Under the pieces are notes generated by a model. It did no database searches, had not been told where the DNA came from, and worked only from the letters and a program-made list of their open reading frames with translations. This document shows, piece after piece, positions 1 through 64,000 of a stretch of 64,000 nt of DNA (position 1 is the first letter of the stretch; every line of letters begins with the position of its first letter). Source of the DNA: Eggerthella timonensis. Its GTDB lineage: Bacteria; Actinomycetota; Coriobacteriia; Coriobacteriales; Eggerthellaceae. Location: the NCBI RefSeq assembly GCF_900184265.1, contig NZ_FXXA01000002.1, positions 372,001 to 436,000 of the forward strand, written 5' to 3'. A program made the position numbers and the translations under genes.

Positions 1-10
1 AGGATAACCC

Positions 11-424
11 GTGATCGACGTCGTACTTCTCATCGTACGCCTCCTGTTCGTCGCGCTGCTGTACCTGTTCCTGTTCGCCATCATGAAGACGGGCATCGGA
101 CTCGTTCGCGGGCAGCGCAAGAAAGAGCGCACCTGGAACCTTTCGGTGGAACGGGGGCCGAAGGAGCTACGCGGCGTGTCCATCGTCGTTCGCGGGCCCG
201 TCATCGTGGGCCGCAGCCCCGGCGCCGACATCGTCGTGGGCGCGGGATACGTGTCGGGTCGCCATGCGCGCTTCCAGCTGATGGGGCAGAACCTGTTCGT
301 TGAGGACCTCGGGTCCACGAACGGCACCGGCGTGAACGGCCAGCCCATCACCGAGCCCACCGCCCTGCGCAACAACGACGTCGTGAACGTCGGCGACGTG
401 GCCATTCGCGTGAGGTTCGCCTAA
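11..424 (+). CDS. FHA-domain membrane protein
   Basis: A 137-residue protein with one N-terminal membrane helix (about residues 4-26), a basic linker and a C-terminal FHA phosphothreonine-binding domain. The FHA signature is complete: GRSP at 67-70, SGRHARF at 82-88 and GSTNGTGVNG at 101-110. FHA domains bind phosphothreonine peptides, and the obvious source here is the PASTA kinase encoded three genes downstream. The start is GTG behind an AGGAT-like site at the window edge, so an upstream gene of the same operon is probably missing. Its TAA overlaps the next ATG by one base, indicating translational coupling. It corresponds to the FhaB/FipA-type gene of actinobacterial division clusters; the exact partner is inferred. 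Confidence 0.93.
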   Translation: MIDVVLLIVRLLFVALLYLFLFAIMKTGIGLVRGQRKKERTWNLSVERGPKELRGVSIVVRGPVIVGRSPGADIVVGAGYVSGRHARFQLMGQNLFVEDLGSTNGTGVNGQPITEPTALRNNDVVNVGDVAIRVRFA

Positions 425-1641
425 TGGCTGCGGATCGGTCGTACAAATCCACCCCGCGCACCCGCAAGGGAGCGCTCACCTCGTTCGGCAGCCGCACCGA
501 CATCGGCTGCCTGCGCGATCACAACGAGGACAGCCTCGTGGTCACGCCGCCCCTGTTCGCCGTCGCCGACGGCATGGGAGGCCACGCCGCGGGCGAGGTC
601 GCGTCGGAAATCGCCGTGCGCGTGCTGTCGGAGCAGGCTCCCGAGCATCCCGACGGCCCCGCACTCGGACGCGCCGTCGAGGAAGCGAACCGCGCCGTCA
701 TCCAAGCCGCCCACGAGGGGCGCGGACGCCAGGGCATGGGAACCACCATGACCGCCGCCATGCTGGAAGGCGAGCGCCTGGTCATCGCCCAGGTGGGCGA
801 CTCGCGCGCGTACTTGCTGCATCAGGGAAAGCTCCAGCAGCTCACGCGCGACCACAGCCTGATGGCCGACATGATCGAGGCGGGCCAGCTCACGCCCGAA
901 GAGGCGCGCACGCATCCGCAGCGCTCGGTGATCACCCGCGCGCTCGGCAGCGACGCCCACCTGCAACCCGATATCTACGAGATCAACGTCGAAACCGGCG
1001 ACCGCCTGCTCATCTGCTCGGACGGCCTGTCGGGCATGGTGTTCGACGACGAGATCGAGAACACCCTGCGCCGCGTGCAGGACCCGCAGCGCTGCGCCTC
1101 GCAGCTGGTGAACGAGGCCATCGCCGCCGGCGGCCACGACAACGTCACCGTCATCGTGGCCGACGTGACCGGGTACGCCGAAGTGCGCCGCAAGAAACTC
1201 GCTCGCAAGACGAAGCTGTCTATCGCACTCGTGCTCGTGCTGTTCGCGGCCATCATCGCCGGGGCAGCCTGGGGCACGCAAACCTACCTGAACACCACCG
1301 CCTACCTGGCCAACGACAACGGCAAGGTGGCCATTTACCGGGGTCTTCCCGGAACGCTTTTGGGCCTGTCGTTCTCGCAACTCGAACGCACCACCGACGT
1401 GCCCGTCGACGACCTGCAACCGGGCGTCGCGAACCGCCTGAACGAGGGCATCCGCGTGGACGACGTGGAAGCGGCCGAGGCGCTGGTGAAAGAGTACGAG
1501 GACGAGCTGGCGGAACGCGCGAAAGCCGACAAGCAGGACGAGGATGCCGAGCAAGACAGTGCCGCCGGCCAAACCGACGGCGGCGCCGACAACGCCAACC
1601 CGCCCGCGCCTGCGAACCAGTCTGACGGCGGTGCTGCATGA
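424..1641 (+). CDS. PP2C-family Ser/Thr protein phosphatase, membrane-anchored
   Basis: A 405-residue phosphatase of the PstP/Stp type. Metal-binding PP2C motifs are present: RDHNED at 31-36, ADGMGGH at 48-54, GDSRAY at 125-130, SDGLSG at 199-204 and GGHDNVT at 236-242. The catalytic domain is followed by a membrane helix at about 265-287 and an extracytoplasmic tail that becomes acidic, Ala/Asp/Pro-rich and probably disordered. In actinobacteria this enzyme removes phosphates placed by PknA/PknB, and the kinase is two genes downstream. It overlaps the FHA gene by one base and the next gene by four bases (ATGA), so the set is one tightly coupled operon. Confidence 0.95.
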   Translation: MAADRSYKSTPRTRKGALTSFGSRTDIGCLRDHNEDSLVVTPPLFAVADGMGGHAAGEVASEIAVRVLSEQAPEHPDGPALGRAVEEANRAVIQAAHEGRGRQGMGTTMTAAMLEGERLVIAQVGDSRAYLLHQGKLQQLTRDHSLMADMIEAGQLTPEEARTHPQRSVITRALGSDAHLQPDIYEINVETGDRLLICSDGLSGMVFDDEIENTLRRVQDPQRCASQLVNEAIAAGGHDNVTVIVADVTGYAEVRRKKLARKTKLSIALVLVLFAAIIAGAAWGTQTYLNTTAYLANDNGKVAIYRGLPGTLLGLSFSQLERTTDVPVDDLQPGVANRLNEGIRVDDVEAAEALVKEYEDELAERAKADKQDEDAEQDSAAGQTDGGADNANPPAPANQSDGGAA

Positions 1642-4412
1642 CGCGTCGCAACGTAGAGCTGATCCTGCTGTTGGTGGCGGCGCCCGTGGTGGCGCTGCTG
1701 TTCGCGATGATCGCCATCAACCAAGGGCAAGCGCTGAACCTGACCACCTTGGGCGTTCCTGCGGCCATCTTCGTGGCGTTCGTCATCGCGCACCTCGCCG
1801 TGCGCAAATTCGCGACGAACGCCGACCCTGCCCTGCTGCCCATCTCGTTCGCGCTGTCGGGCATCGGCATCGCATTCGTCACCAGCCTGGCACCCGATCT
1901 GGCCGTCGGCCAGGTGATGTGGCTGTTCGTGGGCGTGGCCTGCATGGTGCTCGTGCTCGTGTTCGTACGCAACCTCGACAAGGTGGCGAACTACAAGTAC
2001 ACGCTCATGATCGTCGGCTTCCTGCTGCTGCTCTCTCCGCTCGTTCCCGGCCTCGGCCAGGAGATTTACGGCAGCCGCATTTGGCTGTCCATCGGCAGCT
2101 ACTCCTTCCAACCGGGTGAGATCGCCAAAATCGCGATCGTGCTGTTCCTGGCGGGCTACCTCGCGCAGAACCGCGAGATGCTGTCCGTGTTCACCTGGCG
2201 CGTGGGGCCCTTCCGCCTGCCCGACATCCGCACGCTGCTGCCCCTGCTGCTGATGTGGGGCATCGCGCTCGTCATCGTCGTGTTCGAGAAGGACCTCGGC
2301 AGCGCGCTCGTGTTCTTCTTCGTGTTCCTCGTCATGCTGTACGTGGCGACGGGCAAGAAGGTGTACCTCGTCATCGGCCTGGGCCTCATCGCCATCGGCG
2401 GCGTGGGCGCGTTTATGGCGTTCGGCCACGTGCAGGTGCGCGTGAACACCTGGCTCGACCCCTTCGCCGATGCGCAGGACACGGGCTACCAGCTGACGCA
2501 GGCCATCTATTCCATCGCGGACGGCGATCTGTTCGGCGTGGGCATCGGACGCGGCCTTGCCGACCAGATCCCCGTCGTGGAAAGCGACTTCATCTTCGCG
2601 GCCATCGCCGAGGAGATCGGCCTTCTGGGCGCGGCCGGCGTGCTGCTGCTGTTCCTGTGCTTCGCGGTGCGCGGCTTCGTCACGGCGGCGCGTGCGAAGA
2701 GCGACGTCAGCTCGTTCGTGGCCGTGGGCCTCACGTCCATGATCGTGCTGCAGGCGTTCATCATCGTCGGCGGCGTGACCAGGCTCATCCCCCTCACCGG
2801 CCTCACGCTGCCCTTCATCAGCCAGGGCGGCTCGTCGCTTCTGGCCAGCTTCATCATCGTGGGCTTCCTCCTGCGCTGCGGCGACGAGGGAACCGGCGTC
2901 GGGCAGGAGATGGCCAGCGCCACCACGTCGCTGCATGCGAACAGCGTGCTCGGACGCGTGTCGCTGGGCAAGCGCCTCAACCACAGCATGCTCTTGTGCT
3001 CCACCCTGTTCGCGCTGCTCGTAGCCAACCTCACGCTCATCATGGTGGTGCAAGCCGACTACTACCAGAGCATGCCCGGCAACAACCACACGCTGGCTAA
3101 GGAGGCGCGCACCGAGCGCGGCACCATCGCCACGTACGACGGTACCGTGCTGGCGCGCAGCATCAAGCAGGAGGACGGCACCTACGAGCGCGAGTACCCG
3201 GCCGGCGATTTGGCCAGCCACGTGGTGGGCTACTCGTCATCGCAGTTCGGCAACGCCGGCATCGAAAGCGCGTACAACGACACGCTCAAAGGCACCGAGA
3301 ACTTCGCCTCGTGGACCGACGTGCTGAACTCGTTCGCCGGCATCGGCACCCCGGGCAACGACGTGACCCTCACCATCAACTCGAAGATCCAGCAGGCCGC
3401 GCAGGATGCGCTGGCCGGGCGCAAGGGCGCGTGCGTGGTCATGGACCCCGACACGGGTGCCATCCTGGCCATGGCCTCGGCCCCCACGTACAACGCGGCC
3501 GATTTCGCCGCGGTCATCGAGCAGGCGAACGCGAACCCCGACGACAGCACCCTCGTAGATCGCGCGGTGGGCTCGCTGTACGCGCCGGGCTCCACGTTCA
3601 AGATGGTCACGCTGGCAACCGCGCTCGAGGACGACGTGGCAAGCGAGGACACGGTGTTCTCCTCGCCCGGCACCATGAAGATCGGCAACGCCGACGTGTC
3701 GAACTTCAACAAGGCCGACTACGGCAACCTCACCCTGGCCCAGGCTACCGAGCTCTCGTCGAACACCGTGTTCGGCCAGCTGGGCGTCGAGATGGGCGCC
3801 GAGAAGCTCGTGGCGGGCGCGGAGGACTTCGGCTTCAACAAGGACATCGACTTCCCGCTGTACACGCCCGAGTCGCTCATGCCCTCGGCGGAGGACCTGC
3901 AGAAGAACGAGTGGGAGCTGGCGTGGGCGGCTGCGGGAGAGCCGGTGGGCGATCCCACGCGCCCCGATCGCGAGAGCCCGGCCGGCCCCCAGGCCACCGT
4001 GCTCGAGATGGCCATGGTGGGTTCTGCCATCGCCAACGACGGCGTCATCATGCAGCCCTACCTCGTCGACAGCATCAACAACGCCAACGGCGAGCGCAGC
4101 TTCTCGGCTTCCCCATCGAAGCTCATGCAGGCCATCAGCAAGACCACGGCCGGACGCGTGCGCGACGTGCTGCTGGGCGTCGTGGAGAACGGCACCGGCA
4201 CGGCGGCCAAGATCGACGGCATCGACGTCGCCGGCAAAACCGGCACCGCCGAGAAGCAGGACAGCAACGACAGCTGGTTCGTGGGCATGGCCCCGGCCGA
4301 CGATCCGCGCGTGGTGGTGGCCATCGTCATCGAAGACGGCGAAGAGGGCGTGGGCACGGCAAAAGCGCAGAATGTGTTGAAAACGGCCTTGGAAGTGCAG
4401 GGACTTTTATAG
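1638..4412 (+). CDS. SEDS glycosyltransferase (FtsW/RodA family) fused to class B penicillin-binding protein
   Basis: A single 924-residue frame joins two enzymes that are usually separate neighbours (rodA and pbpA). Residues 1 to about 420 are a polytopic SEDS peptidoglycan polymerase, with the conserved stretch GIGRGLADQIPVVESDF and the late motif PFISQGGSS. After a cytoplasmic linker, a new helix near 450-470 leads into an extracytoplasmic transpeptidase. Its catalytic motifs are STFK at 652-655, SSN at 707-709 and KTG at 867-869. The reaction set is glycan polymerisation plus peptide cross-linking. No stop or frame change interrupts the join, so this looks like a true fusion rather than an assembly artefact. 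It lies between the phosphatase (ATGA overlap) and the PASTA kinase. Whether it serves elongation or division cannot be read from sequence. Confidence 0.93.
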   Translation: MTRRNVELILLLVAAPVVALLFAMIAINQGQALNLTTLGVPAAIFVAFVIAHLAVRKFATNADPALLPISFALSGIGIAFVTSLAPDLAVGQVMWLFVGVACMVLVLVFVRNLDKVANYKYTLMIVGFLLLLSPLVPGLGQEIYGSRIWLSIGSYSFQPGEIAKIAIVLFLAGYLAQNREMLSVFTWRVGPFRLPDIRTLLPLLLMWGIALVIVVFEKDLGSALVFFFVFLVMLYVATGKKVYLVIGLGLIAIGGVGAFMAFGHVQVRVNTWLDPFADAQDTGYQLTQAIYSIADGDLFGVGIGRGLADQIPVVESDFIFAAIAEEIGLLGAAGVLLLFLCFAVRGFVTAARAKSDVSSFVAVGLTSMIVLQAFIIVGGVTRLIPLTGLTLPFISQGGSSLLASFIIVGFLLRCGDEGTGVGQEMASATTSLHANSVLGRVSLGKRLNHSMLLCSTLFALLVANLTLIMVVQADYYQSMPGNNHTLAKEARTERGTIATYDGTVLARSIKQEDGTYEREYPAGDLASHVVGYSSSQFGNAGIESAYNDTLKGTENFASWTDVLNSFAGIGTPGNDVTLTINSKIQQAAQDALAGRKGACVVMDPDTGAILAMASAPTYNAADFAAVIEQANANPDDSTLVDRAVGSLYAPGSTFKMVTLATALEDDVASEDTVFSSPGTMKIGNADVSNFNKADYGNLTLAQATELSSNTVFGQLGVEMGAEKLVAGAEDFGFNKDIDFPLYTPESLMPSAEDLQKNEWELAWAAAGEPVGDPTRPDRESPAGPQATVLEMAMVGSAIANDGVIMQPYLVDSINNANGERSFSASPSKLMQAISKTTAGRVRDVLLGVVENGTGTAAKIDGIDVAGKTGTAEKQDSNDSWFVGMAPADDPRVVVAIVIEDGEEGVGTAKAQNVLKTALEVQGLL

Positions 4413-4487
4413 ATAAGGTATGCTGATGGCTCGTATACTGTCCAGAAGCAGTATGCAGCCCAGCATGTAACCTAAAGGAGCTAAAAC

Positions 4488-6494
4488 GTGACCGGAAACA
4501 TGATAGGCAGGGTGTTCAACAACCGCTACCAGATCACCGAGCGCATCGGTATCGGCGGTATGGCGGAGGTGTACCGCGCGCAGGACAACGTGCTCGGCCG
4601 CCTGGTCGCCGTGAAGGTCATGCTGCCGCAATACGCCGCCGACCCCAACTTCACCCAGCGCTTCAAGCAGGAAGCCGCCGCCGCGGCCAACCTGCAGAGC
4701 CCCTACATCGTGAACGTGTACGACTGGGGCCAGGACGAGGGTACCTATTACATCGTCATGGAATTCGTGCGCGGCTCCGACCTCAAAACCGCCATCATCG
4801 AGCGCGGCGCCATCAACCAGCGCAAGGTCGCCGAAATCGGCGCGCAGGTGTGTCAGGCGCTTTCCGTGGCCCACGGCCTCGACATCATCCACCGCGACAT
4901 CAAGCCGCAGAACATCATGGTGCAGCCCGACGGCAACGTGAAGGTCATGGACTTCGGCATCGCACGCGCGAAGAACTCCGTCATGACCCAAACCTCCTCG
5001 GTGCTGGGCACGGCTCACTACATCTCCCCCGAGCAGGCGCAGGGCAAGGACCTCACGGCCACGAGCGACATCTACTCGCTGGGCATCGTGCTGTACGAAT
5101 CCGCCACCGGACGCCTGCCGTTCGACGGACCCGACGCCGTGAGCGTGGCCATGAAGCAGGTCAACGACCTGCCCGTGCCGCCCCGCGAGATCAACCCCGA
5201 CATCGATCCGGCGCTCGAGGCCATCATCATGAAGGCCATTGCCAAGAACCCGGACGACCGCTTCGCCACCGCGAAGGACATGCGCCTCGCGCTGAACGAC
5301 TACCTTGCGGGCCGTCCCGTCAACCTGGGCGAGGGCTTCACCAGCGCCGAGACCGTCGTCATGGGCGGCGTGTTGCCTCCCGTCGGCGTGGCCGACGGCA
5401 CGGCCGTGATGCCCGCGATGGGCGGCGTCAATCCGGCAGCTCCCACCGCTGCGCAGCGTTCTTACAACGCGAACAACACGAGCGGCAAGAAGAACAACAA
5501 GAAGACCATTGCCATCGTCATCGGCATCATCGCGGCGCTTGCCGTGGTGGGCGGCATCGCGTTCGCCCTCATGTCGGGCGGCGGCGACGACAAAGACAAG
5601 GTCGCGGTTCCCAGCGTGGTGGGCCAGACGGTGGACGAGGCAACGGCCGCCATCGAGGGAGCCGGTTTCGAGCTGGGCAAGGTGGACGAGTCGTTCGACG
5701 ACAAGGTCGAAGCCGGCAAGGTGATCGGCCAGGATCCGAAGGGCGACAGCAAGCAGGCCAAGGGCACCAAGATCAACCTCACCGTGTCGAAGGGCGCGCA
5801 GGAGATCACCGTGCCCGACCTCTCGAACATGACCGCCGATGAAGCCCAGAAAGCGCTCACCGTGAGCGGCCTGAAGTACGCGAAGGGCCCTGCGGAGTAT
5901 TCCGACACGGTTGAGAAAGACCACGTGGCGCGCCAAGACGTCGCCGCGGGCCAGAACGTGCCCAAAGACACCGTCGTCACCTACTACCTGTCGCTCGGTT
6001 CCGAGGGCACCTCCGTCCCGAACGTCGTCGGTCAACGCGAGGGCGCCGCCACCACAGCGCTCAACAACGCCGGCTTCTACGTGAACGCCGACTACGTTCC
6101 CAGCGACACGGTGGAATCGGGCGTCGTCATCAGCCAGGATCCCTCGAGCGGCAAGCTCAAGGAGGGCGAGGCGGTGAACATCGTGGTCAGCACCGGCAAG
6201 GAGAAGTCCACGTTCACGGTTGCCGTGAACTCCAATGGCGGCGGGTCGGTGACGGCCAGCTCCAACTCGGTTACCGAGGGCGACAGCGTCACCATCACCA
6301 TCACGCCGAACAGCGGTTATGAGGTGGCCGCAGTCAGAGGCTTGGACGATGTGCCGAAGTCGGGCGGCACGTTCACGCTGTCCAACATCACGAGCAACGT
6401 GAACGTCAACGTCACGTTCCAAGAGGTCGCCCCGACGCCGACGCCGACGCCGGATCCGGGCACGACAACCGGCGACCCGAACAAGAAGAGCTAG
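4488..6494 (+). CDS. pknB: PASTA-domain Ser/Thr protein kinase
   Basis: A 668-residue membrane kinase. The kinase domain has the glycine loop GIGGMAEV at 21-28, Lys43 in VAVKV, HRDIKPQN from 135 and DFG at 155-157. A juxtamembrane linker precedes a TM helix at about 341-363. Outside the cell lie three PASTA repeats (about 372-435, 440-505 and 508-575), which in this family sense muropeptides or lipid II. An additional repeat domain at about 579-652 (with SGYEVAAV and VNVTF) resembles divergent InlB-type B-repeats, and the C-terminus is a Pro-Thr/Lys tail. The start is GTG, eight bases after a strong AAAGGAG; an ATG four codons later is the alternative. A strong terminator follows, closing the cell-wall operon. 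Confidence 0.95.
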   Translation: MTGNMIGRVFNNRYQITERIGIGGMAEVYRAQDNVLGRLVAVKVMLPQYAADPNFTQRFKQEAAAAANLQSPYIVNVYDWGQDEGTYYIVMEFVRGSDLKTAIIERGAINQRKVAEIGAQVCQALSVAHGLDIIHRDIKPQNIMVQPDGNVKVMDFGIARAKNSVMTQTSSVLGTAHYISPEQAQGKDLTATSDIYSLGIVLYESATGRLPFDGPDAVSVAMKQVNDLPVPPREINPDIDPALEAIIMKAIAKNPDDRFATAKDMRLALNDYLAGRPVNLGEGFTSAETVVMGGVLPPVGVADGTAVMPAMGGVNPAAPTAAQRSYNANNTSGKKNNKKTIAIVIGIIAALAVVGGIAFALMSGGGDDKDKVAVPSVVGQTVDEATAAIEGAGFELGKVDESFDDKVEAGKVIGQDPKGDSKQAKGTKINLTVSKGAQEITVPDLSNMTADEAQKALTVSGLKYAKGPAEYSDTVEKDHVARQDVAAGQNVPKDTVVTYYLSLGSEGTSVPNVVGQREGAATTALNNAGFYVNADYVPSDTVESGVVISQDPSSGKLKEGEAVNIVVSTGKEKSTFTVAVNSNGGGSVTASSNSVTEGDSVTITITPNSGYEVAAVRGLDDVPKSGGTFTLSNITSNVNVNVTFQEVAPTPTPTPDPGTTTGDPNKKS

Positions 6495-6504
6495 CAAGCC
6501 ACCC

Positions 6505-6534
6505 GCGATGCGCCTTCGGGCGCATCGCTTTTTT
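6505..6534 (+). terminator. Rho-independent terminator after the PASTA kinase gene
   Basis: A perfect 10-bp stem (6505-6514 with 6519-6528) closed by a TTCG tetraloop is followed by six T residues. It lies ten bases past the kinase stop and ends the FHA-to-kinase operon. Confidence 0.93.
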
Positions 6535-6589
6535 GTGCGCGCGCCAAGTTCCGCGCTCATCGGGCGATTAATGCTACAATATTCAACGC

Positions 6590-6665
6590 GCCTCCGTAGC
6601 TCAGGGGACAGAGCACCGCTCTCCTAAAGCGGGTGCCGCGCGTTCGAATCGCGCCGGGGGCACCA
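6590..6665 (+). tRNA. tRNA-Arg (anticodon CCU)
   Basis: A full cloverleaf of 76 nt. The acceptor GCCTCCG pairs with CGGGGGC (one G-U). The anticodon arm CCGCT/AGCGG holds the loop CTCCTAA, giving anticodon CCT, which reads AGG. The T-arm contains GTTCGAATC, and the CCA end is encoded at 6663-6665. A -10-like TACAAT lies at 6575-6580. It sits exactly between the conserved cell-wall operon and the accessory block, so its 3' end is a plausible integration site, but no duplicated copy of the 3' end was seen in this window. Confidence 0.95.
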
Positions 6666-6675
6666 TTAGAACTTG

Positions 6676-6713
6676 CAGGTCATCGGCTGCTTTCGCAGCC
6701 GGTGGCCTGTTTT
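6676..6713 (+). terminator. Terminator after tRNA-Arg
   Basis: A 15-bp stem (6676-6690 with 6695-6709, including G-U pairs) with loop TTTC is followed by TTTT. It lies ten bases after the tRNA. Confidence 0.85.
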
Positions 6714-7099
6714 GCTACGTGGCTGAGAACAGTTCTGGGACGCAACTAAGACATGATGGCGCGTCGCCACGTCTCTTCACCTTGATAATCGGAGCATTCG
6801 CTCGGGCTTGCTTGCAACGCCTACGTTTAGTGGCAAGTGCACCGAGGGCGCGAAAACGGCGTTACAGCGCGTATCCGAGCGACGAAGCAACGCCTCCATT
6901 GGAGCTCACAGGTGGGGGTTCTACCGAGCCGAAGCGCGCGGAAGGATCTCACACGACGTCCGAGCGCACCGGCCCGACCGCCGCATGCGCCCCTAAACAC
7001 GCTATGCCCCCAGAGCGCGATCAGGGATTCAGCACATCAGACTACCTCTGTCTTTGCTCACTGCACGGAACGCCATTGTCGATCCCGTACATAAATGCG
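6714..7099. other. Gene-free interval between tRNA-Arg and the accessory block
   Basis: About 385 bases with no convincing gene on either strand. Open frames exist, but they lack ribosome sites and domain-like composition. No repeat, transposase remnant or attachment duplicate was recognised. It may be decayed DNA at the junction of an acquired segment. Confidence 0.5.
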
Positions 7100-7129
7100 C
7101 CGCCCGAGGCCTACGAGAGCCTCGGGCGG
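7100..7129 (-). terminator. Probable terminator of the minus-strand secreted-protein gene
   Basis: A perfect 11-bp stem, CCGCCCGAGGC (7100-7110) with GCCTCGGGCGG (7119-7129), lies about 30 bases past the stop of the gene ending at 7160. The following minus-strand sequence is only moderately T-rich (CATTTATG), so terminator strength is uncertain. Confidence 0.6.
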
Positions 7130-7159
7130 TACCATATCGCAGCTTCGGTGCGAACCTAG

Positions 7160-8593
7160 TTATGCAGCGCGCTGCGTCTTAAAGCCGTCGCCACGTCCCG
7201 GAGTGTCGTCGCCGCTGTCAGGCGGAGTGCCCGGATCAGGCGGAGTAGGAGGATCGACCGGGTCGGGGTTGCTCGGAATGGCCAGCATGCGCGTTTCCGA
7301 ATTGCCGGCGTTGTCGGTCACTTTAACGTACAGAGACGTCGTCTCGGAGGACAGGGAAATCTCGTTGATGGAAACCCATTCGTCCGATGCCGACTTACGC
7401 CCCTCGATGGAAGCTACCCCGCTCAGAGCGTCAGAGGCCGACACCACCGGCGTGCTGCCCGACATCGAGATACCCGAAATGACAGGATTCTCTTTATCGA
7501 CCTTCACGTTCTTCGGGAAACCCTTGCCTGAGGTAGGCCAGAAGTCTCCTCCGAACAAGCCGCCGAAGTACATATCGCCTTCCGCCGAAGTGCTTCTACT
7601 CACGACATAGCGCGCTCTCAAATCGCCCTTGAACGGCAACGTCGCCCAGCCACTGCGTGCGACCTCTATACATGAGTCATTCTGAAACAAGACGACGTAA
7701 AATTTTTCGAGGTAATCTCCGGGAACCGTAATTGCTTCGACAGCGACGTTCTTGTTGGTCCACGTGCCTTCCTCATACTCCGTGCCGTCATCGTGCTTGA
7801 GGGAGATCGCGGGAGGTTTCATCTTGTCTTCATTGGGGACAACTATATCGGGCAGGGTGGGCGTCTCGATACGATTATATAGCACGAGCTGGATATTGTG
7901 GCTGCCTCCGTCGTATACACCCGTGGTGTTCTGTTCGAGAGCGCCAGGGTGAAGGTTCCAGCTATCGCCCAACCACTTCGAAGACCCCATGGGGCGGTAA
8001 TAGTCTTGAGTGCTGACCGAGCCTTTGCCCTGACCGGAGATACGCAGGTCAAGATTGCCGTACACAAAGGACGAATCGGCATTCTCGGGATTTTCCAGGA
8101 AGTCCATCATGCCGTCCCAGCGAACGGATATGCTTCCGATCTCGCCACCGAAGTCGCTCCAGGCAACTTTGATCCCATCAACATAGAGGGAGAACGGCTT
8201 GTAATACGTGGACCAGGTGTAGAGAGAGGGAACCATATTCCCGCTGGCATCTACATAGCCCGATTGGAGATCCATGTTCCCGGTCTGACCTTGCCTGTAC
8301 TGCCATTTGCTGCTCACGCCGTCCTTCGTTTGGTCGACGGAGTACACGCCACCATTATCCTGGCTTTTGTAGACATCGAGCGTCCAGGAAACATTCGCTC
8401 TCTGCGAGCTCGAGTACACGAGCTCAGGACTCGGCTCTCCCAGGTCGGCCCAGGCCTTCGGTGCAGAACCGAACAGTAGAGCCAACGACAAAGCGAGGAC
8501 GATTCCCACTGCAAGTACCGCCCTCGACACCATCGATTGACGTGGCGGGGAGGCGCTGCATACCGCTCCACGAACCGCAAATCCATCATTCAT
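7160..8593 (-). CDS. Secreted protein of unknown function with Ig-like domain and Pro-rich tail
   Basis: Start chosen at the ATG preceded by GAAAGGAG, giving 477 residues; an in-frame start 19 codons upstream would lie inside the preceding gene. A long signal peptide (hydrophobic about 23-41) ends at an AWA-D cleavage motif near residue 48. The mature part is beta-rich and aromatic. It contains a segment near residues 370-440 (VSASDALSGV and LYVKVTDNAGN) typical of bacterial Ig-like folds. It ends in a Pro/Asp/Gly-rich tail with no LPXTG motif. It starts 22 bases after the SurA-N-like gene, so the two are cotranscribed. No enzyme motif was recognised; an adhesin or extracellular partner of the neighbouring system is a guess. 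Confidence 0.8.
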   Translation of the reverse strand: MNDGFAVRGAVCSASPPRQSMVSRAVLAVGIVLALSLALLFGSAPKAWADLGEPSPELVYSSSQRANVSWTLDVYKSQDNGGVYSVDQTKDGVSSKWQYRQGQTGNMDLQSGYVDASGNMVPSLYTWSTYYKPFSLYVDGIKVAWSDFGGEIGSISVRWDGMMDFLENPENADSSFVYGNLDLRISGQGKGSVSTQDYYRPMGSSKWLGDSWNLHPGALEQNTTGVYDGGSHNIQLVLYNRIETPTLPDIVVPNEDKMKPPAISLKHDDGTEYEEGTWTNKNVAVEAITVPGDYLEKFYVVLFQNDSCIEVARSGWATLPFKGDLRARYVVSRSTSAEGDMYFGGLFGGDFWPTSGKGFPKNVKVDKENPVISGISMSGSTPVVSASDALSGVASIEGRKSASDEWVSINEISLSSETTSLYVKVTDNAGNSETRMLAIPSNPDPVDPPTPPDPGTPPDSGDDTPGRGDGFKTQRAA

Positions 8594-8615
8594 ACCGGCA
8601 CGCTCCTTTCTTTTC

Positions 8616-9467
8616 TCACATCGTAATGCCATGTAATACAACTTCAACATCCGCCATGACCTCGTTCACGTAGCCCGTCCATGAATCCTCGGAGTCGGAG
8701 ACGGCGTCATCGTACAGCGAATAAGCGACGTGGTAGGCTTTCATCGCCTGTTCGAACGTTGCCTCGCTTGCCGAAAACGACTCGTCTTTGAAAGCTTCGT
8801 AGAACGGGCCGTCCAACTGCACCCATGCATCAGCTTGGGAGTCGTAGGCCTCTCCGAACAAGTCGACGAGGTAAGTCCCGTACTCGGCAGAGGGAACGCT
8901 TTCGGCCGCGGGACCTCCTGCGAGGGGCGCGGGCGTCACAGGAGGCTGCTGGATCGAGCCGTCCGAAACACGCTCGCCGCGCAGACGCTCGACTAGAAGC
9001 TTCTGTTCGAGGGCCTCCTTGACGGCCGCGCCGTCAAGCACTCCCGCTCCCAAAGTCCCGTAGTCATCCGTTCTGTACTGCGACTTGGCATACGAGGATA
9101 CGTCCTCTTCCGTCACCGATATTCCCTGCTTGCGAGCTTCTTGCGAAAGAACCTCCATCCTTACAGCATGCAGAACGTCGGTGTAGTCGGAGTTCTCGCC
9201 CTCTTGCAGCGAATGACCGATGCCGAGCTTTTGAACATCCTTCTGCGTGACCTCGAACGTCTCTCCCCCGCGGGAGAAAGACGCGACCGCTCCGTCGGAT
9301 CGGGGCGCGGAAGCCGTGGCGCTTCCTCCGAAAAGCACCGATCCCAACAAGCAGCCGGCAACGACGCAAACCAGACCGACGAGCACAAAGGCGAGCGGAC
9401 CGGTTTTGGACCGGTTGGCCTGCGAGCGACGAGCGACGACGTCGGCCATTCTGCTTTCCATATCCAT
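8616..9467 (-). CDS. Membrane-anchored SurA-N-like protein
   Basis: A 283-residue protein from the ATG with GAAAGGAG upstream. A short basic cytoplasmic N-terminus (with RSQANRSK) leads into a membrane helix at about 28-50. The extracytoplasmic part begins with a region (FEVTQKDVQ, then LHAVRMEVLSQEARKQGISVTEEDV) that matches the helical N-terminal module of SurA/PrsA-type foldases. The rest is acidic and there is no recognisable parvulin PPIase domain. It may hold secreted proteins during export, with the secreted protein just downstream as an obvious client. Family placement is by pattern only. Confidence 0.75.
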   Translation of the reverse strand: MDMESRMADVVARRSQANRSKTGPLAFVLVGLVCVVAGCLLGSVLFGGSATASAPRSDGAVASFSRGGETFEVTQKDVQKLGIGHSLQEGENSDYTDVLHAVRMEVLSQEARKQGISVTEEDVSSYAKSQYRTDDYGTLGAGVLDGAAVKEALEQKLLVERLRGERVSDGSIQQPPVTPAPLAGGPAAESVPSAEYGTYLVDLFGEAYDSQADAWVQLDGPFYEAFKDESFSASEATFEQAMKAYHVAYSLYDDAVSDSEDSWTGYVNEVMADVEVVLHGITM

Positions 9468-9776
9468 CGTCACTCCTTTCGCTTGCCCGTTTTCCGCTTG
9501 ACTCGCCCGCACCGCAGTACCGCCTTCGGGGGCAACTCGGTAACGGCAAGGAAACGCTATTGAAACAAGTATTATTAAAGGCAGTCGAGCACGCCTTGGC
9601 AATCGGATTCCCAATAATGGGACGGTCGAGGAAACAAAACCATAATCATGGGAGATATGGGGCATGCGGCGACCGACCTTCCGGCCGCGCGGAAGGGTTT
9701 GGAGCTTTCGTCGGTTTTCCGATAGGAGCGTTAGCGCTGGTATCGCGTGAGGATGGCAAATCCTGAAACTAGCCCG
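9468..9776. other. Intergenic region with possible minus-strand promoter
   Basis: About 310 bases separate the last array paralogue from the SurA-N-like gene. On the minus strand TTGCCA is followed by an AT-rich TTTAATAAT about 17-20 bases later, near 9580-9605, a reasonable promoter for the two downstream genes. No gene was recognised. Confidence 0.4.
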
Positions 9777-10319
9777 CTACTTTTCTTCGCCTTCATCCGG
9801 CCTCGTTTTTGCCGGGGCGGGTGTGGAGGCTTCATCGCTCTCGGCCTCCCGGCGCGTCTGCTCCGAGTCCCACTCGACGTAAGCCTGCATGAACTCTTCC
9901 TCGTTGACCATCTCGTAGTACGGGCCCGACATGTCTAGAGAGGGTATCGGCATGCCTGGCGAGACGCTCAGCTCCGGGAACCACCTGAACCTGTAGCGCT
10001 GCTCGTAGTACACGGGCGGCTCGGAGTCCGAGACGAGCCGGTAGACAACCGACCCGTCGGGCTCCGTCCGCTCGGACACGAGGGAGTAGCTCAGCTCGCG
10101 CCTGTTGGTCTTGTCGGCGTCCGCGATGGCGGCCTCGGCCGAGGGGCCCTCGGCGTAGCGGACCGCGAGGGAGGCGAGCTGCAGCGCGATAGCCGCGAGC
10201 ACCGCGAGCGCGACGGCCGCGGCGATCGACGCGCCGCGGTGCCTGCCCGCGAAGGCGAAGAGCCTGTCGGGGCCCTTCGGGGGCTCCGGGTCCTGCCAAC
10301 CCGTTCCTGAACGGTCCAT
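9777..10319 (-). CDS. Array paralogue 6: single-TM protein, putative immunity protein
   Basis: A 180-residue protein; the start is the ATG after GGGAGAGGAG. It has a basic N-terminus, a TM helix near 30-50 and an outward-facing domain. The family blocks are EGPSAEAAI, VYRLVSDSEP, YRFRWFPEL, GPYYEMVNEEEF and YVEWDSEQTRREAES. This is the last of six tandem copies behind the lectin-lipase gene. It shares its first about 60 residues, and its whole 5' spacer, almost identically with paralogue 3, and its extracytoplasmic domain with paralogue 2. I do not recognise the family. The role as immunity factor is inferred from position, topology and duplication. Confidence 0.8.
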   Translation of the reverse strand: MDRSGTGWQDPEPPKGPDRLFAFAGRHRGASIAAAVALAVLAAIALQLASLAVRYAEGPSAEAAIADADKTNRRELSYSLVSERTEPDGSVVYRLVSDSEPPVYYEQRYRFRWFPELSVSPGMPIPSLDMSGPYYEMVNEEEFMQAYVEWDSEQTRREAESDEASTPAPAKTRPDEGEEK

Positions 10320-10393
10320 GGATCGGACTCCTCTCCCTCCTTGCGATGCTCCGCGCACCGCGCACGTTGGCGTGCCAGGACTTCCCGCAGGGC

Positions 10394-10921
10394 TCACCCC
10401 CGCTCCTCCTCACCCTCGGCCGCCTCCGTTTCCGGTTGCTTCTGGGGGTGGAGGCTCAGCCAGTCCCGACCCTCCCGGCGCGTCTGCTCCGAGTCCCACT
10501 CGATGTAGGACCGGCGCCACTCGTCCTCGTTGGCGAGCTCGTAGTAGGGACCGGGGTCGAGGACGATGCAGCCGGGGACGACGGACGGCGACCACCAGAG
10601 ATCCGGAAGCCACCTGAACCCGTAGCGCGCCTCCATTACGACAACGGGCTCGGAGCCCGACACGAGCCGGTAGACCGTCCGACCCTCCCCGTCGACGTAC
10701 TCGCGCTCGAGAGAGAAGGCGTACTCGCCCCCTGCCCCCCTATCCGCCCACTCGACGGCCTCCTCCGCCGACGGGCCTTCGGCATAGCGGGCGCAGAGGG
10801 GGGCGAAGTAGAGCGCGAGGAGGGCCGCGGCGATCGCAAGCGCTGCGATCGCCGTCACGAACGCCGTCTTGAGGATCCGCGCCCTCCTGCGCCTCGCGCC
10901 CTCGTTCTCAACCTGCCCCAT
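10394..10921 (-). CDS. Array paralogue 5: single-TM protein, putative immunity protein
   Basis: A 175-residue protein beginning at the ATG after GAAGGAGG; an ATG five codons upstream lies before that site. An Arg-rich N-terminus (RRRRAR) and a TM helix at about 19-41 place the remainder outside the membrane. The family blocks EGPSAEEAVEWADRG, VYRLVSGSEP, GFRWLPDL, GPYYELANEDEW and WDSEQTRREG are present. Its tail (LSLHPQKQPETEAAEG) is shared with paralogue 2, although their middle domains differ, which shows segment exchange. The 5' spacer carries a relic of the lipase C-terminus. Confidence 0.8.
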   Translation of the reverse strand: MGQVENEGARRRRARILKTAFVTAIAALAIAAALLALYFAPLCARYAEGPSAEEAVEWADRGAGGEYAFSLEREYVDGEGRTVYRLVSGSEPVVVMEARYGFRWLPDLWWSPSVVPGCIVLDPGPYYELANEDEWRRSYIEWDSEQTRREGRDWLSLHPQKQPETEAAEGEEERG

Positions 10922-10932
10922 GCAAACCTCCT

Positions 10933-10971
10933 TCATCCGATCGAGTAGAAGAAGCTGTCGGTCTCGTGGAC
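10933..10971 (-). pseudogene. Relic of the lectin-lipase C-terminus (spacer between paralogues 4 and 5)
   Basis: The minus strand reads PVHETDSFFYSIG followed by a stop, aligned with the lipase ending [13 protein letters not shown]-stop. Both spacing and stop position are conserved. It has no start and lies between two array genes, so it is a leftover 3' end rather than a gene. Confidence 0.75.
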
Positions 10972-10981
10972 GGGCCCGCCT

Positions 10982-11485
10982 TCACTCGGACGGGCCCGTT
11001 TCCTGCCGGGGCTTGGCACGCAAGCTCCCCCCGCTCTCGGCCTCCTGCCGCAGCTGCTCCGAGTCCCACTCTAGCCAGGACCGGCGCCACTCGTCCTCGT
11101 TGAGTATCTCGTAGTAAGGCCCGGGATCGGAAACGTACACCGAAGGCACGACCGCCGCAGAAGTGCTCAATTTCGGGAGCCACCTGAATTCGCGGCGCAA
11201 CTCCATCACTACTGCGGGCTGGGAATCCGACATGACCCGGTACACCGTCCGGCCCTCCTCGTCGACGTACTCGCGCGCGAGGGCGTAGGAGTATTCGCCC
11301 CCAGTCCCCTTGTCCGCCCACTCGATAGCCTCCTCGGCCAACGGGCCCTCGACGTAGCGGACGCAGAGGGGAACGAAGTAGAGCGCGAGGAGGCCGAAAG
11401 CGATCACGGCGGCCTTGCGGCCCCCTATCCTCTTGCGCCTCGCAGACTCGGCGTCCTCTTGAAGCGGATCGCACTTCCTCAGCAT
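10982..11485 (-). CDS. Array paralogue 4: single-TM protein, putative immunity protein
   Basis: A 167-residue protein from the ATG after GAGGAGG. Its N-terminus (MLRKCDPLQE) matches that of paralogue 2. A TM helix at about 23-41 follows a basic stretch, and the outer domain carries EGPLAEEAIEWADKG, VYRVMSDSQP, EFRWLPKL, GPYYEILNEDEW and WLEWDSEQLRQEAESGG. The tail SLRAKPRQETGPSE is the intact version of the sequence that is cut off by an early stop in paralogue 3. Confidence 0.8.
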   Translation of the reverse strand: MLRKCDPLQEDAESARRKRIGGRKAAVIAFGLLALYFVPLCVRYVEGPLAEEAIEWADKGTGGEYSYALAREYVDEEGRTVYRVMSDSQPAVVMELRREFRWLPKLSTSAAVVPSVYVSDPGPYYEILNEDEWRRSWLEWDSEQLRQEAESGGSLRAKPRQETGPSE

Positions 11486-11502
11486 GCCTTGCCTCCTCGG
11501 CG

Positions 11503-11535
11503 TATCGAGTAGAAGAAGCCGTCGGTCTCGCGGAA
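11503..11535 (-). pseudogene. Relic of the lectin-lipase C-terminus (spacer between paralogues 3 and 4)
   Basis: The minus strand reads FRETDGFFYSI. Positions 11511-11534 are identical over 24 bases to the end of the lipase gene. The spacer from here to the next ATG is nearly identical to the spacer before paralogue 2. Confidence 0.75.
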
Positions 11536-11591
11536 GGGCCCGCACCTCACTCGGACGGCCCCGTTCCCTGCCAGGGCTTGGCACGCAAGCT

Positions 11592-12080
11592 TCACCCGCT
11601 CTCGGCCTCCTGCCGCCTCTGCTCCCTATCCCATTCGACGACGGACGTGCGCCACTCCTGACCGTTGGCGAGCTCGTAGTACGGGCCCGGCATGTCTAGA
11701 GAGGGTATCGGCATGCCGGGCGAGATGCTCAGCTCAGGGAACCACCTGAACCTGTAGCGCAGCTCTATCGCTACGGTCGGCCGAGAGTCCGAGACGAGGC
11801 GGTAGACCGTGCACCCTTCTTCGTCGGCGTATTCGCATTCGAGAATGTGCGCGTACTCGCCATGCGCGCCTCTGTCGGCGTCGGCTATGGCTGCCTCGGC
11901 CGAGGGGCCCTCGGCGAACCGGGCCGCGAGGGAGGCGAGCTGCAGCGCGGTCCCCGCGAGCACCGCGAGCGCGACGGCCGCGGCGATCGACGCGCCGCGG
12001 TGCCTGCCCGCGAAGGCGAAGAGCCTGTCGGGGCCCTTCGGGGGCTCCGGGTCCTGCCAACCCGTTCCTGAACGGTCCAT
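11592..12080 (-). CDS. Array paralogue 3: single-TM protein, truncated tail, putative immunity protein
   Basis: A 162-residue protein starting at MDRSGTGW, as in paralogue 6, with a TM helix near 30-50. The outer domain has EGPSAEAAIADADRG, VYRLVSDSRP, YRFRWFPEL, GPYYELANGQEW and VVEWDREQRRQEAESG. The gene ends at TGA immediately after ESG. Past this stop the DNA still encodes SLRAKPWQGTGPSE, the tail found intact in paralogue 4, so a point change has shortened this copy. The essential domain is complete and it may still function. Confidence 0.78.
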   Translation of the reverse strand: MDRSGTGWQDPEPPKGPDRLFAFAGRHRGASIAAAVALAVLAGTALQLASLAARFAEGPSAEAAIADADRGAHGEYAHILECEYADEEGCTVYRLVSDSRPTVAIELRYRFRWFPELSISPGMPIPSLDMPGPYYELANGQEWRTSVVEWDREQRRQEAESG

Positions 12081-12154
12081 GGATCGGACTCCTCTCTCTT
12101 CTTGCGATGCCCCGCGCACCGCGCATGTTGGCGTGCCAGGACTTCCCACAGGGC

Positions 12155-12700
12155 TCACCCCCGCTCCTCCTCGTCCGCCGAGGCGTTCTCGCCCTCGGCC
12201 GCCTCCGTTTCCGGTTGCTTCTGGGGGTGGAGGCTCAGCCAGTCCCGGCCCTCCCGGCGCCTCTGCTCCGAGTCCCATTCGACGTAAGCCTCCATGAACT
12301 CCTCCTCGTTGACCATCTCGTAGTACGGGCCGGGCATGTCTAGAGAGGGTATCGGCATGCCTGGCGAGATGCTCAGCTCCGGGAACCATCTGAACCTGTA
12401 GCGCTGCTCGTAGTACACGAGCGGCTCGGAGTCGGAGACGAGGCGGTAGACAACCGACCCGTCGGGCTCCGTCCGCTCGGACACGAGGGAGTAGCTCAGC
12501 TCGCGCCTGTTGGTCTCGTTCGCGTCCGCGATGGCGGCCTCGGCAGACGGGCCCATCGCGAACTGGACGAGAGGGAGGACGAAGTAGAACCCGACCAGGC
12601 CCGCGACGGCCGCGATGCGGATCGCGACGATTACAGGGCCCACCGAGCTCGCGGACGCAGCCTCTGCGCCCTCTTGCCGCATGTCGCACTTCCTCAGCAT
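12155..12700 (-). CDS. Array paralogue 2: single-TM protein, mosaic copy, putative immunity protein
   Basis: A 181-residue protein. Three segments have three different nearest relatives inside the array. The start MLRKCDMRQE matches paralogue 4. The outer domain (NRRELSYSLVSERTEPDG through MVNEEEF) is nearly identical to paralogue 6. The tail GRDWLSLHPQKQPETEAAEG matches paralogue 5. A TM helix lies near 21-46. The mosaic structure shows recombination between copies. The ATG follows GAGGAGG and a lipase C-terminal relic. Confidence 0.8.
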   Translation of the reverse strand: MLRKCDMRQEGAEAASASSVGPVIVAIRIAAVAGLVGFYFVLPLVQFAMGPSAEAAIADANETNRRELSYSLVSERTEPDGSVVYRLVSDSEPLVYYEQRYRFRWFPELSISPGMPIPSLDMPGPYYEMVNEEEFMEAYVEWDSEQRRREGRDWLSLHPQKQPETEAAEGENASADEEERG

Positions 12701-12717
12701 GCCTTGCCTCCTCGGCG

Positions 12718-12755
12718 TATCGAGTAGAAGAAGCCGTCGGTCTCGCGGACGGACC
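12718..12755 (-). pseudogene. Relic of the lectin-lipase C-terminus (spacer between paralogues 1 and 2)
   Basis: The minus strand reads [12 protein letters not shown] and is identical over 30 bases (12726-12755) to lipase positions 13380-13409. The frame stays open upstream for about 30 further codons of basic sequence (with KTAASAVRRCRDLGLAR) that differ from the present lipase. It may therefore be the tail of another toxin variant. Confidence 0.75.
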
Positions 12756-12850
12756 GCGCGAGGCCGAGGTCCCTGCAGCGGCGCACGGCGGAGGCGGCCG
12801 TCTTGCGCGCGGCCTGCGGCCTCCTGTAGGCCGCGGCCCGGGGTCGCAGC

Positions 12851-13354
12851 CTACCCATCGGCGCCGCCTTGCGGGGGACCGGTGCGCAGGTTCCCGCCGC
12901 TCTCGGCCTCGCGGCGCATCTGCTCCGAGTCCCACTCGATAAAGGATTTTCGCCACTCGTCCTCGTTCACGATCTCATAGTAGGGGCCGGGGTCGTCGAC
13001 CAGGGGGCCGGGGACGACGGACTGCGACCAGCGGAGCTCAGGCAGCCATCTGAACCCGTAGCGCAGCTCGACCACGACCGCAGGCTGGGAGTCCGACACG
13101 AGCCGGTAGACCGTCCGGCCCTTCCCGTCTGCGTACTCGCGCTCGAGGCTGAAGGAGAAATCGTATCCGTCCCCCCTGTCCGCCCACGCGATGGCCGTCT
13201 CTGCCGAGGGCCCCTCGGCGCGCTGGGAGACGAGCGGGGCGAAGTAGAGGGCCGCCAGGATGAGGACGGCCACGAGCGCGATCGCGATCGCCACGGCCGC
13301 CTTGCGGCCGGGCATCCTCTTGGGTCCTGCGGTTCCAGGCTCTTGCCGGCTCAT
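12851..13354 (-). CDS. Array paralogue 1: single-TM protein next to the lipase gene, putative cognate immunity protein
   Basis: A 167-residue protein starting 12 bases after the lipase stop, behind AAGGGGG. A basic N-terminus, a TM helix at about 19-40 and an outward domain carry the family blocks EGPSAETAIAWADRG, VYRLVSDSQP, GFRWLPEL, GPYYEIVNEDEW and FIEWDSEQMRREAESGG. Being directly behind the lectin-lipase gene, it is the best candidate for the cognate immunity factor. An outward-facing, membrane-anchored protein is the topology expected for protection against an enzyme acting at the cell surface. No known immunity family was recognised. Confidence 0.82.
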   Translation of the reverse strand: MSRQEPGTAGPKRMPGRKAAVAIAIALVAVLILAALYFAPLVSQRAEGPSAETAIAWADRGDGYDFSFSLEREYADGKGRTVYRLVSDSQPAVVVELRYGFRWLPELRWSQSVVPGPLVDDPGPYYEIVNEDEWRKSFIEWDSEQMRREAESGGNLRTGPPQGGADG

Positions 13355-13365
13355 TATGCGCCCCC

Positions 13366-16300
13366 TTATCCCATCGCGCAGAAGAAGCCGTCGGTCTCGC
13401 GGACGGACCACGTGTACATCCAAAGCCCCGACGGCAGCCCGTAGGCGCGCATCGCGTCCACGGGCTCCAAAGACGAGGTCACCAAGGAGAGGGCGCTCAC
13501 GGGGACATTGTTGAGGTCGTGGGACTTGTCGATGTCCTTGTGGTTGTCGATGCACTCCCGCGCGGCCCAGTACGCCTTCACGGCGCCCGAGTGGATGCCG
13601 AGCAAGGAGACGGGATCGCCGAAGATGCGATGGCCGACGAGGGCGCCCGTGCGCTCGGAAAAGCCCCTGAGCGTCGTGCGCTCGGAGGCGTAGTCGGGCG
13701 AGGAGCCGGCCCAGAAGGCGTAGTCGAGCCCCATGCCGTTGAAGTACTCGACCGCCCGCAGCCTGTCCGCCCAGGGGGTCCCGAGGAACTCGGCCGCGCC
13801 GACCTGCGCCAGGTAGCCGCCGAGGGAGTGCCCGGTGATGTAGACGTTGTAGCCTCGGGCGGCGTACTTGTCGGCCACGCGGCGCGCGGTCTCGCGGGCG
13901 GGCCCCTCCTCGCCGTTGACGTTCCAGACGCCCCCGACGAAGTCGTTCAGCCATTCGGGGTCCTCGTCGGTGCCCCGGTAGGCGAGCACCGCCTCGTGGC
14001 CGCGCACGTAGACGGTGGCGTCGTAGGAGGTGCCGATGACGTTGATGGGAGAGTGGTAGGTCTCGGCCACCTTCCACTCGTGGGAGACGCGCTTGTCCTG
14101 ACCTCCCTCGGGATTCACGCTCGCGCCGTTGAGGAAGTAGTACTGCTCGCTGTGCTCCTGAAAGTACTTCTCGTTGTCCTTGTCGGTGATCCACGACTTT
14201 CCCTTGATCTCCCCCATCCGGTAGAACCGTCCTTCGGCCGCGGCCGCGGAGCCGTCCTCGTAGCAGAGCGCGGCCAGAATGCCGAGCGTGCGCGAGTCCA
14301 CCGCCGAGTCCCCCTCGGGGGAAGTCGGGTCGCTCAGGATGCGAATGTAGGCGCGCCGCTCCCCTTCGGGGGTGAAGAAGTCCACGACCTCGATCTCCTC
14401 GCCGTTCAAAAGGCCATCGCCATCCCAATCGGGGCTCTGGTTGAAGTCGATTCCCTTGTAGGGCGTCGTGCCGTTCGCGAGGCCGATCGCGCCGTCGAAG
14501 ATGAGGCGGGAGTGGTAGTCGGAGATGCCGTCGCCGTTGGAGTCGGTCCCCCAGTCGTACTCGACGATGTAGCCGCACGAGCCGTCGGTGCGATAGCCCT
14601 GGTCGATGAAGTCGTTCCAGCCACCGCCCCTGTTGCGCCACATGCCGACGTAGTTCTCCGGACCGTAGGACCAGGGCTTGTCATTGGGCTCGCCCTCCGA
14701 CCAGTGGGTATATTCGAGGGGACGCCCATCGAGCCACTCGAAGTAGCGATCCCTGTTCGATGACGTTGCAAACTCGCTCGAAGTCGCTTCCTCCACCGTG
14801 TTTGCGGAAGTCTTGCCGACGGGCTCGATCCCTACCGATTCCTCACTCGCAACCGCTTCGGCGGAATCGACCCCGCTCCCTGCGGGCCCCACGTCTCGAA
14901 GCCCGATCCAGTAGAAACGGCTTCGCCCCCTCTGGACAACCTGGTAAATCTCCTCCTGCTTCTCGGGCGTGTCGATGATGGCCAAATGGCCGCCTTTGTC
15001 CTTGGCTGCCGTTTCTGCTTCGGTCCAGGAAATGTTCCCATCGACCACCTCGAAGCAAGTATCCGCCTCCCAGAAAGGCTCGAAGTCTTTGGAGTCCACC
15101 ACCAAATAGATGGAGAAGTGTTCGGGTTCGAACGCCATGCGGGTGCCGTCGCGCGACGAGGCTTGCTCCACCAGCTGCTGGGACTCCTCGTCATACCAGT
15201 ACACCTGCGGGTCGAAGGAGGGGTCTTCGAACAGGGTCGCGTCGAGGTCGAACGTTATCGAGGCACCCGTCCGATCGTCGGGGGCCTCGAAGTTCCAACC
15301 GCACACGAAGCCCGGCGTCTCTTCGAGGTTCAACCCGGTGGGCGTGCCGGAGATCGGCAGGATGAACGCCTGCTCCACCGAAGCGCCGGGCGATTCCACC
15401 TCAAGCGTTACGGACGCTTGCTCCGACGCACGGCTCTCGCCAGCTGCGAAAGTCTCCTGCATCACAAGCGGGTCGTACCCCCGTTCGATCTCCCAACCGT
15501 CCAATGCCCCGTCGCCGTCGGTGTCGGGGACAAGCGGATCGGTGCCGAGACGCACCTCGTCTCCGTCGGGCAAGCCGTCGAGATCGGTATCGGCAGACAT
15601 CGGGTCGGTGCCGAGGCGCACCTCCTCGAGGTTCGTCAAACCGTCGACGTCCGCATCCTCATCGCCGTCGGGCACGCCGTCCCCGTCGGTATCGTTCGAC
15701 AGAGGATCGTAGCCCAGCCTCGTGATCTCGAGGAAGTCCGACAGTCCGTCGCCGTCGGTGTCGACTTTGCTCGGATCGGTGCCGTAGTAGGTTTCCAGGT
15801 AGTTCATCAGCCCGTCGCCGTCGCTGTCCTCGCGATCGATGGACAGGTCGTCCATGCGGTCGGTTCCGGCGTACAGCAGTTGCAACGCATCCGTAACGGT
15901 CTCGCCGTTCGCGAAGACGCAGGAGACCTCCACCGTATGCAGGCCCTTGAGCAGGCCCATGCCCTGGGCGCTCCACCGTTCGGCAGCCTCGATGCTGCCG
16001 GAGTCTATCTCGTTGCCGCGATCGTCGAGAACCGTGAACGAGAGGGACTCCACAGCGAGCCCGCCCGTATCGAGCGAGCCTTCGAGCACGCTTTCCGAGG
16101 GCAACTCGAAGAAGTCCGCGTCGTCTGCCTGGAGAAGCGCTGATCGGTCGATCGAGACAACAGCGGGCGCGCCTTCGTACGAAGCCCTCGCCGAGACGTC
16201 CGCCGCCTTCCCTCCCACGACGACGGAGCAGGACGCCTCCACCGTCCGCTCGACCAGCGAGCCTTCGCCCTCGTCCGGCGAGGCGGAGGCGAACGCGGGC

Positions 16301-16911
16301 AGGCCAAGGGAGCCGGCCAACGCCGCAACGAGCACGACGAGCAGGCAGTGTTGCGCTCGCCAGGCATTGCGCATGCGACGTATCGCGAGCAGAACGATCG
16401 CGGCAGCGACGACCGCCGCGAGCAGGGTGGCGCCGACGAGAACGCCGTCCCCCAAGCTCGCCATGCCGCGCGGCGCGGATCCCGGCCCAGCGTCCGGAGC
16501 ACCGGGCCCCTGAGCAGGCCGGCCGGCGTCGCCCGTGCCGCCGGCAGCGCCCCCTGCGGGCGGGAGCGCGCTTGCCTGAACGCTGCCCGCAAGCGCAAGC
16601 TCACGCACCTCCCCGGGCGCAAGCATCCCCACGGCCATGTTCGCAGCCGACGGGTCGTCCAATACGATGCCCTGCGGCACAAGGAGAGACGCTTCCACGC
16701 CGACCAGATCCGCGCCCGAGAAGTTCTCGAGCACAACACTCAAGCCTACGCGGTCGCCCTCGGCGTACGCGTCGCGGTCCGTGCGCACGACCACGCCCAG
16801 CGCGCCGTCGCCGCCCGTGCCTTCCGAGGCCATGGCCATCGGGGCACCCGCGAACAAGGCGAGTGCGAGCGCGCACGTTGCGAGAAGCGTCGAAATCCAA
16901 GCTCGTTTCAT
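13366..16911 (-). CDS. Exported lectin-lipase protein with Ca-binding-type repeats, putative effector
   Basis: Start chosen at the ATG behind GGAGGG (1181 residues); another ATG lies seven codons upstream. Order of parts: signal peptide 1-28 (AMA-S); beta domain about 30-115; Gly/Ala/Pro linker; TM about 153-175; a second hydrophobic segment about 183-205 ending FASA; beta domain; Asp-rich thrombospondin-3/EF-like repeats about 355-477 ([18 protein letters not shown]); another beta domain; a C-type lectin fold about 617-777 ([18 protein letters not shown] and WSEGEPND); further DxDGDG loops; and a class-3 lipase domain from about 890. The lipase has AYRGTDEDP, nucleophile Ser1029 in [15 protein letters not shown] and SHDLNNV, giving a plausible Ser-Asp-His triad. 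It follows the Tad operon without a visible break and precedes six paralogous membrane proteins. Confidence 0.88.
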
Positions 16912-16933
16912 ACCTTCGCCCTCCTCAGCCATC

Positions 16934-17362
16934 TCAGTTCATGTTCCCGAGCAGAAAGACGGCCGCGCCTGCAATCGCCAAAACGACAAGACCGGCCACG
17001 GCAACGATGAGGCCTTTGGGCACGCGCATGCGCTCACGCTCCCTCCCTCGCCTTTCAGACCGATTTGCGAACACCTCGGACAACCCCAATTCCTCCGAAG
17101 AATCATCCTCGTCAGCCTTCTCGTCATCGAGGGATGGGGGGCTACCCCCGTTCGTCTCCTCATCGAATATCCCTGACTCTATCCAATCGGTGAACGAGCC
17201 ACCGGGAACGAATCCCTCGCCGTACAGGAACCCGTCTTCCACCTCCGAATCGCCTCGCGGAATGAGTACGCGATCCTTCTTCTTCCGCGCGTGCCTCCCG
17301 CGAGGAGCCTCAAGCAGATCCACCTGAAAGGATCGGTCGTCGTCCGTTATCTCGATCCTCAT
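16934..17362 (-). CDS. Tail-anchored protein of unknown function
   Basis: A 142-residue protein. It has a charged N-terminal part starting [16 protein letters not shown], an acidic middle ([13 protein letters not shown]), an Arg-rich stretch and a single membrane helix at the very end (about 118-138), so most of it is cytoplasmic. Its ATG overlaps the DUF192 stop by four bases, and its own stop lies one base before an upstream start of the lipase gene. It therefore physically bridges the Tad operon and the effector gene. No family recognised. Confidence 0.75.
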
Positions 17363-17736
17363 ACCATCCCCTCGTCGCCGATAAACATGCTCGAAGGCGC
17401 TTCGCTGAACGTGCCGCTTTCGAATTCAACCGCTATGGTGCCCCCGCGAGGCGCCATAGCCACGCGCCACGGCATGACCCCCTTCGACAACCCCGCCACC
17501 TCGTACCGAGGCCCATCGCCCGAAACCAGCCAGAGAACGTCAAGCGGGACCCGCATGAACATCATATGGATGGAGCGGCAGCGATCGAACGCCAACCCGC
17601 ACCGTGCGGGAACCGACCGCTTCCCCATCAGCCCGAAAAACCGCTGAGCAAAGCTCGTCGCCCAAGCGCAGCGCAGCGCGATGCGCTCTCCGCTGGGCAT
17701 GAGAGCCTCCGCCGTCAAAGGATACGAATCGTTCAT
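17359..17736 (-). CDS. DUF192 family protein
   Basis: A 125-residue protein. The DUF192 hallmark SIHMMFMRVPLDVLWL lies near residues 54-69 and a G-L-M-G-K segment near 35-39. Function is unknown. Members often sit in secretion or pilus clusters of actinobacteria, and this one is 13 bases behind tadC and overlaps the next gene (ATGA). Confidence 0.85.
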   Translation of the reverse strand: MNDSYPLTAEALMPSGERIALRCAWATSFAQRFFGLMGKRSVPARCGLAFDRCRSIHMMFMRVPLDVLWLVSGDGPRYEVAGLSKGVMPWRVAMAPRGGTIAVEFESGTFSEAPSSMFIGDEGMV

Positions 17737-17749
17737 CCGAACCCTCCCA

Positions 17750-18691
17750 TCAGCCCAGCATGGTCAGAACTTGACCGATGAGCGGAGCGCATAGGATGAT
17801 GACGAGCACGGGAAACACGAACATGAGCATGGGCATGAGCATCTTCACCTGTAGCGCGTTCGCCTTCTCCTCGATATGCAGTCGACGCATGGTACGCGCG
17901 GAGCTCGCCTGTTCTTGCAGGATATCGAGCAGCGGAGCTCCCGAGGCCTCGGCCTGGGCGAGCGAGGCTGCGAATATCTGCAGCGACTCCACCCCGGACC
18001 TGGCGGCAAAGTTGGCAAGGGCGCGGTTGCGAGAGCTGTACCGGGACTCTTCCACCACGTCCTCGAACGACTCGGCAAGTTTCCCATCCATGCGCTCGGC
18101 CACGACACGCAAAGCCGACTCGAACGTCGACCCCGCCGAAACGGCAACCGCCATCAGGTCGAGCGCGTCGGGAAGATCCTCGTCGAGTTGACGGCGCCAT
18201 TCCGCGCGGCGGGCGGCGATATAGAACATGGGTATTTGGCTTCCCAAAATGACGCACAGGATGAACACCGACACGCTTCGCAAGGGGTCGGCGAGCGAAG
18301 CGGCGGCAAAAAGGCCCGCTACGACGCCACCCGTCAAACTGATAACCCTGAACGCCCAGAATGAGGACGCCGTCATCTTCACGCCGGAGTACACGAGCCA
18401 GTTTCGGTCTTCCTCTCCCGCCCCTTCCGCCATGGGAACGAAGCGCGACACCGCGTCGGCGATATGGGAGAGCATAGACTGATTCTGCCCCGAAGAAGCT
18501 CCCGCGCCCTTCTTGCTTGCGGAGGGGCCTTCGCCCCGCATGCGCGCGAGCAGCCCGCCGCGCGACGCAGGCTCATGGGAAACAGGGCCCTTCCTCTCCG
18601 ATCGAGCTGAGGGAAAGGCTTTGGAGAGCACGCCTCCGAATACCAGCGCCGCTGAGAGGGACACTCCGATTATAACGATAAGTGCGATCAT
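17750..18691 (-). CDS. tadC: Tad pilus inner-membrane platform protein TadC
   Basis: A 313-residue protein of the type II secretion F family. An N-terminal helix is followed by a cytoplasmic linker, a helix pair near 115-160, the cytoplasmic GspF-like helical domain (LDALDLMAVAVSAGSTFESAL and EASGAPLLDILQEQA) and a terminal helix (VFPVLVIILCAPLIGQVL). With TadB it forms the platform on which the ATPase TadA acts. It starts 32 bases after tadB. Confidence 0.92.
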   Translation of the reverse strand: MIALIVIIGVSLSAALVFGGVLSKAFPSARSERKGPVSHEPASRGGLLARMRGEGPSASKKGAGASSGQNQSMLSHIADAVSRFVPMAEGAGEEDRNWLVYSGVKMTASSFWAFRVISLTGGVVAGLFAAASLADPLRSVSVFILCVILGSQIPMFYIAARRAEWRRQLDEDLPDALDLMAVAVSAGSTFESALRVVAERMDGKLAESFEDVVEESRYSSRNRALANFAARSGVESLQIFAASLAQAEASGAPLLDILQEQASSARTMRRLHIEEKANALQVKMLMPMLMFVFPVLVIILCAPLIGQVLTMLG

Positions 18692-18723
18692 GGCACGTCC
18701 TTCGTTCGACGACCTTGCAGGCC

Positions 18724-19599
18724 TTAGACGATCTTGCCCATCTTGCTCAGAACGAACAAGCCAGCCCCATCCATGAAGAGGCAGAGGATGATGACGGGCA
18801 AACCGTCTGCGGACATATAGAAATCACGATGGACCTGGGATATGCCCATCAACGCGAAGAAGATGACGATGGGGATGATCGTCATGATAGTGGTAGACGT
18901 CTTCGCCATCGAAGTTTTCGACTTCACGAACTGGCGCATCTCGCTGCGCGTGCGAACGGTGGCGCCCACTTGCTCGGTGATGTCGGCGATAGACCCGCCT
19001 TGCACGGACTGGATGGACACCGCCGTGGCGAACAGACGCAAGTCGTCCGATTTGACGCGCTTGGCAAGATCGTCAAGCGCCTTCGGCATGGAAGCGCCGG
19101 ACGACACCTCCTCGACAAGCCGAAAGAACTCGCTCTTGAGCGGCTCTCCCATGTTCTCGGCCACCGGGATGAGCGCCTGGCGTAGCGTCAGACCCGCGCG
19201 GAGGTTCGCAGCGATAAGGGGCATGGCGTTTCCCAGGTGGTCCTCAAAGCGGGCGATATTGCGACGACGCTGCATCATGATCCATAGAGGAACGACCATA
19301 ACGCCGAAAAGCGCCGCCATGAGCGACTCGCTGAGGGCCAGCCCCATCGCCTGGCATGCGAAGAATGGAATCACTGCGGTCAGGGCCCCTATCAGAACAA
19401 CCTCCCGAGGAAGAAGATCGATGCCCGCCTGATCAGTGATCTCTTTGACGCGGGAAACCAGGCCGTCCAAAGACAGGCCCCGATGGCGCGCCGCCTCTTC
19501 CCGCGCTCGGAACCTGATACGCATGCCGCGCGATATAAGGAGCAGAACCACGCCAAGAGCCACGAGCGCGGATATGAGCACCACTTCGAAAATACTCAT
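18724..19599 (-). CDS. tadB: Tad pilus inner-membrane platform protein TadB
   Basis: A 291-residue GspF-family membrane protein. It has an N-terminal helix (residues 4-22), central helices around 65-108, the conserved cytoplasmic segment with GNAMPLIAANLRAGLTLRQAL and GGSIADITEQVG, and two terminal helices. Its ATG overlaps the tadA stop by four bases. Confidence 0.93.
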   Translation of the reverse strand: MSIFEVVLISALVALGVVLLLISRGMRIRFRAREEAARHRGLSLDGLVSRVKEITDQAGIDLLPREVVLIGALTAVIPFFACQAMGLALSESLMAALFGVMVVPLWIMMQRRRNIARFEDHLGNAMPLIAANLRAGLTLRQALIPVAENMGEPLKSEFFRLVEEVSSGASMPKALDDLAKRVKSDDLRLFATAVSIQSVQGGSIADITEQVGATVRTRSEMRQFVKSKTSMAKTSTTIMTIIPIVIFFALMGISQVHRDFYMSADGLPVIILCLFMDGAGLFVLSKMGKIV

Positions 19600-20888
19600 C
19601 GCACGAACAACCTTCCGTCAAGATCGACCCCCTGAAACGTCATGCGGTCGATATGGCTGTCTGTGGGGCGGTCGCCCGTAGGGACAAAGCGGCCCGTTAC
19701 TTTCCCGCCTGTAAAGGGATCCTGCTCGAACCGCATGATCGGAGCCATCGTCACCATGTCACCTTGCATCCCGCATACCTCTGCGATTTCCACGACGCGT
19801 CGCGATCCGTCGGGAAAGCGACGGACGGCAACGATGAAGTCGATAGCGTTCGCGATGAACTCGCGAATGGAGCGCACCGGCATGTCATGCCCTGCCAGCT
19901 GGATCATCGACTGCAGACGATCGACGCACTCGCGAGGGTTGTTCGCATGGATGGTGGTGAGCGACCCATCGTGGCCCGTGCTCATGGCCTGCAGCATATC
20001 GAACGCTTCCGCGCCACGACACTCGCCCACGACGATGCGGTCGGGCCGCATGCGCAATGCGTTGATAACGAGATCCATGATGGTGATGGTTCCTTTGCCC
20101 TCGGCGTTGGGAGGGCGTGATTGCAGACGAACGACTTGCGGCTTGTTGATATAAAGCTCCGGGGTGTCCTCGATGGTGACGATGCGCTGCCCGTCGGGGA
20201 TGAACAGGGACAACGCATTGAGCAGCGTCGTTTTGCCCGTGCCCGTGCCTCCCGATATGATGATGTTCATGCGCCCGCGCACCATGCACTTCATGAACAG
20301 TCCCATGCGATTGTCGAAGGCCCCGATGTCGATCAGGTTGCGCGGCTTGAGCACGTCGTTGTGGAACTTTCTGATGCTGAGCAACGGATGGTCAACCGCG
20401 ATGATGGGCACGACGGCGTTGACGCGCGAGCCGTCGAACGACGCGCCGGGACGATGCAAGATGCAGTCGCAGAGCGGCGCCCCTTCGTCGCAACGACGGT
20501 TGTCAGCTTCGGCGATGCGCACGATGATGCTCCGTATATGCTCGTCATCGAAAAAATGCTGATCGCTGCGCTTGATTTTGCCAGAATGCTCGATCCAGAT
20601 GTCGTCGGGGCCGTTGACCATGATCTCGGTAACGGCTTCGTCGTTGAGCAGCGCTTCAAGGGGTCCCAGGCGAAAGAGGTTGTCCGACACATCCTCGGCA
20701 GCCTGGCGCCGCACCCCCTCGGGGCGCGTCGAAAACAGAGGATGCCTGTTGACGACGCCGCTCACGATGACGTTTGCGCGCTCCTCGTCCACGCGGTCGG
20801 ATTCTCCCGTTAGGCGCAGATTGTTGAGCTCGATGCGCGCGGTTGCCATCGCCTCACGCACCATCTCGTCGAACTCGCGCGGAAGCAT
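19596..20888 (-). CDS. tadA: Tad pilus assembly ATPase TadA/CpaF
   Basis: A 430-residue secretion ATPase of the GspE/VirB11 superfamily. Walker A is GGTGTGKTT with Lys219. Further hallmarks are the VNGPDDIWIE segment, the Asp box TIEDTPELY, the Walker B region DRIVVGECRGAEAFDML and the His box GHDGSLTTIHANNP. It powers Flp pilin polymerisation. The cpaB stop TGA shares its last base with this ATG; a GTG one codon upstream is also possible. Confidence 0.96.
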   Translation of the reverse strand: MLPREFDEMVREAMATARIELNNLRLTGESDRVDEERANVIVSGVVNRHPLFSTRPEGVRRQAAEDVSDNLFRLGPLEALLNDEAVTEIMVNGPDDIWIEHSGKIKRSDQHFFDDEHIRSIIVRIAEADNRRCDEGAPLCDCILHRPGASFDGSRVNAVVPIIAVDHPLLSIRKFHNDVLKPRNLIDIGAFDNRMGLFMKCMVRGRMNIIISGGTGTGKTTLLNALSLFIPDGQRIVTIEDTPELYINKPQVVRLQSRPPNAEGKGTITIMDLVINALRMRPDRIVVGECRGAEAFDMLQAMSTGHDGSLTTIHANNPRECVDRLQSMIQLAGHDMPVRSIREFIANAIDFIVAVRRFPDGSRRVVEIAEVCGMQGDMVTMAPIMRFEQDPFTGGKVTGRFVPTGDRPTDSHIDRMTFQGVDLDGRLFVR

Positions 20889-21682
20889 CACGCCTCCCCA
20901 GGAATCTCAGCGGGATGCAGCGCGAGGCGCACGCGCTCAGCGGCGGAAACGAATACGGCGTCTTCGAGCGTGAGCTCCAACGTAACGCGGCTGTATCCCT
21001 CGGTCTTTTCAGAGCCGAGCTTTTCATCGAGCGCGAGCACCCGCACGCTCGAGACGAGGGTCGACCACGCATCGTTCGACTGCGATATGACGTCCACCAT
21101 GTCTCCTACGCGCAAGAGCGGCGATACCCCTGACGCCTCGTCAAGCGACAGCGACAGGGCCACATGGCCGTCACCAATCGCGGAGGCCAGAGTCGCCGGC
21201 GACGCCGACTCCCGCACAGCCGACGCGGAAACGGGAATCCCCGGGCTCAAGCGCACGGTCACGCGCTTCCCCACCAGCGTACCCGCCTCATCGATCGTCA
21301 CGGCGTCGACGGGGATGAGGGTCATCGGAATCGCAGCCTCCGCAAGATCCGAAGCGCCGATAGCCTCGCCGGGAGCAATCTCGCGCGTCGCGACCAAGAC
21401 CGCCCGTTGATTGGCTTTCTCGGAATCGATCAGTTCTTGCGCCTGCATCGTGCGATATGACGAGAACAGCATCGCGCCCACCGCAACGGCAATGGAGAAG
21501 CAGGCCACGATCACCAGCGATCGCCGCATGCTGTCGTACGATTCGCCTGCGTTGCGACGGCGACCTTTCCTCTTCTTCTTAGAACGATCCTGGGGCACGG
21601 CGGGCTCATCGGGTTCCGCTTTGTCGCCCTTTCCAGGCATGGCGAACCCTTCGCCCTCGAGCCAATCGTTATCATCGCGCAT
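20888..21682 (-). CDS. cpaB: Flp pilus assembly protein CpaB/RcpC (SAF domain)
   Basis: A 264-residue protein. A Lys/Arg-rich cytoplasmic N-terminus (KKKRKGRRR) precedes a TM helix near 53-73. The SAF fold follows (VATREIAPGEAIGASDLAEA and GTLVGKRVTVRLSPGIPV), then the RcpC domain (VALSLSLDEASGVSPLLRVGDMVDV). The ATG behind GAAAGGG was preferred to a GTG six codons upstream. It is part of the periplasmic side of the Tad machine. Confidence 0.92.
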   Translation of the reverse strand: MRDDNDWLEGEGFAMPGKGDKAEPDEPAVPQDRSKKKRKGRRRNAGESYDSMRRSLVIVACFSIAVAVGAMLFSSYRTMQAQELIDSEKANQRAVLVATREIAPGEAIGASDLAEAAIPMTLIPVDAVTIDEAGTLVGKRVTVRLSPGIPVSASAVRESASPATLASAIGDGHVALSLSLDEASGVSPLLRVGDMVDVISQSNDAWSTLVSSVRVLALDEKLGSEKTEGYSRVTLELTLEDAVFVSAAERVRLALHPAEIPGEA

Positions 21683-21725
21683 AGTCAACCCTTTCTTCAC
21701 TTACCAAGCCGTGCGACCGACGCCC

Positions 21726-22385
21726 TCAGACGTCCCTGACGACACCGTCGATGGCAGCCCTCAGGCCTCGCGGGAACCCGCCATCGCTCAACGATATATT
21801 CGATATTCCGGCACCCGAAGTAGCTCCCCCGTCGAACGTCCAGACGGCCTTTTTACCGATAGCGACATCGCTTGGACGCCACACCACGTCAGACGAGGAG
21901 TACAGATCCGTCGTCCAGGCCAAATTGCCGGCAATAGGTATACTCCGTATACCTATCATGGAGAGGAACAAGGGCTTATACGAACCCGAAAGCACTAGGC
22001 TGATCCCCAAGACACGCCTTCCGTCGGCCAGCTGAACTCCGTCCGGAGTGCGATAACCCTTTTCAACCTCGTAAAACAAACACTCGGCTTGTCCGACGTA
22101 ACCGTTTGCCGCAAGGGCTCGCTCGACGGAGTCGAACACCACCTGATCCGGCCGGTCGGCGAACTTGATTCTCTCGCCTTCGGAGAACACCGCATCTTTG
22201 ACGACTTCGAGATGCTGCTCCTGCATTGTCTTCCCGCGGTTCGCTCCGGCAAAATCAACGGCAAGGCCGGCGAACGTCACCAAAACAAAGAGCAGGCACA
22301 AGAACAGCACCGCCACCTGCCCGCCCAGCGCGGAACGACGGGCGCAAGGACGCACGGGTGATAAACGCTTGTTACGTGATCTCAT
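21726..22385 (-). CDS. TadG-like pilus assembly protein
   Basis: About 219 residues (start uncertain; in-frame ATG at 22385, alternative TTG at 22397). A basic N-terminus leads to the TadE/G-type helix GGQVAVLFLCLLFVLVTFAG, and the remainder is extracytoplasmic. It overlaps the preceding TadE-like gene by 14 bases. Such proteins are pseudopilin-like minor components or adhesin carriers of Tad pili. Confidence 0.82.
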   Translation of the reverse strand: MRSRNKRLSPVRPCARRSALGGQVAVLFLCLLFVLVTFAGLAVDFAGANRGKTMQEQHLEVVKDAVFSEGERIKFADRPDQVVFDSVERALAANGYVGQAECLFYEVEKGYRTPDGVQLADGRRVLGISLVLSGSYKPLFLSMIGIRSIPIAGNLAWTTDLYSSSDVVWRPSDVAIGKKAVWTFDGGATSGAGISNISLSDGGFPRGLRAAIDGVVRDV

Positions 22386-22890
22386 ATTTCTGCCCAATCA
22401 GATAGGTTCTCTCCACGTGGCCCGACATGCTGGTCGAAGCACCAAGCGAGAGCAGGTCTCGATAGGTGTACGACACATCGGCTTGCACCTCGAGGGTCCT
22501 CATCTCCACGGTCGAACGCGTCTTGCCAAACGCCTGGGCCACGCTATCGGGATCAACGTCCTCGCGCGTAGCTGGCGGAACCGTCACCGAAGCCGACGTT
22601 ACGCGAACATTCGAAGGATCCAATATCCCATCGTCGCAGAGCAGATTCTTGACCAGCTCCTCGTTCGACAGCGTCTCCCAGTTGGAAGGCAGCTCGCTGC
22701 CCAGCGACGTGAGACGCTGGGTTGCGAACGATCGCTCGAAAAAACTGAAGCTAGCCGCGAATATCGAAAACACCACGAGCAAGAACAGCGGCAAGACCAC
22801 GATGAATTCGACCGAAGCCTGCCCGCAAAACGTTTGGACGCCCCTCGCCGAACGACAGAAAAGGTGCCGGACTTTTTCCATGAACACCAT
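22372..22890 (-). CDS. TadE-like minor pilin
   Basis: A 172-residue protein with the TadE hallmark GQASVEFIVVLPLFLLVVFS (Gly then Glu five residues into the helix), the site recognised by the prepilin peptidase. The body is extracytoplasmic. Its ATG lies one base after the preceding gene's stop, with AGGGAG inside that gene's last codons. Confidence 0.87.
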   Translation of the reverse strand: MVFMEKVRHLFCRSARGVQTFCGQASVEFIVVLPLFLLVVFSIFAASFSFFERSFATQRLTSLGSELPSNWETLSNEELVKNLLCDDGILDPSNVRVTSASVTVPPATREDVDPDSVAQAFGKTRSTVEMRTLEVQADVSYTYRDLLSLGASTSMSGHVERTYLIGQKYEIT

Positions 22891-22891
22891 G

Positions 22892-23374
22892 TCAGAGCTC
22901 CCTGCCGATCGTCGCAAAGGCCATATACTTGCCTGTCACCTTGTACGTTCCGCCCCAACCGACGCCGTAAAAAACCGGGAACAGCGGCTCGATGGGCATC
23001 TTCACCTCCACGGTAATCTTCTCGCGCTTCTCTTTGATCGCTTGCGCCTTGTCCACCGCCCCATCGTCGGACAGCAGGCGCATCGTATAGGCCGCATCAG
23101 GCTCCCGCTCCTTAAGCAAGCTCACGGTCGAGCCGTTTGCTAATTGACCGGATAACTGTGCATGGGCAAGCGCGCTCGCCTCGTCCACTTCCTGCAAGGC
23201 GCCTCTCTGGGTTGCGCACCAGCGCGCAGTGTCGGACGCGACGGCTTGCGCCTGGCTCGACGCGGTAACGACGCGCGACACGTCAACGGCGATGAACATC
23301 AGCACGAAAAGAAACGGCACGACGCACAGAAACTCGACCGCAGCCTGCCCCTTGATACGATGCGAGCGACCCAT
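22892..23374 (-). CDS. tadE: TadE-like minor pilin
   Basis: A 160-residue protein. The cleavage/assembly motif GQAAVEFLCVVPFLFVLMF begins at residue 9 with the conserved Glu. It is followed by an extracytoplasmic domain. The start follows GGGAGGA, and it is ten bases behind the prepilin peptidase gene. Confidence 0.88.
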   Translation of the reverse strand: MGRSHRIKGQAAVEFLCVVPFLFVLMFIAVDVSRVVTASSQAQAVASDTARWCATQRGALQEVDEASALAHAQLSGQLANGSTVSLLKEREPDAAYTMRLLSDDGAVDKAQAIKEKREKITVEVKMPIEPLFPVFYGVGWGGTYKVTGKYMAFATIGREL

Positions 23375-23383
23375 GGATCCTCC

Positions 23384-24217
23384 CTATATGAACGCCGTTG
23401 CGGCAACGCCGGCTACGGCCACCGCCGGCGCGAGCGGAAGGCGCAACGACGTAACAGTTACACGGTTCTTCGCGCGACCTCGTAAGCCCCACAGGACGGA
23501 TGCGATGCTGGCGAGCACCAGCACGGCGAAGAACACACCCAACGACGTAAGCGTCTGCGCGCTCGCGAGAGCTGCCGCAATCACCGCTACGAGCAGCACA
23601 TCGCCTAACCCGCAAACCGCCGCCTGTCGGCTGACCAGCTCGAACATACGCGAGGCAGCCCACATAAACGCCGCCGCCCCGCATGACACCACGACATAGG
23701 CCAAGGGATCGCCCATCCCGAATGCGAGCAGCCCGCTTACAAACAGGAGCACGAGATGCGGCACAGGGACGATGCGAAAACGGGCATCCGCCATCGCAAT
23801 AGCGGCAAGAGCAAGGCCGAAGACGAGAGTGAGAGGGTCAAGCGACAGAGCATCGAACGAGAATACTCCTCGCGCAATCGATGCCGCAGGGACAAATGCA
23901 AACAACATGAGCCAAGGCAAAGCGCATGAAAGCGGAGGGTTGTAACCACCTCGACCGTACGACGCGCGCTCTACCGTGTCGGCATCGATTCGCCCCATGC
24001 CGTTCAACGTCTTAAGCGTCTTCGGCGCTACAAGACCGAGAGCGGCTTGAGAAGCAACCGTCGCAAGCCAGTTGCTCTCGCACTGGCCCTCCCGAAGTGC
24101 TTCGATCTCCGCGGCGTCTTCGCGGTCGAGCACCGCGAAACGCAGCCTCTGGTAACCGTAGGCGCCCAGCCATGCAACGATCGCCGCGCCACATGCTCCT
24201 ACGATCAAAGGTATCAC
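23384..24217 (-). CDS. tadV: Type IV prepilin peptidase, TadV/CpaA family
   Basis: A polytopic A24 aspartic peptidase of about 277 residues (GTG at 24217 behind AAAGAGGG; another GTG at 24250 is in frame). Both catalytic aspartates are visible, in AMADARFRIVPVP and in the GxGD motif CGLGDVLL. It has an extra N-terminal region of about 100 residues before the peptidase core. It processes Flp and TadE-like pilins encoded on either side. Confidence 0.88.
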   Translation of the reverse strand: MIPLIVGACGAAIVAWLGAYGYQRLRFAVLDREDAAEIEALREGQCESNWLATVASQAALGLVAPKTLKTLNGMGRIDADTVERASYGRGGYNPPLSCALPWLMLFAFVPAASIARGVFSFDALSLDPLTLVFGLALAAIAMADARFRIVPVPHLVLLFVSGLLAFGMGDPLAYVVVSCGAAAFMWAASRMFELVSRQAAVCGLGDVLLVAVIAAALASAQTLTSLGVFFAVLVLASIASVLWGLRGRAKNRVTVTSLRLPLAPAVAVAGVAATAFI

Positions 24218-24317
24218 GAGAACCCTCTTTTCCTCAGTCTCGAATCGCACCGTTCGAAAGCGGCTTCAAGGCGCAGATCCCCGCTCCCTTCCGGTCGAAT
24301 CGTTGTATCTCGGCAAT

Positions 24318-24369
24318 GAAAAGAGATCGGCTCAATCCGTTCGAAGGCGAATCAAGCCGATCCTCTTTC
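24318..24369 (-). terminator. Attenuator between flp pilins and downstream tad genes
   Basis: A stem of about 15 bp (24318-24332 with 24355-24369, one bulge) is followed on the minus strand by CTTTTCATT. Placed after the two pilin genes, it would let pilin mRNA exceed assembly-gene mRNA. Read-through is needed for the rest of the operon. Confidence 0.65.
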
Positions 24370-24387
24370 ACGAACGCTTTATCAGCG

Positions 24388-24579
24388 CTATATGCTCTGC
24401 AAGAAATTGCCCAAATCGGTTATCTTTTCTCCCACGACGCCCTGGAGGGAGACAAGTCCCGCAACAAGCAATATCCCGATGAGCGCAACGATGAGCGTCC
24501 ATTCGATAGAGCCTTGCCCGGGAAGCTTCGCGTCGGCAATACGAGCGCGCGCCATCGTTTTCATTAGAAATCGAGTCAT
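24388..24579 (-). CDS. flp: Flp-type major pilin (second copy)
   Basis: A 63-residue pilin. A short basic leader ends in GQGSIEWTLIVALIGILLVA, with Gly/Gln and the conserved Glu for TadV processing; the mature pilin is a single hydrophobic helix plus a short tail. The ATG is 7 bases after GGGGAGAG. Confidence 0.9.
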   Translation of the reverse strand: MTRFLMKTMARARIADAKLPGQGSIEWTLIVALIGILLVAGLVSLQGVVGEKITDLGNFLQSI

Positions 24580-24611
24580 ATTCTCTCCCCGAGCCTCAAA
24601 CAGCACAGCGC

Positions 24612-24809
24612 TTACGGGTTCACGCCGTTCAGGGTGGTGGTTACATCGTTGAGCTTTTGGTTCATGATGCCGGACAGCGCCGTCAGCCCCGCGATAAGCG
24701 CAATGCCGATGACTGCGACAATGATGATCCATTCGATGGATCCCTGGCCGGAAAGGGCCGGCTGAGAAAGACGCTCGCGACTCATCGCGCCTTGAACGAT
24801 CTTGAACAT
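24612..24809 (-). CDS. flp: Flp-type major pilin (first copy)
   Basis: A 65-residue pilin whose ATG follows AAAAGGAG. Leader then GQGSIEWIIIVAVIGIALIA, closely similar to the second copy. It is the first gene of the Tad operon. The region upstream (24810-24951) must hold the operon promoter, but no clear -35/-10 pair was identified. Confidence 0.9.
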   Translation of the reverse strand: MFKIVQGAMSRERLSQPALSGQGSIEWIIIVAVIGIALIAGLTALSGIMNQKLNDVTTTLNGVNP

Positions 24810-24951
24810 GAGAATCTCCTTTTCTAGCTTGCATTTCGTGAAACCAAAGGATTCAACGCCATCAGTATCCAACTTCAACAATTTCGCAACAACATGAATC
24901 CCAATAATGAGCATCCCATGATCGAGACGCCCGCGTACTCTCGTCTGGCTT

Positions 24952-26472
24952 TCAGAAAGCCTGTTCAGACCAGGGTCTATTCCACAAACGGTAGCCCTCT
25001 CCCTCTGCCAGGACGACGCAGGCATCATCCTCTTGGCACCAGGCATCCATCGCTGTATCGTCTTTTGTTATCAGATAGTCGAACTTGTACTCGTACACCA
25101 GCTTTTCAGGCGATACCTCGCTCCGCAGGTATTGGGCGTATTCGGCCGCATAGTCCTTTTCGCAACCGGTAACCGTCGACGACCACAGCTCGGGGCGAGG
25201 ATCCATGAACACCGGGTACCCGAACCATTCGAGGAAACCCCCGTCATTGAACGAGTTGAAAATCGAAACATCCTCCCTGCGCTCTGGAGCGATTCGTTCA
25301 TTGAGCGCATCCACGGCGACAAGGGGCGTGGAAGGCGCGTCATCGATCTCCCACCGTTTGCTATCGGAAAGGAGCGCGACGCTCATCGTCATGCAGAGCG
25401 CGCATGCCGAGAACATGGCAGCGGGCATCGCGGCTTGCGCCCTTCGAGCAAGTGCGTGGACGTTTCCGCCTTTCCCGAACTTCGGCAGGTCTGTGCAACT
25501 ACCGGCGAGCAGCGGCGAGACGAATAAAGCAGCTGCCACGAGGAAGAGCCACCCGTTGCGCTGATTCGCAAAAGCCAGGACCAACGTTCCCGCAAAAAGA
25601 ACCAATGCTTGAAGATCGATCCTTCCCCTGCCCCGAAGCAACGCCAAGGCCACGCCCAGCGCTGCAAGGAGGAGAACGAGGGTTCCCGACAGGGACAGCA
25701 GTTCCGTTGGTTGAAGCTCGATGATGGGCATATCAGACGCCGGTCCGAAGGAGTAGGCCAAGTACAGCGCCCCTTGCATGCCGTACGGGTTCGCGACCGA
25801 TGTCAGAAACATGCACAGCGCGGCGACAAGAATGGGGAGCTTCGGGTACCCGTAGCGAAGGAACACGCTTCCCGCGCACCGAGGAGGAGACGCGAGGTAC
25901 AGCAAAGCCAAAACAGGGCCGAGCCACCAGAACGACGCATGGACGTTCACATGCAGCAGCGAGCAAAGCGGCAACACGACCAAGATTCCGGGCCGACCGC
26001 CCCGCTTATACTGCTCGAGCGCCAGCAATTCGACAAGGAGGATGATAGCCGATACCATGCTGGGCCTGACGGTGAACCAGGCGACGATAGCAGCACATGC
26101 GATGGAGAACGAGAGTGCATCTACCGCCCAACCCCCCTCCTTCGATGCGAGCAAGCGCGCCGCATGCGAGAGCAGCGCATAGAATATACAGCCCAGCGCG
26201 CCCGTTTGCACAGCCAGCCCTTGCATGCCGAACGCGTCCTTCACAACGTACAACTCCGATGCCAGCAACCATTGCTGAACGACCATGCGCATTCCGTCAT
26301 GGAGAGCGAACGGGTTCTCGAACGGAATGCCGTTCTCGAGTATCTCCCTGCCCGTTGCGATGAGAAACCACAGGTCGTTGTTGTAAAAACCTTGCATCCC
26401 CAAGAAAAAAACGAACAGGACGGCAAGACTCTTGCAAGAAAGCCACCGAACCCGAGAAGGAGCTTTATTCAC
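24952..26472 (-). CDS. Polytopic membrane protein, GT-C-like
   Basis: A 506-residue protein with roughly ten membrane helices and a C-terminal extracytoplasmic domain. An early acidic loop (FYNNDLWFLIATG) and the late motif IFNSFNDGGFLEWFGYPVFMD resemble GT-C fold glycosyltransferases and related lipid-linked-sugar enzymes. No specific family was identified. The start is GTG with a weak ribosome site. It lies just upstream of the first pilin, in the same direction, so a role in pilin glycosylation is possible but unproven. Confidence 0.75.
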   Translation of the reverse strand: MNKAPSRVRWLSCKSLAVLFVFFLGMQGFYNNDLWFLIATGREILENGIPFENPFALHDGMRMVVQQWLLASELYVVKDAFGMQGLAVQTGALGCIFYALLSHAARLLASKEGGWAVDALSFSIACAAIVAWFTVRPSMVSAIILLVELLALEQYKRGGRPGILVVLPLCSLLHVNVHASFWWLGPVLALLYLASPPRCAGSVFLRYGYPKLPILVAALCMFLTSVANPYGMQGALYLAYSFGPASDMPIIELQPTELLSLSGTLVLLLAALGVALALLRGRGRIDLQALVLFAGTLVLAFANQRNGWLFLVAAALFVSPLLAGSCTDLPKFGKGGNVHALARRAQAAMPAAMFSACALCMTMSVALLSDSKRWEIDDAPSTPLVAVDALNERIAPERREDVSIFNSFNDGGFLEWFGYPVFMDPRPELWSSTVTGCEKDYAAEYAQYLRSEVSPEKLVYEYKFDYLITKDDTAMDAWCQEDDACVVLAEGEGYRLWNRPWSEQAF

Positions 26473-26522
26473 TGTATGCTAAACCCGGCGAAGCGAATGC
26501 GCGGAATCATCGTCTCGGACAA

Positions 26523-27023
26523 TCAGTTCGAAAGCAAGATCAGTGCCCGACCGACAACTTGGATCATGTTGCAGTTCAGAGCATGGCATAGCAGGATGAA
26601 CGCATACAGCGGAATGGGAGCTTTCGCATTCAAATAGCGAGACACGGTAGACCGGGGTATGCCCGTCGCGCTTGCAAGGTTCGTGCACGATAGCGATTGC
26701 TCGTGCGCCATCTTTTTGAGAACGAGGCCTATCGCTTGATTGAAGCGCTCGTAATTACCGACGATTCCGTACGCCTGATCCGCGGAAAAGCCCTGCGGGA
26801 TGAGCTGCTCGAAAGCTGGAGGAGTCGCCCCTTCCCGAGGTTCTCCAACCATCCCGGAACCGGGCTTTTCTTCGATTGAAGAGAAATGGCGAAAGGTTTT
26901 ATTCAGACAGGGATTCATATTGGCCACACGCCCGCCTTCCGCAGCCCTTCTCGGAATCGCAGGGAACGGGGCCGCTGCCGGAGCCAAGATTCCAGCAAGC
27001 TCTCTTTCAACCTGTCTGACCAT
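26523..27023 (-). CDS. HTH transcriptional regulator with long N-terminal extension
   Basis: A 166-residue protein. The C-terminal half is a Cro/CI-type helix-turn-helix (MAHEQSLSCTNLASATGIPR, then STVSRYLNAKAPIPL). The N-terminal about 85 residues are low-complexity and unassigned. The ATG follows GAAGGG. A perfect 22-bp palindrome 45 bases upstream is a likely autoregulatory operator. It is oriented toward the membrane protein and Tad operon and may control them. Confidence 0.8.
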   Translation of the reverse strand: MVRQVERELAGILAPAAAPFPAIPRRAAEGGRVANMNPCLNKTFRHFSSIEEKPGSGMVGEPREGATPPAFEQLIPQGFSADQAYGIVGNYERFNQAIGLVLKKMAHEQSLSCTNLASATGIPRSTVSRYLNAKAPIPLYAFILLCHALNCNMIQVVGRALILLSN

Positions 27024-27067
27024 ATGCGCCCTTCAATCTCCAAGTGAATTACTTTGCTTTCCGAATT

Positions 27068-27089
27068 AATACCATACATGTATGGTATT
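27068..27089. promoter_or_regulatory. 22-bp perfect palindrome, probable operator
   Basis: The half-site AATACCATACA meets its exact reverse complement at the centre. It lies 45 bases upstream of the HTH regulator gene in AT-rich sequence. The element CCATAC recurs twice upstream of the other HTH gene near 34.9 kb. Confidence 0.7.
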
Positions 27090-27344
27090 TGCAATTATAG
27101 ATCATTGCCACCTATATGTCACAAAAATAATAACAAATGGCGTAATGAGGGAAAGAATGCCTGGTCAAAAACGAAATTTTGATCCCCATAGTGCAGATGG
27201 CTTGGTTTTGAGCATCCCACATATGAGCACTTTAGAGTCAGGAAAGGAAAAAGGTTTTCAAACGACTATCATGATAAAAAGCGAGGCTTCGGCCTTTTGC
27301 CGAGCCCTTTGCTCTACCGCATCCTCGTTCGAAGGACCAGTCTC
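27090..27344. other. AT-rich intergenic region
   Basis: This stretch is clearly more AT-rich than its surroundings. A 108-codon frame crosses it, but it has neither a ribosome site nor protein-like composition. No other feature was seen. Confidence 0.4.
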
Positions 27345-27599
27345 ATGGCACGTTCCCGTAACGAAAAAAGAAGATTGCGCCGTCCACGCGAAGCCGATTT
27401 CTCGATGATCGAAAACATCCCCCTCGACCATGTCGAAATAGCGCACCTGCGCCTCAGGAGATTCAGGAAGAAACGGAAAGCTGCGCCGGCCGACATCGTA
27501 TCATCAGGCGCGCGCGGGATGAAGGCGGCAATCCGAGGCGCAGTTGGCGTATGCCTGACGTTTTTACTGGGATACGTCCTTCTCACGCTCGTCAGGTAG
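27345..27599 (+). CDS. Small basic protein with C-terminal membrane helix
   Basis: An 84-residue protein from the ATG after GAAGGA. It is very basic (RSRNEKRRLRRPRE and RLRRFRKKRK) and ends in one membrane helix (GAVGVCLTFLLGYVLLTLV). It is a tail-anchored or nucleic-acid-contacting membrane protein of unknown function. A hairpin follows directly. Confidence 0.6.
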   Translation: MARSRNEKRRLRRPREADFSMIENIPLDHVEIAHLRLRRFRKKRKAAPADIVSSGARGMKAAIRGAVGVCLTFLLGYVLLTLVR

Positions 27600-27605
27600 C
27601 CAAAG

Positions 27606-27641
27606 GAGAGACGGAAGCATCGACCAACGCTTCCGTCTCTC
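27606..27641. terminator. Hairpin between convergent genes, possible terminator
   Basis: A perfect 13-bp stem (27606-27618 with 27629-27641) lies between the small basic protein gene and the convergent DivIVA-like gene. T-runs on both sides are poor, so it may act by a factor-dependent route or as an mRNA 3' end. Confidence 0.5.
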
Positions 27642-27706
27642 ACATACCGTATATTCGATTAACGGTTCCCTATGCCATAACCGCCGTGGGAAAACATCGG
27701 CGCATC

Positions 27707-28678
27707 TCAGTCCAAGTTGAACTCGAAATCAGATTCCCTGACTGCATGAGCGCCTCTCACCTGCTTCTTTTCGAGGATGCCATCCTCGTTATCCTGCGAA
27801 GCCACTCGTTTCTGGGCATCGGATACGCTCGCGACAAAACGACGATGACCTATCAGGGTGGCGTCATCGTCATCATCCTCGCGAATCGAATCGAAGATCG
27901 ACGACAGCCACTCGGTCCACATGGAAGAATCCGATGCGGCCGACATGCTCGAGCCCTGTCGGGCAACACCGGCATCCAAGCGAGAGTTCTGCTCGATGAT
28001 ATCGGCCATTGAACCGTAGAAAGAATCTATGCGCTCTTTCATAGACTCGTCTCTACCTCTGATCTCTTCCACGAGGCGAGCATATTCCACCATGAGGCTT
28101 GCCAGTTGAGAGTTCTCGTTGTCGATATGGGATCTCAGGTTCTCAAGCGATCGACGAGCCTCGTCGGAATGCTGTGCAACCTGCTGCTGAGCCTCAGCCG
28201 CGATTCGACGAGCCTCCGCCTCTGCCCTTTCGATTATTCTATCCGCCTGGGCATTCGCTTGATCGATGCGGTTGGCGGACTCTTCCTTCGCTTTCACGTA
28301 CATCTGCTTAGCGGCTTTTTCCAACAGAACGACGGACTCTTTTAGGTTTTTGCTCTTCGCTTGGTATTCTTCCTGAATCTCAAAAACGCGCTGCTGGTAT
28401 TCCGCTTCATATTCAGAAGCGAGTCCCTCGGTCGCTTTCTCGCTCGCCTGCTGCAAAGCTTCTTCAATGCCCGTCTGCAGCTTCCGATCTTTTTCCTGCA
28501 ATTCTTCTTTGAAAGATTGGTCGGCCTTTTTAAGAAGATCGTCATACAATTCCACTAACCGAGAGATCTGACCCTCAACATCCCCTCGATCATAGCCCCC
28601 GAAAAAGCTCTTTTTGAATTCCATGTTACTCAGAAAGCTTTTGATGATGCGCATCTCTGAGAGAGACTTTATTTCCAT
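27707..28678 (-). CDS. DivIVA-like coiled-coil protein
   Basis: About 323 residues from the ATG after GGGTGG (an ATG ten codons upstream is possible). The N-terminus contains FKKSFFGGYDRGDVEGQIS, matching the DivIVA membrane-binding module. A long coiled coil rich in Glu, Gln, Ala and Arg follows (about 45-215), then an acidic tail with DDDDD. DivIVA proteins recognise curved or polar membranes and recruit partners. It is isolated here, not in a division cluster. Confidence 0.78.
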   Translation of the reverse strand: MEIKSLSEMRIIKSFLSNMEFKKSFFGGYDRGDVEGQISRLVELYDDLLKKADQSFKEELQEKDRKLQTGIEEALQQASEKATEGLASEYEAEYQQRVFEIQEEYQAKSKNLKESVVLLEKAAKQMYVKAKEESANRIDQANAQADRIIERAEAEARRIAAEAQQQVAQHSDEARRSLENLRSHIDNENSQLASLMVEYARLVEEIRGRDESMKERIDSFYGSMADIIEQNSRLDAGVARQGSSMSAASDSSMWTEWLSSIFDSIREDDDDDATLIGHRRFVASVSDAQKRVASQDNEDGILEKKQVRGAHAVRESDFEFNLD

Positions 28679-28994
28679 GGTTCCACCCACCTGTCTGCTG
28701 CAAAGCATACGAAATACTTTTTTATGATATACGGCATTCTCCCCACTGCAATAAGCATCCCATTATTGAGCAGGTCGCTATGGTGATTCCGCAAAAGCTG
28801 CACTTCAAGAGCTGAATCGTGTATGCAGTCCCACATATGGGACGTTTTCCAATGTGGACATGCAAAGCGGTATTCTGCGATATGCTTTTACAGCGATCAC
28901 ATTGAGCATTTGAGAAATGTTTGCCGACTTGACTGCTCTCCAAATACAAACGTTCGAGCGAAGTCAAGCGATGTGTAAAGTGAAGGAGGCAACC
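28679..28994. other. Divergent intergenic region
   Basis: About 315 bases separate the DivIVA-like and nitroreductase genes and must hold both promoters. The first half is AT-rich. No specific operator or RNA was identified. Confidence 0.4.
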
Positions 28995-29525
28995 ATGGAG
29001 ACCATGGGTGTCATACGCAGCAGAAAATCCGTGCGAAGCTACACCGGAGAACCTGTGAGCGAACGCGAGCTTGAACTTGTACTATACGCAGCGCAAGCAG
29101 CTCCCGTAGTCATGGCAGACTACAACAAGTTCCATCTCACCGTCATTACGAATCTCGGCCTTCTATACGAAATCGAGCAGGCGGGCAGAAACCTCGTCCG
29201 CGGCACGTTCAGCCATCCTCTCTACGGTGCTCCGATGATGATCCTTGTCTCGGCTCAAATACACCCCGGACGAGAGAACACGATGTACTCAAGCGCCGCT
29301 ATGATCGTGCACAACATGGCGCTTGAAGCAACCGAGCTCGGATTGGGCTCGTGCTGTATTTGGTATCCTATCGCGGCAATCCTCGTTTGCCCCGAAACCC
29401 TCGAACGTCTCAGCCTACCTGAGGGTTTCGAACCATGCTGCTCTATCATACTCGGCAAAACGGAAGAGGACTTTCCCGAAAGGCCCGTCTTGACCAATCG
29501 AATGCCGGTGCACGTTATCGCCTAA
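28995..29525 (+). CDS. Nitroreductase-family flavoprotein
   Basis: A 176-residue FMN-dependent oxidoreductase. The ATG follows GAAGGAGG. The N-terminal SRKSVRSYTGEPVSEREL contains the FMN-contacting Arg-Ser-x-Arg. The central AAMIVHNMALEATELGLGSC and C-terminal CCSIILGKTEEDFPERP are typical of the short NfnB/NfsA-like branch. It reduces nitro, quinone or flavin-type substrates with NAD(P)H; the substrate is unknown. Confidence 0.88.
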   Translation: METMGVIRSRKSVRSYTGEPVSERELELVLYAAQAAPVVMADYNKFHLTVITNLGLLYEIEQAGRNLVRGTFSHPLYGAPMMILVSAQIHPGRENTMYSSAAMIVHNMALEATELGLGSCCIWYPIAAILVCPETLERLSLPEGFEPCCSIILGKTEEDFPERPVLTNRMPVHVIA

Positions 29526-29603
29526 CACAATCTCTCCGCCCCCGATTATGAGAGCCTGCAGGACCCAACGCGCCTCTGCGAGTCTTTGGCTGTTTTTCGC
29601 AGT

Positions 29604-30920
29604 CTATTGATATTCGCGCAGCGCGCCTTCTTTGAGCACGAGGATCACGCAGGTTCCGCGCCCCAGCTCGCTGTCCACGTCCATGTGCGTGCCGGGCCCG
29701 AAGTACCCGCAGATGCGATCGTGCACGTTCTTCACCGCAATGCCCAAGCCGCTCGACGACTCGGGATGCAGGATGTTGCAGCGCGCTTCCTCGGTCATGC
29801 CCACGCCGTTGTCGCACACGCGCACGATCACGTCGTCGCCCACCACTTCGCCCGTCACCTCGATGGTCAGCTTGCCTTCGGACGGCATGGCGTGACGCAC
29901 GGCGTTCTCCACAAGCGGCTGCAGCAAGAACGGCGGCACGAGCATGTCCTCCACGCGCGGGTCCACGCGCATTTCCATTTCCACGCGGTCGGAGCCGAAG
30001 CGCGCCACCTCGAACGTGAAGTAGCGCTTCGTCTGCTCCATCTCGCGCGCGAACACGATCAGGTCGGCCGAGTCCTCGAGCGTACGGCGGTAGAACACGG
30101 CGAACTCGCGCAGCAGCTTGCGCGCCGTCTCGGGATCGGTGCGGATCAGCGAGGCGATGGTGTTGATGGTGTTGAACAGGAAGTGCGGATTGATCTGGCT
30201 CTGCAGCATCTTGAGCTCCATGCGCGTGGCCAGCTGGGTTTGTTCTTCGAGCGCCGACGCCGCCATCTGCGTGGAGAGCAGCTTGCCGAAGCCCTCGGCG
30301 ATGGACTTCTGCGTCTCGCTGATGTGCTTCGCACGGCGGTAGTAGAACTTGAGCGTGCCTTCCACGTTGCGCCCCACCACAAGCGGCACGATGATGGCGG
30401 CTTTGATGTTCGACGTCCCGCTGGGAAAGCCGATGTCCTCCGGCGTGAACAGGATGCGCAGCTTGCCGTCCGCCAGGGTGGCGTGCGTCGCATGCGTTCG
30501 GATGATGCTGCCCGACGGGTTCTGCGCTTCCTCGAAGCCCGCATAGCCGAGGATCTGGTCCTTGTCGGTGATGGCCACGGCGATGGCCGCAGTCGATGGC
30601 AGCAGCAACCCGCAGATCTTCTGGGCGGCCGTGCGATCCATGCCGTCGTTCATGCAGGCCAGCGTTTGGCTGGCCAGCTTCAACATGGAGTCCGATTGAC
30701 GCGCGCGCACCGAGTCGGGGTCCATGATAAGGCGGATGACCACCACGATGGACAGCGTGAACACCACGCCCGCGCACACCATGATGGCCACGTTGCGGTA
30801 CGGCACCGCGATGGACCACAGCAGCACGAGGCCCGAAAGCGCCGTGACGGTGAACATGAACATCTCGAGCGTGAAAAAGCGCGGCAGCGCCGACTTCGCG
30901 TCTCTCGTCTCTTCCTGCAT
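29604..30920 (-). CDS. LytS/YehU-type sensor histidine kinase
   Basis: A 438-residue protein from the ATG after GGGAGG. Two membrane helices lie near 18-65, a GAF-like domain near 90-200 and a HisKA_7TM-type His_kinase module with LQSQINPHFLFNTINTI, the phosphoaccepting His inside. The ATPase has LQPLVENAVRHA, DNGVGM and GLGIAVKNVHDRI. These kinases normally pair with a LytTR regulator. None is next to it or elsewhere in the window, so the partner is distant or the kinase is an orphan. Confidence 0.88.
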   Translation of the reverse strand: MQEETRDAKSALPRFFTLEMFMFTVTALSGLVLLWSIAVPYRNVAIMVCAGVVFTLSIVVVIRLIMDPDSVRARQSDSMLKLASQTLACMNDGMDRTAAQKICGLLLPSTAAIAVAITDKDQILGYAGFEEAQNPSGSIIRTHATHATLADGKLRILFTPEDIGFPSGTSNIKAAIIVPLVVGRNVEGTLKFYYRRAKHISETQKSIAEGFGKLLSTQMAASALEEQTQLATRMELKMLQSQINPHFLFNTINTIASLIRTDPETARKLLREFAVFYRRTLEDSADLIVFAREMEQTKRYFTFEVARFGSDRVEMEMRVDPRVEDMLVPPFLLQPLVENAVRHAMPSEGKLTIEVTGEVVGDDVIVRVCDNGVGMTEEARCNILHPESSSGLGIAVKNVHDRICGYFGPGTHMDVDSELGRGTCVILVLKEGALREYQ

Positions 30921-30969
30921 GGTACCTCCCGCGTTGCTCATCCGTGCCCAAGCAGCGCGCCTGAGCCCA

Positions 30970-31884
30970 TCAGCCCAGTATACCGAATTCGTTGAGCACA
31001 AGTATGACGGCGGCCACAATCAGGAAGCCACCGAAGACGAAGCGCAGGGCAAGCTCGGGAACGACGCGCACGAGACGCGCGCCGATGACCGCGCCGGGGA
31101 TGGATCCGACGACGATGGCGATGCCGGCCGTGTAGTTGATGTTGCCCAGCAGCGCCTGCTCGATGACGCCGGGGATGGCGAGTATCATCACCGCGATCAG
31201 CGACGTGCCGGACGCCTGACGCATCTCGATGCCAATAAGCGACAGCATGAGCGGCACCATGATGAACCCGCCGCCTACGCCCACGTAGCCGGAAGCCACA
31301 CCCGCGCCCAAGCCGATGGCCACGCCGATAAGCAGCTGCTTGCGCGTGAGTTTGCGCGGCTCCGGATCGGCGGCCTGCGCCTGCGCGCTTGCGACCGGGT
31401 CGTCGAGCGCGTCGTCGTTGGCGGCGGCGTCGCCCGCGCGTTCGAGCGCGGCCTCGTCGACGGCCGCCGCGCTCTGCGCCGATGTCTGCTGGGCGCGCTT
31501 CTGCGAACGCAGCTTGAACGCCTTGCCCAGCATCTTCACGGCCGACCATCCGATAATGAGCGCCGCAGCCACCATGATCAGCCATGCAGGCGAGATCTGC
31601 GCAAGCCACACGCCCAGCGGCGAGGTGAGGGCGCCGCCGAGACCCGCAGCCACACCGAGGGACACGATGCACGTCTTGTGTCGGATATGGGACGCCGCAC
31701 CCGAGATTGAAGTCGGGATGATGGCGAACAGCGACGTGGCGGTGGACATCACGGGGCTCATGCCGAACGCCAGCCTGAAGATGGGCACCATGACCGTGCC
31801 GCCGCCGATTCCCAACAATCCCGACATGATGCCGATGACCACGCCGACGAGAGCCGGAAGCACGAACAGGGCGAGCACGTCCAT
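30970..31884 (-). CDS. TauE/SafE family sulfite/organosulfonate exporter-like permease
   Basis: A 304-residue polytopic protein. Two repeats each carry the signature GLLGIGGGTVMVP (N-terminal) and GYVGVGGGFIMVP (C-terminal). They are linked by an unusually long Ala/Asp/Gln-rich cytoplasmic loop (about 125-175). It exports sulfur or carboxylate anions in known members; the substrate here is unknown. It starts four bases after the glycosyltransferase stop. Confidence 0.9.
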   Translation of the reverse strand: MDVLALFVLPALVGVVIGIMSGLLGIGGGTVMVPIFRLAFGMSPVMSTATSLFAIIPTSISGAASHIRHKTCIVSLGVAAGLGGALTSPLGVWLAQISPAWLIMVAAALIIGWSAVKMLGKAFKLRSQKRAQQTSAQSAAAVDEAALERAGDAAANDDALDDPVASAQAQAADPEPRKLTRKQLLIGVAIGLGAGVASGYVGVGGGFIMVPLMLSLIGIEMRQASGTSLIAVMILAIPGVIEQALLGNINYTAGIAIVVGSIPGAVIGARLVRVVPELALRFVFGGFLIVAAVILVLNEFGILG

Positions 31885-31888
31885 GATG

Positions 31889-33196
31889 CTACTCCGCCAC
31901 GTTCAGGCGAATCTCGCTCGTCACGCCCGGGTCGATGCCGGCCGCGGCGACCGCCGCCTGAGCCGCAACGAGGCGTTCCGCGCCGTTGCCCGTGTTCGCC
32001 TGGCGCTGCGCGGCCGACTGCATGAGCGCTGTGCGCAGGATCTGGTCGTTCTCCATGCGCGCCATGAGCTCGGGCCACACGAACTGGAACTCGAAGTACT
32101 TCGAGCAGTTTCGCTGAGCGTACGTCGTCGCTTCGCCGGTGGCCGCCTTCGCCGCTTTGCGGTAGGCCTTCTTGTCGGGGCGCGCGAGGCTGCGCAAAAA
32201 CGCCGTCATGCGGATGCGCTTCGTGATGCCGGCCTCGAGGAACGGACCCGGATAGGGCTCGAGCGAGGAGGGCTTCACCTGCAGCAGGTCGATCTGCGTG
32301 CGGCTGTACTCCATCTTGCGGTACTCGTACAGCCAACGGAAGATGTCCTGGCGGAAGCGCGTGCCCTCGCTTTCGGTCTCGGGGGGAAGGTGACGCAGGC
32401 TCCACTGGTTGTCGAACCAGATATCGGATCCGTACATGCGCAGGTCAAGCATGTAGTCCAAGTCCTCGCCGCGCGCGATCCACGGGTCGAACGACAGCCG
32501 CTTGAACGCCTCCTTGTGCAGCGCCAGGCAGCCGCCGCACGTGTGGTTGGAACGCGAGAGGCGCGGCCCGCGCATGGCTTTGGAAATCCATTTGTTGAAG
32601 GCCTTGCCCTGCTGCCAGAAGTGGTTGTACCACTTGTCCTGGCTCTTCGACAGGTACGAGCCTTCGGAATTGAAGTAGAAGCCGGTCTTGGCCAGGATGG
32701 GGATGCCCTTCTTCGTGAGCTTGCCCAGGCCGTACATGGCTTTCTGCAGGAAGTCGGCGTCGTCCACCACTTCGTCGTCGTCGAGGAACACCACGGAATC
32801 GAAGCCCAGCACGTCGGCCATCACAAGGCCCAGGTTGCGCACCGCGCCGTACCCGGACAGGCCGATCTCCTTCTGCAGCTTGCCCAGACCCAGCTGCTCC
32901 ATGCGCTGCTGGATGAGCGCCAGCTCGGGCGCGCCGATGACCACGGTGTTCAGCGAGGGGAAGCGCGAGACGATGCCTTGAACCTTCTCGGCCGCCTGGT
33001 TCTCGATCGACGGCTCGCTGACCACGAGCACGATGATCTGGCCGGCGCCGCGCACCTTCTGCAACGACGCGAGCAAGCGCGGAAGCTCGCCGGGCTGCGA
33101 GATGGGGGTCGCGTGATCGTAGGTCGTGAGCACGCTGCCGCCTTCTTTGCGGCGACGCGCGGACACGAAGGTTGGGATCACAATAACTGGGTTCAA
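31889..33196 (-). CDS. Family 2 glycosyltransferase
   Basis: A 435-residue cytoplasmic GT-A enzyme. The start is TTG behind AAGGA; no ATG lies near it. The nucleotide-sugar/metal motif FLDDDEVVDD follows the conserved GAVRNLGL segment, and RGEDLDYML is the acceptor-side motif. A long C-terminal extension of about 150 residues has no recognised domain. It is probably involved in surface-glycan synthesis. Confidence 0.85.
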   Translation of the reverse strand: MNPVIVIPTFVSARRRKEGGSVLTTYDHATPISQPGELPRLLASLQKVRGAGQIIVLVVSEPSIENQAAEKVQGIVSRFPSLNTVVIGAPELALIQQRMEQLGLGKLQKEIGLSGYGAVRNLGLVMADVLGFDSVVFLDDDEVVDDADFLQKAMYGLGKLTKKGIPILAKTGFYFNSEGSYLSKSQDKWYNHFWQQGKAFNKWISKAMRGPRLSRSNHTCGGCLALHKEAFKRLSFDPWIARGEDLDYMLDLRMYGSDIWFDNQWSLRHLPPETESEGTRFRQDIFRWLYEYRKMEYSRTQIDLLQVKPSSLEPYPGPFLEAGITKRIRMTAFLRSLARPDKKAYRKAAKAATGEATTYAQRNCSKYFEFQFVWPELMARMENDQILRTALMQSAAQRQANTGNGAERLVAAQAAVAAAGIDPGVTSEIRLNVAE

Positions 33197-33436
33197 TGCA
33201 CGTCCTTCATTCGACTACAACTGCGCGGGCTTGGCCCAACCCCATATTGTAGCGATATCAACCCCAGGGTCCCCCCAATTCACCGAATCAGTGAAGCCAA
33301 GCGTTAAGATCAACGTGCGCTTCGATACGTTTTGAGAGGCTAACATGGGACGAGCGGCGGTGAGGGCTTACCTTGGCGCATGGCGCGCGCATCGTAGCCA
33401 TAGGCGTGCATGCCTCATCTTTGCCTTTCACCGTAT

Positions 33437-34399
33437 CTAATACTCGTATCGTTTGTGATACGTTCTTTCTTCGTTGACGCCCCCACCTGCGCCGCCCGCA
33501 TCGAACGTGAGATCGATGAGCGTCCATGCGTCTTCGTGTTCCCCGGGAGAAAGCGATCTCCAGTCGGCATCGACGTACGCCTCGATCCAAGCGTGATACA
33601 CGTTGTCGGGGGAAACGGTTCCCGTAACGATCTTGCACGGCACTCCCTGGCTTCGCAGCATCGCCGCACCGAGACTTGCATAGTCGAAGCACACGCCCTT
33701 TCCGAGGGCGATCGTAGCATCTGGATCGGGGACGTATCCGCTCGCATTGGCCAATTGCGCTGCTTTTTCCGCGTCGTACTTTATATTCTCGACAATCCAG
33801 GAATGCACGCGGCGGACCACCTCTTCCTCGTTGTTTACGGTGCCAGCAAGCTCGTTCGCCTTGCGCACCGAGGCGCTTTCATCGTCGAAAACGCATAGCG
33901 AGCTGGATGCGAGGAACGGCTCGAATTCGCTTTCCAGTTGGACCTCGACGTGCTTTTCGTTCAGCACCACATAGGAATCGCTGCTCGTGCTCAATGCTAT
34001 GCGAAACGTGTAGGGTCCGTCTCCCATGCTGATGGGGGCGAAGAACGGCTCGCCGTCGCGGGGAAGATCGTAAGCGCAGCTTCGGTCGCCCTTGATAATC
34101 TGCAGCTTCAATCGGGTTTCCCCAACAGCGGAAGCCGCCACATAGCCTTGAGCGACCGACGAAACATCAAGCACAGCATCGAGGTTCGCAGAGGCACGTT
34201 CGACGTTGAAAAAGGTCTGTTCAGGGACGGTCCTTTCATAGCCCGGCTCCATTGAAACCTGCAACGCTTCTTTCGAGCTGCATCCCGACACCACGACAGC
34301 TGCAGCCACAACAAGCATCGTCATCGCGACGTAAGCGAACGAAACGAGTCCGCACGAGGCCGCCTTGTTCGTCGGATCATGCACACTCCTCGTTTTCAT
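33437..34399 (-). CDS. Transglutaminase-like cysteine protease-fold lipoprotein
   Basis: A 320-residue lipoprotein with lipobox VVSGC (Cys40) after a hydrophobic leader. The transglutaminase-core catalytic triad is visible: Cys in GKGVCFDYASL, His in NVYHAWIEAY and Asp in TLIDLTFDA. Such proteins hydrolyse or rearrange peptide bonds at the surface, often near the cell wall. The C-terminus (GGAGGGVNEERTYHKRYEY) looks flexible. The ribosome site is GGGAGAGGAGGG. Confidence 0.9.
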   Translation of the reverse strand: MKTRSVHDPTNKAASCGLVSFAYVAMTMLVVAAAVVVSGCSSKEALQVSMEPGYERTVPEQTFFNVERASANLDAVLDVSSVAQGYVAASAVGETRLKLQIIKGDRSCAYDLPRDGEPFFAPISMGDGPYTFRIALSTSSDSYVVLNEKHVEVQLESEFEPFLASSSLCVFDDESASVRKANELAGTVNNEEEVVRRVHSWIVENIKYDAEKAAQLANASGYVPDPDATIALGKGVCFDYASLGAAMLRSQGVPCKIVTGTVSPDNVYHAWIEAYVDADWRSLSPGEHEDAWTLIDLTFDAGGAGGGVNEERTYHKRYEY

Positions 34400-34442
34400 C
34401 CGCTTCCCTCTCCTCCCTTTCCAAACGCCGCATTCCGCTGTC

Positions 34443-34718
34443 TCAGATGGAAAACCCGTTTAGCTTCTCCTGCGGCGCCACGAGGCAGTCGTCAGGCCCG
34501 CAGCCTCCAAGCCAGGAAGCTTCTGCCCTGCCGCCGTCGATAGCGCTGTCGCACGTACCGCTACCATGTGCCAGACTGCTCAACGTGCAGATACCGAGTT
34601 CGTCCGTTTCGAACGAAGCCGCTACAGCAATTCCGGGAAGTGCGGCAGCGAGGGCACCTGCACGACCCCCTTCCGTCAGACACCTCCTCTCAACCCATTG
34701 CCAACAAGAAGAAAACAA
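34443..34718 (-). CDS. Possible small Cys-rich secreted peptide
   Basis: A 91-codon frame beginning at TTG, with a strong GAGAGGAGG inside it that would instead serve a start near codon 14-20. The translation has an Ala/Leu stretch (GALAAALPGIAVAAS), then a Cys-containing part (GICTLSSLAHGSGTC and LGGCGPDDC). Codon use in the second half resembles neighbouring genes. It stops 43 bases before the transglutaminase-like lipoprotein gene in the same direction. Real start and function are unknown. Confidence 0.35.
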   Translation of the reverse strand: MFSSCWQWVERRCLTEGGRAGALAAALPGIAVAASFETDELGICTLSSLAHGSGTCDSAIDGGRAEASWLGGCGPDDCLVAPQEKLNGFSI

Positions 34719-34863
34719 TTCGCACCAGCCAGCAACGATGCAGCCGACTTGCTTATGCTGTTACTTCAAGCAGATCGCAAACGACTTCACGAAACCTCGT
34801 TTTTACGCTGTTTGTTCTCGTATCCGCACGTAAAACGACACCAAATAGAGCCCTCACCTGAGG

Positions 34864-34889
34864 ATACCATACATATATTGCCATACGTG
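34864..34889. promoter_or_regulatory. CCATAC repeat upstream of second HTH gene
   Basis: Two CCATAC elements 14 bases apart (ATACCATACAT, then CCATACGT) share the half-site of the palindrome at 27068. They lie just before the HTH gene at 34930. They may bind either regulator. Confidence 0.4.
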
Positions 34890-34929
34890 TCTGGTGGTGT
34901 CTAGGAGACATTTGCTGAATAGTGGACTT

Positions 34930-35196
34930 ATGGACGGACATGACAGGTATACGACCCCGGAACGATTCTCGCTCAAACTGGCAGATCGCTTACGCTCCTT
35001 GCGTGACGAACGCGGTCTGAGCCAGGAGAGCGTTGCCCACAAGGCAGGGATATCGACGTATACCTATCAGAAGTTCGAGAAGGGCGAATCGAAGCCAGGC
35101 ACCCCGATGAATCCGCGTTTGTACACGCTACTTGCTTTAGCCGATGTGTTCGATATAGACGTGCGCGAGCTTCTTACGTTCGACGAAAATCCCTGA
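34930..35196 (+). CDS. Small XRE-family HTH regulator
   Basis: An 88-residue protein with a standard Cro/CI HTH (LRDERGLSQESVAHKAGIST, then YTYQKFEKGES) and an end typical of DNA-binding-only regulators (ALADVFDIDVRELLTF). The ATG at 34930 has a weak ribosome site; GTG codons at 34894/34897 are in-frame alternatives. A strong terminator follows. Confidence 0.8.
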   Translation: MDGHDRYTTPERFSLKLADRLRSLRDERGLSQESVAHKAGISTYTYQKFEKGESKPGTPMNPRLYTLLALADVFDIDVRELLTFDENP

Positions 35197-35252
35197 AGGA
35201 AGCGCCGCCGCAAACGGAAATCGAAATGTGCCAAAGCTAGCCTATCTTGAAA

Positions 35253-35292
35253 AACGAGAAAACGGGGGACCAACGTCCCCCGTTTTCTCGTT
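35253..35292. terminator. Bidirectional terminator between HTH gene and queT-like gene
   Basis: A perfect 18-bp stem (35253-35270 with 35275-35292), loop CAAC, with A/T-rich ends (AACGAGAAAA). It separates convergent genes and can work in both directions. Confidence 0.88.
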
Positions 35293-35329
35293 CAACGGTT
35301 ACCTGAATCATGGGCGAATGCGCCGATTC

Positions 35330-35899
35330 CTACGAAGCAGCCGTTTTCTTCACCACGTTGAAGCGCTTGAGAGCCGAGAGCAGCGGAAGGCCCAACGCGT
35401 ACATCACGAGCGCTTCGCCCAAACCGGTGGCCACCATGCCGAACAGGTACATGGGCAGGTACAGGCCGTCGAGCGCGATGGACGTGAACGGGATGGTGTA
35501 ATATCCCAGGCCTTGCAGCAGAATGGGCAGGTACGCGGGCACGATGAGGGCGTTCGCGATCACGGGCCCCAGCAGCGCCAGCTTCGGGCGCTCGCGCATC
35601 TTCCAACACCACAGCGCGCCGAGGAACGTCGCCAGGCTGCCGAACACCACGTCGAGCATGCCGAGCGCTCCCGTGCCGTTGATGGCGAGCGCCATGAGGT
35701 TCGCGATGATGCAACCGATGGTGAGCCCGGGCACAGCCGCCGGGGTGAGCACCGCCAACACGCACACGGCTTCCGAGATGCGGAACTGCACCGGCCCCCA
35801 GGCCAAACCTTGCAGCGCGATGAGCGCGATGAGCGTGGCGGCCGCGTACACGGCCGCGATCATGCCCGCTTGGGCGACGTACGTCGTCTTCTTGTTCAT
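35330..35899 (-). CDS. queT: QueT-family transporter (ECF substrate-binding component)
   Basis: A 189-residue protein with about six membrane helices. Its start, the ATG after AACAGGAG, is supported by MNKKTTYVAQAGMIAAVYAAAT. The conserved WGPVQFRISEAVCVLAVLTP and LDVVFGSLATFLGALWCW are characteristic of QueT, the proposed importer of queuosine precursors. Energy-coupling components are not encoded nearby. Confidence 0.85.
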   Translation of the reverse strand: MNKKTTYVAQAGMIAAVYAAATLIALIALQGLAWGPVQFRISEAVCVLAVLTPAAVPGLTIGCIIANLMALAINGTGALGMLDVVFGSLATFLGALWCWKMRERPKLALLGPVIANALIVPAYLPILLQGLGYYTIPFTSIALDGLYLPMYLFGMVATGLGEALVMYALGLPLLSALKRFNVVKKTAAS

Positions 35900-36040
35900 G
35901 GATATGCTCCTGTTCTCCACGCGGCGCGAAGCCGCGGGCTTTGGGCAGCTCGTAATCCGCGAGTGCAGGGCCCAACGATGCAAACGCGGAGCCGTCGTCG
36001 AACGCAGGCGTGAGATCCACAGCCGACGAGGCCGTATGGC
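35900..36040 (-). promoter_or_regulatory. Long leader upstream of queT, possible riboswitch region
   Basis: A TATACT -10-like hexamer near 36035-36045 on the minus strand would give a 5' leader of about 130 bases. The leader contains a CGCGGC/GCCGCG hairpin just before the ribosome site. queT genes elsewhere are often under preQ1 riboswitches; I could not match a known preQ1 consensus here. Confidence 0.3.
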
Positions 36041-36141
36041 AGTATAGCAGATGAGGCATCTCGCGCGACCTGCGACCGCGGCCGCGCTCGCTCGGCTCGC
36101 GCTCGGCTTGGCCTCCGAACGCCTCGTACAAAACCTCGGAG

Positions 36142-36281
36142 TGGACAAAAATCGGAGTTTTCTTTATCTTTTTTCGGGGATAATCAAACAGTCAAGCTGC
36201 TGACCAGGCACGATGTGACCACCCACCGTGTCGCTTCCCGATTCTCGCTCAGAATCTAGCGAAAACTCCTGTTTTTGTCCA
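36142..36281. repeat. 140-bp unit bounded by 21-bp inverted repeats
   Basis: The left end TGGACAAAAATCGGAGTTTT... and the right end, read in reverse, match at 19 of 21 positions. The interior is AT-richer than the surroundings and has no coding capacity. It could be a miniature inverted-repeat element or two copies of an inverted regulator site. No clear target duplication was seen. Confidence 0.5.
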
Positions 36282-36376
36282 TGATGCTTTTGATCATGGT
36301 TATAGGGAGCGTGAGCCACCCGGCCCAAGGAGCACCAACGGGCTGAGATCGTCGCACTTCGAAAGGTTGGCGTCGG

Positions 36377-37072
36377 CTACGCGGTCGCCGCCGCTTTTGC
36401 GGGGGCGCGCCGCCGGTCCACCAGCGCGCGGCGGATGCGGAGGACAGCGTAGCCGAGGAACACGACCGAGTACACGACCACGCTAACCTGCGCAGGCGCG
36501 CCGCCGCGCAACGCGGAGGGCAGCAGCATGAGCAGCAGATGCACGTACACGAGACCCCAGAACGGATAGGCCAGCAGCTGCACGCGCTTCCACGTCTCCT
36601 TTTTCATGCGCTTCTTCACGAAGTTGAACGAAGTCACGCCCAAGACGATAAGCAGCGCGAACAGCGCGAGCGCGACTGCCAGCGCCACGGCCACGTTCGT
36701 TTGCGGCAGACCGGACGACAGGCTGGTCGCGTACGAGGACAGATAGATGGCCATATGCCCCAGCGACAGCAGCCACGCCATGATGGAAAGCTCGGCGCGG
36801 ACGGGACGAAGATACGACGCCACGCGCGAATCGCGCGCGAACACCCCGATGTACATGACGACCGCGAACAGCGCCGTGGCCAGGGTGCACTTGTGCAGCA
36901 GCACGAACAGCACGTCGTACACCGCCGCAGGCAGCTTCATGTACGAGCCAACCACGAACAGCACGTCGAGCGCGACCGCCAGCGCGTAGAACGCCGCCGG
37001 GCACGCCTTGAGGGGGCGCTTGCACGCGAAAGCGAATACCGCCGCCCCCGCCAAAACAACGATCGCCATCAT
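36377..37072 (-). CDS. Cytochrome-b-like membrane protein of the Dms operon (ferric-reductase/MsrQ-like)
   Basis: A 231-residue polytopic protein whose ATG overlaps the chaperone stop by four bases. About seven helices carry conserved histidines, in LLHKCTL, SLGHMAIYL and YVHLLLML, consistent with haem ligation in the ferric-reductase/MsrQ-like family. It takes the place of DmsC and is the likely quinol-oxidising anchor for the upstream oxidoreductase. The basic C-terminus faces the cytoplasm. Confidence 0.78.
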   Translation of the reverse strand: MMAIVVLAGAAVFAFACKRPLKACPAAFYALAVALDVLFVVGSYMKLPAAVYDVLFVLLHKCTLATALFAVVMYIGVFARDSRVASYLRPVRAELSIMAWLLSLGHMAIYLSSYATSLSSGLPQTNVAVALAVALALFALLIVLGVTSFNFVKKRMKKETWKRVQLLAYPFWGLVYVHLLLMLLPSALRGGAPAQVSVVVYSVVFLGYAVLRIRRALVDRRRAPAKAAATA

Positions 37073-37743
37073 GACCGTACCCCCATCGTCGTCAACCCGA
37101 GCCCGGCGAACGCCGCGTAGGGACCGTCCCCCGCAAGCTCCCGCGTGCGCCTCATGAACGCCGGCAGCCACGCCAGGGCATGCTCGTCCTCGAACGCGCG
37201 CAGACGTTCCGTCCAGCCGGCAGCGCTTTCGCCATCGTCGCCGCTCAACGCATCGGCGAGCTTCGCATACAGGTAGGACAGGAACTCGAACTCTTCGAAA
37301 ACGCTGTCGCATGGCTCCCTGCGAGCGTTCTTCGCCGCGACGCCGGACTCGCGCATGCAGCGCTCGACGTCCATCGTCACCGGCGTACGGAACAGGGACG
37401 GAATACCCGGCAACCCGCGCTCTACATGGAGAAACGCGCTTTCGTAGGGCTGTACCGGCGTGTGTCCGCCCGGAGCAAGGTACAGACGCGAGTACGCGAT
37501 CCGCATCTCGGACAGCAGATCGGCCGCCGCCGCGCCGCGCCACGAGCGCAAAGCGTCGCCAACCTGCCCGGCCTCGCTCTGCGCAACACCCGCATCTACC
37601 AGGCACGTGCGCGCGTCTTCCGCAATCGCGCCGTCGACCAGCCCATTCGCCACGCGCTCGTCAGGGTAGGCGAACAGGCACGATAGCAACTCGTACCCGT
37701 CGGCCTTCCCCACCGCCCGTCTGACCGCCTCTTCTCGCCCCAT
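37069..37743 (-). CDS. TorD/DmsD-family molybdoenzyme chaperone
   Basis: A 224-residue all-helical cytoplasmic protein from the ATG after GAGGGGG. Hallmarks are YELLSCLFAYPDE near the start, YSRLYLAPGGHTPVQPYESAF and the EFEFLSYLYAKLADAL segment. These proteins bind the Tat leader of the catalytic subunit and help insert the molybdopterin cofactor. The client is the DmsA-like protein of the same operon. Confidence 0.9.
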   Translation of the reverse strand: MGREEAVRRAVGKADGYELLSCLFAYPDERVANGLVDGAIAEDARTCLVDAGVAQSEAGQVGDALRSWRGAAAADLLSEMRIAYSRLYLAPGGHTPVQPYESAFLHVERGLPGIPSLFRTPVTMDVERCMRESGVAAKNARREPCDSVFEEFEFLSYLYAKLADALSGDDGESAAGWTERLRAFEDEHALAWLPAFMRRTRELAGDGPYAAFAGLGLTTMGVRS

Positions 37744-37761
37744 GAGTCCCCCTCGATTCGA

Positions 37762-37818
37762 CATCTTCGCTCCGAAAACACGCCACAGCGCATGAAGCGT
37801 GTTTTCGGAGCGAAGATG
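37762..37818 (-). promoter_or_regulatory. Long hairpin in the dmsB-chaperone spacer
   Basis: A perfect 22-bp inverted repeat (37762-37783 with 37797-37818) with a 13-base loop and no T-run. It lies about 20 bases before the chaperone start and could modulate mRNA processing or stability within the operon. Confidence 0.6.
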
Positions 37819-37832
37819 CATCTGTCGGATGC

Positions 37833-37866
37833 CACGGCCAAAGGGAGCGATCCCCCTTTGGCCGTG
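37833..37866 (-). promoter_or_regulatory. Second hairpin in the dmsB-chaperone spacer
   Basis: A perfect 13-bp stem (37833-37845 with 37854-37866) just after the dmsB stop, without a T-run on the minus strand. Together with the hairpin at 37762 it almost fills the spacer. Confidence 0.6.
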
Positions 37867-37873
37867 CGCGCCG

Positions 37874-38494
37874 TTACTGCAAGTAGTATACACTCGGCTT
37901 CGTGCCGGCTTCCTCCTGAAGGAACATCGTCTCGCGACCCTCGATGGCCTTCGACACGGCCGACTCGGGATCGTCGAGGTCACCCCAGTAGCGCGCGCGG
38001 CCCGGGCACAGCTGCATGCACGCCGGCACCTCGTCGCGGTCGATGAGGTTCTTGCAGAACGTGCACTTCTCCACCGTGCCGCCCTTGTGCGGCGGCGCGT
38101 CGTACTCGCCCACCACGACTTCGAGGTAGTACTCAGGGCTTTTGATGAGCGTGCGCACGCCCTCGTACGGACACGCCTTAATGCACGACTCGCACCCGAT
38201 GCACAGTTCGCTGTCCACCGACACGATGCCGGTCTCCTCGTCCTTAGTCGTCGCGCCCGTCGGGCACACGTCCAAGCACGCCGGGTTCTCGCAATGCTGG
38301 CATTGAACGGGAAGGAAGCTCATGGTGTTGGCGCCGTATTCGCCCGCGGCGGTGTCCATACTGTCGCCGCCGACGGTGCGCACGCGGTTGAAATGCACGT
38401 TCTTGGGCAGGTTGTTCGCCATCTTACACGCGGTCGCGCACGTGTGGCATCCGATGCAACGGGCCAGGTCGATGGCCATTCCATAGTGTGTCAT
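37874..38494 (-). CDS. dmsB: DmsB-like 4x[4Fe-4S] ferredoxin subunit
   Basis: A 206-residue protein with four cysteine clusters: CIGCHTCATAC near 14, CQHCENPACLDVC near 64, CIGCESCIKACP near 97 and CTFCKNLIDRDEVPACMQLCP near 143. It passes electrons between the membrane anchor and the molybdenum subunit. It begins nine bases after the catalytic gene. Confidence 0.94.
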   Translation of the reverse strand: MTHYGMAIDLARCIGCHTCATACKMANNLPKNVHFNRVRTVGGDSMDTAAGEYGANTMSFLPVQCQHCENPACLDVCPTGATTKDEETGIVSVDSELCIGCESCIKACPYEGVRTLIKSPEYYLEVVVGEYDAPPHKGGTVEKCTFCKNLIDRDEVPACMQLCPGRARYWGDLDDPESAVSKAIEGRETMFLQEEAGTKPSVYYLQ

Positions 38495-38503
38495 AGTATC
38501 CCC

Positions 38504-40948
38504 CTACAGCTTCTCGATGGCGACGGTGCAGTCGAAGTACGCCTGGTTCGAGCAGAACGGATTGCCTTCCTTGGTGAACAGCTCGGTGAAGCTGCCCTCG
38601 ATGAACTCCTTGGCTTCCCAACCCTTCGGACACGTCGCCATGCCCTCAGGCAAACCGGGGTTGATCTGGGCCGTCAGCACCACGGAACCCAGCTCGTTGT
38701 ACGCCCGCACGCGGTCGCCCGTCGCGATGCCGTACGTCGCGGCGTCGGCGGGGCTCAGCTTGATGAAGGGTTCCGTGTCGATCTCCTTGAGCATGGTCGC
38801 CTCGAACCACTGAGTGTGGGTGCGGAAGCGGCTGTGCTCCGAAAGCAGCTGGATGGGATACGTCTCGCGACGCGCCTCGTCGCCCACCTGCAACGCCGGC
38901 TCCCAGTACGCCAGATGCTCTTTAGCCAGGTCCCAGCCCTCGGTGTAGGGGTTGCTGCCCACCGGGTTCTCCACATACAGCTCGGCAAGCTTACTGGTGG
39001 TGGCGAACACGCCGCCCTCGCCGTACACGTACGCCTCGCCCTCTTTGCCCGCCTGGCGCACGGCCTTCTTCTCGCGCAGCGTGGCCAAGTCGGCGCCCAG
39101 GGCCTGCGCCTGCTTCGTTTGGAACACCTGCTCGATGTACTCTTCGGTCGTGATCTTGAACAGGTCGCCGCAACCGACGCGGTCCGCCAAATCGTTGAAG
39201 ATGTCGATGTCGGCGCGGCTCTCGAATGCGGGCTCGATGGCCTTCTCCTGCAACAGCGCGAAGGGATGCGTCGCGTACGACACGAACACGTCCTCCTTCT
39301 CGAACCAGTGCGCCACGGGAAGCACGATGTCGCAGTAGCGCATGGTGTCGGTCATCAGCATGTCGGCGCCCACGAGGAACTCGCAGCGGTTCATCCAGCT
39401 GAGCGTGTCGTTGCGGTCGGCCATGTTGGTGACGGCGTTCGTGTGGCTGAACATGGCCATCTTGAGGTTGAACGGCTGGCCTGCGTACTCTCCCTCGTCG
39501 AACGCCTTGGTCAGGAACGGCGCGTTGTACTTCGCCGCCTGGCCCGGAGCGCCTTCCGGCGAGGCGAGCACCGCGTTGCCCAGGCCCGAGCCGAGGCATT
39601 CCTGGAAGCCGCAGAACGCGCCCGCCTTGCCCACGTTGCCCGTGAGGATGGCCAGCGTGCCTACGCATCCCTGGCTCCAATGCCCGTTCCAATAATGGTC
39701 GAGACCGAAGAACGTGTAGATGCTCGCCGGCGTGTTGCGTGCGTACTGCTCGGCCACGTCTTTGATGAGATCTTCGGACACGCCGGAAATCTCGGCGGCC
39801 TTGCTCACCGGATACTCGGCGATGCGGTCGAGCAGCAGCTGGTAGGCGGTGGACACCTTGATGCCTTCGACCTCGAACGAGCCTTCCAGCTCGGGGTCGG
39901 CCACCTCTCCCACGAGGACCGGCGTGCCATCCTTGCCCATGACCAGGGACGTTGCAGCGTTCTTAGCGTCGTCGGCCGACGGCTGCGAGCCGTCGAGGTC
40001 CGCCTGGCGCAGGAACTTGCCGTCGGACTCCTTCACCAGGCAAGCCGCCACGCTGTGCTCGCGCAGGAAATCGAGGTCCTGCCAGCCCTGCTCGACGATG
40101 TAGTTCATCATGCCCAGCGCCAGAGCGCCGTCGGTGCCCGGCTTCACCGGCACCCACTCGTCGCAACGCGCGGCCGTCTGGCTGAACATCGGGTCGATGG
40201 CGATGAGCTTCGTGCCGTTGTCGCGCGCCTCCATGAGAAAGTGCATATTCTGGATCTGGCTGATGGCCGGGTTCGCGCCCCAGATGAGGATGGTCTTGGC
40301 GTTCATCATATCGGCCGGCTCGTTGCCTGTGGAGTAGTAGCCCATGCCCAACAGGCGGCTCGTCGCGAAGTTAGCGGCCGCATCCACCGTCTGGTTGAGG
40401 TATGCGATGCCCGAAGCTGCCAGGAAGCGGCTGGTCACCCCTCCGACGGACATGCCGTTCACCAGGCCGTAGTTGCCCGAACCTGTGAACAAGCCCACCG
40501 ATGCGGGGCCGAACTCCTTCACGTAGCCGTTCCACTTCTCGGCGATCTCGTCGAGGGCCTCGTCCCAGCTGATGCGCTCCCACTCGTCGGCGCCGCGCTC
40601 GCCGGAGCGACGCAGCGGGTACTTCAAGCGCTCGTCGCTGTAGATACGGTGCGGATGGCTGAGGCCCTTCATGCAGATGCGGTTGTACTGCGGATCGGGC
40701 ATCTCGCGCATGGACGTGCGCACCACCTGACCGTCACGCACGTGCACGTTGAGGAAGCAGCCGCCGGCGCAGTTGCCGCGGCAGACGCCGGAGAAGATTT
40801 GCGTCTCGGGAACCTCCTGCTTCGCGTCGGTTTCCTCGAGGTTCTTGGTTTGAGGGCTGCAACCCACCAGCGCGCCCGCTGCCGTCAGCGCCGCCGCACC
40901 CTTGATGAAGCTCCTGCGGGTGAAACCATGCGTCGAATGATCAGCCAT
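38504..40948 (-). CDS. dmsA: DmsA-like molybdopterin oxidoreductase, catalytic subunit, Tat-exported
   Basis: An 814-residue protein of the DMSO reductase superfamily. The Tat signal is TRRSFIK (Arg11-Arg12), followed by AAALTAAGALVGC, where Cys30 could be lipidated. The [4Fe-4S] ligands are Cys56, Cys60, Cys64 and Cys92. Molybdopterin-guanine-dinucleotide binding motifs follow (ILIWGANPAIS and LIAIDPMFSQTAARCDEWVPVKPGTDGALALGM), and the C-terminal cap domain starts near LSPADAATYGIATGDRV. The start follows GAGAGGAG. Substrate (a sulfoxide, N-oxide or plant/host-derived compound) cannot be deduced. Confidence 0.93.
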   Translation of the reverse strand: MADHSTHGFTRRSFIKGAAALTAAGALVGCSPQTKNLEETDAKQEVPETQIFSGVCRGNCAGGCFLNVHVRDGQVVRTSMREMPDPQYNRICMKGLSHPHRIYSDERLKYPLRRSGERGADEWERISWDEALDEIAEKWNGYVKEFGPASVGLFTGSGNYGLVNGMSVGGVTSRFLAASGIAYLNQTVDAAANFATSRLLGMGYYSTGNEPADMMNAKTILIWGANPAISQIQNMHFLMEARDNGTKLIAIDPMFSQTAARCDEWVPVKPGTDGALALGMMNYIVEQGWQDLDFLREHSVAACLVKESDGKFLRQADLDGSQPSADDAKNAATSLVMGKDGTPVLVGEVADPELEGSFEVEGIKVSTAYQLLLDRIAEYPVSKAAEISGVSEDLIKDVAEQYARNTPASIYTFFGLDHYWNGHWSQGCVGTLAILTGNVGKAGAFCGFQECLGSGLGNAVLASPEGAPGQAAKYNAPFLTKAFDEGEYAGQPFNLKMAMFSHTNAVTNMADRNDTLSWMNRCEFLVGADMLMTDTMRYCDIVLPVAHWFEKEDVFVSYATHPFALLQEKAIEPAFESRADIDIFNDLADRVGCGDLFKITTEEYIEQVFQTKQAQALGADLATLREKKAVRQAGKEGEAYVYGEGGVFATTSKLAELYVENPVGSNPYTEGWDLAKEHLAYWEPALQVGDEARRETYPIQLLSEHSRFRTHTQWFEATMLKEIDTEPFIKLSPADAATYGIATGDRVRAYNELGSVVLTAQINPGLPEGMATCPKGWEAKEFIEGSFTELFTKEGNPFCSNQAYFDCTVAIEKL

Positions 40949-40988
40949 GTGTTCTCCTCTCGTCCCATCGGCCATAGGCCAATCGAAT

Positions 40989-41044
40989 CTCGCTCTTCGG
41001 GAAAGGGATCGAGGGAGGGATACGGCCCTTCCCCGAAGAGCGAG
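40989..41044 (-). promoter_or_regulatory. Hairpin in the dmsA leader
   Basis: A 19-bp stem with one mismatch (40989-41007 with 41026-41044) and an 18-base loop ends about 40 bases upstream of the dmsA ATG. It lacks a T-run, so it is not a simple terminator; a stability or anti-termination role is possible. Confidence 0.6.
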
Positions 41045-41135
41045 CGGAAAAGCCGCATCTCCCCTGGGCTTCTCACTGGTTCCACTCTACGGAGCAGACA
41101 AGGTTATTGCGATAAATGGGATATAAGTTTTGGGT

Positions 41136-41162
41136 TAAGAAGTTGTTAACCGGATATTAACG
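41136..41162. promoter_or_regulatory. Three TTAA(G/C) direct repeats at 11-bp spacing, probable response-regulator site
   Basis: TTAAG at 41136, TTAAC at 41147 and TTAAC at 41158 are spaced exactly 11 bp apart, the arrangement bound by OmpR/PhoB-family regulators. They lie about 190 bases upstream of dmsA, overlapping the regulator gene's own stop codon. Confidence 0.6.
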
Positions 41163-41873
41163 ATGCAGGTCATCAGCCATTTTGTAGCCGACGCGCTGGA
41201 CGGTGAGCAGGTACTTGGGCTCGGAGGGGTTCTCCTCGATCTTCTCGCGGATCTTGCGCACGAACACGGTGATGTTGTTCGTGGGCTTGCAGTCAGCGTC
41301 GGACTCGCCCCAGATGTACTCCTGGATCTGGCTGCGCGTGAACACCTTGCCGGGATGCGCCGCTAGAAACGCCACGATCTCGAACTCCTTCGTGGTGAGC
41401 GCCACCGGCTTTCCCTTCACGCGTACCTCGTACTCGCCGAACCGCACCTCCAAGTCGCCGATGCGGGCCACACCCTCGCGGTTGCGGCAGCGGGCGAAGT
41501 CGATGGTGTCCTTGTGTCGGCGGATGTTCGCCTCGATGCGCAACAGCAGCTCGGTGGAGTCGAACGGCTTGGTGACGTAGTCGTCGCCGCCGGATCGGAA
41601 GCCGATGCTCTTGTCTACGATGTCGCACTTCGCCGAAAGGAAGATCACCGGGATACGACGACCCTGTTCGCGGATGCGCGCGCAGAGGTCGAAGCCGTTC
41701 GTGCCCGGCAGCATCACGTCAAGCAACAGCAGGTCGGGGTGCTCCTCCGCCAGCACCTCCAGCCCGCGCTCCGCGTCTTTCGCGCCGCAGAACGCGTAGC
41801 CGTTCGACACCAGCAGGTGCTCGATGGCTTGCTGCAGGTTGTCTTCGTCGTCGATGAGCATGACCTTATACAT
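41157..41873 (-). CDS. OmpR/PhoB-family response regulator
   Basis: A 238-residue protein. The receiver has MLIDDED at 5-11, phosphoacceptor Asp in LLLLDVMLPGTNG near 52, and the conserved Lys in YVTKPFDS. The winged-helix output ends TVQRVGYKM. Its ATG overlaps the kinase gene by eight bases. It precedes the Dms operon in the same direction, with a matching repeat site between them, so Dms control is the likely job. Confidence 0.93.
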   Translation of the reverse strand: MYKVMLIDDEDNLQQAIEHLLVSNGYAFCGAKDAERGLEVLAEEHPDLLLLDVMLPGTNGFDLCARIREQGRRIPVIFLSAKCDIVDKSIGFRSGGDDYVTKPFDSTELLLRIEANIRRHKDTIDFARCRNREGVARIGDLEVRFGEYEVRVKGKPVALTTKEFEIVAFLAAHPGKVFTRSQIQEYIWGESDADCKPTNNITVFVRKIREKIEENPSEPKYLLTVQRVGYKMADDLHR

Positions 41874-43554
41874 CGTCTTCTCCCTCTATCTCGCCCACGA
41901 TCGAATCCTCCGGAATGGTGATGACGAACGTGCTGCCGGCACCCAGCTCGCTCGACACCGACACGGAGAATCCCTGCATGTCGCCGTACTCTCGCACGAG
42001 CGCCAGCCCCAGGCCGCTGCCGTTGTATTTGCGCGTGGATGTGCTGTCCACCTGCACGAACCGCTCGAAGATGCGCGCTTGGTCCTCGGGTGCGATACCG
42101 ATGCCGTCGTCCGCCATCGACAGCGTTACCGTCCGCGCGCCGGCGTCGTACGCCACGCGCAGCTCCACCGACCCGCCGTCGGGCGTGAACTTGATGGCAT
42201 TGCTGGCCAGGTTCTCCAGCATGCGCGTGGTTTTCTCGTAGTCGCCGTTCACCAGGGGCACGTCCGACGCCACCTTCGTGCGGAACGAAACCTCGTACTT
42301 GCGCGCGAGCGGCGCCATGGTGGCCTTCACCGATGCCGCCACGTCACCAAGATCCATCGGTTCGCAGGTCGCCTTCATGCTGCCGGCGTCCGAGCGCGCG
42401 ATGTCAAGCATGTTGTTGATCATGTTGAGCAGGATCTGGCTGTTCTTCTCGATTTCCTCCCACGAACGGCGATCGTGCTCGTTCGCCGGGTCGCACGCCT
42501 CCCGCGAGATCTGAGCGAACGTGATGATGGACGTGAGCGGCGTGCGCAGCTCATGGTTCACCATGCTCAGCAGGTCGGACTTGAATTGCGTCTCCTGCGC
42601 CAGGTCGGCGTTCAGCTGCTCCAGCTTGTCGCGCTGGCGCTCCAACAGCGCATTCGCCTCGCGCAGATCAACGGTGCGCTCCTGCACCTGCGACTCGAGG
42701 TGCTCGTACATGCCGCGCAGCTCGGCCGCCATGTCGTTGAAACCGGTGATGAGACGGCGCACTTCCTTGGCTGCGAAACGCTGGCTGATTGATGCGCCCA
42801 GGCGACCCTGCTTCAACTCGCCGAACGCCACGTGCATGCCGCCCAGAGGCCGCAGCACGAACACCGTGGTCACCACGTAAATGACCAGGCCGATGAACAC
42901 GGTGATCATGAAGAAGTACGCCACATCGCGGATGACGTTGTCGCGCATGGCCTCCTGCTGCTGATCGAGGGGAATCACGATGCTGATGGCGCCGCCTACC
43001 GAGGCGAGGGTCCAGCCCTCCTTCGCATGATCGGTGATGTCGAGCTCTCCCACGGGATCGCCGTGACATTCGAGGCATCCGTTGTCCACCTCAAGCGCTT
43101 GCAGGTAGCGGAACCGATCTTCGCCCTGGTAGGAGGCGACGCCGTAGTATTCGGTCACCGAACGATCGGCGTAGAACGCATTGAGCGCTTCGGTCTCGAA
43201 CTCGTCGGGGATATCCTGTTCGCTGCGAGGGTTGAAGTTCGTGTAGCGGATGGCGTAATCGCTGCCGGCGGAGAACAGCCTGCCGATGCTCTTGCCCACC
43301 ACCGAGCAATGCAGTCCCTTGAACTCGTACACGCCGTCCGACGTGTTGTTGATGACGTTCTGCGAGTTGTCCATGAACTGCCAAACCGCGTCCATTTCGC
43401 GCGCGAACGTGCGCGCCTCCTCCAGCATGGCTTGCTCGGTTTGCTTCTGCTGCGAATAGAGGTCGAACGCGACGAACGCGAAAAACGACACGGCGAATAC
43501 CGCCGTCAACGCAGCCAGATAGATGGTTTTCAGGCTGAAAGCATGTTTCCCCAT
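41866..43554 (-). CDS. Sensor histidine kinase with haem-c-type extracytoplasmic domain
   Basis: A 562-residue kinase from the ATG six bases after GGGGG (43560 is an alternative). TM helices at about 10-30 and 210-235 enclose a Tll0287/DUF3365-like sensor domain with CLECH at 160-164, a covalent-haem CxxCH motif. A HAMP domain, a coiled coil, HisKA with MVNHELRTPL and an HATPase with ENLASNAIKF, DDGIGI and GSGLGLALV follow. A redox- or ligand-sensing haem outside the membrane would fit control of the adjacent respiratory operon. Confidence 0.92.
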   Translation of the reverse strand: MGKHAFSLKTIYLAALTAVFAVSFFAFVAFDLYSQQKQTEQAMLEEARTFAREMDAVWQFMDNSQNVINNTSDGVYEFKGLHCSVVGKSIGRLFSAGSDYAIRYTNFNPRSEQDIPDEFETEALNAFYADRSVTEYYGVASYQGEDRFRYLQALEVDNGCLECHGDPVGELDITDHAKEGWTLASVGGAISIVIPLDQQQEAMRDNVIRDVAYFFMITVFIGLVIYVVTTVFVLRPLGGMHVAFGELKQGRLGASISQRFAAKEVRRLITGFNDMAAELRGMYEHLESQVQERTVDLREANALLERQRDKLEQLNADLAQETQFKSDLLSMVNHELRTPLTSIITFAQISREACDPANEHDRRSWEEIEKNSQILLNMINNMLDIARSDAGSMKATCEPMDLGDVAASVKATMAPLARKYEVSFRTKVASDVPLVNGDYEKTTRMLENLASNAIKFTPDGGSVELRVAYDAGARTVTLSMADDGIGIAPEDQARIFERFVQVDSTSTRKYNGSGLGLALVREYGDMQGFSVSVSSELGAGSTFVITIPEDSIVGEIEGEDDV

Positions 43555-43682
43555 GAGCATCCCCCGCGCCGCCCTCTCGTCCGCATTCGCAGCGCGTTTC
43601 AACCGTACCACAACGTCTTACCGGGCGCAAAAAGCGTTTTATCTGGGAGAATGCCCACCCTTTCATCAGAACATCAGGTTAA

Positions 43683-43916
43683 ATGGACTCGACTGATCAT
43701 GGTAGAGTCCGCGAAAAACTTTTGCGCAAGCTTGTCCGAACGGCAATCCTATCGCTCGCCGTACAACGTGCGATCCCCGTCGATCGCCTCTCGCAGGCAC
43801 TGTTTCGTCCATGCGATCGCGCGCCGAATTCCATGTGGGCTACAAGAACGGCCTGCCCGTCACCGAAGCCGAACGGGAAGCGGCGAAAGCCTAACCTGCA
43901 CCCTGCGCGCCGATGA
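43683..43916 (+). other. Small plus-strand reading frames, possibly a frameshifted small gene
   Basis: One frame reads MDSTDHGRVREKLLRKLVRT then ILSLAVQRAIPVDRLSQALF, and near 43811 another frame reads FHVGYKNGLPVTEAEREAAK before TAA. Each half looks protein-like and the switch falls near 43800. A good terminator follows on the same strand. It may be a small gene broken by one frameshift, a sequencing error, or chance. Confidence 0.35.
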
Positions 43917-43934
43917 GCCCCTGCTTGCATGCGA

Positions 43935-43966
43935 AGGACGCCGTCCCGTAGGCGGCGTCCTTTCTT
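43935..43966 (+). terminator. Terminator between the small plus-strand frames and rsgA
   Basis: A 9-bp stem AGGACGCCG (43935-43943) with CGGCGTCCT (43953-43961), followed on the plus strand by TTTCTT. It may also serve rsgA on the minus strand, where the T-run is shorter. Confidence 0.7.
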
Positions 43967-43971
43967 ATCAG

Positions 43972-44967
43972 CTATCGTTTCCTACGCGCGCCTTTGCGAG
44001 GAGCTTTGCCGCGATCGGAAGCCTTTTCGCCGCGCATGCGGCGCGCCTCTTCGCGACGGGCGCGCAAATCCTTCGTCTCGCGGCGAAGCGCCTGATAGGA
44101 CGCGAAACGCTCCTCGCTGAGCTCGCCGGATTCAACGGCGGCGCGCACGGCGCACCCCGGCTCGTCCTCATGGTCGCAGTCGCGGAAGCGGCAGCGCTCA
44201 GCCACCTCCTCGATGTCGGCAAACGCAGCGCCGATGCCGGCGTCGGCCTCCCACAGCCCCAGGCCGCGCACGCCGGGCATGTCCATGATGAAGCCGCCGC
44301 CGGGAATGGCCACCATCTCGCGGCTCACCGTGGTGTGCCGTCCCTTTCCGTCTTCGCGCACGGGGGTGGTTTCCTGCAGTTCGTGGCCCACCAACATGTT
44401 CACCAGGCTCGACTTCCCCACGCCGCTCTTGCCGATCAGCACGGCCGTCGTGTTCGGCGGCACCAGCGCGCGCACGGCTTCCACGCTGGCCGAATCGTCG
44501 GCCGACACGATGATCGTCTGCACGTCGGGACCCGCCAGCGCGCGCACGCGGTCGCGCACCGCTTCCACCTCGGCGTCGCTTTCGGCAAGGTCGGCCTTCG
44601 TCAGCACCACGGTCACCGCCGCGCCCGTCTCGTACGCCAGCACCAGCTCGCGCTCGAGGCGCCGCACGTTCACGTCGGACAGCGGTTGGGCCACGAACAC
44701 GCGGTCGAAGTTCGCGGCCAGCACCTGCGGCAACGCGCGCTCGGTGGGATCTTTGCGCACGAAAGCGCGCGAGCGCGGCACGATGCTTTCGATGATGCCC
44801 TTGTCGTGCCCCTCGGGCACGGTCACCTCCACGAAGTCGCCGATCACGGCACGCACTTCCTCGCCCTTCACCAGCGCGGTGGCGTGCTCGCAGCGCACGA
44901 ACTCCCCTTCGTCGGTGCGCACGAGCGGGTACCCGCGATCAAGCTTGACGACCTGGCCTGTACGCAA
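43972..44967 (-). CDS. rsgA: Small-ribosomal-subunit biogenesis GTPase RsgA
   Basis: A 331-residue circularly permuted GTPase. An N-terminal OB-like domain is followed by the G4 motif LTKADL, then G1 GKSGVGKSSL, then G3 DMPGVRGLGL. A zinc site (CRFRDCDHEDEPGC) and a basic C-terminal tail (RRMRGEKASDRGKAPRKGAR) follow. It checks late maturation of the 30S subunit. Confidence 0.95.
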   Translation of the reverse strand: MRTGQVVKLDRGYPLVRTDEGEFVRCEHATALVKGEEVRAVIGDFVEVTVPEGHDKGIIESIVPRSRAFVRKDPTERALPQVLAANFDRVFVAQPLSDVNVRRLERELVLAYETGAAVTVVLTKADLAESDAEVEAVRDRVRALAGPDVQTIIVSADDSASVEAVRALVPPNTTAVLIGKSGVGKSSLVNMLVGHELQETTPVREDGKGRHTTVSREMVAIPGGGFIMDMPGVRGLGLWEADAGIGAAFADIEEVAERCRFRDCDHEDEPGCAVRAAVESGELSEERFASYQALRRETKDLRARREEARRMRGEKASDRGKAPRKGARRKR

Positions 44968-45003
44968 AAGCCCTCCTTCTATCTACCTCGCAGAACGGTG
45001 CGC

Positions 45004-45594
45004 CTACCGCTGCCGTTCCCTCAACCAGTAAAACACGCCCAGCAGCACGAGGCCCGCGACGACCGCGATGATGCCGGGCACGAACGCGCGGAAGTCGAAC
45101 GTGTCGGGGTGCTGCTCGCCCGGCGCGACCACGGTCACCGCTTCCGCGTGGAGATCGCTCAGACCCTCGTGGTCGGCGCACACGAGATGAAACGTGCCGC
45201 GCACTTGCAGCGTAGTGCCCGTCGTGCCGTACTTGCCGAACGTGTCGATTTTCGCTGCCGACTCGTTGCTCATGTATACCGAGATCGTCGCGGAGTCGCC
45301 CTGAGAAGAGAGGGTGATCCACTGGTGGCGGCCGGACACGCCGGCGCGAATGCTGTCGCCGATCACCTCGCCCGTCACCTGGACGGTTTGGTTGTCGTAG
45401 TAGGCATCGGCGCCGCTGAGGTCGATGATGGACGTGTCGTAGATGAACGAGCTGTCGGGCAGCTGCTGCGTGTTCACCGCATTGTCGCCCTCTGCGGGCT
45501 CGTCGGCGTACGCCGCGACCGACAGCGCGAGCACCAGGCACAGCGCCGCGGCAAGGCCTGCGAACCATGGTATGCGACGAAGCCTCGGCCTCAT
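45004..45594 (-). CDS. Exported OB-fold-like protein with C-terminal membrane helix
   Basis: A 196-residue protein. A signal peptide ends near AAYA-DEP. The middle contains VQVTGEVIGDSIRAGVSGR and LQVRGTFHLVCADHEG, similar to the OB-type cytochrome-maturation/tOB fold. One TM helix lies near 168-188 with a short basic cytoplasmic end. Its ATG overlaps the trkH stop by four bases. Function unknown. Confidence 0.8.
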   Translation of the reverse strand: MRPRLRRIPWFAGLAAALCLVLALSVAAYADEPAEGDNAVNTQQLPDSSFIYDTSIIDLSGADAYYDNQTVQVTGEVIGDSIRAGVSGRHQWITLSSQGDSATISVYMSNESAAKIDTFGKYGTTGTTLQVRGTFHLVCADHEGLSDLHAEAVTVVAPGEQHPDTFDFRAFVPGIIAVVAGLVLLGVFYWLRERQR

Positions 45595-47111
45595 GCCTTC
45601 AACACCCGCCTTTTCGGATTCAGCGACACGATGATCTCGACCACGAGGGCCAGCAGCGTGACGAACTCGAGACGGCCGGCCCACATCTGCGCGATGTAGA
45701 ACAGCTCGAGCGACGCGGGCATGCCGGGAGACGACAGGCCCGACGACACGCCGCCGTTGCTGGCCATGGCCACCGATTCGAAGATAGCCTGCGGCGCCTC
45801 GTAACCGTGCGCAATGCCCACGAGCGTGCCAACCGCGTACGTAGCCACGTACAGCACGAACACCGTCATGGCCTCCTTCACGATCTCGGGCGACAGGATG
45901 CGGCGCCCCACGTGGTTGTAGGACACCACGACGCGCGCGCTGTCGGGCGCAAGAGCCTCCTTGATGGTGGCGATGATCGACTTCATGATGACGCCCATGC
46001 GGCTGAACTTCAAACCGCCAGACGTGGATCCGCCGCTGCCGCCGACGGCCATGAGGATGGCCAGCACGAAGAACGCGCCCGACGAAAGCGCCGTGGTCAG
46101 CTCGTTGGTGGTGATGTTCTGGAAGCCGGTGGTCGAAAACGCCGAGATCACCATGAACAGTCCGCGGCGCAGCATGGCGGGCAGGCTGGAGAACTCGGGG
46201 CTGGCGCTGAGCGATGCCGCCAGTACGCACGTCATCACGGCAAGCCACAGCACCATCGTGCGAATCTCGAGGTCGCGGAAGAACACTTCCACGTGGCCTT
46301 TCCACACTTCAGAATGCAGCACGAAGTTGATGGAGCCCAGCAGCATGAGCAGCATGAGCACGATCTCGAGCGGGAACGAATGATAGTACATGACGCTTTG
46401 GCTCATAGGCGCGAAACCGCCCGTGGTAAAGCCCGAGATGGCGAGCCAAAGGGATTGCAGGAACGCGCGCAACGGCTCCATGCCGATGAACAGGCACACC
46501 GCAGTCAGGATGACTGTGGCGACGAAGATCATTCCCATGCCGATCTTCGCGATGAACTGCGTGGTCTGCACGACGTTCGGCACCACGTGCTCGCTGCGGC
46601 CCTCCGACATGTACAAGCTGGCGCCCGCGCGCTTGCCGAACAACCCGAACGACAGCGCCACCACGATGAGGCCGAAACCGCCCAGCAGGTGCATCATGAA
46701 ACGCCACATGTTATCGGCGTTCGAGAGGTGATCGAGGTCGACGATGATGCTGGCACCCGTAGTGGTCAGGCCCGACACACCGTCGAACAGCGCGTCGAGG
46801 TAGCTGAGGTAATGGCCGGAGAGGTACAGCGGAATGGATGCGACGAACGCGAGCACGATCCACGCGAAACCCGTGACGGCAAGCGCCTGTTGCCGGTTGA
46901 GGCGGCCCGGATCGATGCGCAGGTAGCGCAGCGCGGAGCCGAGGATAAGCGAGATGCCGATGGTCAGCAGATAGTGCGTCGCCGGCACCCACTCACCGCA
47001 TGCGATGGCCGTGATGAACGGCACCAGCAGCGCCAAGCTGGAGAACAGGATGAGCACGCCGAGGTAATGGCCGATGACCCGGACATCGTACAATGTGAAC
47101 CGTTGCCACAT
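45591..47111 (-). CDS. trkH: Trk-type potassium uptake channel subunit TrkH
   Basis: A 506-residue membrane protein with four P-loop repeats; selectivity-filter motifs are TTTGAS, ISGFTTGGF, FSTTGFQN and SNGGVSSG. The conserved GGSGGSTSGGLK loop precedes the last repeats. The usual partner TrkA is not in the window. The ATG overlaps the stop of a 40-codon membrane ORF just upstream. Confidence 0.94.
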   Translation of the reverse strand: MWQRFTLYDVRVIGHYLGVLILFSSLALLVPFITAIACGEWVPATHYLLTIGISLILGSALRYLRIDPGRLNRQQALAVTGFAWIVLAFVASIPLYLSGHYLSYLDALFDGVSGLTTTGASIIVDLDHLSNADNMWRFMMHLLGGFGLIVVALSFGLFGKRAGASLYMSEGRSEHVVPNVVQTTQFIAKIGMGMIFVATVILTAVCLFIGMEPLRAFLQSLWLAISGFTTGGFAPMSQSVMYYHSFPLEIVLMLLMLLGSINFVLHSEVWKGHVEVFFRDLEIRTMVLWLAVMTCVLAASLSASPEFSSLPAMLRRGLFMVISAFSTTGFQNITTNELTTALSSGAFFVLAILMAVGGSGGSTSGGLKFSRMGVIMKSIIATIKEALAPDSARVVVSYNHVGRRILSPEIVKEAMTVFVLYVATYAVGTLVGIAHGYEAPQAIFESVAMASNGGVSSGLSSPGMPASLELFYIAQMWAGRLEFVTLLALVVEIIVSLNPKRRVLKA

Positions 47112-47233
47112 TAACCCAGCACGATCCTAACCAGGATGATCAGCGTCCACAGCAGCAGCAAGAAGCATGCGAGCGACAGCAGCACCACGCCGTAGCCCAG
47201 CAGCGGCGTCTCGATGATCTGTCGGATGTCCAT
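47111..47233 (-). CDS. 40-residue single-helix membrane protein upstream of trkH
   Basis: MDIRQIIETPLLGYGVVLLS begins a 40-residue product ending in a long helix and VRIVLG; an ATG five codons upstream gives MRKRN in front. The TAA overlaps the trkH ATG. Size, topology and coupling recall KdpF-like accessory peptides of potassium transporters. A TAGAAT -10-like box only 7-8 bases before the upstream ATG suggests a leaderless message. Confidence 0.6.
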   Translation of the reverse strand: MDIRQIIETPLLGYGVVLLSLACFLLLLWTLIILVRIVLG

Positions 47234-47424
47234 GTTTCTTTTACGCATGCGGGTATTCTAGTACAAATGACCGCTCCGCGATACGCAGGACGAAGCAACA
47301 GACACAATGACGATGACTTGGATCTACGGGCGGGAATCGGGGAGGACGGCACCCCCGGTCTACCGTTCGACGTTTCCCATAATAAAGTTTACACACGTAG
47401 CTATCTAAGCACACACGAGCAGGG

Positions 47425-47461
47425 TATAATCCCACCATTCTTTTGATCACACGATCAAAAG
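47425..47461 (+). promoter_or_regulatory. Promoter -10 and operator-like inverted repeat of the permease gene
   Basis: TATAAT at 47425-47430 is followed ten bases later by a perfect 9-bp inverted repeat, CTTTTGATC-ACAC-GATCAAAAG (47440-47461). Its position just after the transcription start suits a repressor site. No convincing -35 box was found. Confidence 0.6.
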
Positions 47462-47489
47462 TACGATGAGGGACGAGAAAGGGAAGATC

Positions 47490-48872
47490 ATGGCTCCTGA
47501 AAACGACATCGACTACTCGTTGTCGCGCGTTCCTGATGAAGCGAAACAGCCGTTTTGGCGGATTCTTTTCATCAGGATCGGCGCGATCTGCTGCGTATCC
47601 CAGCTCATGCTGGGCGCGGCGCTCGGCTACGGCTTGACGTTCTGGGACGCCTTCCTGGCAACCATGCTCGGCTCGGTGCTGCTGCAGGTGGTCAGCTGGG
47701 CGCTCGGCACGGCAGCCGCGCGCGAAGGCCTGTCCACCAGCCTGCTGTCCCGTTGGGCCGGCTTCGGCAAGGTGGGCTCGGCGCTGTTCGGCGGCGTCGT
47801 CGCCATCTCCATGGTGGGCTGGTTCGGCGTGCAGAACGCGGTGTTCGGCCAGGGCATGGCCGAGATCGTCCCGTTCACCGACTTCATCGGTACGCAGGAG
47901 ATCATGCCGGGGATCATGCCCGGCATCACGCCCGAGTACATCCTCTGGGCCGTCATCACGGGCCTCGGCATCACGCTGCTCGTGGTGTTCGGCATCAAGG
48001 CCATCGCGAACTTCGCCACGGTGTTCGTGCCGCTGTTCGTGATCGTGGTCGTGGTAGCCGCGGCCATCATCCTGCAAGATCACACCATCACCGAGCTTCT
48101 GACCACGGCGCCTCCGGGACCGGCGCTGACGCTGGGAGCGGCAACCACCATGGTGGCCGGCGGCTTCATCGCCGGCGCCATCTGCACGCCCGACTATGCG
48201 CGCTTCCTGAAGAACGGCACCCAGGTGTTCTGGATGACGCTCATCGGCACGTTCGTGGGCGAGCTGGGCATGAACCTGCTGGCCGTGCTGCTGGCGCACG
48301 CCATGGGCACCGAGAACATCGTCGACATCATGATGGGCACCTCGGGCATCATCGGCGTCATCATCGTGGTGGCTTCCACGGTGAAGCTGAACGACATCAA
48401 CCTGTACTCGTCCAGCCTGGGCTTGGCCACCATGATCAACGCGCTGTTCAACAAAGCGCTCAGCCGCAACGGCCTCGTGTGGGCGCTCGGCATCGTGGGC
48501 ACGCTGCTGTCGGTCATCGGCATCATCAACTACTTCACCAACTTCCTCACCTTGCTCGGCGTGGCCATTCCGCCTGTCGCCGGCATCATGGTGGTGGACT
48601 ACTTCGTGCTGAAGCGCAGCCGCGCCACGCTCGACGCATCGCGCGCCAAGGGCGAACTGCCCGAGAAAGTGGAGAAGTGGAACCCCATCGCCATCGTCTG
48701 CTGGATCGCCGGCTTCGCCGTGGGCGAGGTCACCAGCATCATGAACGTCGGCATTCCCGGCCTCAACTCGCTCATCTTGGCCGGCGTGCTGTACTGGGTC
48801 GTGATGAAGGTGTACGCATCCATGAAGAAGACGGACACCGTCACGTTCTCCGAAACGGATCAGGTGTTGTAA
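47490..48872 (+). CDS. NCS1-family nucleobase/cytosine permease
   Basis: A 460-residue transporter with about 12 helices (ATG after GAAAGGGAAG; an ATG eight codons upstream is in frame). Conserved CodB-like regions are GYGLTFWDAFLATMLGS, MVGWFGVQNAVFGQG, FIAGAICTPDYARF and PPVAGIMVVDYFVL. NCS1 carriers bring in cytosine, uracil, allantoin or hydantoins with H+ or Na+. The hydantoinase-type gene cluster downstream makes a hydantoin-like substrate plausible. Confidence 0.93.
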   Translation: MAPENDIDYSLSRVPDEAKQPFWRILFIRIGAICCVSQLMLGAALGYGLTFWDAFLATMLGSVLLQVVSWALGTAAAREGLSTSLLSRWAGFGKVGSALFGGVVAISMVGWFGVQNAVFGQGMAEIVPFTDFIGTQEIMPGIMPGITPEYILWAVITGLGITLLVVFGIKAIANFATVFVPLFVIVVVVAAAIILQDHTITELLTTAPPGPALTLGAATTMVAGGFIAGAICTPDYARFLKNGTQVFWMTLIGTFVGELGMNLLAVLLAHAMGTENIVDIMMGTSGIIGVIIVVASTVKLNDINLYSSSLGLATMINALFNKALSRNGLVWALGIVGTLLSVIGIINYFTNFLTLLGVAIPPVAGIMVVDYFVLKRSRATLDASRAKGELPEKVEKWNPIAIVCWIAGFAVGEVTSIMNVGIPGLNSLILAGVLYWVVMKVYASMKKTDTVTFSETDQVL

Positions 48873-48915
48873 AGAGGCTGTGCCCTGCGCATTGCCCCGC
48901 GCACCCCACAAAGCG

Positions 48916-48954
48916 AAGCCCCCTATGTTTCACGTGAAACATAGGGGGCTTTTT
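48916..48954 (+). terminator. Terminator hairpin containing a parS site
   Basis: A perfect 36-bp palindrome (48916-48951) is followed by a T-run, 45 bases after the permease stop. Its centre is a 16-bp parS consensus, so one sequence can act as an RNA hairpin and a ParB-binding DNA site. Confidence 0.8.
48926..48941. other. parS site 1 (ParB-binding centromere element)
   Basis: TGTTTCACGTGAAACA, a perfect palindrome and the standard chromosomal parS consensus. First of four in 6.3 kb. Confidence 0.85.
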
Positions 48955-48975
48955 CGCACCTGCGTTCCCCAAACG

Positions 48976-49012
48976 GATGTCCCAAAGGGGGACTGTCCCC
49001 GTTTGGGACATC
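48976..49012 (-). terminator. Hairpin after the nitrilase-family gene
   Basis: GATGTCCCAAA (48976-48986) pairs with TTTGGGACATC (49002-49012), plus an inner GGGG/CCCC. It directly abuts the stop of the minus-strand amidase gene and is followed by CGTTTGG. It may be a weak terminator or a dispersed hairpin repeat. Confidence 0.6.
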
Positions 49013-49854
49013 TACGGGAGCAGCACCAGGTCGTAGAGATCGGGACGTCGGTCGCGCAGATAGGGGCTGCGCTGGCGATATCCCACGACCTCGTCCAGAT
49101 CGAGTTCCACATGCAGCACGCCTTCGGCTTCCTCGACCAGCTCGGCGACCACGTGGCCGCGCGGATCGCATACCTTCGTGTGGCCCGGCATGACCAGCTG
49201 GTCCTCAACGCCGTAGCGGTTGACGGCCGCGACGAACGCCGTGTTCTCCAACGCGCGGGCGGGCACGTTCACGTCCCACACGTCCATATCCTCCTCGCAC
49301 CACGCCGACGGGCACAGGATGAGGTCGGCGCCCTGCAGCGCCAGCATCCGCGCCACCTCGGGAAATCCCATGTCGTAGCAGATCATCACGCCGATGCGCC
49401 CGAAGTCGGTGTCGAACACGGGGCAATCGCACCCCGAGCGGAAGTAGAAGCGCTCGAGCGCCCACAGGTGCTGCTTGTCATAGGTGCCCATGAGCTCGCC
49501 CTGCCGATCGATGATCACCGAGCTGTTGAACGGCACGCCCGCCATGTCGTAGGCAAGCGCGAGGCCCGCCACCACGTAGCAGTTGCCCGCGCGGGCGGCG
49601 TCCTGCAACGCACGCACCGTGGGGCCGTCGACCGGCTCGGCCAGCTCGGGCACGTGCGGGCCGACGATGTTCAGCTCGTAACCCGTCGAGAACAGCTCGG
49701 GCAGCACCACGAGGTCGGCGCCCTCGGCCGCCGCCTCAGCGATCATGCGGCACGCCTTCTCGGTGTTCGCCGCAGGGTCGCACAACTCGCTCTCGAACTG
49801 GATAAGCGCCAGGTGCGCGGGGTGTTTTGCCGCCCTTTGTTTCATTTTGGTCAT
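49012..49854 (-). CDS. Carbon-nitrogen hydrolase (nitrilase superfamily)
   Basis: A 280-residue amidase with the Glu-Lys-Cys triad: Glu in VLPELFSTGY, Lys in TYDKQHLW and Cys in VMICYDMGFPE. It hydrolyses an amide or N-carbamoyl bond. Next to hydantoinase-like genes, an N-carbamoyl-amino-acid or omega-amide substrate is a reasonable guess. The ATG follows AAAGGAG. Confidence 0.9.
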   Translation of the reverse strand: MTKMKQRAAKHPAHLALIQFESELCDPAANTEKACRMIAEAAAEGADLVVLPELFSTGYELNIVGPHVPELAEPVDGPTVRALQDAARAGNCYVVAGLALAYDMAGVPFNSSVIIDRQGELMGTYDKQHLWALERFYFRSGCDCPVFDTDFGRIGVMICYDMGFPEVARMLALQGADLILCPSAWCEEDMDVWDVNVPARALENTAFVAAVNRYGVEDQLVMPGHTKVCDPRGHVVAELVEEAEGVLHVELDLDEVVGYRQRSPYLRDRRPDLYDLVLLP

Positions 49855-49951
49855 GAGTTCTCCTTTGCGCTACAAGCCATATCCGTGCATTATCGCACGA
49901 CGAAGGCGCGACGCGCCTTGCCAGTCGGATCGACGATGGCGGCCGTCGCGC

Positions 49952-50269
49952 CTACGCCCCTCGATCCACCCTTGTTGAAATCCTGCTTCTGATGCACATC
50001 GCAATGGCGGACGATCCGACGATAAGCGAGAACGCCGCAGCTGCAATGAACCATGCTCTTGCGGTGTCCTCGATTGCCCGCCAATCGCCCTGAGCAGCGC
50101 ACTCGGATAGTATCCAGATGATCGACACGAGCACTGCGAGAGAGCCTACGAGCGAAAGGCACAGCAGAACCAGTCGCGAAAGCATGCTCTTGCATAGAAA
50201 CGCACCTGCTATCTGCCCAACAATAATTACTCCGGCCAGGATCACGATCAATGCAGAAACGGCAACCAT
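49952..50269 (-). CDS. Small polytopic membrane protein
   Basis: About 105 residues from the ATG after AGGGG (a GTG six codons upstream is possible). Three hydrophobic helices are predicted: SALIVILAGVIIVGQIAG, LVLLCLSLVGSLAVLVSIIW and AWFIAAAAFSLIVGSSAIAM. It has no recognised family. It lies between the hydantoinase operon and the amidase gene, in the same direction. Confidence 0.6.
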   Translation of the reverse strand: MVAVSALIVILAGVIIVGQIAGAFLCKSMLSRLVLLCLSLVGSLAVLVSIIWILSECAAQGDWRAIEDTARAWFIAAAAFSLIVGSSAIAMCIRSRISTRVDRGA

Positions 50270-50331
50270 CGACGACACCCCTATCACAGGAACGGACGCC
50301 CGGGCACTGCGGTCGACCGCAGCATCGAGCA

Positions 50332-50359
50332 GTTCCGGCGGTCTGCCGACCGCCGGAAC
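50332..50359 (-). terminator. Hairpin after the hydantoinase gene
   Basis: A perfect 12-bp stem GTTCCGGCGGTC / GACCGCCGGAAC with a 4-base loop lies four bases past the hyuA-like stop. The minus-strand T-run is absent. Confidence 0.6.
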
Positions 50360-50363
50360 CGAA

Positions 50364-51944
50364 CTACAGCATCAAATCGCCGACGGCTTTGACGCGGATG
50401 CACAGCGCGTCGCCGAGGTAGGCCATCGGGATGTCCTCGACGTCGACCACCTCCACGGTGCTGGGGTCGGCGCCGGCTTCGACAGCCTCGTCGCACGCGC
50501 GCTGCTTCGATTCGGCAAGCGCCTGGTCGCGCGGCGTCTCGGCCATCGAGAACACCTTGGCGATCTGGCCGGACACCTGCGCGATGGCCGAGCCCACGGC
50601 GTTCGCCACGCCGAAGTTCTGCGGGCGCAGCACGTTGTTCGAGCCTTCCAGGTGGTCGGGAGCCAGGATGGAGCCACCGCCCACGAGGATGACCGTCACG
50701 TCGCCGGCCGAGGTCTTCATCGCGTCCACGGCATCCTCGATGATGCGCGTGATCTCCGCATAGGCCGCATTCACGAGCGCCGGGTCGAGATCGGCCACGA
50801 GCGCGGGGTCGCCCACGCCCTCGGCCAGCCCCTTCGCCACCACGATATCGGTTGCGGTCAGCGTGTCGCCGCCGAAGCAGAGCGCCTTCTTCGTGACGAG
50901 GTAGCCCACGCTGTCGGGACCCACCGTCACGCGACCGTCGTCGAGACGCCACACGAGCGACCCGCCGCCGAGGCCCACCGACACGAGGTCGGGCATGCGG
51001 AAGTTCGTGCGCACGTCGCCGATCTCGACGGCCACCATGCTCTCGCGCGGGAAGCCGTGCGCGAGCACGCCCACGTCGGTGGTGGTGCCGCCGATGTCAA
51101 CGACCACGGCATCCTTTTCCTGCGTCAGGAACGACGCGCCGCGGATGGAGTTCGTGGGGCCGCAGGCGATGGTGAAGATGGGATAGCGCTTCGCGTAGTC
51201 CACGGACATGAGCGTGCCGTCGTTCTGGCCCAGATACACGGCCACGTCGGTGAGGCCCTCGGACGCGAGCGCCGCCTCGAAACTGTCGGCCGTCGTGCGC
51301 GCCACGTCGTACAGCGCCGCGTTCAGGATGGACGCGTTCTCGCGCTCGAGGAAGCCAAGCGACCCGATCTCGGACGACAGCGTGATGGGGAAGCCCTCGC
51401 CCAGCTCGTCGCGCAGGATGGCGGCGGCGCGCTTCTCGTGCGCGTCGGACACCGGAGAGAACACGCTGGTCACGGCAACGGATTCGAAGCCGTCCTCGCG
51501 AACGACCCGCGCCACCCCGCGGATCTCGTCCTCGGAAAGCGGGCTGATCTCGCGGCCGTCGAACTCGTTGCCGCCGTGCACGAGGAAGTCGCGCACGCGC
51601 ATGGCGTCCTTCAGCTCGTCGGGCCAGTCGGCCATGCAGCTGATGGCCGTCGTGGCCGGCGCACCCACGCGCAGCGCGGCCACCTTGTTGAGGCGCTTGC
51701 GCTCGACGATGGCGTTCGTGCAATGCGTGGTGCCCAGCATGGCGAACCCGATGTTCTTCGCTGCTTCGGCGCCGATCTGCGTGATGACCTCGTGCATGGC
51801 AGCCTCGATGCCGCCCATGACGTCCTCGGTGGTGGGGCTTTTCGTCGCAGCGACCAGGTTGAGATCGCCGTCGATGATCACAGCGTCGGTATTCGTGCCG
51901 CCCACGTCGATACCAAGACGCCAGATACGCTTCTGATCTGCCAT
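50364..51944 (-). CDS. Hydantoinase/oxoprolinase family protein (HyuA-like)
   Basis: A 526-residue ATPase-fold enzyme. LGIDVGGTNTDAVIIDG at the N-terminus and VVVDIGGTTTDVGVLAHG in the middle are the two phosphate-binding motifs of the hydantoinase_A family; GFAMLGTTHCTNAIVER matches too. Relatives hydrolyse hydantoin- or 5-oxoproline-type rings with ATP. Its ATG overlaps the DUF917 stop (TAATG). DUF917 and HyuA are frequent neighbours and may form one enzyme. Confidence 0.9.
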   Translation of the reverse strand: MADQKRIWRLGIDVGGTNTDAVIIDGDLNLVAATKSPTTEDVMGGIEAAMHEVITQIGAEAAKNIGFAMLGTTHCTNAIVERKRLNKVAALRVGAPATTAISCMADWPDELKDAMRVRDFLVHGGNEFDGREISPLSEDEIRGVARVVREDGFESVAVTSVFSPVSDAHEKRAAAILRDELGEGFPITLSSEIGSLGFLERENASILNAALYDVARTTADSFEAALASEGLTDVAVYLGQNDGTLMSVDYAKRYPIFTIACGPTNSIRGASFLTQEKDAVVVDIGGTTTDVGVLAHGFPRESMVAVEIGDVRTNFRMPDLVSVGLGGGSLVWRLDDGRVTVGPDSVGYLVTKKALCFGGDTLTATDIVVAKGLAEGVGDPALVADLDPALVNAAYAEITRIIEDAVDAMKTSAGDVTVILVGGGSILAPDHLEGSNNVLRPQNFGVANAVGSAIAQVSGQIAKVFSMAETPRDQALAESKQRACDEAVEAGADPSTVEVVDVEDIPMAYLGDALCIRVKAVGDLML

Positions 51945-53062
51945 TACGCCTGCACCTCCTGCTCGCTTGCCGCCGCCTTCGCCGCCATGCGCTCCTCAAC
52001 CGGCACGTAATCGATGTCGTAGCCGAACGCGCGCGGGCCCACCACGGACAGGCCCTCGGGCGTGCGCCACTGCGGGGCGCAGGGCATGCCCACCACCACG
52101 ACGCGGGCGCCGTACTTGAGGCCTTCGGTGGTCACGGGCGCGCCGGACTCCATGTCCAGCGACATGACGAGGTCGGGCGCCGTGGTCACCGGCTCGCCGT
52201 CGCGCAGCGCGATGAGGTTCTCGTTCTGGAACTCGATGACCATCCGGCTGCCTTTGTCCTGGTCGAGGCCGTCCACCACGGCCTGGCCGCGCACGAACAT
52301 GCCGTCGGTCTTGCGCTCGACGTCAACCACCTTGCCGCGGAACAGCCGGAACCCGTTCGTCACGTTCAGCACGGCCTCGATGGGATCGGCGTGCTGCTCG
52401 CGCGCCTCACGCAGCGTGCGGCCGATCTCCTCGCACAGCGTGGGCGTGTTGGGGATGCAGTAATCCTTGAGCTGTTTGCCCGTGCACGGATACGACGCGA
52501 GGATGGTGTAGCCGCCCATCACCGACGTGGCCTGACGCGAGATGCGCTCGAGCCACGTGTCGTCGATGCCGCGCACCGTCACGGTGTTGCCCTTCTCGTC
52601 GGCCAAGACCGCCGGGAGGCCCTGCACGCCGTTGATGCTGAGCGTCACCATTTGCAGCTCGGGGAACGCGCGGCCCATGAGATCGCAGTCCACCACGGGA
52701 ATCTGACGCGTGGCGGCCAGGATGAACGGGATGGTGGAGTTCACGCCGCCCGCTTCCACCGCGTAGATGGCGTACGGCTCCTGGCCCAGCTCTTTCACCA
52801 GCTCGTCGTACGTGGCCATAGGCTCGAGGCCGCTGCAGATCTTCTCCACCATGATAGTGGGGGCGCCCATCATCTGCGACACGCATACCATCGCTTCGTC
52901 GGGAACTTCGTCGGGCGTGATCAGCTCGACCTCGCCGTACTTCTTGATGGCCTCGATGGCCATGAGCTTGCCGACGTAGGGGTCGCCGCCCCCGCCCGCG
53001 CCGAGGACCGTCGCGCCAAGCGCCATATCCTCGATCTCTTTGATGCCGATTTTCCTTCTCAT
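51944..53062 (-). CDS. DUF917 family protein
   Basis: A 372-residue protein. MRRKIGIKEIEDMALGATVL with GAGGGGDP at its start and MGRAFPELQMVT are typical of DUF917, a family of unknown activity found beside hydantoinase genes. The ATG follows GAAAGG. First gene of a minus-strand operon and divergent from the DUF1177 gene; the 108-base gap holds both promoters. Confidence 0.88.
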   Translation of the reverse strand: MRRKIGIKEIEDMALGATVLGAGGGGDPYVGKLMAIEAIKKYGEVELITPDEVPDEAMVCVSQMMGAPTIMVEKICSGLEPMATYDELVKELGQEPYAIYAVEAGGVNSTIPFILAATRQIPVVDCDLMGRAFPELQMVTLSINGVQGLPAVLADEKGNTVTVRGIDDTWLERISRQATSVMGGYTILASYPCTGKQLKDYCIPNTPTLCEEIGRTLREAREQHADPIEAVLNVTNGFRLFRGKVVDVERKTDGMFVRGQAVVDGLDQDKGSRMVIEFQNENLIALRDGEPVTTAPDLVMSLDMESGAPVTTEGLKYGARVVVVGMPCAPQWRTPEGLSVVGPRAFGYDIDYVPVEERMAAKAAASEQEVQA

Positions 53063-53170
53063 GATGGAATGGAACCTTTCGTCGAAGATGCTACGAACTG
53101 CATAGAACCGTATTATCATGGAACCGAACGAGGAAAGCGACACCATAGAGGCAAAAGGAGACACCTTCCC

Positions 53171-54133
53171 ATGATTTTCAAACAGTTGATCGAGCTGTAC
53201 GATTTGTTGGATTCGCCTGCCGCGAGCGGCGCGGGCGTCGTGGACTACCTGCGCGGCATCGACCCCGCGTGCGATGCCGAGACGTACGTGCTGGAAGGGC
53301 CGAAGGGCTCCACCGACATGGTGCGCGTGCGCATCCCCGGCTCGCGCGGGCGCGCGACGGGTGGCGACGCGCCCACCATCGGGTTGCTGGGACGTTTGGG
53401 CGGCTTGGGCGCGCGGCCCGAGCGCATCGGGTTCGTGTCGGACGGCGACGGCGCGCTCACCGCGCTGGCCTGCGCGGCGAAGCTGCTGTCGATGCACGCG
53501 CGCGGCGACGTGCTGCCGGGCGATGTGTTCATCTCCACCCACGTGTGCCCGCACGCCCCCACCTTCCCGCATGAGCCCGTGGCGTTCATGGGCTCGCCCG
53601 TGGCCACGGCCGACGTGAACCGCGAGGAAGTGGGCGGCACCCCGCTCGATGCGGTGCTCGTGGTGGACACGACGAAGGGGAACCGCATCATGAACGAGCG
53701 CGGCTTCATGATCTCCCCCACGGTGAAGGAGGGCTGCATCCTGCGCGTCAGCGAGGACCTCGTATCGCTCGTGGAGATCGCCACCGGTCGCCGCGCGCGC
53801 ACGTACCCGCTGTCCATGGCCGACATCACGCCGTACGGCAACGGCCTGTACCACCTGAATTCCATCCTGCAACCCTGCACGGCCACCGATGCGCCCGTCG
53901 TGGGCGTGGCTATCACCACCGAGACGGCCGTCCCGGGCTGCGCGACCGGAGCCACTCATCTGACCGACCTGGACGAGGCAGGGTCGTTCATGATCGAGGC
54001 AGCGAAGGCGTTCGGCGAGGGGAAATGCGCGTTCTACGACGAGGAAGAGCACGCACGCTTCGTGGAGCGCTATGGAAGCATGGCCCATCTGCAAGGCATG
54101 GGCGCGCTGCCTGCGGAAGACCCGGAGGCATAA
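53171..54133 (+). CDS. DUF1177 family protein
   Basis: A 320-residue protein from the ATG after AAAGGAG. The sequence IGFVSDGDGALTALACAAKL with ISTHVCPHAPTFPHEPVAFM and VVDTTKGN is characteristic of DUF1177, whose members appear beside HyuA/DUF917 genes. His and Asp residues in these blocks suggest a metal site. Function is unknown; a hydrolase or racemase step in the same pathway is inferred. Confidence 0.85.
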   Translation: MIFKQLIELYDLLDSPAASGAGVVDYLRGIDPACDAETYVLEGPKGSTDMVRVRIPGSRGRATGGDAPTIGLLGRLGGLGARPERIGFVSDGDGALTALACAAKLLSMHARGDVLPGDVFISTHVCPHAPTFPHEPVAFMGSPVATADVNREEVGGTPLDAVLVVDTTKGNRIMNERGFMISPTVKEGCILRVSEDLVSLVEIATGRRARTYPLSMADITPYGNGLYHLNSILQPCTATDAPVVGVAITTETAVPGCATGATHLTDLDEAGSFMIEAAKAFGEGKCAFYDEEEHARFVERYGSMAHLQGMGALPAEDPEA

Positions 54134-54157
54134 GCTTCACCCTTCTTGCCGTCCACG

Positions 54158-54173
54158 TGTTTCACGTGAAACA
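54158..54173. other. parS site 2
   Basis: TGTTTCACGTGAAACA, inside a 26-bp perfect palindrome (54153-54178) just after the DUF1177 gene. Confidence 0.85.
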
Positions 54174-54205
54174 CGTGGCGCAATGCACTGCGATACAAGA
54201 ACAAA

Positions 54206-54221
54206 TGTTTCACGTGAAACA
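54206..54221. other. parS site 3
   Basis: TGTTTCACGTGAAACA, 48 bases from site 2 and 22 bases upstream of the aminopeptidase start, overlapping its leader. Confidence 0.85.
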
Positions 54222-54242
54222 TCGTCGAACGAAAGGTACGGA

Positions 54243-55196
54243 ATGAACCTCGCAGAACGTGCTCGGTCCATCATTGAAACCAACCTCGCTCTTCAACCGG
54301 ACGAGATGCTGCTCATCGTCACCGACGATCCCACGCGCGAGGTGGGCGAGCTGTTCTACCGAGCCGCCTGCGCCATGGGCCGCCACGCGCTCATCATGCA
54401 GATGCCCGAGGGCTCGGTAGCCGGCGAGGAGCCGCCCGCGCCGGTGGCTGCGGCCATGAAAGCCGCCGACGTCGCGCTGTGCCCCACGGCGAAGTCCATC
54501 ACGCACACGAACGCGCGCATCGAAGCCGCGGGGGCGGGCACGCGCGTGGTCACCATGCCCAGCATCACGATGGATATGCTGCGCGACGGCGCCGCCTGCG
54601 CCGACTACGCCCAGGTAGAACAGCGCACCCGCGCGCTCACCGAGCGCCTTTCGCGCGCATCGCACGCACGCATCGAAAAAGACGGCCAGGTGCTGGAGCT
54701 GGCGCTGACCGGGCGCGACGGCGTGGCCAGCCCCGGCATCTACCGCGAGCCGGGCGCGAGCGGCAACTTTCCCTCGGGCGAGGCGTACATCGCGCCGCTC
54801 GAAAGCGAGGCGAACGGGACGGCCGCCGTCGACGGCTCCATGGTGGGCATCGGCACGCTGGCCGAGCCGCTCGTCGTCACGATCGAGAACGGGCGCCTCG
54901 TGCACATGGAGGGCGGCGATGCGGAAGGCCCCTACGCCGAGCGCCTCGACGTGCTGTTCGACCAACCCGAGAACGGCACCATCGCCGAGCTGGGCATCGG
55001 CACGAACGAAGCGGCGAAGCTGTGCGGCATCATCCTCGAAGACGAGAAGCTCTACGGCACCGTCCACATCGCCTTCGGCACGAACACCTCGTTCGGCGGC
55101 ACCACGAAAGCCGCCTGCCACCTCGACGGCATCATCCTCAAGCCCACCCTCTACCTCGACGGAGAATGCGTCATCCGCGAGGGCGAGTTCGTGTAA
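54243..55196 (+). CDS. M29-like aminopeptidase (leucyl aminopeptidase/NicX-like)
   Basis: A 317-residue metalloenzyme. LNRERARS is absent, but the M29-type blocks are clear: NFPSGEAYIAPLE, IAELGIGTNEAA, TVHIAFGTNTSFGG and ACHLDGIIL supply the Glu/His metal ligands. The family includes aminopeptidases and the ring-opening dioxygenase NicX. The ATG follows GAAAGG, and parS site 3 lies in the leader. It probably acts with the HyuA/DUF917/DUF1177 set. Confidence 0.85.
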   Translation: MNLAERARSIIETNLALQPDEMLLIVTDDPTREVGELFYRAACAMGRHALIMQMPEGSVAGEEPPAPVAAAMKAADVALCPTAKSITHTNARIEAAGAGTRVVTMPSITMDMLRDGAACADYAQVEQRTRALTERLSRASHARIEKDGQVLELALTGRDGVASPGIYREPGASGNFPSGEAYIAPLESEANGTAAVDGSMVGIGTLAEPLVVTIENGRLVHMEGGDAEGPYAERLDVLFDQPENGTIAELGIGTNEAAKLCGIILEDEKLYGTVHIAFGTNTSFGGTTKAACHLDGIILKPTLYLDGECVIREGEFV

Positions 55197-55255
55197 CCCG
55201 TGCTCAGTGTCCCGGCGTTGCGCGCCCCCATGCTTCGCACCCCGACAACCCGCGA

Positions 55256-55271
55256 TGTTTCACGTGAAACA
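55256..55271. other. parS site 4
   Basis: TGTTTCACGTGAAACA, at the centre of a 24-bp perfect palindrome (55252-55275), between the aminopeptidase and clpB genes. Confidence 0.85.
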
Positions 55272-55293
55272 TCGCAGAGCGTCCCAACGCAAA

Positions 55294-55321
55294 AGCGGCC
55301 CGACGAAACCGTCGGGCCGCT
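55294..55321. terminator. Terminator between aminopeptidase gene and clpB
   Basis: A perfect 12-bp stem (55294-55305 with 55310-55321), loop AAAC. On the minus strand it is followed by TTTTGCG, so it ends the heat-shock operon; it also faces the plus-strand gene. Confidence 0.88.
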
Positions 55322-55367
55322 GCTTGTTCGTTCGCGCTTGTCCGTTCGCGAACGTAGTGCCGAGTAG

Positions 55368-58031
<2,664 letters not shown>

Positions 58032-58050
58032 TGCAACGTTCCTCCTTCGC

Positions 58051-58443
58051 TTAGGGCAGCTGCCGCAAAGCAGTCGGTAAGTCGGATACGCGCACGAGAG
58101 CGTTCACGCTTTCGCGCGTTTCCAGCTCGTGCACGCGATCGGCCAGACGACGCACGCGCTTGTGCAGGTCGTCCAGCTCGTTGTCGCGCTCCTCCAGGCG
58201 GCCCTGGAGATCGAGGATGCGGATAACGCCCGCCAGGTTAATGCCCTCGCTCGTCAACTCGTTGATCAGCTCGAGCCGCTCGATGTCGGCCGGCGAGTAC
58301 ATGCGGGTGTTGCCGCTCGTGCGCTGGGGCGATACGAGCCCCTTCTGTTCGTACGCGCGCAGCGTTTGCGGGTGAACGCCCGCCAGCTGCGCGGCCACGC
58401 TGATCATGTACAGCGGGCGGTTGCGGTCGGTGCGGTCGCTCAT
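58051..58443 (-). CDS. hspR: MerR-family heat-shock repressor HspR
   Basis: A 130-residue regulator with the HspR-type MerR HTH (YMISVAAQLAGVHPQTLRAY, then EQKGLVSPQRTSGNTRMYS) and a coiled-coil C-terminus. HspR uses DnaK as corepressor to shut off its own operon. Its ATG overlaps the dnaJ stop (TGATG). Confidence 0.95.
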   Translation of the reverse strand: MSDRTDRNRPLYMISVAAQLAGVHPQTLRAYEQKGLVSPQRTSGNTRMYSPADIERLELINELTSEGINLAGVIRILDLQGRLEERDNELDDLHKRVRRLADRVHELETRESVNALVRVSDLPTALRQLP

Positions 58444-59396
58444 CACCAGCTCCTCACGTCGTCAGTCGTGGCGGCCAGGTAGTCTTCCATGGCCTTCTTC
58501 TGTCCTTCGTTCATGTCCTTGGGCACGACCACCTTCACGGTGATCTTCAAATCGCCCGAGCCGTCGCCCTTCACCTTCGGGGCGCCCTTGCCCTTCACCG
58601 ACAGCACGGTGTCGTCCTGGGTGCCCTTCGGCACGCGCACGCGCACCTTGGTGCCGTCCGGAGCGGGAACCACCACGCTCGCGCCCAGCGCGGCCTCGGC
58701 CACGCTCACGGGCACGTCCATCAGCACGTCGGCGCCCTTGCGGGTGTAGAACGAATGCGGGTCGATCTTCGTGGTGATCAGCAGGTCGCCTGCCGCACCT
58801 CCGTTCTCGCCCGGACCGCCCTTGCCCTTGAAGCGCAGACGGCCGCCGTCCACGGCGCCGGCCGGGATCTTCACCGTGAGCGTCTCGGAATCGCCGCGTC
58901 CGGGAACGCGCACGGTCACGCGCTTCTCGGCACCCTTGAATGCCTCGTCGAACGTCACGTTGAGGGTGACGTTCATGTCCTGGCCCTTGCGCGGACGCGG
59001 TTGGCGACCGCCTCCGAAGCCCGACATGTCGTTGAAATCCCAGTCCGTTCCGAACGCGCCTTCGCCGTGACGGATGCTTTCCAGGATATCGGCCCAGCTG
59101 CCGAAGCCGCCTCCGCCCGCACCGCCGAAGATGTCCTCGACGTTGACGGAACCGCCTCCGCCCCAACCCTGAGGAATCTGATGCTCGTTGGCCGTGCCGT
59201 ATTGGTCGTACAGCTTGCGTTTCTTTTCGTCCGACAGCACCTCGTACGCTTCGTTGAGCTCTTTGAACTTCGCCTCGTCGCCACCGGCGTCGGGGTGATG
59301 CGTGCGCGCGAGTTTGCGAAAGGCCTTCTTGATCTCATCGGCCGTCGCCGTGCGTGGAACGCCTAGCGTTTTGTAGTAGTCGGGAGTCGCCGCCAT
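58443..59396 (-). CDS. dnaJ: DnaJ-family cochaperone without zinc centre (CbpA-type)
   Basis: A 317-residue protein. The J-domain has HPD in [15 protein letters not shown], then a Gly-rich region ([20 protein letters not shown]) and two C-terminal substrate domains. The CxxCxGxG zinc repeats of classical DnaJ are missing, so it is a type II, CbpA-like form. The ATG follows GGAGGTGG. It activates DnaK ATPase. Confidence 0.94.
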
Positions 59397-59587
59397 TCGC
59401 GCTCCACCTCCTTTATCAACCTGACGGCTTCCGGTGGCGGCCAGCTTGGCATTCAGAACCTGCGTCCGTTCGCACACGGCCCATCAGGCCGCTTTGCTCA
59501 CGAACGCAGAACCTTCAAGCCAATCTGACTCACCACCGAAAGCCTGTTGTTTCCGTTGTTGAATTCAACCGGCTTCCGTAAACCAAA

Positions 59588-59615
59588 AGCGGGCTGCCTG
59601 GTGGCTTTGCCCGCT
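59588..59615 (-). terminator. Attenuator between grpE and dnaJ
   Basis: A 7-bp GC-rich stem (59588-59594 with 59609-59615) is followed on the minus strand by TTTTGG, ten bases after the grpE stop. The 228-base gap to dnaJ is unusual within this operon and may also hold a second promoter. Confidence 0.6.
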
Positions 59616-59624
59616 CATGGTCAT

Positions 59625-60320
59625 TTACTTTTGCTTTTCCGCGTCTTCCTGCGGTTTCTCCCGTTTGGGACCGCCGGAAGTGACGGTTACCATTGCAGGC
59701 CTGAGAACTTTCGTTCCCATCTTGTAACCTCGTTGGTATACCTCGGACACCGTCTCATCGGGCACGCTGGCATCGTCCACCGTAGCCACCGCTTGCGCCT
59801 CCAGCGCGTCGAACGCCTCGCCGGCCGGGTCGATCACTTCGACGCCGTCCTTCTTCAGCACGTCGACCAGCTTCGCATGCACGGCCTTCACGCCGTCGAA
59901 CAAGCCGCCTTCACCGTTCTTCGTAGCGTAGTCGATGGTGCGCTCGAAGTCGTCGATGACGGGCAGCAGGCTGGTGACCAGCTTCTCCGTTGCGCGCGCC
60001 TTCTCGATCTCGCGCTGCTCCGTCGTGCGACGGCGGTAGGTGTCCCACTCGGCGTGCAGGCGCATGAACTTGTCCTGCCACTCCTGGGCTTCGGCCTTCG
60101 CCTGGGCCACCTGTTCGTCGGCCGAAGGACCGGCGTCTTCGACGACCTCGGCCTCCACCGCTTCGGCTTCGACCGGTTCGGCCTGAGCCTCGGAAGCCTC
60201 GTCGGCGGGCCGCTCCTGCGGCTGAGCTTCCTCAGCCGCAGGTCGGGTATCTTCGATGGGAATGCTCTTGCCTGCGCCTTGAGCCGCGCGCTCGGGCGTG
60301 GGCTGGTTGGGCTGGGCCAT
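59625..60320 (-). CDS. grpE: Nucleotide exchange factor GrpE
   Basis: A 231-residue protein. A disordered acidic N-terminus of about 65 residues is followed by a long coiled coil (EWQDKFMRLHAEWDTYRRRT) and the beta domain ending VYQRGYKMGTKVLRPAMVTV. It releases ADP from DnaK. It starts five bases after the dnaK stop. Confidence 0.95.
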   Translation of the reverse strand: MAQPNQPTPERAAQGAGKSIPIEDTRPAAEEAQPQERPADEASEAQAEPVEAEAVEAEVVEDAGPSADEQVAQAKAEAQEWQDKFMRLHAEWDTYRRRTTEQREIEKARATEKLVTSLLPVIDDFERTIDYATKNGEGGLFDGVKAVHAKLVDVLKKDGVEVIDPAGEAFDALEAQAVATVDDASVPDETVSEVYQRGYKMGTKVLRPAMVTVTSGGPKREKPQEDAEKQK

Positions 60321-60325
60321 AGCGA

Positions 60326-62236
<1,911 letters not shown>

Positions 62237-62392
62237 TATCCTGCTTCCTCTCTGTTGGAGTTGTTACCTCAGTAAGTCGTTAGCAGTCGTTTTCTGTCTA
62301 TGCGTCAAAGCACGCCCGCGGGCGCACTTTGTCGATGGAGGGCGACGGCTGCGGATGCGCTCCGCAAGCTCAAGCTCTCTTCGATGTTTCCG

Positions 62393-62421
62393 ACTATATA
62401 ATCTAAGTCTGTCGGTGTCAA
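62393..62421 (-). promoter_or_regulatory. dnaK operon promoter with HAIR-like element
   Basis: On the minus strand TTGACA (62416-62421), a 17-base spacer and TATAGT (62393-62398) form a near-ideal vegetative promoter. The overlapping CTTGACA-N7-ACTTAGA matches the HspR inverted repeat (CTTGAGT-N7-ACTCAAG) at about 9 of 14 positions, consistent with repression by the operon's own HspR. Confidence 0.75.
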
Positions 62422-62543
62422 GTTAGTTACCAATTTGTCATGTAAGTTTTGTTAACGAACCAAACTATAGCGATCTGCCTCAGTGCTCGCCGCCCCCACG
62501 CCGCATCGTTACGCCGCTTCCATGCACTTGTTGCCCGAACGCA

Positions 62544-62578
62544 AAGAACCCCCGCCTCCTGGGGAGGCGGGGGTTCTT
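62544..62578 (-). terminator. Terminator after the ferredoxin gene
   Basis: A perfect 16-bp stem (62544-62559 with 62563-62578), 3-base loop, with TTT on the minus strand just past the stem. It lies 32 bases after the ferredoxin stop. Confidence 0.88.
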
Positions 62579-62610
62579 GATGCGCTTGCTAAAGCGGTTG
62601 AAGCAGGAGG

Positions 62611-62799
62611 TTAGTCCTCGATGACCTCGGGGATCGCGCCCATGGGGCATTCCTCGACGCAGTCGCCGCACGCGATGCAAGCATCCTCGTTCACGACCTC
62701 AGCGACGCCGCCGACAACTTCGAGCACTTCCTGCGGGCAGGCATCGACGCAGATGCCGCAACCGATGCACTCATCGGCTTCGATAACCGGGTGAGACAT
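62611..62799 (-). CDS. 2[4Fe-4S] ferredoxin
   Basis: A 62-residue ferredoxin from the ATG after AAGGAG. Two cluster motifs, CIGCGICVDACP and CIACGDCVEECP, are complete. It is a low-potential electron carrier for anaerobic metabolism. A start seven codons upstream would precede the ribosome site. Confidence 0.95.
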   Translation of the reverse strand: MSHPVIEADECIGCGICVDACPQEVLEVVGGVAEVVNEDACIACGDCVEECPMGAIPEVIED

Positions 62800-63044
62800 A
62801 GTTAACTCCTTCTCGTCCAAAGTATTCCGACGGGATGCGTCGGGTCACTTCCCCAAAAACTTTATGCCCGCAAGATACCATTGTTGTCCGCAAATGCAAG
62901 AAGAAACGCCGAATTTCTCAGGGTGCGGCGGTAAATTCTCTATCGAGAGCGTGGCGGTTTCAGAGGCTCTCGAACAGCCGCTGCGCCCCTTTTCGCAGGT
63001 AAGCGCATGCTTCTCGCACCTCCTCCGCACCGTATGGAGAACTT

Positions 63045-64000
63045 CTAACAAATGCGCGGCAATTGCTCGCCGACGAGCATGTCGAGTATGCGCGTGCCGC
63101 CGAACGCCGTGCGCAGAAACACCTTGGAACCGCGCTCGGGACGGGCGGCCGACACCTCACCGATGACGGCCGCGTCAGTGCCGTATCGGTTCGCGCGCAT
63201 GGCGGCGAGCGCCGCGTCGGCTTCGTCGGCCGCCACCACGCACACCATCTTGCCCTCGTTCGCAACCTGCAGCACATCGTAGCCCAGCATGTCGCACGCG
63301 CCCTGCACGGCGGGCTTGACGGGGACGGCGTCCTCGTCCACGGTGATGTCGGTGCCCGACTGGGCCGCCAGTTCGTTGAGCGTGGACGCCAGGCCGCCGC
63401 GCGTGGGGTCGCGGAAGCAGCGCGTGTGCGGCGCCGCCTCCAGCACCGCGGCGATAAGGTGGTTGAGGGGTGCGGCGTCGCTTTCCAGGTCGGCCGAGAA
63501 ACTCAAGGATTCGCGGCAGCTCATGATAGTGATGCCGTGATCGCCCAACGTGCCGGTGACCAGCACCTTGTCGCCCGGCATGCACTGCGCGCCGCCCAGG
63601 TTGACGCCCTCGGGGATGGTGCCGACGCCGCTCGTGTTGATGTACACGCCGTCGCCGTGGCCGCGGTTCACCACCTTCGTGTCGCCGGTGACCAGGCGCA
63701 CGCCGGCCTCTTGTGCGCATTCGGCCATCGAAGCGCATATGCGCTTGAGGTTCTCGATGGGGAAGCCCTCTTCCAACACGAATCCGCAGCTGAGGTAACG
63801 CGGGACGGCACCGCTCGTGGCCACGTCGTTCACCGTGCCGCAGACGGCGAGGCGCCCGATGTCGCCGCCCGGGAAGAAGTGCGGCGTCACCACGAAGCTG
63901 TCGGTCGAGAACGCGAGGCGCTCGCCCGGGGCGGGCGCGGGCAGCACCGCCGCATCGTCTCCGCGCAGCAGCTCGTCGCCGGCGTAGGCGGCGAAGAACA
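63045..64000 (-). CDS. hypE: Hydrogenase maturation protein HypE (3' part, runs off window)
   Basis: 318 codons are visible and the frame stays open to the window edge, so the N-terminus is missing. AFSTDSFVVTPHFFPGGDIG and LAVCGTVNDVATSGAVPRYL match the AIRS/HypE family, with FRDPTRGGLASTLNELA further on. The C-terminus PRIC is the invariant HypE end whose Cys receives the carbamoyl group converted to the cyanide ligand of [NiFe] hydrogenase. Its presence implies hyp genes and a [NiFe] hydrogenase beyond the edge. Confidence 0.95.
   Translation of the reverse strand, partial: FFAAYAGDELLRGDDAAVLPAPAPGERLAFSTDSFVVTPHFFPGGDIGRLAVCGTVNDVATSGAVPRYLSCGFVLEEGFPIENLKRICASMAECAQEAGVRLVTGDTKVVNRGHGDGVYINTSGVGTIPEGVNLGGAQCMPGDKVLVTGTLGDHGITIMSCRESLSFSADLESDAAPLNHLIAAVLEAAPHTRCFRDPTRGGLASTLNELAAQSGTDITVDEDAVPVKPAVQGACDMLGYDVLQVANEGKMVCVVAADEADAALAAMRANRYGTDAAVIGEVSAARPERGSKVFLRTAFGGTRILDMLVGEQLPRIC

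Follow-up and report, generated by a model that had tools for sequence, protein, structure and literature searches.

Chromosomal ParABS systems use short parS sites that are bound by ParB/Spo0J and that are linked to SMC loading. Reviews give 1 to 20-23 parS per chromosome, located near oriC (PMC7333895; PMC10197239). Streptomyces chromosomes carry 22.8 parS on average; the largest predicted number met in the literature searched is 65, obtained with a weight matrix for S. albidoflavus J1074 (PMC8743542). Why the number of parS varies and why the sites stay near the origin has been stated as an open question (PMC7333895). In B. subtilis, how many Smc loading sites there are and where they lie was described as tuned against collisions (PMC8357415). 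No report on parS in Eggerthella or its relatives was found in the literature searched. In Eggerthella timonensis, most dispersed parS are accompanied by a previously undescribed extra sequence, TYYGTNY, whose distance from the site is fixed. This suggests that centromere sites of a second class exist. Hereafter, this sequence is called the arm, sites that carry it are called armed, and sites that do not are called plain.

The window analyzed is a 64-kb stretch (C2:372001-436000) of the E. timonensis genome (3,916,897 bp, two contigs). A mismatch scan of the window found TGTTTCACGTGAAACA exactly at 48926, 54158, 54206 and 55256, and no further match with up to three mismatches. Shuffled windows contained 0.10 matches on average and never reached four. 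This confirms the four perfect intergenic parS of an earlier, sequence-only reading of this DNA. Genes were called with a home-made program that put at least one gene pair of the window in the wrong place. By these calls, the sites occupy three gaps. Two of them, 48873-49014 (parS 48926) and 55197-55370 (parS 55256), separate convergent genes, and the third, 54134-54242 (parS 54158 and 54206), is flanked by co-directional genes.

Site 1 (48926-48941) is an exact 16-mer of the plain type. It lies at the tip of a hairpin that resembles a terminator, on the forward strand (48913-48957; GCCCCCTATGTTTCACGTGAAACATAGGGGGC followed by TTTTT), in the gap where a permease gene and a CN-hydrolase gene converge. 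The RNA fold energy of this hairpin is -33.1 kcal/mol (z -9.9). The same hairpin architecture is found at the parS adjoining parB (C2:532670; -32.2 kcal/mol). Site 2 (54158-54173), also plain, forms the center of a 26-bp palindrome, CCACG-parS-CGTGG (54153-54178), and is the outer site of a pair (type B, or type 2 below). The other member, site 3 (54206-54221), is an exact 16-mer of the armed class. The 32-bp spacer of this conserved pair (54174-54205, forward strand; 48 bp start to start) contains an inner dyad, GCGCA-N6-TGCGA (54178-54193), and the arm GAACAAA (54199-54205, forward strand; TTTGTTC in reverse), which adjoins site 3. Site 4 (55256-55271) is plain and forms the center of a 24-bp palindrome, GCGA-parS-TCGC.

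Sites 2 and 3 are upstream, and site 4 is downstream, of an M29-type aminopeptidase gene (54243-55196, forward strand; Pfam PF02073, E 2.9e-9). This gene was used as the anchor of a homologue search comparing the locus across relatives. The aminopeptidase locus has three parS in E. timonensis and one each in E. sinensis and genome G030, and five other genomes have no parS there. Turnover of parS sites is fast, as this locus illustrates. The E. sinensis parS is plain, has the same CGA/TCG edges as site 4 and is likewise 3' of the aminopeptidase gene.

Over the whole genome, 125 exact parS were found, and a reversed-pattern control gave 0. The count rises to 161 if up to two mismatches are allowed. 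The density of the window is about twice the genome mean (4 sites vs 2.0 expected per 64 kb). The densest cluster, 12 parS in 13 kb, is at C2:529-542 kb, around parB (C2:533.2 kb) and dnaA/oriC (C2:540.8 kb). The sequence-only reading had taken the region of the four sites for a main zone of ParB loading close to oriC. The region does belong to the origin-proximal part of the chromosome, the distance of its sites to dnaA being 113-120 kb, or about 6% of a replichore. Against a main zone, the window has no GC-skew switch. GC skew, determined on samples, stays largely negative up to ~540 kb, is positive beyond it and becomes negative again near 2.5 Mb. Because dnaA/oriC lies 113-120 kb from the four sites, the window is not the main loading zone. 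The nearness to dnaA and the plain type of three of the four window sites would fit such a zone, but the principal cluster is elsewhere and 121 more sites exist, which makes this role of the window highly improbable. A parB gene is present, and the 125 copies extend over both chromosome arms to the terminus. With so many copies the main-zone reading falls, and the identity of the sites as parS stands. As to the clustering of parS near oriC, it is seen for 14 plain sites within 25 kb, and a further 98 sites that were read are dispersed.

The flanks of 112 of the 125 sites were read, and 11 of the 125 have no listed position. Among the sites read, 103 of 112 are intergenic, compared with a non-coding share of 19.6% of the DNA (p 8e-62). 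Promoter-specific placement is unsupported among them, and convergent and tandem gaps are common. Site density decreases from oriC to the terminus; on the right chromosome arm, 200-kb bins taken outward from oriC contain 19, 11, 10, 6, 5, 2, 4, 2, 3 and 5 parS (KS p 3e-5, first 15 kb excluded). Five parS are nevertheless grouped within 8 kb at the terminus (C2:2435590-2443457, L065), all or nearly all of them armed, and further parS are found near 2.3-2.7 Mb in the terminus region. For two of the five, a parS is also found close to the corresponding position of G070, a second Eggerthella genome.

The chromosomal ParB of E. timonensis is composed of ParB_N and HTH_ParB domains, contains the CTP motif GERRWQA and is encoded next to a ParA gene. 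Alignment to Caulobacter ParB (6t1f) shows that it keeps R173 and G201, two residues reported to be conserved in all ParB and to set parS versus NBS specificity (PMC7383237). At the positions of the Noc set, Q173/K179/K184/R201, it has R-A-E-G. The earlier assignment of the sites to the chromosomal parS consensus agrees with this parS-type ParB and its adjacent ParA. Four other ParB_N proteins differ in the HTH region, as judged by eye, so that all 125 sites are probably read by a single chromosomal-type ParB. Two further parA-parB pairs are present, L032 (C2:501.7 kb) and L033 (C2:3.71 Mb), and the HTH region of their ParB looks plasmid-type. A plain parS (C2:503188) is located upstream of the L032 pair.

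The wide spread of the sites and their thinning to the terminus resemble the layout of Noc sites (PMC7383237). Dispersed ParB complexes could then keep division away from the nucleoid, in the manner of Noc in Bacillus. However, the sites are parS and not NBS, the ParB residues are parS-type and not Noc-type, and the terminus also has sites, among them the five-site cluster at C2:2.436-2.443 Mb. A nucleoid-occlusion-like role thus appears distinctly unlikely. Identity with the Noc/NBS system itself was rejected on the site sequence and the ParB residues.

Plain and armed sites are distributed differently. Up to 25 kb from oriC every site is plain (14/14), and the arm is absent from all 349 parS found in parB loci (68 Eggerthellaceae loci). 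It is present on 76 of the 98 dispersed sites, for a chance rate of 0.46%; 71 sites are one-armed, 5 two-armed and 22 armless. The armed share climbs with distance from oriC, from 0/14 through 11/19, 20/28 and 21/23 to 24/28. Spacing is strict, GTWC occurring 85 times at offset 3 from parS and 0-3 times at each of the seven other offsets tested. The arm showed no clear preference for a strand or a replichore (R/L 28/23 on the right chromosome arm, 13/7 on the left). In other genomes, the arm is found on 20 of 30 sites in G030, 7 of 14 in Gordonibacter pamelaeae and 8 of 23 sampled dispersed sites in Adlercreutzia faecimuris. In these three it is looser (GTACG, GTTTG, GTGCG). A strict form of the armed site is present in 31 of 138 family genomes.

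In Eggerthella, the arm together with the adjoining parS half reads CGAAC-RNR-Y-GTTTC, which is the published Gram-positive LexA consensus, CGAACRnRYGTTYC (PMC2248561), and 51 sites near parS fit this consensus. Because of this match, and because the lexA promoter of E. timonensis has CGAACAAAGGTTC, LexA is the best named candidate for a factor that reads the arm. Armed parS might accordingly be operators, at which LexA or another repressor binds the arm and one parS half and overlaps ParB. They would form a SOS or regulator switch that possibly gates ParB loading under DNA damage. Yet CGAACNNNNGTTTC is scarce away from parS in the DNA examined (5 vs 52), the looser arm of G030, Gordonibacter and A. 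faecimuris is unlike a LexA half-site, and the sites have no promoter bias. We consider the operator explanation unlikely. The lexA promoter (L077:1392-1431, C2 ~2.518 Mb) contains two GAAC-N4-GTTC boxes ~28 bp apart, which flank a TATAAT-like sequence.

Two kinds of parS pairs recur. In type 1, the sites are 34 bp apart with a TYYGTWYGCGCRWACRRA-like spacer. In type 2, the interval is 48-49 bp and the spacer resembles TGTCGCAATGnnnTGCGATAAnGGAACAAA; the window pair 54158/54206 belongs to this type. Ten pairs of 48-49 bp were listed, nine of which contain the GAACAAA arm. Spacers related to 54174-54205 are found at other Eggerthella loci and in G030, and further pairs are present in G070 and G030. 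Facing parS 34-35 bp apart were seen several times in G030 (e.g. L167, L178, L181, L194) and more rarely in Eggerthella. A TCGCA-N6-TGCGA dyad adjoins parS or sits between paired parS in Eggerthella and G030. A related dyad, TTGTCGCA-N6-TGCGACAA, occurs in A. faecimuris at L241:600-630 and L241:6024-6055 with no parS nearby, and could serve a different regulator as its operator. In addition, an intergenic inverted-repeat family of ~150-180 bp (GCAGTTTTCACCCACATGTTGCG ... CGCAACATGTGGGTGAAAACCGC) is located beside several parS at variable distance (L046, L047, L050, L059, L065, L067).

Flank BLAST identified repeats of 80-320 bp common to some parS flanks, for instance at C2:143152, 1306234 and 1306548 (~93%). 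Since such repeats are found at a minority of sites only, a single shared transposable unit is improbable; the unit common to the copies is parS plus arm only. The repeat of the E. lenta megabase inversion has a different sequence.

Conservation was evaluated by comparing the stretches around 48 parS of G070 with homologous E. timonensis DNA, the 16-mer being masked. An exact parS was found in 12 of 37 orthologous alignments, against 0.33 expected from the flank identity (0.67), and several more of the 37 are one or two mismatches from parS. When 13 orthologous armed sites were compared, most of them agreed in arm and side. Because the alignments depend on the flanks, this comparison supports selection on the set rather than measuring it site by site. 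These data also bear on an origin of the copies as debris of intergenic repeats or terminators, in which parS hairpins were spread by short mobile repeats or by duplication and ParB binding is incidental. The shared repeats, the recurrent two-site elements and the sites that form terminators would be expected from such a process. On the other hand, most flanks are unrelated, the arm spacing is exact, the core is kept between species beyond its flanks and site density tracks the distance to oriC. Moreover, no TTCGTTCG-armed parS was found in viral contigs. Debris is therefore a very unlikely explanation.

Among 398 genomes of the class Coriobacteriia, parS counts are mostly 0-8, and genera of one family stand out. 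Four Eggerthella species contain 109-148 exact parS (109 in E. sinensis), and several other Eggerthellaceae contain 48-126: Enterorhabdus sp. P55 (126), Rubneribacter badeniensis (122), Adlercreutzia faecimuris (107), Gordonibacter pamelaeae (78) and Enteroscipio rubneri (48). Counts are low in Paraeggerthella hongkongensis (9), A. equolifaciens (4) and A. hattorii (2). In a sample of the phylum, no genome from other families had more than 21 parS. High counts are found in more than one group of the ParB tree, which is weakly resolved.

We propose that the 125 parS form a two-class, genome-wide set read by the chromosomal-type ParB, in which armed sites would be secondary ParB-clamp loading points working with a second factor. 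From the sequence evidence, we give this reading a probability of about 0.55. The first class, plain parS at parB/dnaA that are intermixed with armed sites to ~120 kb, would be the ordinary centromere segregated by ParA. The second class would be made of the armed sites (TGTTTCACGTGAAACA-TYYGTNY), nearly always one-sided, with a fixed 3-bp spacing, intergenic, on both replichores and densest near the origin. Here, a putative second DNA-binding factor would read the arm, and the secondary loading points would spread ParB, and via ParB also SMC, along the chromosome arms beyond the origin. The sequence, number and position of the sites, their two classes, the fixed spacing, the conservation between species and the ParB specificity residues are observed; that ParB occupies the sites in the cell, that a second factor takes part, that SMC is loaded there and that the chromosome is folded accordingly is what we infer. 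Three observations run counter to this reading: the armless 22 of the 98 dispersed sites, the armless majority of the sampled dispersed sites in A. faecimuris and the fast turnover seen at the aminopeptidase locus. In Caulobacter and Pseudomonas, additional parS at a large distance from the origin have harmful effects (PMC5815017, PMC7333895), so that the dispersed sites could also have a neutral or a regulatory role.

A bolder version, which we put forward as tentative, is that Eggerthellaceae have a second bacterial centromere class, in which dispersed parS are joined, with constant spacing, to a half-site for a different DNA-binding protein. The candidate factor, possibly LexA, would license or block the loading of ParB, and hence of SMC, at ~100 places. 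If it were LexA, chromosome folding would become DNA-damage-responsive. The strictly spaced accessory half-site suggests a new candidate regulator of ParB loading. Species of several gut genera with ~100 or more exact, conserved, chromosome-wide parS also provide a natural experiment on parS number and placement.

Comparison with known systems situates this set. With Noc/NBS of Bacillus and Staphylococcus it has in common many dispersed sites, a reader of the ParB-family fold and a thinning toward the terminus. It differs in its parS sequence, in the lack of a Noc-type chromosomal ParB and in the persistence of terminus sites. The Eggerthella arm plus parS half fits the LexA SOS box, but this motif is almost always fused to a full parS, is not promoter-bound and is looser in other genera. 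Streptomyces arrays resemble the E. timonensis set by a high parS number in an actinobacterium. They are composed of consensus-matrix sites mostly close to oriC, with no arm found described (PMC8743542), whereas the E. timonensis sites are all exact and reach the terminus. With chromosomal ParABS, the set shares the 16-bp consensus, a parS-type ParB beside ParA and a dense plain cluster at parB/dnaA. Compared with the 1-23 sites near oriC of that system (PMC7333895), E. timonensis stands apart by 125 exact sites distributed over the chromosome and by the armed class.
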